Below, in pieces: positions 1-22,002 of a DNA stretch of 22,002 nt. The notes below the pieces were generated by a model. The model did not search any database, was not told where the DNA came from, and saw only the letters and a program-made list of their open reading frames with translations. The position numbers and the translations under genes are program-made. Source of the stretch: a virus; IMG/VR virus record IMGVR_UViG_3300042876_000519, positions 1-22,002 of that record. The stretch is one strand, 5' to 3'. How positions within the stretch are numbered: the first letter of the stretch is position 1; each line of letters starts with the position of its first letter.

Positions 1-42
1 CAGCTCGCCAATGCGAACGGCCGCTTGTTCAGTGGTCGACAT
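1..42 (-). CDS. Possible start of the next leftward gene (partial)
   Basis: An ATG at 42-40 is preceded by GGGAG at 52-48 with a 5-base spacer, which is a good ribosome binding site. The visible product begins MSTTEQAAVRIGEL and then leaves the window. It is in the same frame as copy B of the DUF1566 gene, which has no stop before it, so this could be either a separate gene or the C-terminal part of a fused product. Fourteen residues are too few to name a family. Confidence 0.4.
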   Translation of the reverse strand, partial: MSTTEQAAVRIGEL

Positions 43-474
43 AAAATCTCCCGAAGAAAAGGGATTGAAGGACCAAGCGCTGAGGGGAATCAGGCGGACG
101 GCACGCACACGGGCCTCGTAGCTCGTGGCGTCGCAGTTCTGGCCGCCGTAGCGGAAGTTCTGAATCCAGGCGTAGGCGCCGTCGTCTTCGAGAGCGTCGG
201 CCAGCCAGTGCCAGCACTTGTCGAAGCGGTCGCGCAGCGTGTTGAACAGCAGCAGGCCGGCCTGGCGGTTCGGCAGTTGGGCGCCGTCGCCCAGGCCCTC
301 GGCCCAGGCCTTGGCGGCGGACCAGTTCAGGTCGGAGGCGGGCTTGTCGTCGAGCAGGATGACGGCGCTGCGTTCCCCAAAGGGGGTGCAGATGACGCCG
401 GCGTAGGTGCCGCCGGCCAGCGGCTCGCCGATGTGCGGCAGGGTGGTGGTGGTGGTGGCGATGGGATCGGGCAT
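1..474 (-). CDS. DUF1566/Lcl-type C-type-lectin-like protein, copy B (runs off the left edge)
   Basis: The leftward frame from ATG 474 is open to base 1. It encodes an N-terminal segment with a Thr run, an INLDD-like strand region, and the C-terminal pattern W-x-W, GAYAW, then YEARVRAVR, typical of the DUF1566 (Lcl C-terminal) fold related to C-type lectins. Its 3' part matches the second copy at 1911-2273; the N-terminal half is only loosely similar. The usual stop after the RAVR motif is missing: the frame continues through about 17 more residues and then into an ATG at 42 that has its own ribosome binding site. The molecular role is unknown. Proteins of this fold bind ligands or surfaces, and some are targets of diversity-generating retroelements. 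The fold call is fairly sure, the function is not. Confidence 0.75.
   Translation of the reverse strand, partial: MPDPIATTTTTLPHIGEPLAGGTYAGVICTPFGERSAVILLDDKPASDLNWSAAKAWAEGLGDGAQLPNRQAGLLLFNTLRDRFDKCWHWLADALEDDGAYAWIQNFRYGGQNCDATSYEARVRAVRLIPLSAWSFNPFSSGDFMSTTEQAAVRIGEL
93..183 (-). repeat. Variable-region-like repeat, copy B
   Basis: These 91 bases align without gaps to 1925-2015. About 75 positions are identical, including a 25-base perfect block at the 3' end (93-117 on this strand) and a GC-rich block coding for DGAYAW at the 5' end. Nearly all differences fall in the first two positions of codons ending in C. This is the pattern expected of a DGR variable region followed by an invariant homing-type segment. 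Confidence 0.55.
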
Positions 475-518
475 GAAGCCTCCGGTGTTGCAGCTGGGCT
501 GCGGTGGTGTGAGCCGGC

Positions 519-845
519 TTAACCGCGGCCGGCGAGGGTGATGAGGTAGGGGCGCTGCGGGTGCACCGCGGCCAGGCCGCAGGTGAGGGCGTAGCGGATG
601 GCCTGGGTGGCCATGTCGACGGACGTGGGCGGGTTCAGGCGCAGATCCGTCATGGGGCGGGTGTCCCAGTAGATGCGGCCGTCGGTGATCTCTTTGACGG
701 CGTAGCTCTCGATGTCTTCGACCACTGCGCGGTTCGCGATTTCGAAGGCCAGGTGCACCATCTGGATCTCGGCCGCGGGGTCATGCGGCAGGGAGAAGGG
801 CGCAGAGGGGAGCGGCGCCGGGCTGGCGTCGAGTGGGATCGGCAT
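519..845 (-). CDS. Hypothetical early phage protein, 108 aa
   Basis: The family is not recognised. The start ATG at 845 is preceded by AGGAG with a 5-base spacer, so the start is well supported. The N-terminal 20 residues are rich in Pro and Ala; the rest is a compact mixed alpha/beta sequence with no Cys motif, signal peptide or membrane segment. It sits in the leftward early operon, 44 bases upstream of copy B of the DUF1566 gene and 14 bases after its own upstream neighbour. It is probably a small early accessory or recombination-region protein, but nothing in the sequence shows which. Confidence 0.65.
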   Translation of the reverse strand: MPIPLDASPAPLPSAPFSLPHDPAAEIQMVHLAFEIANRAVVEDIESYAVKEITDGRIYWDTRPMTDLRLNPPTSVDMATQAIRYALTCGLAAVHPQRPYLITLAGRG

Positions 846-859
846 GCTGACTCCTGGGG

Positions 860-1213
860 TTAGTCGTCGTCACCGCCGGCCGCGCGCTTGCGGTCGATCA
901 GTGGCAGTTGGGGAAGGGGCCTTTGCGGCGCGGCGCGCCGTGGCTTGTTGACCTGGCGCCGGGGCCGCTCGATGCGCGGCGCCGGCGGCTCGGCCGGGTG
1001 GGGTGGCTCGGGGGCGATGACCTCGGGCCGGTGGTGAACGCGCTGCTCGGCAAATGGGTCCTGCCCTTCGGCCAGCGCCATGGCGTTCATCCGCACAAGG
1101 CGCCCGTAGAGCGGGTGAGCCAGCGCATCGTCGAGCTGCTCGGGCCAGTCCGCTTTGCGGGCGTGCGTGAACGCGGCTTGCAACTGACCAGGGGTAGGCT
1201 CGATGTGCGGCAT
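860..1213 (-). CDS. Hypothetical early phage protein with Pro/Arg-rich tail, 117 aa
   Basis: The start ATG at 1213 has GAGG seven bases upstream. The first 55 residues look folded (helical, with the sequence PTPGQLQAAFTHARKADWP near the start). The remainder is a basic Pro/Arg-rich low-complexity tail that ends in an acidic GGDDD. Such a basic tail could contact nucleic acid, but that is inference. It lies 9 bases from the Cys-rich gene upstream and 14 from the gene downstream, consistent with one leftward transcript. Other frames through this GC-rich stretch are also open, so it was chosen on ribosome binding site and tight spacing. Confidence 0.6.
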   Translation of the reverse strand: MPHIEPTPGQLQAAFTHARKADWPEQLDDALAHPLYGRLVRMNAMALAEGQDPFAEQRVHHRPEVIAPEPPHPAEPPAPRIERPRRQVNKPRRAAPQRPLPQLPLIDRKRAAGGDDD

Positions 1214-1222
1214 GGCGTGGCC

Positions 1223-1468
1223 TCACGAGGGGAAGGCGAGGTGATGCGCCTCGGGCCCGCAGGGGCCGGTGTTGGCGCGCGCCAGGCGGGTGGGCACGCC
1301 GGCGGGTGGCCTGTCGCGCGAGATCTCGCGGCCGGTGACGTTGGGGCAGATGCACGTTTCGGCATCGCGGCCGCCGGGGCGTGTGGCCGCGCCGGTGGCG
1401 TCGCGCCCGTACTGGCACACGGTGCAACCGCGCACGGGGTATTCATCCCAATGAGCAGGGGCGCGCAT
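1223..1468 (-). CDS. Small Cys-rich, possibly zinc-binding protein, 81 aa
   Basis: The sequence has Cys at residues 15 and 18 (CxxC), 39 and 41 (CxC) and 70, and a His pair at 76-77, enough ligands for a small zinc ribbon-like knuckle. No DNA-binding family is recognised. The start ATG at 1468 is preceded by GGAG with an 8-base spacer. The upstream gene ends only three bases before it, so the two are probably translationally coupled. Zinc binding is inferred from spacing alone. Confidence 0.6.
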   Translation of the reverse strand: MRAPAHWDEYPVRGCTVCQYGRDATGAATRPGGRDAETCICPNVTGREISRDRPPAGVPTRLARANTGPCGPEAHHLAFPS

Positions 1469-1471
1469 GGC

Positions 1472-1678
1472 TCAGGCTCCCACGATCAGGCCGAGCTGGA
1501 GGGCCACGCCGACCAGTGCGCCGCCGAGGGCTATGCCCATCAGCAGCGCCTGGGCAACGCCGGTGCGCCAGCCGTCGAGATAGCCGATTTCGTAGCTGGC
1601 GGGCTCGAAGGGCGGCAAGGTGCCGTCGTTGCTGCCGGCATTGCCCTCGGGCAGGCGTGGGATGCGCGGGCCGCTCAT
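1472..1678 (-). CDS. Small single-pass membrane protein, 68 aa
   Basis: The N-terminal 35 residues are polar and Pro/Gly-rich. They are followed by a long hydrophobic stretch at about residues 41-67 (LLMGIALGGALVGVALQLGL within it) that ends at the C-terminus, so the protein is probably tail-anchored in the inner membrane. Its ATG overlaps the stop of the gene upstream by four bases (ATGA at 1675-1678), which indicates coupling. The role is unknown. Small membrane proteins in early prophage operons are sometimes exclusion proteins, but nothing specific supports that here. Confidence 0.65.
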   Translation of the reverse strand: MSGPRIPRLPEGNAGSNDGTLPPFEPASYEIGYLDGWRTGVAQALLMGIALGGALVGVALQLGLIVGA

Positions 1679-1884
1679 GCCGGCTCACCCACGTGCTGCG
1701 GGACCTGGCGCACGCGTACCACGGCGCACGCGCCGGCGCGCTCCATGGCGTTGATGGCGTGATCGAAGGCCACGCCGCCCTCGATGGTCATTTCGTCGAG
1801 CGAACCGTCGGGACGCTTGATCTGCACGGAGAAGATTCGGCGCGGCGCGCAGGGTTGCGGCTGATGGCAAATGGCTGTGGACAT
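1675..1884 (-). CDS. Hypothetical small protein, 69 aa
   Basis: The start ATG at 1884 has a textbook AGGAGG with a 6-base spacer. The central part (FSVQIKRPDGSLDEMTIEGG, then a helix with DHAINAMERAG) looks like a small alpha/beta fold. The Cys-containing N-terminus (ICHQPQPCAPRR) could bind a metal, but this is uncertain. It begins 26 bases after the stop of DUF1566 copy A and overlaps the membrane-protein gene by four bases. Family not recognised. Confidence 0.65.
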   Translation of the reverse strand: MSTAICHQPQPCAPRRIFSVQIKRPDGSLDEMTIEGGVAFDHAINAMERAGACAVVRVRQVPQHVGEPA

Positions 1885-1910
1885 GGGGACCCTCCTGAAG
1901 GATCAAGGAA

Positions 1911-2273
1911 TCAAGCTGTGACTCGGCGGACGGCACGCACACGGGCCTCATAGCGCGTGTCGTCGTTGAACTGGTTGCCGTCGTCGAAGACCTGGAGCCA
2001 GGCGTAGGCGCCGTCGCTGCCGTAGGCCTCGCTGGACCAGTACCAGGCCGCGTCAAACGCGTCCTTCGCGTTGGCGAACAGCAGGCTCTGCTCGCGCCGC
2101 GTGGGCAGGTCACCGCCGGCTTTGGCGGCCCAGGCTTTTGCTGCGGGCCAGTCCAGACGTTTGGACGGCTTCTTGGCCAGCAGCACGACGTGGTGCGCCA
2201 GCGTGCCGTCGGCGTTGACGATGGCGCCGACATAGCGCTCGCCCTTTTTGAGGGTGACGGGGCACGCGCTCAT
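1911..2273 (-). CDS. DUF1566/Lcl-type C-type-lectin-like protein, copy A, 120 aa
   Basis: This is a complete small DUF1566-type protein. An N-terminal GERYVGAIVNADG strand pair is followed by a W-x-x-A-K-A-W helix, the PTRREQSLLFAN motif, a W-Y-W-S-S core motif, then GAYAW and the closing YEARVRAVR. The length is usual for phage members of this family. Its ATG overlaps the previous stop by four bases. The last third is nearly identical to copy B (1-474), except at C-ending codons that vary freely. That fits a ligand-binding loop set under directed or strong diversifying change. It may be a binding protein exposed on a cell or virion, but its location in the early leftward operon argues against a plain tail protein. 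Confidence 0.8.
   Translation of the reverse strand: MSACPVTLKKGERYVGAIVNADGTLAHHVVLLAKKPSKRLDWPAAKAWAAKAGGDLPTRREQSLLFANAKDAFDAAWYWSSEAYGSDGAYAWLQVFDDGNQFNDDTRYEARVRAVRRVTA
1925..2015 (-). repeat. Variable-region-like repeat, copy A
   Basis: This is the partner of 93-183. The last 25 bases (1925-1949) are identical between copies, and so is the 5' block of about 18 bases. Between them the residue pairs (A/B) are V/N, D/R, D/Y, N/G, F/N, N/C, D/A and R/S, every codon ending in C, with the intervening TTC, GGC, CAG, GAC and ACG codons unchanged. Confidence 0.55.
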
Positions 2274-2596
2274 CGCAGCAACTGCGAAGCCACTTCGGCC
2301 TTGAGGGCGCGCAGGCCGGTGTGCCAGGTGCGGTTGACCTCGGCCAGGCCGCGGAAGGCCCGGACGCGCTCGATCACGTCGGCAATGCGGCCGCGTGTCA
2401 TGGGCTGCCAGGACGGCAGCAGAGGGTAGGCCTTGCAGTCGTCACTGCGGCTGCGGGGACGGCAGCTGCGGCCAGACCACTGGCCCGAGCTCATGGCGGC
2501 CCAGCGTGAGATGAGGGTGGGGCTTTGGCTGTGGCGCGCTATCCGGCGCGCGGCCAGCACGAGCTCAAGGTGCTCGGCTCGGATGACGTGGGGCAC
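2270..2596 (-). CDS. Hypothetical early protein, first gene of the leftward operon, 108 aa
   Basis: The start is set at GTG 2596 because GGGAGA lies six bases upstream; an in-frame TTG at 2635 lacks such a site. The protein is basic, with two Cys (SGRSCRPRSRSDDCKAYPLL) and an amphipathic C-terminal half. Nothing identifies a family. As the first gene after the leftward promoter it occupies the place of early regulators such as lambda N, and its Arg-rich character is compatible with RNA or DNA binding. There is no sequence evidence beyond position and charge. Confidence 0.6.
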   Translation of the reverse strand: MPHVIRAEHLELVLAARRIARHSQSPTLISRWAAMSSGQWSGRSCRPRSRSDDCKAYPLLPSWQPMTRGRIADVIERVRAFRGLAEVNRTWHTGLRALKAEVASQLLR

Positions 2597-2651
2597 TGTC
2601 GGTCTCCCATCGCACCGGCCCTCGGTGAGGGGCAACGGGTGCGACGGGAAA

Positions 2652-2681
2652 ATTCTACAAACGTAGAAGGCGGCGTGTCAA
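2652..2681 (-). promoter_or_regulatory. Leftward early promoter (PL-like)
   Basis: On the minus strand TTGACA (2681-2676) is a perfect -35 box, followed after 18 bases by TAGAAT (2657-2652) as -10. It would start transcription about 55 bases upstream of the GTG at 2596. Operators overlap both boxes, so repression by the divergent switch proteins is expected. Confidence 0.75.
2653..2668. promoter_or_regulatory. Operator OL1 (perfect inverted repeat)
   Basis: TTCTACAAACGTAGAA has perfect 6-base arms around a 4-base spacer and covers the -10 box of the leftward promoter. The same arms with the same spacer length occur at 4075-4090, so both are probably bound by the repressor and/or the YdaS/Cro-like protein. 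Confidence 0.8.
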
Positions 2682-2692
2682 CAAGTGTAGAA
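2677..2692. promoter_or_regulatory. Degenerate second operator OL2
   Basis: One arm, GTAGAA (2687-2692), is perfect and the other, GTCAAC, matches four of six positions. It covers the -35 box and lies 24 bases centre to centre from the first operator, about two helical turns, as expected for cooperative repressor binding. Confidence 0.5.
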
Positions 2693-2700
2693 GTGAGGGC

Positions 2701-2725
2701 AAAAAAAGTGGCCCGGGGCCACCTT
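2701..2725 (-). terminator. Rho-independent terminator after the BRCT gene
   Basis: Read leftward, the stem GTGGCC (2722-2717) and GGCCAC (2713-2708) with a 3-base loop is followed by seven T residues (2707-2701). It ends the repressor-BRCT transcript before it reaches the leftward early promoter. Confidence 0.85.
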
Positions 2726-2749
2726 GAGTTGGACGGGTCGCGGGGGTGT

Positions 2750-3379
2750 TCAGGCCAACTGTTCGGAGAGGGATGCCGCCCAAGTGTCTTCGTGGACGAT
2801 CTTGATGGGCAATCCCTGGGCTTTGTAGAGCATGGCTTTCTCGATCTTTGTGCCAAAGCTTCCGTGCTTCCATTCGGGACTGCCCATTCCGCCGACCACA
2901 ACGTAGGCCAGCTTCTTGGTGATGTTGTCGGCAATCAACCCGCCGCGCCGCTCAATGGCGGCCGCGCAAGTGGATCGTGGTCCGAACACAAAGTCGCCAG
3001 TCAAACAGAACAGGCGGTCCCGAAAGGTGACGGCCTGGATGGCGTCGAGCGCGAGACCGGAAACGTGTGTTGGGGCCGAGAGTTCTTCGGAGGTGCCGCC
3101 CACGAGTTGTTGCAGCAGTTCGGTTAGATGCGCGCGCTCTTCGCTCGTTACCTGGCCGTCAGCCAATACTTCTTGCACGCGCGCATGAATCACGTTTCCG
3201 GGCCATGCTGCGGCAATGGAAGAGTTGGCATTCAACCAATCAGCAAGAAACTCAATCTCCTTGTCGTGCAACCTTCCATCCGCTAGCACTCCCTGAGCGA
3301 TGCCAAGCAACGCGCCACAACCTCGGGCCAAATCATTGCGAAATGACACGCTTTGGCGTGCGAAGAATTCAGTGCTCAT
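2750..3379 (-). CDS. BRCT-domain protein with TerB-like N-terminal region, 209 aa
   Basis: The C-terminal residues about 120-205 form a BRCT domain: FCLTGDF strand, R-x-x-C-x-A-A-I-E-x-x-G-G turn, YVVVGGMGS strand and the conserved Trp at 200. The N-terminal half is helical with two similar motifs, VLADGRLHDKE (31-41) and VLADGQVTSEE (71-81), resembling TerB-like or tellurite-resistance-type helical repeats. BRCT proteins bind phosphopeptides or DNA ends. The start is ATG 3379 with GGGGAGA seven bases upstream; the frame is open further upstream but without a site. It is downstream of the repressor gene and likely expressed in the lysogen, so a lysogenic-conversion or host-interaction role is plausible but unproven. 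Confidence 0.75.
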   Translation of the reverse strand: MSTEFFARQSVSFRNDLARGCGALLGIAQGVLADGRLHDKEIEFLADWLNANSSIAAAWPGNVIHARVQEVLADGQVTSEERAHLTELLQQLVGGTSEELSAPTHVSGLALDAIQAVTFRDRLFCLTGDFVFGPRSTCAAAIERRGGLIADNITKKLAYVVVGGMGSPEWKHGSFGTKIEKAMLYKAQGLPIKIVHEDTWAASLSEQLA

Positions 3380-3455
3380 GGTTCGGTCTCCCCTGTGGTT
3401 GATTGGCTCGGCACATATCGGCACCACCGACGCTGCCAGTCGATGACGACGGTTA

Positions 3456-4052
3456 TTACCTCGCTGGCCGTTGTTTCCCCCTTCTGGGGGATATTGCACT
3501 TGAAGGAAGGGCGGTAGATTGAGGCGCCGGGTGAGGCGTCTTGGGCGTTTGCTGAAAATGGCTCGCTCGGCGTTGCGCATCCTGAATCAGCGCTTCGATA
3601 CGGGATAGACCAAGCTGGCTATCGGCGTTGTCGACCAGTTCGGCCATGCGCTGACGGATTTCCGGGCGCATGTCCTCTGGAATGCCAATCAGTAAGGATG
3701 CCAAGTCGCGGAGCGTGCGCGCAATGTGACTAACGGCCGGGTTTGCTGCATACGAAGCAGTCGGCTCCGAGGCTTGAAGTGGGCGTTGCCCGCTTCGAGG
3801 TGGCGATCCCTCTACGCGCACGAGTTCGTCGGCGCTTAACAGCTCCTCGAGCGGGACGCCAAGAGCGCGTGCAAGCGCCGGAGCGAACTTCGACCTGCTG
3901 CTATCGCGATTCTCCAAAGCGCTGATCGTTCCGACATCAACGTCGGACTCAGCCGCTAACCTTTCAAGAGTCCACCCTCGTTGCAGCCGCAAGGCGCGGA
4001 TGCGTGCTCCCAGTGCCATCCTGGCACGGTAGACGGCCGTTGAGCGTTTCAC
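3456..4052 (-). CDS. CI-like prophage repressor, XRE family, 198 aa
   Basis: Residues about 16-72 form a helix-turn-helix of the XRE/Cro type (GWTLERLAAESDVDVGTISA, then LENR). The rest is a Pro/Ser linker, a helical segment around 105-165, and a basic tail. There is no S24 peptidase domain, so RecA-driven self-cleavage as in lambda CI is not expected; induction must work otherwise. The start is GTG 4052, with AGGTG upstream at a suitable distance. An ATG at 4019 is possible but has no spaced site. It is divergent from the YdaS/Cro-like gene with an operator between them, which is the main argument for the repressor role. Confidence 0.8.
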   Translation of the reverse strand: MKRSTAVYRARMALGARIRALRLQRGWTLERLAAESDVDVGTISALENRDSSRSKFAPALARALGVPLEELLSADELVRVEGSPPRSGQRPLQASEPTASYAANPAVSHIARTLRDLASLLIGIPEDMRPEIRQRMAELVDNADSQLGLSRIEALIQDAQRRASHFQQTPKTPHPAPQSTALPSSAISPRRGKQRPAR

Positions 4053-4063
4053 AATAACACCTG

Positions 4064-4091
4064 TTGAACTGAATTTCTACATGTGTAGAAT
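4064..4091 (+). promoter_or_regulatory. Rightward early promoter (PR-like)
   Basis: TTGAAC (4064-4069) and TAGAAT (4086-4091) are separated by 16 bases; the -10 hexamer is the same as in the leftward promoter and is covered by the operator. Transcription would begin near 4098, practically at the ATG of the next gene. Confidence 0.65.
4075..4090. promoter_or_regulatory. Operator OR (perfect inverted repeat)
   Basis: TTCTACATGTGTAGAA has 7-base perfect arms around TG. It shares arms and geometry with the operator at 2653-2668 and overlaps the -10 of the rightward promoter, between the divergent repressor and Cro-like genes. Confidence 0.8.
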
Positions 4092-4099
4092 CGCCGCAC

Positions 4100-4399
4100 A
4101 TGAATGCAATCCAAACGGCGATTGAACGGTCGGGTGGGCCAACGAAAGTGGCCTCGGCGCTTCAGGTGTCGGTGCAAGCGGTCTGCTTTTGGCGAGACGG
4201 GAAGCGCCGTATGCCAACCGAGCACATTGCCGAGCTTGAGCGCCTGAGTGGCGGCAGTGTTCGGCGTTGGGAGATGCGCCCAGATGACTGGCACCTGATC
4301 TGGCCTGAGTTGGCAGGCACGCCGGGGGCGCCCGAACTGCCGGCCAACGGAGGTTGGCAAGCCCCTGCCGGCTCATCCCCCACCGCGGAGGCGGCGTGA
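4100..4399 (+). CDS. YdaS/Cro-like antirepressor regulator, 99 aa
   Basis: The N-terminal residues 1-55 (MNAIQTAIERSGGPTKVASA, then QVSVQAVCFWRDGKRRMPTEH and the following helix) fit the YdaS_antitoxin/Cro-superfamily helix-turn-helix. This family occupies the Cro position in many prophages, repressing the lysogeny promoter and favouring lytic growth. The C-terminal 40 residues are a Pro/Gly-rich tail, perhaps disordered. No Shine-Dalgarno sequence precedes the ATG, and the predicted transcription start is one or two bases upstream, so the message may be leaderless. The stop overlaps the next start by one base. Confidence 0.85.
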   Translation: MNAIQTAIERSGGPTKVASALQVSVQAVCFWRDGKRRMPTEHIAELERLSGGSVRRWEMRPDDWHLIWPELAGTPGAPELPANGGWQAPAGSSPTAEAA

Positions 4400-4716
4400 T
4401 GCGGCGGCGCGCGGGTGGGGCGGGCCTATCCCGTCGGAAGGCGAAGCGGGCGCTGGCGCGCCGGATCCAGGTGGAGGTGCCGTTCCACGTGTTCGCCGTG
4501 GACGACAACTTGGGTATCTCGCTGTTCAGGCCGTACCGGTGCGTTTGGATCAAGCGCCACCAGGCAGACGTGCTGCGAGCAGCTCTAGAGCATCTGGCGT
4601 CCCAACCCACCTCGTGGGAAGAACTTTTCCCTTGGCTGCGCGAATACGCGGATCGGCCATCCACAGGTGAAGGGCAAGACGCTTCGCCTGTGGATCCGTC
4701 AGGGGAAAAAGCGTGA
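4399..4716 (+). CDS. Hypothetical early protein, 105 aa
   Basis: The ATG at 4399 overlaps the stop of the YdaS/Cro-like gene (TGATG), so it is probably coupled to it. The N-terminus is strongly basic (Arg/Lys-rich to residue 22), followed by an alpha/beta region with VDDNLGISLFRPYRCVWIKR and a helix containing QADVLRAALEHLA. In position it corresponds to genes such as ydaT next to ydaS, but no clear similarity is visible. A well-formed ORF with a good ribosome binding site lies on the other strand over the same bases (4550-4774), so this call is less certain than its neighbours. Confidence 0.6.
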   Translation: MRRRAGGAGLSRRKAKRALARRIQVEVPFHVFAVDDNLGISLFRPYRCVWIKRHQADVLRAALEHLASQPTSWEELFPWLREYADRPSTGEGQDASPVDPSGEKA

Positions 4717-4902
4717 AGAGCTGCAGCTTCACGTCGCTGACGCGGATGAGTTCGCGATGCCTCACAAATTTCATGGGGGCCCTCTTGGGGGTGCTGGTTG
4801 GGGTGGAAGCCACCAGCGTAACCCAGGCAGGGCGCCCGCCCATCTGCCCTAACCCCCCAGTTGTCTCCCCTCCTGAGAGTGGCCGCTTCGGCGGTTTGCG
4901 TA

Positions 4903-4943
4903 CCCGAGCTGGTGCTGTCCTGGCCGGCTCGGGCCGCTTTTTT
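4903..4943 (+). terminator. Probable rightward terminator (tR1-like)
   Basis: CCCGAGC (4903-4909) pairs with GCTCGGG (4927-4933) around a 17-base loop, then CCGC and six T residues (4938-4943) follow. It sits between the Cro-like operon and the next regulator, as tR1 does in lambda. No rightward gene was seen in 4717-5005. The stem-to-T distance of four bases weakens the call. Confidence 0.5.
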
Positions 4944-5005
4944 GGGGTGGGAGTGCATGCCTTCATTGGCGCCCGGTGCGAACCGGTAATTCAACGGGTA
5001 ATCCG

Positions 5006-5374
5006 ATGATGTTTCCCAATGACGCTGACCAGGCCCGCCTGGCGCTGGTGGGTGGTGTCATCCAGGCGCAGCGCCTGGTGGTGCCGCCTCAGGTGGTGAT
5101 GGGCATCAAGAGCTATCGGCATGCATGCCGACTGGCGTGGAAGCTGCGCCAGGTGCGCAACTTGACGCGCCGGTCGCTGGCAGAGCAGTGCGGGCTCTAC
5201 ACCAGCCACGTCTCCGATTACTTCAGCATGCACGAGCATCGGCGCGAGCTGCCGGCCCGGCATGTGGCGGCCGTCGAGCGTGTGCTCGGCAATGCGGTGA
5301 TCTCGCAGTGGCTGGCGCAGCAGGCCCAGCTCACGGTGCTCGAGGAAATGCAGGCCGCGCGGAGGGCTGCGTGA
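5006..5374 (+). CDS. HTH regulator in the CII position, 122 aa
   Basis: Residues about 40-75 contain a helix-turn-helix (LAWKLRQVRNLTRRSLAEQC then GLYTSHVSDYF), and the C-terminal third is helical. The start is ATG 5006 or the next codon 5009; only a weak GGGT-type site precedes them. The gene lies between the tR1-like terminator and the replication genes, where lambdoid phages carry CII or another activator. A direct match to CII is not visible, so the role is inferred from the fold and position. Its stop overlaps the next start. Confidence 0.65.
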   Translation: MMFPNDADQARLALVGGVIQAQRLVVPPQVVMGIKSYRHACRLAWKLRQVRNLTRRSLAEQCGLYTSHVSDYFSMHEHRRELPARHVAAVERVLGNAVISQWLAQQAQLTVLEEMQAARRAA

Positions 5375-5790
5375 TGGTGTCGCTGATCGAACGCGCGCCA
5401 GTGCGCAGCGCCGCGGTAGCGCTGATCAAGGTGCTGTTGCGCGAGGCGGGCTTGCGGGTGAGCGACCTGGTGCCGCCGCCCGAGGCGAAGGGCGAGCAGG
5501 CCGGCGTGGCCGCGCCCGTTTTGCACGCCTCGCGTCAACTGGTAACCCCCGCGCCGGCAAAGCCGCCGAGGGTGCACAAGCCGCCGGCGTGGGGCATCGA
5601 GCGGGCGGCGCCCATCCCTGGCGTGGTGGCGCCCAAGATCGGCTTGAAGGGCGGCGGGGAGGTCGTCGTCCCGCCCGACGTGAAGGTCACCCAGTGCCCA
5701 TCGGGGCGTGACACGCGCTACACGGTCGAGGGGCCGGTGGTGGGCGAGTTCACCCGCGAATGGCAGGCCAGGCGTGGAGGTAAGTGCTGA
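5374..5790 (+). CDS. Hypothetical protein with Pro-rich middle, 138 aa
   Basis: The start ATG at 5374 shares its first base with the stop of the HTH gene. An N-terminal helix (residues 1-32, SAAVALIKVLLREAGLRVSD) leads into a Pro/Ala/Lys-rich disordered linker, then a small C-terminal beta-rich domain with a KVTQCPSGRDTRYTVEGP strand pattern. This latter motif recurs in phage replication-region proteins, but no activity is known to me. Its stop overlaps the next start by one base, so the block 5006-6101 behaves as one coupled transcript. Confidence 0.65.
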   Translation: MVSLIERAPVRSAAVALIKVLLREAGLRVSDLVPPPEAKGEQAGVAAPVLHASRQLVTPAPAKPPRVHKPPAWGIERAAPIPGVVAPKIGLKGGGEVVVPPDVKVTQCPSGRDTRYTVEGPVVGEFTREWQARRGGKC

Positions 5791-6101
5791 TGCGACCGCG
5801 CGGCGAGGTGCGCTCGGCGATTGCCGAGGCGACGCAGCAGCTGGCCCAGCAGCAGGTGCTGCCCACATGGCGCGACCTGGTCGCCATGGTGCCAGGCATC
5901 AGCTCGACGAGCCCAGCCGACCTGCGCCTGGTACGCAAGACGGTGGAAAACATGGCCCTGGCGGGCGAGCTGGAGCGCGCCGGCAATCGGCACGTGCAGG
6001 GCGTAGCCAGGCCGATGACGACATACCGCCCGCGCAGCAATAGCTGGGTCCATGGGACGGCCCAGCTCGATGGCGTGGTGCGGGGCTGGCGAACAGCCTG
6101 A
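5790..6101 (+). CDS. Small winged-helix-like replication-region protein, 103 aa
   Basis: The start ATG at 5790 overlaps the previous stop. The helical pattern of residues 1-70 (RSAIAEATQQLAQQQVLPTW, then RDLVAMV and RKTVENMALAGELERAG) resembles a winged helix, with a final turn that reads like a wing. It may bind DNA near the origin or help load the adjacent primase-helicase, but this is inferred from fold and location only. The C-terminal 30 residues are polar and likely flexible. A 30-base gap follows. Confidence 0.6.
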   Translation: MRPRGEVRSAIAEATQQLAQQQVLPTWRDLVAMVPGISSTSPADLRLVRKTVENMALAGELERAGNRHVQGVARPMTTYRPRSNSWVHGTAQLDGVVRGWRTA

Positions 6102-6131
6102 CGCGCACCGAGAAGTAGAAAGCGAGGAGCA

Positions 6132-8525
6132 ATGCCGGAGTGGGGTTCCGAGAAACAGGCTCGGTGCGACAAGCTGCGCACCTTGCCGCAGGCCATGCGC
6201 GAGAAGCGCCAGTGGCTGCTGTGGCGGTTCATCGCCGACCCGAAGGTGCCGAAGCCGCGCAAGGTGCCGCACTACGTGTCGGGCCGAAAGCGCCGCGGTG
6301 CGCAGGGCAGTGTGGAGGATCGGCAGGAACTGTCGACGTTCGATGTGGCGCTGACGGAGTTCGCGCGCGGCCAGTGGGACGGCCTGGGCTTCGCGTTCCT
6401 GCCGGGCGATGGCCTGATCGGCATCGACATGGATGGCCAGGTCGACGAGGAAACCGGCGAGATCTCGGAGCGGTGCAAGGCCATCGTGGCCGCGTGCGGC
6501 AGCTACACCGAGTGGAGCCCGTCACGCAAGGGCGTGCACATCATCGTCGCCGGCGAAACGAAGACGTTCAAGGACAACAGCATCGGGCTGGAGGTCTTCT
6601 GCAACGCGCAGTTCTTCACCTGCACCGGCGAGCACTGGGAGGCCACGCCGTTCGAGGTGGCGCCGATCGACGAACGCACGCTGAGCCGGCTCAAGGCGAC
6701 GGTGGCGCAGGCCCGGGAAAAGGGCAAGGGCACCGGCGACGCGCAGCCAGTGCAGGCGCCTGCACCAGCGAAGGCGGCGAAGGCCGACGACTATGGGCGC
6801 GTCAACGATGTGGCGATGCAGCAGCTGGATGTGTGGGTGCCCGCACTGTTCCCGGCGGCGAAGAAGCAATCCGGCACGGGCGCCTGGCGCATCAGTTCGA
6901 AAGACCTGAATCGCAGCCTCGAGGAGGATCTATCAATTGCGCCCGGCGGCATCGTGGACTTTGGCATTCGCGAGGCGGATGCGCGCGAGGGCCGCAGAAC
7001 GCCGATCGACCTGGTGGTTGAGTATCAGGGCGTCAAGCCACGCGATGCGCTGATGTGGCTGGCTGGTCGGCTGGGCGTGGCCTTGACGCCGCGCCCGCAG
7101 AAGGCGAAGCCGAAGGACGACGCGCCGCCCGCCAGTGGGGCGGACACCCCTTCGCCGGGCTCCGCCGGGGAAGGGGAAGGCGGCGAGCCGCCGCCGCGCG
7201 GGCGGCGGGACTGGCGCGAGGATCTGCTAAGGCAGAACGGCGGCAAGAAGGATTGCCGCGAGAACGTGTACATGGTGCTCATCAACCACCCGAAGCTGGC
7301 GGGGCTGGTGGGCTATGACGAGTTCGGGCACCGGGTGATGAAGCTGCGAAAGCCGCCCTGGGATTCGGACGTGGGCGAGTGGACGACCAACGACGATTAC
7401 CTGCTCGGCTATTGGCTGTCGATGCAGGAGCGCTTGGTCATCAAGGCCGAAGGCACGATCGTGGCCGGCGTGGCCATGGCGGCGTATGCCAACCGGTTCC
7501 ACCCTGTGCATGAGTACCTGCATGGTCTGCCAGAGTGGGATGGCACCGAGCGCCTGGCGCATTGGCTGTCGGACTGCCTGGGCGCAGAGGACAGCGAATA
7601 CACACGCCTGGTGGGCGCATGGTTCCTCATGGGCATGGTCAAGCGCATCCTGACGCCTGGCTGCCAGATGGACTACATGGTGGTGCTGGAGGGCCTGCAG
7701 GGCAAACAGAAGTCCACCGCGTTGCGCACCTTGGTGGGCAACGACGACTGGTTCGCTGATACGCCGATACGCATTGGCGACAAGGACGCGGTGCTCAGCC
7801 TGGCCGGCAAGTGGCTGTATGAGGTGGGCGAGCTGGACGCGTTCAACCGCGCCGAGGTGACGGCCGTCAAACAGTACGTGTCGAGCCGAATCGACCGGGT
7901 GCGTGAGCCTTTTGCGCGCCGGCCAAGCGACCGCCCGCGCAGCGGGGTGTTCGCGGGGTCGACCAACCAGTCGGAGTACTTCAAGGACCCGACGGGCGCA
8001 CGGCGCTTCTGGCCAGTGGCATGCGATGGCGAGATCCAGCTCGAGCTGCTGGCGAATGTGCGCGATCAGCTGTTCGCCGAGGCGATGCATCGGCTGGCGA
8101 GCGATGACCTGGAAGTGCGGCGCTATTGGCCCACTCGGGAGGAGACCGACAAGTACCTGGTGCCTCAGCAGGAGCGCCGGGAGATCGTCGACCCGTGGTA
8201 CGAGCGCCTGGCCATCTGGCTGGACCTGCGCGAGGTCTACGGCGATTCGGGCGAGCAGATCTGTGATGTGGAGCACTTCACGTCGCACGAGCTGCTCACC
8301 AAGGCGCTGCATGTGCCGACGGATCGGATCGATGGCAGCAGGCAGATGGCCACGCGGGTGGGCATTGCCATGCACAAGCTGGGCTGGGAGAAGCGGCGCG
8401 ACGCTACGGGCGCGCGCCTGCATCGGTACTGGCGGCCCGGTAAGAAGCGTCCAGCAATGGAAGCCCAAGCTGCACCCCACGAGGTGCGGCCGGATGGCGT
8501 TCCCGAGGAGCTTTACGGTGCATAG
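6132..8525 (+). CDS. Primase-polymerase/VapE-like helicase replication protein, 797 aa
   Basis: The N-terminal domain has archaeo-eukaryotic primase motifs: IDMDG with Asp 99 and 101 (motif I), SRKGVHI with His 136 (motif II) and LEVFC near 153-157 (motif III). A helical middle and a low-complexity Pro/Gly linker (about 325-360) follow. The C-terminal half is a VapE/VirE-type P-loop helicase: Walker A GLQGKQKST (521-529), hydrophobic WLYEVGEL (561-568) as Walker B, and an Arg-rich sensor region near 585-597. It should prime and unwind at the phage origin. The start at 6132 has GAGGAG nearby. The repeat array immediately downstream suggests it is the initiator's partner or the initiator itself. 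Confidence 0.9.
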   Translation: MPEWGSEKQARCDKLRTLPQAMREKRQWLLWRFIADPKVPKPRKVPHYVSGRKRRGAQGSVEDRQELSTFDVALTEFARGQWDGLGFAFLPGDGLIGIDMDGQVDEETGEISERCKAIVAACGSYTEWSPSRKGVHIIVAGETKTFKDNSIGLEVFCNAQFFTCTGEHWEATPFEVAPIDERTLSRLKATVAQAREKGKGTGDAQPVQAPAPAKAAKADDYGRVNDVAMQQLDVWVPALFPAAKKQSGTGAWRISSKDLNRSLEEDLSIAPGGIVDFGIREADAREGRRTPIDLVVEYQGVKPRDALMWLAGRLGVALTPRPQKAKPKDDAPPASGADTPSPGSAGEGEGGEPPPRGRRDWREDLLRQNGGKKDCRENVYMVLINHPKLAGLVGYDEFGHRVMKLRKPPWDSDVGEWTTNDDYLLGYWLSMQERLVIKAEGTIVAGVAMAAYANRFHPVHEYLHGLPEWDGTERLAHWLSDCLGAEDSEYTRLVGAWFLMGMVKRILTPGCQMDYMVVLEGLQGKQKSTALRTLVGNDDWFADTPIRIGDKDAVLSLAGKWLYEVGELDAFNRAEVTAVKQYVSSRIDRVREPFARRPSDRPRSGVFAGSTNQSEYFKDPTGARRFWPVACDGEIQLELLANVRDQLFAEAMHRLASDDLEVRRYWPTREETDKYLVPQQERREIVDPWYERLAIWLDLREVYGDSGEQICDVEHFTSHELLTKALHVPTDRIDGSRQMATRVGIAMHKLGWEKRRDATGARLHRYWRPGKKRPAMEAQAAPHEVRPDGVPEELYGA
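7147..7176. repeat. Palindromic insert in the primase linker
   Basis: Arms 7147-7158 and 7165-7176 pair at eleven of twelve positions around a 6-base loop, within the codons of the low-complexity linker between the primase and helicase domains. It looks like a short GC-rich palindrome tolerated in frame. Confidence 0.5.
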
Positions 8526-8774
8526 GCGTCCAAAGTCCAACCTCGTCCAACCTACCCCGCAGAGGTTGGACGGATGGCCGAATCACCGGGCGTCAGGCCC
8601 GGGCGTCCAACCTCGTCCAACCTGCGCCCTGGGTCACGTGCGCGTGTGTGCGTGCGGACGTGCGGGCGCCCCTGCGCCCCCGCGTGTGTGCGTACGTGGG
8701 CGCAGGCCGGTTGGACGAGGTTGGACGGTTGGACGGAATAGCAACGAGGTTGGACGAATCCAGGAGGGGCGGCG
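8526..8774. repeat. GTCCAACC/GGTTGGAC iteron-like array, candidate replication origin
   Basis: There is no gene here. Four copies of GTCCAACC (8535, 8545, 8605, 8615) and five of its complement GGTTGGAC (8564, 8709, 8719, 8727, 8748) fill the gap after the primase-helicase gene; partial copies lie at 8528 and 8785. Tandem copies start 10 bases apart in three pairs. The array forms nested inverted repeats. It resembles P4-type origins, where iterons in both orientations are bound by the primase-helicase protein. A regulatory binding array is the alternative. Confidence 0.65.
8604..8727. repeat. Long inverted repeat with GT-rich loop
   Basis: CGTCCAACCTCGTCCAACC (8604-8622) is a perfect 19-base inverted repeat of 8709-8727. 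The pairing extends inward with CCTGCGCCC (8621-8629) and GGGCGCAGG (8698-8706), leaving a 4-base offset. The loop contains CGCGTGTGTGCGT twice (8641 and 8681), 40 bases apart. Confidence 0.7.
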
Positions 8775-9113
8775 TTGAGCAAGAGTTGGAGCTTCGTGAC
8801 AGAGCACATGCCAGGGGTAGTGGCAATGCTCAAGGCCAGGCGGGAGAAGGGCGAGGGGGCCTATCTCGACACCTGCTGGCGAAACGGCGTTGTTCGCGGT
8901 GAGCCGGGGTGGTTCTTCGCGTCTGAAGGCGGGGTGCACGTCGGCACGCTTTGGCCAGAGGCCGCGCAGGCATTGGTCGATCAGCGGGCGATGGCGCAGG
9001 TATTGGCCGCCAACGGTCCAGCGTTGGGGCTGCGGGACGGAAAGGGCTTTCAGGCGACGTTGGCGCCGCTGCTCATCCTCAAGCCGCAGGAGGAAGCCAA
9101 TGTCGCGGGTTGA
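8775..9113 (+). CDS. Hypothetical protein, 112 aa
   Basis: The start is TTG 8775, chosen because AGGAGGGG lies directly upstream at normal spacing; the next in-frame ATG at 8808 has none. The product is a compact alpha/beta protein with many aromatic residues (GEPGWFFASEGGVHVGTLWP) and no recognisable motif. It lies between the origin-like array and the Q-like gene, and its 3' end overlaps that gene by 14 bases, so the two are co-translated. The function is unknown. Confidence 0.65.
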   Translation: MSKSWSFVTEHMPGVVAMLKARREKGEGAYLDTCWRNGVVRGEPGWFFASEGGVHVGTLWPEAAQALVDQRAMAQVLAANGPALGLRDGKGFQATLAPLLILKPQEEANVAG

Positions 9114-9507
9114 AGAGGTCGAGCGGCGACTGCTCAATTGGGCTCGGTGGCGAATCGGTGGCAGCAGCGGCGGCCTGGGGTTCGCTAAGACGTCAATGGG
9201 CAACCAGTCCGGGGGCTCGCGCTATAGGGAGTCGGTCATTCCGACCAATGCGGCCGAGGCCATGGAAACCGATGATGCGGTGAAGGGCCTGGAGGCTGAT
9301 CTGCGCGACGTGGTGGAACAGCACTACGGCGAGGGTCTGAGTGTCGCGCTGGTGGCTGTGAGGCGAGGGCGATCGGCGGCGACGATCTATGCGCGGCTCG
9401 ACCGTGCGCATGCGGTGCTTGACCAGGTCTTTCGGGATCGGGCATACGCCAGGCGAGCAGAGCGCGAGCGCGTCGCATCGATCGTTCGGGGGGGTTTTAG
9501 GGATTAG
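9100..9507 (+). CDS. Q-like late-gene regulator, 135 aa
   Basis: The start ATG at 9100 has a perfect AGGAGG with a 7-base spacer inside the preceding gene. The protein opens with a helix (VEEVERRLLNWARWRIGG), has a Gly/Ser-rich middle, and ends with a sigma-region-4-like helix-turn-helix at about 78-105 (LSVALVAVRRGRSAATIYAR, then LDRAH). This layout is shared with small phage antiterminator-type proteins that occupy the Q position. The gene is the last before a leader with a terminator and the long late operon, which supports the role. The exact mechanism is inferred. Confidence 0.6.
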   Translation: MSRVEEVERRLLNWARWRIGGSSGGLGFAKTSMGNQSGGSRYRESVIPTNAAEAMETDDAVKGLEADLRDVVEQHYGEGLSVALVAVRRGRSAATIYARLDRAHAVLDQVFRDRAYARRAERERVASIVRGGFRD

Positions 9508-9537
9508 AAGAAAGCCCTATATTTCAGGCAAGCTTCG

Positions 9538-9572
9538 CGCAAGCTCCGTCCCAATCCTCCCTGGGGCTTGCG
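9538..9572 (+). ncRNA. Hairpin in the late leader RNA
   Basis: CGCAAGCTCC (9538-9547) pairs with GGGGCTTGCG (9563-9572) over ten base pairs including one G-U, with a 15-base loop. It lies between the Q-like gene and the terminator, so a transcript starting near 9510-9530 would contain this hairpin and the terminator stem. No convincing promoter was found; TATAT at 9519 is only a weak -10 candidate. Confidence 0.5.
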
Positions 9573-9582
9573 TACAGGGCCC

Positions 9583-9623
9583 GCCCCGGTCTCGACCCAC
9601 TCCGAGCCGGGGCTTTTCTTTTT
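9583..9623 (+). terminator. Rho-independent terminator before the late operon (tR'-like)
   Basis: GCCCCGG (9583-9589) pairs with CCGGGGC (9607-9613), the stem continues with CTCG/CGAG after a bulged T, and TTTTCTTTTT follows. It lies only 10 bases upstream of the first late gene, so late expression needs read-through or a promoter further in. This fits control by the Q-like protein. Confidence 0.85.
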
Positions 9624-9633
9624 GGGGGCTGCG

Positions 9634-10302
9634 ATGCGTGCAGAGCTGAAAGGGAACATCGACGTGGTCATCCGCGATTCGATGCGCCTGCATCCGCAGT
9701 TCCGATTCGCGGCTGCCAAGGCCTTAACCGATGTGGTGGGCATGGTGCGCAGCGCGATGCCCAGCGAGCTTGAGTCGGCACTTGATAAGCCCACCCAGTT
9801 CACCAAGGGTGGCTTCTTCATCCAGCCGGCCAGCAAGGAAAGGCTTTCGGCCACTGTTGGTGTGAAGGACCGGCAGGCCGAGTATCTGCAGTATCAGGTC
9901 GACGGTGGGGAGCGTGCACCTAAGAAGACGGCGTTGCGTCTACCGTCAGTGGTGCAGCTCGATGGTGCAGGCAACCTACCGGCGGGCACCATCAAGCGGC
10001 TGATCGAACGTGCTCAGGCTGGCAAGCGTGCCACCAAGGCGCAGGGTAAGCGCTTTGGCGTGAGTTCTCAGGTGGATCTGTTCTACGGCGAGCCGGGTGA
10101 CGGCCGGCCAGCAGGGATCTACAAGCGCGTCCCTATTGGTGATGGGCGTACCCGCCTGGTGCCCATCGTGGTGTTCCCCAAGCAGTCGGCCCACTACACC
10201 CGGCGCTTGGACTTCGATGGCATCGCTGAGCGCATCGTCTCGCGCAGCTTCGCCGCCGCCCTCGACAGCGCGTGGGCGCAGGCCCTGGCGACAGCCCGGT
10301 GA
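9634..10302 (+). CDS. Putative tail-completion (gpZ-like) structural protein, 222 aa
   Basis: The frame opens at 9568, but that start would lie inside the terminator hairpin; ATG 9634 follows GGGGG at good spacing. The N-terminal helix (KGNIDVVIRDSMRLHPQFRF, then AAAKALTDVV), the basic centre and the C-terminal GIYKRVPIGDGRTRLVPIVV followed by a helix resemble phage minor tail Z-type proteins that complete the head-proximal end of the tail. Similarity is by pattern only. It is unusual that such a gene precedes the terminase genes; an alternative is a protein of unknown early-late function. The start is well supported, the function moderately at best. Confidence 0.5.
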   Translation: MRAELKGNIDVVIRDSMRLHPQFRFAAAKALTDVVGMVRSAMPSELESALDKPTQFTKGGFFIQPASKERLSATVGVKDRQAEYLQYQVDGGERAPKKTALRLPSVVQLDGAGNLPAGTIKRLIERAQAGKRATKAQGKRFGVSSQVDLFYGEPGDGRPAGIYKRVPIGDGRTRLVPIVVFPKQSAHYTRRLDFDGIAERIVSRSFAAALDSAWAQALATAR

Positions 10303-10437
10303 CCACGGGTCGCCCTGGGTCCTCCCCAGGGGCTGCCAGCACACGGGTCATTCGCGAGCGCGATGCACGTGCGTTGGCGGGATTGGTGAATTGGGGGACA
10401 CCACGGGACACGGGACAGGGACAGCGAGGGACGGGAC
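10303..10437 (+). other. Possible cos region with GGGACA repeats
   Basis: This non-coding stretch lies just upstream of a lambda-type small terminase gene, where cos lies in lambda. It holds a hairpin CCCTGGG (10313-10319)/CCCAGGG (10325-10331) and five to six copies of GGGACA or GGGAC between 10395 and 10438, which could be terminase-binding sites. There is no direct sequence proof of a cut site. Confidence 0.35.
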
Positions 10438-11028
10438 ATGAGCATCAGTGTTCGAGCCATGGCCACCGAGCTGGGCGTCAGCAAGAGCCAGGTGGCCCGG
10501 GACAAGGCCGCCGGCATGCCGATGGGGGACGTGGAGTCTGCGCGGGCGTGGCGCCTGGCGCAGCACGACGTGGCGCGCACGGCTGACGGCCGCATCGACC
10601 GACCTGCGGTGCAGACGTCCGCGCCCGCGCCGCGTTCGCCAGCTGGTGAAGGCCCGCCGGCCGAGGCGGACGATGAGCCGAGCAGCGAGGACACGGCGAC
10701 CTACCGCCGCGAGCGGGCCGAGCGCGAGAAGCTGAGGCGCCAGCGCGAGGAGATCGAGCTGGCCCAGCTGCGGGGCAACCTGGTGGACCGCGCTGAGGTG
10801 GTCCGCCTGCGGTTTACCGAGTTCCGTGCGCTGCGCGATGCGCTGGGCAACCTGGGCCCGCGGCTGGCGCCCACGGTGGCGCTGGAAGCCGACGCCTTGC
10901 GCTGCGAGCAGATGTACGCCGAGGCGCTGGAGGAGGTGCTCAACGCCTTCGCCGACCAGGTGCTCACGCGCCACGTACTGGCCGACGTGGACGAGGACGA
11001 TGACGACGACGCCGCACCAGCCGATTGA
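10438..11028 (+). CDS. Terminase small subunit, Nu1-like, 196 aa
   Basis: The N-terminus is a helix-turn-helix (VRAMATELGVSKSQVARDKA, then AGMPM) as in lambda gpNu1 and DUF1441 proteins, which bind the packaging site. A Pro/Ala linker, a highly charged helical region (RRERAEREKLRRQREEIELA) and a C-terminal helix bundle ending in an acidic tail follow. It recognises concatemeric DNA and brings the large subunit. The start at 10438 is preceded by a GGGA-rich repeat that doubles as ribosome binding site. The 3' end overlaps the large subunit gene by 29 bases. Confidence 0.85.
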   Translation: MSISVRAMATELGVSKSQVARDKAAGMPMGDVESARAWRLAQHDVARTADGRIDRPAVQTSAPAPRSPAGEGPPAEADDEPSSEDTATYRRERAEREKLRRQREEIELAQLRGNLVDRAEVVRLRFTEFRALRDALGNLGPRLAPTVALEADALRCEQMYAEALEEVLNAFADQVLTRHVLADVDEDDDDDAAPAD

Positions 11029-13114
11029 CTCGGTGCGCCGCGCGATCGCGCGGGCCCTGCGGCCGGACCGCAAGGTGCGTGTAGATGACTGGGCAGAGGA
11101 GAACCGCGTGTTGCCGCCCGACACGCCGGAACCGGGGCCGTACCGCAATGCCCGGACGCCGTACCTGATCGACATTCAGCGCACGATGTCGCCGTCATCG
11201 CCCTGGCGAGAGGGTTGGTGGATCAAGCCTCACCAGGTGGGCGGCTCGGTGTCGGGCGAAAACATGATTGGCACCTGGATCTGCTCGGCGGCCGGGTCGA
11301 TGCTGGTGGTGTTTGCGGATCTGGACGCGGCCAGGCAGTGGGAGCTCAGCCGCTTTGAGCCCATGCGCCAGGCCACCAAGGCACTGCGCCAGCGCATCAA
11401 GCCGGCCGACCGCAAGGGCAGCGACAACACCAAGCTGCGCAAGCGCTACCCCGGTGGCGTGATGCGCCTGGTTGGCGCTAACCGCGCATCTGGCGGCAAG
11501 TCGGCCACCATCCGCTACGTGAAGTTCGAGGAGCCGGACGAGTACCCGCGAAACCTGCAAGGGCAGGGTTCGTTCATCAAGATGGTGATCGGCCGGACCA
11601 GCAACTTCGGCCGGCGCGCCAAGATCTTCGGCGACGGTACGGGCACCATCGCCGGGGCCAGCAACATTCAGGACCAGGTGTTGCGCGGCGACCAGCGCAA
11701 GTGGCATTTGTTCTGCCCCGACTGTCGCCACCCGCAGGTTCTGCAGTGGGAGCAGCTCAGGATCGTCGACGACCGGCCGGACAGTGCGCTGTACCAATGC
11801 GTCAACGCCGAGTGCGCCGCGCTCAACGACGAGGCCACCTGGAAGCGCGACAACTACAGGCCCAGGCCGCGGGGCATGACGGAAGAGCAGGCGCGCGACA
11901 GCGGCCGCGCATACTGGCAGGCCACGGCGGTGGGTGAGCCGGGAGTGGCCAGCTGGTGCGACTTCTCGGCACTGAACGCACCGGTAGGCTGGCGCCCCTG
12001 GCCGGCTCTGGTTCAGGAATGGCACGCAGCCCAGGAGGCGATGCGCAACGGTGACGAGGGTCCCCTCATCACCTTTACGAACAACATGCTGGGCCGCTGC
12101 TGGGAGCCGAAGCTGCGCGCGGCCATCGGCGCTGACCAGCTACGTGCCCGCGCCGAGGCATACGAGCTGATGACCGCGCCCTGGGGTGTGTTGGTCATTA
12201 CCGCCGCGGTGGATGTGCAGGACGATCGCCTGGCCGTGGTCATCCGCGGATGGGGCAGGGGAGAGGAAAGCTGGGGCCTGTGGCACGGTGAGATTCCGGG
12301 TGATCCATCGCTGCCTGACGTCTGGCAGAAGCTCACCGAGCTGCTGCAGGCGCCCATTCCGCACGCCAGCGGCCAGGTGCTCAAGGTCGACGTGGCCGCC
12401 ATCGACAGCGGCGGCCACCGAACGGAGGATGTGTACGCGTTCACGCGTGACGCGCAACTGCGCGGCCGGCACTGGTTCGCTGTCAAAGGCGCTACGCCGC
12501 TTGACGCGCCGAAGCTTGGCAGGCCGAAGACGATGGAATTCACCTGGCGTGGCCAGCCGGTGCCTGGCGGTGCCACGCTGCGCCTGGTGGGTACTCAGGC
12601 CATCAAGACGCTGATCGACGGCCGTCTGAAGCTCAAGCTGCCTGGTGGCGGGCTCTACCACTTCCCGGCAGGGTTCTCGGACGACTACTTCAAGCAGCTG
12701 CGCGCCGAGACCCGTCAGTGGGTGCGTGACAAGCGAGGCAACAAGCAGCTGGTGTGGGTCAAGGGCAGCCAGCGCAATGAGGCCTGGGACTGCGAGGTCT
12801 ACAACTACGCGGCGTACCTGTACGCCATGAGCGGTCGTCATGCAGAGACCGTATTCGCAGAGCGCGAAAAGCTGCTCGGCAAAGTCCGCCAGCTCGACCT
12901 GCTCGACGACAACACCGCGCCGCCCGAACCCGACGGCGCCAACCCGCCCGCGCCCTTTGCCGAGCCTAGCCAGGCCAGTGCAGACGTCCGCACGCTGCAG
13001 CAAGAACTCGACGACGCCGCGGACGACGAACGCATCCGCGCGCCCATGGCCACAGTGAAACGCCGGGCCCCGAAGCCACCGCGCCGCGGCGGCTTCGTCA
13101 CCGGCTGGAGGTAA
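11000..13114 (+). CDS. Terminase large subunit, GpA-like, 704 aa
   Basis: This is the packaging ATPase-nuclease of the lambda gpA family. Residues 76-83 (KPHQVGGS) are the deviant Walker A, with the Lys at the front as in lambda; the later Lys is absent. A Walker B-like KFEEPDEYP follows at 175-183. A Cys pair CPDC (239-242) with CVNAEC (267-272) forms a zinc knuckle. The nuclease domain shows AAVDVQDDR (Asp 405) and AAIDSGGH (Asp 469). The start ATG 11000 is chosen from the protein's conserved N-terminus and GAGG upstream; an earlier in-frame start would only add an Arg/Trp shadow of the small subunit. Confidence 0.92.
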   Translation: MTTTPHQPIDSVRRAIARALRPDRKVRVDDWAEENRVLPPDTPEPGPYRNARTPYLIDIQRTMSPSSPWREGWWIKPHQVGGSVSGENMIGTWICSAAGSMLVVFADLDAARQWELSRFEPMRQATKALRQRIKPADRKGSDNTKLRKRYPGGVMRLVGANRASGGKSATIRYVKFEEPDEYPRNLQGQGSFIKMVIGRTSNFGRRAKIFGDGTGTIAGASNIQDQVLRGDQRKWHLFCPDCRHPQVLQWEQLRIVDDRPDSALYQCVNAECAALNDEATWKRDNYRPRPRGMTEEQARDSGRAYWQATAVGEPGVASWCDFSALNAPVGWRPWPALVQEWHAAQEAMRNGDEGPLITFTNNMLGRCWEPKLRAAIGADQLRARAEAYELMTAPWGVLVITAAVDVQDDRLAVVIRGWGRGEESWGLWHGEIPGDPSLPDVWQKLTELLQAPIPHASGQVLKVDVAAIDSGGHRTEDVYAFTRDAQLRGRHWFAVKGATPLDAPKLGRPKTMEFTWRGQPVPGGATLRLVGTQAIKTLIDGRLKLKLPGGGLYHFPAGFSDDYFKQLRAETRQWVRDKRGNKQLVWVKGSQRNEAWDCEVYNYAAYLYAMSGRHAETVFAEREKLLGKVRQLDLLDDNTAPPEPDGANPPAPFAEPSQASADVRTLQQELDDAADDERIRAPMATVKRRAPKPPRRGGFVTGWR

Positions 13115-13117
13115 CCG

Positions 13118-14908
13118 ATGATCCGAATCAAATTCCTTGAGAACGTGCAGCCCAGCTACACCGCTGGCCAGCTGTACGACGTCGACGATTCTTTCGCGCA
13201 CCTCATGGTGTCCGGTAAGAAGGCCACGTATGCGGGCCCACTGCCCGTCGCGCAGCACGGCTCGCTCGGCGGTGACGCTGCCCTGCGCGTGGGCCGCAGC
13301 GTCGCATCCGGTGGGCTGCGCGTCGCCTTCATCGGCGCGTCCACCGAGATCCGGGCCCACCCCATGTGGCAGGTCGATGCGGCCAACTACAGCCGCACCA
13401 ACGGCATCGTCACCGCGGTGCTCACCTACACCCTGAAGGACCAGTACTTCCTGCCGGGCCACAAGATCCGCCTGGCGTGCGATCTGCGCGCCGACGTGGA
13501 GGGGGCCTTCGAGATCCTGACCTCGAGCACGGTGGCCACCACGTCCACCACCATCACCTACGCCGACCCGCGCCCCGACGTGGCGGCCGGTGCCATCGGC
13601 ACGAACGCCTTCGTGCACGACCTGCACGGCTGGACGATCACCAGCGGCTTCCCCGCCTTCGCCAACCTCGGCGTTGGTGGCGGCCTGGACATGGTCGTCA
13701 TCGCCACCGGCTCGACGAACGTCATCCGGGACTGGGACGACGCGCGCATGCAGCAGATCGTCGACCAAGGCCCGTTCGACGCCATCGTCATCGGCACCGG
13801 CATCCTTGGCAACGCCATCAAGGGCTACGGCGCCGGCGCCAACGCCACCTATCAAGGCGTGGTCGCGCTCATCAACCGCCTGCGCCGCGTCTGCGCACCG
13901 CGCATGATCTTCGTCGAGACGCTGCCCCTGTCGCGTGACGTGACGCCCACGCAAGCCGTGTTCACTGCCGCCAGCCGCCTCAATGCCCTGCTGTGGAACC
14001 AACTGCAGCGCGACTGTGCTGACGTGGCCATCATCCCCTGCGGCGAGGCCCTGGTGCAGAACTACTGCGCCTACAACGCGGCCCCCAGCACCGACGTATC
14101 CAACGGCTGGCCCGAGCAAAACTCGCTCATCCTCGACGGCGTTCACTTTGCCTTCGCCGGCTCGCGCATGCGTGGCCTGGTCATCGCCGACACGCTGCTG
14201 CGCAGCATGGGTCGCATCGTGTCGCCCGACATGGGCATGCTGCCCGCCACGCGCCAGGTCGCCACCGCGGCGGACCCTGAAGGCAACTACCACCCGAACC
14301 AGGCCCTGGGCCAGTGGGGCAACGTCGACAGCACCAAGGCTACGCTCACCGGCACCGGCATCAGCGGCGTGGGCCCGGCTGGCGCATCGTTCAACTTCGA
14401 AGCCGGCCGCGGCACCAGCACGGCCGTCGGCGCGCTGCGAACCAACCCCAGTGGCGGCACCGACTGGGTCGTCACCATCGCCGGCGCCGGCAGCTCCACC
14501 GGCTACACCGCCGCCATCGAACTCGCGCCCACCTGGCTGCTGACCGCGCTCAACGCCAGCATCAACCAGGGTCGCTCGGTGGATGTCATCCTTCCGGTCA
14601 CCCTGCAGATCAACCCGCTGAAGATCTTGTGGGTGTCCATCGAGCTGGCCGCCACCGTGGGCGGCACCGAGTACATCATCGGCTCAGCCCAGGCCGCGCA
14701 AGGCCTCTACACCATGGCTGCGCAGGGCAGGGCGATGGACGCTGGCTACAGCGGCCTCATGCGCTTCCCGCGCTTCAAGATTCCCGCTGCCGCCTACACC
14801 GCAGCGAAATTCCGCATCCGGGTCAAAGAAGTCAACGGCAGCGTGGCCTCTGGCCAGACTGTTGTCGTCGTCGGCCCAGGCCACGTGTTCCAAGTGCTGG
14901 AGGGCTGA
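13118..14908 (+). CDS. SGNH-hydrolase-like virion protein, 596 aa
   Basis: Residues 1-45 form a small domain (MIRIKFLENVQPSYTAG, then DVDDSFAHLMVSGK) of the kind seen in phage head accessory proteins. An SGNH/GDSL-type esterase core follows: FIGAST with Ser 75, NLGVGG (183-188), DAIVIGTGILGN (221-232), and DGVH with Asp 340 and His 343. The C-terminal 230 residues are beta-rich, possibly a carbohydrate-binding or trimerising part. SGNH enzymes in phages remove acetyl groups from surface polysaccharides. The start has GGAGG six bases upstream. The gene sits between terminase and portal, where lambda has no such gene. The catalytic Asn is not clear. Confidence 0.7.
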   Translation: MIRIKFLENVQPSYTAGQLYDVDDSFAHLMVSGKKATYAGPLPVAQHGSLGGDAALRVGRSVASGGLRVAFIGASTEIRAHPMWQVDAANYSRTNGIVTAVLTYTLKDQYFLPGHKIRLACDLRADVEGAFEILTSSTVATTSTTITYADPRPDVAAGAIGTNAFVHDLHGWTITSGFPAFANLGVGGGLDMVVIATGSTNVIRDWDDARMQQIVDQGPFDAIVIGTGILGNAIKGYGAGANATYQGVVALINRLRRVCAPRMIFVETLPLSRDVTPTQAVFTAASRLNALLWNQLQRDCADVAIIPCGEALVQNYCAYNAAPSTDVSNGWPEQNSLILDGVHFAFAGSRMRGLVIADTLLRSMGRIVSPDMGMLPATRQVATAADPEGNYHPNQALGQWGNVDSTKATLTGTGISGVGPAGASFNFEAGRGTSTAVGALRTNPSGGTDWVVTIAGAGSSTGYTAAIELAPTWLLTALNASINQGRSVDVILPVTLQINPLKILWVSIELAATVGGTEYIIGSAQAAQGLYTMAAQGRAMDAGYSGLMRFPRFKIPAAAYTAAKFRIRVKEVNGSVASGQTVVVVGPGHVFQVLEG

Positions 14909-14911
14909 TCC

Positions 14912-15325
14912 ATGGCACGCCAAGGTCTCTACACCGACACTTCGTCGTGCACCGCCGCGCGCACCATCACGCGCGATTGGGATGGCACCGGCATCGTCTT
15001 CACCGAGATGAAGACCGGCCCCGGCGCAACGCCCGGGACCAAGGTATGCACCGAGCCCGCTGTCGGCAACTTCGCCGACATCGACGCGCGCACCGACATC
15101 AAGGGCATCAACGGCGCGCGCGCCTTCATGGTCGACCGCGGCACCTGGGGCAGCTGGTGGGTCGTCGCCAACGGCGCCTGGTTCCCCGACGTCGCGATCA
15201 AGAACAGCGGCACGCCCGAAGCCAGCGTCGCCGCGCCGGTCGGTGCGCTAGCGGTCGACGTCGTCGCCGGCACGAACTACAAGAAGACCTCGGGCACCGG
15301 CAACACCGGCTGGACGGCCTACTGA
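14912..15325 (+). CDS. Structural protein, 137 aa
   Basis: The protein is beta-rich and ends with the pattern VGALAVDVVAGTNYKKTSGT then GNTGW, common at the C-termini of phage fibre or decoration proteins. The N-terminal half contains a DWDGTG turn and the GTWGSWWVVANGAWFPDV strand pair. It begins four bases after the SGNH-type gene and is separated from the next gene by a single base, so all three are probably made together. It may form a complex with, or present, the SGNH protein on the virion, but that is inference. Confidence 0.65.
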   Translation: MARQGLYTDTSSCTAARTITRDWDGTGIVFTEMKTGPGATPGTKVCTEPAVGNFADIDARTDIKGINGARAFMVDRGTWGSWWVVANGAWFPDVAIKNSGTPEASVAAPVGALAVDVVAGTNYKKTSGTGNTGWTAY

Positions 15326-15326
15326 C

Positions 15327-15863
15327 ATGGCCGCCCCGCAAACCATCGTCGCCGGCGACACCGTCCGCTGGCCCGACACCTTCGCCGACTACCCGGCCAC
15401 CGACGGCTGGGTGCTCAAGCACCGGCTGGCGCCCCTGGGCACCGGCACGCCGCTGACCATCACCGCGGCCACGGATGGCTCTTCCTTCCTGTCCACCATC
15501 GCAGCGTCTGAAACCTCGGGCCTCGGTGCAGGCGCCTGGACGCTCACCAGCTGGGTCGAGAAGGCAGGCGAAGTTTTCACCGTCGGCAGCCGCCAGGTGC
15601 AAGTGCAGCCCGACCCGCGCAGCATGGCCGCCGGCTTCGACGGCCGCAGCGCCGCGCGCAAAGCGCTCGACGATGCGCGCGCCGCCTTCTACGCCTTCAA
15701 CCCCGCCAAGAAGCGCTACAAGATCGGCGAGCGTGAATTCGAGTTCAACACCGCCGCCGACATCCTGGTGAAGATCCACCAGCTCGAGCGCGAGGTGCAG
15801 AAGGAAGACATCGCCGCTGGCATCGTCACCCGCCCGGCGCGGCGCATCTACTCGAGGCTCTGA
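15327..15863 (+). CDS. Head-tail connector (gpW position), 178 aa
   Basis: The N-terminal 95 residues form a beta domain (TIVAGDTVRWPDTFADYPAT, then DGWVLKHRL). The C-terminal part has a helix followed by the pattern YKIGEREFEFNTAADILVKI then HQLEREV, typical of gpW-like or similar head-joining proteins. It is longer than the classic 68-residue gpW by the extra N-terminal domain. Its stop overlaps the portal start by one base (TGATG), matching the W-B order of lambda. Confidence 0.65.
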   Translation: MAAPQTIVAGDTVRWPDTFADYPATDGWVLKHRLAPLGTGTPLTITAATDGSSFLSTIAASETSGLGAGAWTLTSWVEKAGEVFTVGSRQVQVQPDPRSMAAGFDGRSAARKALDDARAAFYAFNPAKKRYKIGEREFEFNTAADILVKIHQLEREVQKEDIAAGIVTRPARRIYSRL

Positions 15864-17443
15864 TGCAGCTGCAAACACCCACCACCTGGCGCGTGCTGGA
15901 CGCCATGCGCGCCGAGCGCGCCGCAGCCCAGCCGGCACCGCCGCCGCAGCCCCAGCGGCGCGCCGCGCGCCTCATCCGGCGCAGCTATGACGGGGCCAAG
16001 GCCGACCGCCTCACGTCCAGCTTCAGCGCTGACCACACCCCGCTGAACCAGACCCTCGAGTACAGCCTGCGCATCCTGCGCGGCCGCAGCCGCCAGCTGT
16101 ACAAGAACAACGACTACGTCAAGAAGTTTTTCCGCATGGTCATGAACCATGTGGTGGGCCCGAACGGCTTCACGCTCAGCGTGCCCTGTCAGCGCCTCGA
16201 CGGCAGCATCGACGAGTTCGACAAGGCCGTCATTGAAAAGGCCTTCAAGAAGTGGGCCAAGCGCGGCAGCTGCGACGTGACGGGCCGCCTCAGCTTCGTG
16301 CAGCTGCAGCGCCTGGCCATCCTGCTGGTCGCGCGTGATGGCGAGTGCCTCATTCGCCGCGTGCGCGATGCTTCGATGAACGCCTTCGGCTACGCGCTGC
16401 AGGTCATCGACCCCGTGCTGCTGGACGAGACCTACCGGGCCGATTTCCCCGATGGCCGCCGCATCCGCATGGGCGTCGAGACCGACTCCTGGGGCAAGCC
16501 CCAGGCTTACCACCTCCTGCAGGACGTCGAGTCCGCGTTTGGAGGCCGCCGCGTGCGGGTGCCTGCCAGCGAGATCTGGCACCTCTTCCTGCAGGAAGAA
16601 CCCAGCCAAGTGCGCGGCGTGCCCTGGGTGCACTCCGCCATGCTCCGGCTGAACGACCTCGGCAAGTTCGAAGAGGCGGCCGTGATCGCTGCGCGCGTCG
16701 GCGCCAGCAACATGGGCTTCTTCGTCCCGCCGAAAGACGACGTGGCCAGCGGCACTGGCCAGCTGGCCGACGAAGTTATCCGCGATCCGCAGGCCGATGG
16801 TGCCGACCAGGTCGAGCTCGTGCGCGATGCCACGCCCGGCGCCTTCGACGAGCTGCCACCCGGCTACGACTTCAAGAAGTTCGACCCTGACTATCCGCAC
16901 GCCAACTTCGGCCCCTTCGTCAAGGCCATGCTGCGCGGCGTGTCCAGCGGCATCGGCGCCGACTACAACACCCTCGCCAACGACCTCGAGGGCGTCAACT
17001 ACAGCTCCATCCGCACCGGCAAGCTCGAAACGCAAGACGAGTGGATGTGCCTGCAAGGCTGGTTCGCCGAGGGCTTTCACGACCCGCTCTCGCCTGAGTG
17101 GCTGTCGCATGCCTTCCTGGCTGGCCAGCTCGGCACGCTGCCCGTCAGCAAGTTCGACAAGTACGACTGCTTCACCTGGCAGGGCCGCCGCTGGCCCTGG
17201 GTCGACCCGTACAAGGACATGCAAGCCAAGGTCCTCGAGCTCGACAACGACCTCACCAGCCCCAGCCAGGTGATGCGCGAACTCGGCCGCGACCCCGAAG
17301 CCGTCTGGCGCGAGATCGAGAAAGACCGATTGCGCATCGCCAAGCTACCCAAGCGACCCAACGCAGCGCCCGCCCAACCCGCGGGCGCTTCTGCTTCCAA
17401 GCCTGCAAAAGAGGACCAAGGCAATGACAACCAAGACGCCTGA
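15863..17443 (+). CDS. Portal protein, lambda gpB family, 526 aa
   Basis: This is the dodecameric ring through which DNA passes. Diagnostic features are the RSYDGAK and ADRLTSSF motifs, YKNNDYVKKFFRMVMNHVVG, and the QVIDPVLLDE and SGIGADYNTLANDLEGVNYS segments that mark lambda-type portals, all in the expected order. The N-terminal 30 residues are Pro/Ala-rich. The C-terminal tail after about residue 495 is disordered and ends over the start of the protease-capsid gene (20-base overlap). Confidence 0.93.
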   Translation: MQLQTPTTWRVLDAMRAERAAAQPAPPPQPQRRAARLIRRSYDGAKADRLTSSFSADHTPLNQTLEYSLRILRGRSRQLYKNNDYVKKFFRMVMNHVVGPNGFTLSVPCQRLDGSIDEFDKAVIEKAFKKWAKRGSCDVTGRLSFVQLQRLAILLVARDGECLIRRVRDASMNAFGYALQVIDPVLLDETYRADFPDGRRIRMGVETDSWGKPQAYHLLQDVESAFGGRRVRVPASEIWHLFLQEEPSQVRGVPWVHSAMLRLNDLGKFEEAAVIAARVGASNMGFFVPPKDDVASGTGQLADEVIRDPQADGADQVELVRDATPGAFDELPPGYDFKKFDPDYPHANFGPFVKAMLRGVSSGIGADYNTLANDLEGVNYSSIRTGKLETQDEWMCLQGWFAEGFHDPLSPEWLSHAFLAGQLGTLPVSKFDKYDCFTWQGRRWPWVDPYKDMQAKVLELDNDLTSPSQVMRELGRDPEAVWREIEKDRLRIAKLPKRPNAAPAQPAGASASKPAKEDQGNDNQDA

Positions 17444-19442
17444 GCACCCGGCCGCGCGCCTGGCCCGCGATGACGGCCGCGTCACCTTCGAGCGCTCCGT
17501 TTCGCTCACCCGCGAAGCCATCAACAAAGAGGCGCGCACCGTCGAGTTCGCGCTCTCCTCCGAAGAGCCCTATGACCGCTGGTGGGGTCGTGAGGTGCTC
17601 TCCCACGATCGAACCGCAGTGCGCCTTGGCCGGCTCAGTGGCGGTCGACACCCGCTCCTCATGGATCACAACACGCGCGACCAGGTGGGCGTGATCGAGC
17701 GAGCGTGGATCGGCGACGACCGCAAGCTGCGGTGCATCGCGCGCTTTGGCAAGAGCGCGCGCGCCGAAGAGATCTTCCAGGACGTGTGCGACGGCATTCG
17801 CAGCCTGGTCAGCGTTGGCTACGAGATCCACGGAATGGTGCTCTCCAAGACCAGCGATGACGACGGCGATGAATACCTCGTCAACGACTGGGAGCCGTTC
17901 GAAGGCTCCATCGTGTCCATTCCCGCCGACGACAAGGTCGGCATCGGGCGCGAGGCCGAGCAGCAACTGGTCCGCAACTTCCTTTCCCGTTTCAACCCCC
18001 GTGCAGCCAAGGAGCACAACCCCATGGAAACCAAGACCGAAGAAAAGCCGACGAAGGTCGAGCCGACCGCCGCTGACAACAAGCGCGAGGCCGAGCAGGC
18101 CCAGGCCACCGAGCGCCAGCGCGTGCGAGACATCCGCGTGCTGGGCGAGAAGTTCGGCAAGCGCGCCGAGGCCGACGCCGCCATCGACGCCGGCACCCCC
18201 TACGACGCCTTCCGCGAAACCCTGTTCACCGGCCTGGAAAAGTCCGGCGCGCTCAAGCTCGCCGAGCCGGCCGAGATCGGCCTGTCGAAGAAGGAAGTGC
18301 AGCAGTTCCGCTTCGGCCGCCTGATCGCCGCCTGCCTGTGGCCGGACGACCAGACCGTGCGCAAGGTCGCCGGCTTCGAGATGGAGTGCGCCCGCGCCGC
18401 GGCCGACAAGCGCGAAGACGTGCGGGCCGACCGCGCCGGCGCCTTCACCGTGCCGGTCGACGTGCTGACGTCTGCACTCGACATGCGGTCTTCCGATGCC
18501 GAGTCGGCCGCGAAGCTGCTGATCCAGCGCGCCGCCATGAGCGCCCGCCTGGGCCAGCGTGACCTGGTGGTCGGCACGGCCACCGCCGGCGGCAACCTGG
18601 TGGCCACCGAGCTGCTGGCCAGCAGCTTCATCGACCTGCTGGTCAACCAGGCCCGCGTGCTCAGCATGGGCACCACGCTGCTGACCGACCTCACGGGCAA
18701 CATCGCCATCCCGCGCGCCACCGCCGGCTCCACCGGTTACTGGGTCGCGGAAAACGGCTCGCCCACCGAGAGCCAGCAGGCCTTCGACCAGGTCGCCCTG
18801 ACGCCCAAGACCGTGGGCGCCTACGTCGACTACAGCCGCCGCCTGCTGCTGCAGTCGTCGATCGCGGTGGAGGCGTTCATCCGCATGGACATCGCGCGCA
18901 CCATCGCGCTGATGATCGACCTGGCCGCCATCGCCGGCTCGGGCGCCAGCAACCAGCCGCGCGGCATCCTCAACACCTCGGGCATCGGCAGCGTCGCCGG
19001 CGGCGCCAACGGGGCCGCCCCCACCTGGGACAACGTCGTCGACCTGGAGTCGGCCGTGGCCAACGCCAACGCGCCGGCCGGCTCGCTGGGCTACCTCACC
19101 AACACCAAGGTGCGCGGCAAGCTCAAGAAAACGCAGATGTTCTCGGGCACGAACGGCATCCCCGTGTGGCAGGGCAACGAGCTCAACGGCGCGCGCGCCG
19201 AGGTGAGCAACCAAGTGCCCAGCAACCTCACCAAGGGCAGTGCCTCCGGCGTGTGCTCGGCGCTGATCTACGGCAACTGGTCCGACCTGCTCATCGCCAT
19301 GTGGGGCGGCCTGGACATGATGGTCGACCCGTTCACCGGCTCCACCGCCGGCACCAAGCGCGTCGTCGCGCTGCAGGACGTGGACGTCAACGTCCGCTAC
19401 CCGGTCAGCTTCGCAGCCATGCAGGACGCCCTGACCACCTGA
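17424..19442 (+). CDS. Prohead protease-major capsid fusion protein, 672 aa
   Basis: Residues 1-190 form a S78-type prohead protease with His 82 (LLMDH) and Ser 130 (SLVSVGY). A charged, coiled-coil-like delta/scaffold segment (about 201-290, EAEQAQATERQRVRDIR) leads into an HK97-fold major capsid protein (about 330-672), with VNQARVLSMG and the typical C-terminal YGNWSDLLIAMWGGLDMMVD segment. The fusion saves a separate protease gene. An internal ATG at 18024 with its own AAGGAG could make the scaffold-capsid part alone. The start ATG 17424 lies inside the end of the portal gene. Confidence 0.92.
   Translation: MTTKTPEHPAARLARDDGRVTFERSVSLTREAINKEARTVEFALSSEEPYDRWWGREVLSHDRTAVRLGRLSGGRHPLLMDHNTRDQVGVIERAWIGDDRKLRCIARFGKSARAEEIFQDVCDGIRSLVSVGYEIHGMVLSKTSDDDGDEYLVNDWEPFEGSIVSIPADDKVGIGREAEQQLVRNFLSRFNPRAAKEHNPMETKTEEKPTKVEPTAADNKREAEQAQATERQRVRDIRVLGEKFGKRAEADAAIDAGTPYDAFRETLFTGLEKSGALKLAEPAEIGLSKKEVQQFRFGRLIAACLWPDDQTVRKVAGFEMECARAAADKREDVRADRAGAFTVPVDVLTSALDMRSSDAESAAKLLIQRAAMSARLGQRDLVVGTATAGGNLVATELLASSFIDLLVNQARVLSMGTTLLTDLTGNIAIPRATAGSTGYWVAENGSPTESQQAFDQVALTPKTVGAYVDYSRRLLLQSSIAVEAFIRMDIARTIALMIDLAAIAGSGASNQPRGILNTSGIGSVAGGANGAAPTWDNVVDLESAVANANAPAGSLGYLTNTKVRGKLKKTQMFSGTNGIPVWQGNELNGARAEVSNQVPSNLTKGSASGVCSALIYGNWSDLLIAMWGGLDMMVDPFTGSTAGTKRVVALQDVDVNVRYPVSFAAMQDALTT
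18024..19442 (+). CDS. Nested scaffold-capsid product from an internal start, 472 aa
   Basis: Codon 201 of the fusion gene is ATG, preceded by AAGGAG (18009-18014) with a 9-base spacer, in the same frame. It lies exactly where the delta domain begins after the protease. Internal starts of this kind separate lambda C and Nu3. It would give capsid in excess over protease. The site is visible; its use is inferred. Confidence 0.5.
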   Translation: METKTEEKPTKVEPTAADNKREAEQAQATERQRVRDIRVLGEKFGKRAEADAAIDAGTPYDAFRETLFTGLEKSGALKLAEPAEIGLSKKEVQQFRFGRLIAACLWPDDQTVRKVAGFEMECARAAADKREDVRADRAGAFTVPVDVLTSALDMRSSDAESAAKLLIQRAAMSARLGQRDLVVGTATAGGNLVATELLASSFIDLLVNQARVLSMGTTLLTDLTGNIAIPRATAGSTGYWVAENGSPTESQQAFDQVALTPKTVGAYVDYSRRLLLQSSIAVEAFIRMDIARTIALMIDLAAIAGSGASNQPRGILNTSGIGSVAGGANGAAPTWDNVVDLESAVANANAPAGSLGYLTNTKVRGKLKKTQMFSGTNGIPVWQGNELNGARAEVSNQVPSNLTKGSASGVCSALIYGNWSDLLIAMWGGLDMMVDPFTGSTAGTKRVVALQDVDVNVRYPVSFAAMQDALTT

Positions 19443-19482
19443 TAGCTACCACCCCATTGGCGCACCCCGTTGCGCCCAGCCA

Positions 19483-19519
19483 GAGCCCCGCCAGGCCCCC
19501 TGCCGGGGCTCTTCTGTTT
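19483..19519 (+). terminator. Terminator or attenuator after the capsid gene
   Basis: AGAGCCCCG (19483-19491) pairs with CGGGGCTCT (19504-19512), followed by TCTGTTT. It lies between the capsid gene and the next late gene, so it would raise capsid messages over downstream ones. The short T-run suggests it is partial. Confidence 0.55.
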
Positions 19520-19545
19520 CCGCCTCACCTCAAGGATTCAACATC

Positions 19546-19914
19546 ATGAAGATCCTCATCCTCGAAGCCTGCCTGATCGCGACGGCCGGCGCCGAATTCG
19601 CCTCCCACGCCGACGTGGGCGACATCGTCGACGTCCCCAAGGACGACGCCATTTCGCTCGCCCGCATGGGCCGCGCGATGTACCTCGACAAGGCTGACGA
19701 CCCCACCAAGGGCCTGCTGACCGCCAGCGATTCCGACCGCGCCCAGGTCAAGCGCCGCGCAGCCGCCATCGAGAAAGAGCGCCAGCTGCGCGAGCGCACC
19801 GCCGCCGCGCAGAGCCCCGTCGGCATGGCCGAGATGATCGCCGCCGCCGTGGCCAGCGCCGTGCAGTCCGCGCTGGCTGGCGGCCAGTCCACCCCCTCGA
19901 CCCCGGCCGCCTGA
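19546..19914 (+). CDS. Small head-completion or decoration protein, 122 aa
   Basis: The N-terminus (MKILILEACLIATAGAEFAS, then DVGDIVDVPKDDAISLARMG) is a small beta domain of the same type as those at 13118 and 19919. It is followed by a helix (KRRAAAIEKERQLRERTAAA) and an Ala/Ser-rich tail. It lies just after the capsid and the attenuator, in the FI or decoration position of lambda. The precise role is unknown. Confidence 0.6.
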   Translation: MKILILEACLIATAGAEFASHADVGDIVDVPKDDAISLARMGRAMYLDKADDPTKGLLTASDSDRAQVKRRAAAIEKERQLRERTAAAQSPVGMAEMIAAAVASAVQSALAGGQSTPSTPAA

Positions 19915-19918
19915 CGCC

Positions 19919-20107
19919 ATGGCCCGCAAATACATCATTCGCAGCGGCTGCAGCTTCCGGCTGGACGATGGCTCGCTGGCCACCGGCGGCGAAGTCATCG
20001 AGCTGGAAGACGACGTCGCCACGGCCCACGCCGACAAGGTCGAGCCGGTGCCTGTCGAGCCTGCGCTCGACGGCACCGCCCCGGCCGACCAGGCGCCCGA
20101 GGCCTGA
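19919..20107 (+). CDS. Small hypothetical head protein, 62 aa
   Basis: This short beta-type sequence (KYIIRSGCSFRLDDGSLATG, then GEVIELEDDVA) shares the small-domain pattern of its neighbour and of the N-terminus of the SGNH-type protein, with an acidic Pro-rich tail. It starts five bases after the previous stop. The role is probably structural, but its size makes homology uncertain. Confidence 0.6.
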   Translation: MARKYIIRSGCSFRLDDGSLATGGEVIELEDDVATAHADKVEPVPVEPALDGTAPADQAPEA

Positions 20108-20113
20108 CCCGCC

Positions 20114-20398
20114 ATGGCATTCGACGAAGACCTCGGGGCCTTCCTCGAGGACTTCGGCGTCCCCTGCCGGGCGGGCGCCGTCAACTTCACCGGCCTGCTG
20201 GATCAGCCTGACGAGCTGATGCAGCTGCAGCGCGCATCGGCGCACTCGCGCCAGTACGAGCTGACCTACATCACCACCGCCGTCGCGCTCACCCGTGACC
20301 AGGAGGTGACCGTCAACGGCGTGGCCTACACGGTGCGCGAAGCCCCGCGCCAGGTCGACGACGGCGCGTTTTCCCGCGCCCTGCTCAGCAAGGACTGA
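20114..20398 (+). CDS. Head-tail joining protein, gpFII-like, 94 aa
   Basis: A compact beta protein with FLEDFGVPCRAGAVNFTGLL near the N-terminus and a central strand pair (YELTYITTAVALTRDQEVTV) ending YTVREAPRQVDDG fits lambda gpFII and related Phage_attach proteins in size and order. It forms the interface between filled heads and tails. The gene lies directly before the tail terminator. Confidence 0.75.
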   Translation: MAFDEDLGAFLEDFGVPCRAGAVNFTGLLDQPDELMQLQRASAHSRQYELTYITTAVALTRDQEVTVNGVAYTVREAPRQVDDGAFSRALLSKD

Positions 20399-20401
20399 CC
20401 C

Positions 20402-20851
20402 ATGCCCAGCACCGCAGAAGCCATCGCCGCGCGCATTGCCGCGCTGCTCACCGGCGCCACCGCCGCCGGCGCCAACGTCTGGCGCGATCGGCAAGACGCC
20501 TTCACCCGCGAGGAATCGCCGGCCCTGCTCATCGAGCTGGTCGACGAAGAAACAACCCCCCTGGGCGGTGGCCACCCCGCGATCGGCGGCACCGACAAAA
20601 ACGTGCTGCGCCTGGCCGTCATCGCCTGCGTGCGGGGCGATGGCTGGCAGGCCGCTGCCGACCAGGTGCGCTGCCAGGCCCACGCCCTCATCGCCGGCGA
20701 CGCCACCCTGCGCGGCCTCGTCGCCAACCTACGCCGCGACCGTTGCGAGTGGAAGGCCGCCAGCGCCGACCAGCCGTTCGGCTACGCCGCGCAGGTCTAC
20801 GCCGGAACCACGCTTTCCCGCGCCACGGCGCTCGACCTTCCTCCCAACTGA
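20402..20851 (+). CDS. Tail terminator or minor tail protein (gpU/gpZ position), 149 aa
   Basis: An N-terminal helix (STAEAIAARIAALLTGATAA) is followed by strands with PALLIELVDEETTPLGGG, then VLRLAVIACVRGDGWQAAAD, a C-terminal helix and a strand ending in FGYAAQVYAG. This is the pattern of phage tail terminators that stop tube polymerisation and join the head connector. It starts four bases after the FII-like stop and precedes the tail tube gene. Confidence 0.7.
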   Translation: MPSTAEAIAARIAALLTGATAAGANVWRDRQDAFTREESPALLIELVDEETTPLGGGHPAIGGTDKNVLRLAVIACVRGDGWQAAADQVRCQAHALIAGDATLRGLVANLRRDRCEWKAASADQPFGYAAQVYAGTTLSRATALDLPPN

Positions 20852-20866
20852 ACGGAGATCTTCACC

Positions 20867-21625
20867 ATGTACCTCTTTAGCTCTGGAATCATGTGGGCCA
20901 CGCCGCAAACCGATGCGTTGGGCGCTGCGGTGGCCAACCCCACGCCACTGATCTTTGGCACCCTGCAAGACACGGAACTCGACTTCAAGTTCGAGCTCAA
21001 GCAGCTGCACGGGCAAAACCAATTCGCCGTCGCGGTGGGCCGCGGCAAGGGCAGCGTCAACGGCAAGGCCAAGCTGGCCGACATCCGGGCCGGCTTCCTG
21101 TCCACCATCGTTTTCGGCGTGGCGCCCACCGCCGGCATCACCTCGATGGTCTATGACACCGTCGGCTCGGCCATCCCCACCACGCCGTTCACCGTCACCG
21201 TCACGCCGCCGAGCAGCGGCACCTGGGCGGCTGACCTCGGCGTCATTGACAGCACCACCGGCCGCGAGATGAAGCGCGTGGCCAGCGCGCCCACGAGCGG
21301 CCAATACTCGGTCGCCTCCGGCGTCTACACCTTCGCCGCGGCGGACGTGGCCAAGATCGTGTACATCAGCTACCGCTACACCGCCACCAGCACCACGGCG
21401 CAGCGCATCCAGCTCAACAACATGCCCATGGGCTACGCGCCCACGTTCACGGTCGATTTCTACGGCCCGTTCCAGGGCAAAAGCTGCGTGTTGACGCTCA
21501 ACAGCTGCATTGCCGAGGGCTTCAAGATGGGGTCGAAAAACGACGACTTCACCGTGCCCGAATGCGGCTTCCAGGCCTTCGCCAACCAGGCGGGGATCAT
21601 TGGCACGCTGGCGCTCACCGAATGA
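20867..21625 (+). CDS. Major tail tube protein, gpV-like, 252 aa
   Basis: The protein begins MYLFSSGIMWATPQT and carries the LDFKFELKQLHGQNQFAVAV strand region of siphophage tube proteins. The central insert has Thr/Ser-rich beta strands (TSGQYSVASGVYTF). It closes with VDFYGPFQGKSCVLTLNSCI. It assembles as hexameric rings along the tail. GGAG lies nine bases before the ATG. Its stop overlaps the chaperone G start by four bases. Confidence 0.85.
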   Translation: MYLFSSGIMWATPQTDALGAAVANPTPLIFGTLQDTELDFKFELKQLHGQNQFAVAVGRGKGSVNGKAKLADIRAGFLSTIVFGVAPTAGITSMVYDTVGSAIPTTPFTVTVTPPSSGTWAADLGVIDSTTGREMKRVASAPTSGQYSVASGVYTFAAADVAKIVYISYRYTATSTTAQRIQLNNMPMGYAPTFTVDFYGPFQGKSCVLTLNSCIAEGFKMGSKNDDFTVPECGFQAFANQAGIIGTLALTE

Positions 21626-22002
21626 TGGCCGCACCGCAACCGCGCCTGCCGGGCCTGCCCGTGCGGCTGGGTGGCATCGAGTACACGATGCCCTGCCTCA
21701 ACTCCGCCACGGCGCGCCGCTACTGGGACCGCATCAACGCCCAGCAGCGCGGCGAAGAGCCGGACCCGCTCGGCCTCACCGCCCTGCTGGTCGCGGCCTG
21801 CCTGCGCCGCAACTACCCCGAAGTCACTGACGACGAGGTGGCTGAAAACGTCGACTTCGACAACGTCGACGAGCTCATCGTGAAGTGCTTCGGGAAGGGC
21901 GCGTTCAGCGACTGGTGCGCGCGCATGGCGGCCATCGAGGGAAACGCCGGGGCGCCCCAGACGACGAAAGAGGCTGGGACTGGGGCGCCATCTACTCCGC
22001 CA
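21622..22002 (+). CDS. Tail assembly chaperone G (partial)
   Basis: The start ATG overlaps the tube stop (ATGA). The protein (LPGLPVRLGGIEYTMPCLNS, then ARRYWDRINA) is a small helical protein of the gpG type that coats the tape measure during tail assembly. The frame is open to the right edge. A slippery GGGAAAC at 21939 in the right phase and a T-like sequence in the -1 frame support the gpG/gpGT pair. Confidence 0.85.
   Translation, partial: MMAAPQPRLPGLPVRLGGIEYTMPCLNSATARRYWDRINAQQRGEEPDPLGLTALLVAACLRRNYPEVTDDEVAENVDFDNVDELIVKCFGKGAFSDWCARMAAIEGNAGAPQTTKEAGTGAPSTPP
21939..21945 (+). other. Slippery heptamer for -1 frameshift (G to GT)
   Basis: G GGA AAC occurs in the zero frame of the chaperone gene near its C-terminus. 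It fits the X XXY YYZ rule and differs from the lambda heptamer (GGGAAAG) only at the last base. After slippage the -1 frame from 21945 reads through to the edge. Confidence 0.8.
21945..22002 (+). CDS. T-domain extension in the -1 frame (partial)
   Basis: The -1 frame after the slippery site encodes RRGAPDDERGWDWGAIYSA, open to the edge. The W-D-W-G-A-I-Y motif is characteristic of T-type extensions of tail assembly chaperones in related phages, while the zero frame reads a Thr/Pro-rich end. The extension recruits the tail tube subunits to the tape measure. Confidence 0.75.

Follow-up and report, generated by a model that had tools for sequence, protein, structure and literature searches.

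Genes at the locus

The stretch of DNA analysed here (the window) comprises the 22,002 bases of the virus record IMGVR_UViG_3300042876_000519, which is cut at base 1 and belongs to a temperate, lambda-like tailed phage. The proteins encoded on its plus strand include a capsid protein, a terminase of the GpA type, a portal of the lambda family and a replication protein resembling VapE. Its minus strand encodes a CI-like repressor followed by a run of small genes, among them two genes for lectin-like proteins, B and A (Table 1). Gene A showed no stop codon before the window edge, its stop lying outside the record. Near its end (window 1-474, minus strand) there is an in-frame ATG with a GGAGA ribosome-binding-like site at about 42, and A may be fused to or overlap with the next gene. 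At 8535-8727, just past the end of the VapE-like gene, the window further contains GTCCAACCTC repeats in direct and inverted orientation.

Table 1. Positions of genes, repeats and RNAs in the window and in related records
Feature	Record	Position	Strand	Remark
Lectin-like target gene A	window	67..474	-	ATG at 474; frame open up to window edge
Variable repeat of A (core)	window	97..180	-	from comparison with the L048 template
Conserved GC-rich 3' end of A repeat	window	93..117	-	identical in A, B and template
Lectin-like target gene B	window	1911..2273	-	120 aa; Lcl_C-like; predicted C-type-lectin fold
Variable repeat of B (core)	window	1929..2012	-	from comparison with the L048 template
Conserved GC-rich 3' end of B repeat	window	1925..1949	-	identical in A, B and template
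CI-like HTH repressor	window	3456..4052	-	lysogeny/early switch marker; A and B downstream on same strand
Cro/YdaS-like divergent regulator	window	4100..4399	+	
Avd	L048	207-566		
RT-15 RNA	L048	557-754		
Open frame of reverse transcriptase gene	L048	570-1925		
Template repeat	L048	752-835		
RT-15 RNA	L002	31780-31962	-	
RT-15 RNA	L156	9724-9915		
RT-15 RNA	L162	14559-14751	-	

A repeat shared by genes A and B

The preliminary description of this DNA had aligned bases 93-183 in A with 1925-2015 in B, and a codon alignment on the minus strand returned 91 gap-free positions for the two. All of its counts were reproduced in this alignment: 16 differences, of which 14 fall at codon positions 1 or 2 (these 14 in nine codons), eight variable codons of the form NNC in both copies, and 12 differences that involve an A in one copy. 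The 25-base block reported as identical reads GAGGCCCGTGTGCGTGCCGTCCGCC in both genes. An independent repeat search likewise found this pair to be the longest direct repeat of the window. Within the 28-codon repeat, A and B differ by nine amino-acid codon changes and one synonymous-only change, and the other 91 aligned codons hold 55 and 12 such changes, respectively. Because of this difference the N-terminal parts of A and B look like old relatives, and the repeat gives the impression of a copy that was shared more recently and altered selectively. The pattern seen in the two repeats exceeds what shared ancestry and GC codon bias account for.

The assignment of both genes to DUF1566 held in part. 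Protein B matches this family (PF07603, now Lcl_C) at 26.6 bits, which is under the gathering cut-off of 34.9 bits that neither A nor B reaches, and A alone gave no Pfam match. Among 100 aligned relatives, 77 match PF07603 at E <= 1e-3.

Template, Avd and reverse transcriptase in close relatives

Diversity-generating retroelements (DGRs) are known systems for the targeted mutation of particular codons. We searched the whole window record for a reverse transcriptase (RT) and found none, the record stopping short of the place where one is expected. Two further IMG/VR records were informative. The first, L005 (IMGVR 3300042876_001174), shares 83-87% identity with the window in the left part of the latter. 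The second, L048 (IMGVR 3300042876_000561), was found by a pattern built from the inferred templates and that of Burkholderia phage Magia, and comes by name from the same metagenome as L005; that both derive from one phage is not proven. L048 contains the end of a third lectin gene, Avd, an RT-15 RNA, a template repeat (TR), a DGR-type RT and an integrase, in this order. Its Avd matches PF22296 (E 1.5e-11) and the PHROG 'Avd protein of DGR' (1.9e-23), and its RT matches PF00078 (E 1.6e-13) with IGNLSSQ and YVDD motifs in the translation. The open frame of the RT encloses the TR, which has AAT or AAC codons at the variable positions and carries the same 25-base block as A and B. The template rich in AAC codons, the RT and the Avd that had been predicted are therefore all present in a relative, with AAT beside AAC in its TR. 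The integrase of L048 (4148-5239) adjoins a tRNA-Ser (CGA) gene and is followed by a long helicase-like ORF (5302-7914); the ORF looks chromosomal, and this is likely the attachment site.

Compared with the TR of L048, the variable repeat (VR) of A has ten mismatches at template adenines and none elsewhere, and that of B has ten at adenines and two others, both of them third-position T/C. The corresponding repeats of the L005 orthologues A' and B' show nine and eleven adenine mismatches, and the third VR of L048 shows ten against its own TR, all three with no non-A mismatch. Two C/T differences between A and B had been listed as a difficulty for adenine-specific change; both are real third-position differences, and both are departures of B from the TR, A having none. 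Altogether 14 of the 16 differences between A and B fall on the adenines of the TR, which make up 24 of its 84 positions (hypergeometric p = 5.6e-8). The 25-base block is identical in A, B, A', B', the third VR of L048 and the TR, and it lies where an initiation-of-homing sequence would be expected.

The comparison between strains pointed in the same direction. Gene A is 83% identical to A', and over the last ~240 bases (from about base 256 of the alignment) the two genes show nine differences, all within the repeat. All nine fall on TR adenines (24 of 84 positions adenine; p = 3.6e-6) and none in the flanks, despite a divergence between the window and L005 of ~13% across the neighbouring 1.6 kb. 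The repeats of A' and B' differ from those of the window at template adenines, save at the two third-position sites where B departs from the TR. Adenine-confined differences between strains, which the preliminary description had predicted, are thus seen within the repeats of both genes, and the sequence comparison of A with A' implies that A has been diversified in the past.

L005 ends, like the window, before the expected place of an RT, and a search of its record for this gene found none. When the last bases of gene A were used to search for sequence left of base 1, L005 alone was matched. The two diverged contigs stop at the same base (window base 1 and L005:9216) with the frame still open, and this shared end is probably an assembly branch point where the strains become identical.

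Distribution of related loci

A tblastn search with B found Burkholderia phage Magia and Shewanella phage vB_Sb_QDWS. An RT is annotated in both, and Magia further has an annotated Avd and lectins labelled 'possible DGR target'. Used as positive controls, these phages each yielded one TR and three VRs, in which 8-16 template adenines and 0-1 other positions are mismatched, and the codons of the TR (W Y Q N F N N G N Q N N N) align with the variable codons of A and B. A 30-base TR pattern matched at least 120 IMG/VR virus contigs. Our survey set consisted of 124 loci, taken from the matches listed together with the controls; two of the loci are sub-stretches of the controls. Among the matches listed, an RT was present in 122, an Avd in 116 and at least one VR in 110 of the 124 loci. 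Since the TR pattern asked for neither RT nor Avd, the presence of these genes is independent support. Mismatches between VR and TR in the 124 loci, again among the matches listed, numbered 2,320 at TR adenines and 34 elsewhere, in a set that is not an unbiased sample because the pattern required an adenine-rich template.

With the RT of L048 as query 32 loci were found, mainly of Burkholderiales and Pseudomonas, and 31 of them had a TR and two or three VRs. In bacterial genomes, homologues of A carry a VR and have Avd, TR and RT as neighbours, and those in G004, G151, G214 and G383 are DGR targets. The genes are usually arranged as lectin-lectin-Avd-TR-RT, and a third target is often found further upstream. 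This arrangement agrees with a position of A and B upstream of a cassette that is cut off by the end of the record. A protein scan of IMG/VR with B returned one distant locus, and a profile search of genome contigs with the lectin alignment gave no confirmed loci.

A and B as targets of one DGR

Based on the TR, Avd and RT of the relatives and on the confinement of mismatches to adenines, we conclude with high confidence that one DGR of a lambda-like temperate phage targets both A and B. Against this conclusion count the lack of an RT in the window and L005 records, both of which end before its expected place, the two non-adenine differences of B, the related lectin loci in which no RT was detected, and the missing hairpin after the VRs of A and B. 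By analogy with L048, the TR, Avd and RT of the window phage are predicted to lie just beyond base 1 and in the same order. We infer that the cassette is present in this phage and that it is currently active. If the system works as in BPP-1 and other characterised DGRs, the TR would be transcribed into an RNA that the RT together with Avd would copy, misreading adenines, and the mutated cDNA would replace the 3' end (VR) of each lectin gene at the shared GC-rich block. This would rewrite some nine codons derived from AAY in a small C-type-lectin-like protein and spare the scaffold.

We consider it very unlikely that A and B are orphan targets, diversified by the DGR of an ancestor, with the RT since lost or located elsewhere in the host. 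Such a history would agree with the missing RT of the window record and with the existence of lectin loci in which no RT was detected. Among these, L006, a relative, has an A-like lectin (6279-6695) and a search of its record for an RT found none, and L181 (9784-13129) has three lectins and an Avd, a search for an RT there likewise finding none. It is possible that the machinery is lost and orphan targets are left behind in this group, as L006 and L181 might indicate. Against a relic speak the intact 25-base block of the window, the complete lack of non-A changes in the VR of A relative to the template of L048, and the change of this VR at nine sites, with none in the flanks, relative to L005. 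Gene duplication without any retroelement, in a genome of GC-ending codons and with strong diversifying selection (or gene conversion) acting on the codons that bind the ligand, would account for the third-position C of the changed codons through codon bias and would be in line with the tolerance of C-type-lectin folds for variation, but it can practically be dismissed, as a relative with RT and Avd has a template whose adenines predict the variable positions and mismatches are so strongly biased toward these adenines (2,320 against 34 among the matches listed).

Properties of the target proteins

An AlphaFold2 model of B, built from an alignment of 95 targets, reached a pLDDT of 96.3. When the model was used in a fold search, the best PDB match was the C-terminal domain of Legionella Lcl (8q4e, TM 0.70), followed by many C-type lectins; a phmmer search of B against the PDB gave no match. 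On the basis of the model, B is predicted with high confidence to adopt a C-type-lectin fold, and its VR lies in the last quarter of the protein. Among the matches listed, the 229 targets not cut by a contig edge had a median length of 154 aa, and a hydrophobic N-terminus was indicated in three of them by a crude hydropathy test.

Seven deposited phages (Magia, QDWS, Cruim01, Haboob, LPPA56, phPA-G and SC_8) encode two to three targets each, and all of their VRs are in small ORFs or in unannotated stretches of similar size. In six of the seven the targets clearly lie in a leftward early operon, between the CI-like repressor side and the integrase; the annotation of SC_8 is too sparse for this placement. 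No VR was found in tail or other structural genes in the stretches scanned, which covered 20,000-55,699 of Cruim01 and all or nearly all of the other genomes, except the last 4.8 kb of phPA-G. Three loci with the same TR motif (L053, L085 and L109, among the matches listed) carry the repeat on long tail-fibre-like proteins of 524-676 aa.

A hairpin downstream of the VR has been described for the BPP-1 DGR and is not a defining feature of all DGRs. Downstream of the VRs of A and B no stable DNA hairpin was found (z -0.13 and 1.12), and a stable one follows the third VR of L048 (z -2.79).

Possible functions of the early lectins

The usual explanation of phage DGRs is a switch of tropism through the tail fibre. 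This explanation does not fit directly here, as the structural genes of the deposited phages are without the repeat in the stretches scanned. The targets are small lectins without signal peptides that are encoded in a leftward early operon, and they might perhaps recognise a variable intracellular partner or join the virion in trans; these two readings have similar odds.

One tentative reading gives the early lectins a part in counter-defence or superinfection immunity, with variable partners bound inside the cell. The placement between repressor and integrase that is clear in six of the seven deposited phages argues for it, as does the rarity of hydrophobic N-termini (3 of 229 targets by the crude test, among the matches listed). 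Signal peptides are, however, missing from phage structural proteins too, and the minority of loci with the repeat on long tail-fibre-like proteins does not agree with this function. It is also conceivable, and we hold it no more firmly, that the lectins are adhesins attached to the virion in trans and that the DGR tunes host adsorption, for which BPP-1 is the precedent. The long N-termini that are fused to family members in L053, L085 and L109 would be consistent with such a role, and many viral DGR targets are tail proteins (PMC8144416). Against it stand the lack of VRs in the structural genes of the phage stretches scanned, the early rather than late position of the genes, and the fact that no tail-attachment domain was seen.

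Rather unlikely as a whole is the proposal that in widespread temperate phages of Burkholderiales and Pseudomonas one DGR diversifies two to four small free-standing early lectins that act in the infected cell or lysogen, as a recognition repertoire that evolves against rival phages or the defences of the host, and not on the virion. Since members of the group occur in deposited phages of culturable Burkholderia and Pseudomonas, a gene-removal test of function is feasible.

Comparison with known systems

Phages Magia (NC_070954) and vB_Sb_QDWS (OK094664) share with the window small Lcl-like lectin targets, which are about 50% identical to B; they have three VRs per TR and the order lectin-lectin-Avd-TR-RT in an early operon. 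They differ from the window phage in backbone and TR sequence, and the cassette is missing from the window record. Bordetella phage BPP-1 (mtd/avd/TR/brt), on which the mechanism is modelled by analogy, is similar in adenine-specific VR/TR differences and C-type-lectin target and, judged by the cassette of L048, in RT family and Avd; it differs in having one target, a tail protein, in place of several small early proteins. The C-terminal domain of Legionella pneumophila Lcl (PDB 8q4e), a bacterial surface adhesin, resembles B in fold (TM 0.70) and family (PF07603).

The DGR targets of the window belong to the known multi-target DUF1566/Lcl DGRs of Proteobacteria. According to the passages that describe them, the G2/G4 cassettes of Proteobacterial multi-VR DGRs also have several target ORFs per TR and the DUF1566/Lcl fold (PMC6642488), and multiple-VR DGRs have been listed for Burkholderia, Ralstonia and Collimonas (PMC3521204). 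These passages of the two surveys deal with bacterial genomes and do not discuss position in phage genomes. Phage DGRs with two targets have been described (PMC10743442), and in the largest survey the viral targets of three major DGR clades were mostly tail proteins (PMC8144416). The targets found here are small early proteins, several per template, unlike the usual picture of tail tropism. This early-region, several-target habit and the link to RT-15 may be the parts of the system that deserve attention.

RT-15 RNA and the template

The Rfam RNA RT-15 (RF03018) was found between Avd and TR, directly 5' of the TR. In L048, Magia, Pseudacidovorax and Cruim01 no more than a few bases lie between its end and the TR start, and it was present in 18 of 20 further TR loci. 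RT-15 appears to be the 5' part (leader) of the template RNA in this group of DGRs, which would apparently explain this orphan Rfam RNA. In 113 of 121 loci, among the matches listed, the RT frame is already open upstream of the TR, and the RT may therefore start there.

Follow-up and report, generated by a model that had tools for sequence, protein, structure and literature searches.

A probable SaPI/PICI-type iteron origin behind the PrimPol-VapE helicase gene of a temperate tailed phage

The DNA analyzed here, referred to as the window, is the whole 22,002-bp IMG/VR record IMGVR_UViG_3300042876_000519, which is probably a fragment. Its genes include a CI-like repressor and a second regulator in the opposite direction, a Q-like antiterminator, the small and large terminase, portal, capsid, tail terminator and minor tail protein. 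Because regulator, terminase, portal, capsid and tail genes are present, the window was assigned to a temperate tailed phage and not to a satellite; satellites are recognized by the absence of the tail genes of a complete phage, and both a tail terminator and a minor tail protein were found. The repeat array considered in this study is intergenic and occupies the 249-bp gap from the stop codon of a primase-helicase gene to a small ORF (Table 1). The ORFs that mechanically cross the array, such as 7903-8778, look like shadow ORFs of GC-rich DNA. The small ORF has a plausible ribosome-binding site and gave no Pfam or PHROG match, and its relatives sit at the same place in several phages.

Table 1. 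Positions of the primase-helicase gene, the iterons and the neighboring features in the window.
Feature	Position	Strand	Basis
PrimPol-VapE primase-helicase, proposed initiator	6132..8525	+	PF05272, phrog_15962, 7pds match
Intergenic iteron array, candidate replication origin	8526..8774	.	uniqueness; position and layout conserved in relatives
Decayed iteron GTCCAAAG	8528..8535	+	
Iteron, left outer block	8535..8542	+	exact GTCCAACC
Iteron, left outer block	8545..8552	+	exact GTCCAACC
Iteron, left outer block, inverted	8564..8571	-	exact GTCCAACC
Iteron, left inner pair	8605..8612	+	exact GTCCAACC
Iteron, left inner pair	8615..8622	+	exact GTCCAACC
Centre between inner pairs, presumed opening and priming site	8623..8708	.	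78% GC, alternation
Iteron, right inner block	8709..8716	-	exact GTCCAACC
Iteron, right inner block	8719..8726	-	exact GTCCAACC
Iteron, right inner block	8727..8734	-	exact GTCCAACC
Iteron, right outer site	8748..8755	-	exact GTCCAACC
Small ORF bounding the array	8775..9113	+	relatives in L136, L139, L142, L143, L150

The product of the gene upstream of the array matched the VapE-like family PF05272 (E 5.5e-71) and phrog_15962 (E 2.6e-169). At the sequence level, its N-terminus resembles the NrS-1 and SaPI5 primases and its helicase part resembles 7pds. A structure model of the C-terminal 430 residues, built from 57 relatives, reached a pLDDT of 91 and a pTM of 0.85; in a full-length model based on 10 sequences the helicase core was poorly resolved. 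The best match of the C-terminal model was the SaPI PriRep1-dsDNA structure (7pds; Z 32.6, rmsd 3.7, 389 residues), with NrS-1 next among the fold matches (Z 15). The match to 7pds extends into the C-terminal domain (to model residue 402), and the last elements of the model, at residues 348-400, are a strand, two helices and a two-strand wing. As modeled, the C-terminal domain (about residues 705-770 of the protein) looks like a winged helix.

A preliminary description of this DNA had reported nine exact copies of an 8-base unit in 228 bases, with three pairs exactly 10 bases apart around a GT-rich centre. The recount recovered all nine copies of GTCCAACC between 8535 and 8755, of which four are on the plus and five on the minus strand, together with the three pairs (8535/8545, 8605/8615 and 8709/8719), and the iterons at 8719/8727 are additionally spaced by 8 bp. 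The start coordinate of 8528 given in that description is explained by a tenth, decayed iteron, GTCCAAAG, which begins there. The unit had also been described as unlike a known DnaA box; the consensus TTWTNCACA had no match in the window, and a DnaA-dependent origin was rejected on this ground. It had further been proposed that the unit be counted in the rest of the genome, where an equal frequency would speak against an origin, and no exact copy of GTCCAACC was found outside 8535-8755 in the whole 22,002-bp record. The nine copies compare with 0.83 expected, and this number was reached in none of 100 shuffles. In 200 order-3 Markov simulations the maximum for any 8-mer in any 228-bp stretch was five copies, and the real record outside 8500-8800 holds at most three copies of any 8-mer per 228 bp.

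The centre between the inner iterons is GT- and GC-rich, as had been described, and its GC content of 78% is among the top 3% of the record. It shows the strongest purine/pyrimidine alternation of any stretch of equal length in the record; this property was taken as lineage-specific and rejected as a general rule for centres, because only 8 of 32 loci had a centre in the top 1% of their own sequence. Folded as a single strand, the centre gave a z of -2.6, and the centres of relatives ranged from z -2 to -4 in some to near 0 in others, so that folding varied among loci and a conserved hairpin is no more than a possibility. An AT-rich opening element, as found behind SaPI rep and also in lower-GC relatives, is missing from the array of the window. 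The GC skew, which is a weak guide in temperate phages, flips sign well away from the array, within the large terminase gene at about 12.5-13 kb; with no sign change at the array, skew gave no evidence for an origin at 8.6 kb.

The region behind related helicases was compared in two partly overlapping collections of 33 and 80 loci, to which named phages were added. The main test covered 64 loci other than the window after removal of near-duplicates and scored 7-mers in the 600 bp behind the primase. These 600 bp held the densest 7-mer array of the entire locus in 41 of the 64, and at least five copies of one 7-mer occurred there in 62.5% of the loci, compared to 0.8% of 996 control windows. 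With a span of 900 bp, which takes in a Pseudomonas-type group having the array behind an extra ORF, the count was 51 of 65 loci, the window included. Amongst 17 named phages or islands, the highest-ranking array of 12 lay no more than 400 bp behind the primase. The array-positive phages were those of Caulobacter, Lacticaseibacillus, Bacteroides, Corynebacterium (two), Staphylococcus, Fusobacterium, Lactobacillus, Paenibacillus, Marinobacter and Rhodobacter, and APSE-2; an array behind the primase was not seen in Croceibacter P2559Y, Streptococcus Taco, satellite Javan162 and contig ctHz2215. The SaPI stretch did not take the top rank under the strict 7-mer rule because its unit is degenerate.

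Across the loci, a direct pair and its mirrored counterpart flanked a centre of about 75-120 bp, with outer inverted sites on either side. This order of orientations was broadly conserved despite the change of unit, with individual sites absent in some loci. The unit itself was uniform within each array and re-spelled between lineages, reading GTCCAACC in the window and L001-L008, CTAACCT in L010, CGTCCAC in L014, CGTCCAGCA in L023, GTCCCAC in the Pseudomonas-type group, GGTCACCCC in PS3, TGTTGCAG in Bob and GCGTAAC in L138. The similarity of the units tracked the similarity of the proteins (r 0.47-0.49, reached in 0 of 2000 permutations). Covariation of the unit with the C-terminal domain was no stronger than with the helicase core (partial r 0.045), and a dependence on that domain beyond overall relatedness was therefore set aside as unsupported. 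As a separate observation, six loci (L012, L014, L019, L023, L032 and L033) share a conserved block, ggcagttatgggaaccg...gggcctg, in the first 70 bases behind the primase; there it lies ahead of the array, and the window does not carry it.

Two natural swaps provided information about what the unit follows. The phage at L150 has a large terminase 90% and a small terminase 84% identical to those of the window. The N-terminal part of its initiator is unrelated, the matches (39% identity) being confined to query residues 358-791. Its array reads GTGTCTAC/GTGTCCA and contains no GTCCAACC. Because this phage shares the terminases but differs in both primase and unit, the array is tied to the primase rather than to the packaging genes. 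At L138, a PrimPol N-terminus 43% identical to that of the window is joined to a DUF5906-type helicase and followed by ten copies of GCGTAAC, so that the unit does not track the PrimPol part. Since this array sits behind a PrimPol fused to a DUF5906-type helicase, the origin design reaches beyond VapE helicases. Arrays of GCGTAAC/CGTAACC with this same general design were seen at L138:6723-6980 and L151:6848-7069.

The system closest to the window is the rep-ori module of the SaPI/PICI satellites, phage-inducible islands known from staphylococci and from Gram-negative bacteria. According to PMC7581432, which cites Ubeda 2007 for this system, SaPI Rep reads, via its C-terminal domain, iterons located directly 3' of its own gene. 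PICI origins always have two iteron sets around an AT-rich region 3' of rep, and a PICI rep-ori sustains a plasmid in E. coli (PMC6092414). A search with the protein of the window recovered the SaPI rep of the 2PHSA1 record (L049), and the stretch behind it has the same order of orientations as the phage arrays. The two systems share a homologous VapE helicase with the same C-terminal domain, as seen in the match to 7pds, an array directly 3' of the initiator gene (following the stop codon at 8525 in the window) and two oppositely oriented iteron sets around a centre. They differ in that the window array belongs to a full-size tailed phage equipped with terminase, capsid and tail genes, in the spelling GTCCAACC, in a PrimPol that is fused to the helicase, whereas the SaPI at L049 has separate genes, and in a centre that is GC-rich and alternating instead of AT-rich. 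Because the centre is 78% GC, the candidate origin of the window was classed as a variant of the SaPI/PICI rep-ori. A 2018 paper stated that the PICI origin organization was found in no other known bacterial replicon (PMC6092414), and the phages gathered in this study look like counter-examples. Our literature search, in which subscription journals were mostly outside the scope, turned up no publication that links VapE to iterons in phages, and earlier notice elsewhere is possible.

Other replication systems were more distant. NrS-1 has a related N-terminal PrimPol and a helicase region of related fold, but its structural match to the helicase part is much weaker than that of 7pds. The alpha protein of P4, in which primase and helicase are fused, recognizes short repeats in either orientation without a need for DnaA, and replication of P4 needs a second distant region (crr) beside ori. 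The window differs in that a single compact array follows the gene, and the record, itself probably a fragment, showed no further, distant cluster of GTCCAACC. P4 had been named as the precedent in the preliminary description; repeats in both orientations are indeed common ground, but the closer precedent is the SaPI/PICI PriRep-ori, a homologue in sequence and structure. Cch2 of SCCmec, with its putative origin, is likewise a self-loading helicase, and its C-terminal domain binds short repeats that directly follow its gene; it is, however, a D5/Primase_Cterm helicase with three 5-nt iterons and a separate polymerase-primase (PMC7581432).

Since the position of the array, its layout, the tracking of unit and primase and the homology to SaPI Rep all agree, we consider it very probable that 8526-8774 is an iteron origin, that it belongs to the SaPI/PICI rep-ori type and that the PrimPol-VapE helicase of the phage itself reads it. 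Points that weigh against this reading are the missing AT-rich opening element, the GC-skew turn away from the array, the covariation of the unit with the C-terminal domain being no stronger than with the helicase core, and the VapE phages in which no array was seen behind the primase. The earlier suggestion of a candidate new origin is upheld by these observations as far as an origin is concerned; what is new is the setting and the variant, not the kind. The differences from the known kind are the full-size phage replicon, the freely recoded iterons and the GC-rich, alternating centre. By homology with the SaPI system, we infer that the helicase would bind the GTCCAACC iterons through its C-terminal winged-helix domain, and that the oppositely oriented inner sites would set two hexamers head to head, flanking the centre of about 86 bp. 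The helicase would then open this centre, the fused PrimPol domain would prime both strands, and initiation would be DnaA-independent and bidirectional.

Repeats are frequent in packaging sites near terminase genes, lambda cosB lies close to its terminase genes, and in the window the small terminase gene (10438-11028) starts 1.7 kb downstream of the array, so that a cos or pac site bound by the small terminase was weighed as an alternative. We regard this as the least probable of the explanations considered, given that L150 keeps its terminases and changes primase and unit, that in PS3 about 7 kb separate the array from the large terminase while it still directly follows the primase, and that in VarioGold an annotated cosR end falls about 1.9 kb beyond the primase, outside the region behind it. 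An operator or post-transcriptional element, by which a repressor or the primase-helicase would regulate the small ORF and the late genes, or in which the inverted repeats would form an RNA structure or terminator, is also very improbable. The last iteron does stand just upstream of the ribosome-binding site of the small ORF and inverted copies could pair in RNA, but no terminator, promoter-like site or Rfam match was found, and the array consists of separate 8-mers in both orientations, with helical-turn-like spacing and symmetry around a centre. Additionally, in the Pseudomonas-type relatives a different ORF stands between primase and array, and in other relatives the array appears to extend into the next gene. 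The array may nonetheless have a regulatory side role.

Plasmid iteron clusters can act in copy control, and the absence of an AT-rich opening element and of a turn in GC skew at the array would be compatible with an array that binds the initiator mainly for copy control, incompatibility or partition, with replication beginning elsewhere. Against this, which we judge about as improbable as the operator, stand the absence of a second GTCCAACC cluster from the record (probably incomplete) and the fact that the homologous SaPI/PICI regions serve as origins on plasmids (PMC6092414).

The origin reading would make it simple to locate the start of replication in hundreds of phages, namely by looking behind the VapE helicase (924 phage records have a match to the protein of the window). 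Full-size phages from several bacterial phyla carry the array design behind their VapE helicases, a finding that links the replication modules of satellites and phages, and the loci offer a natural series of matched iteron-helicase pairs for studying how these helicases read DNA. The window also raises the question of how a centre of 78% GC melts. More tentatively, and with a probability we place somewhat short of even, one portable cassette of initiator and origin could be common to tailed phages of many phyla, with a fixed layout and an iteron spelling that changes with the helicase. Such a lock-and-key arrangement would avoid cross-talk between co-resident prophages and satellites, and in place of an AT-rich element the GC-rich lineage would use DNA that alternates between purine and pyrimidine as its opening site.

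A few other features of the window and its relatives were recorded. Between the large terminase and the portal, a 596-residue ORF on the plus strand (13118-14908) gave no Pfam or PHROG match. The protein encoded at 2750-3580 on the minus strand belongs to phrog_3989; it weakly resembles NAD-dependent DNA ligase, contains a weak TerB-like stretch and perhaps has a BRCT-like domain. Among named bacterial genomes, the nearest relatives of the primase, 41-42% identical to it, are encoded by Noviherbaspirillum species (L128, L129, L130 and L131). Amongst these, N. autotrophicum had three primase matches, possibly representing repeated prophages.
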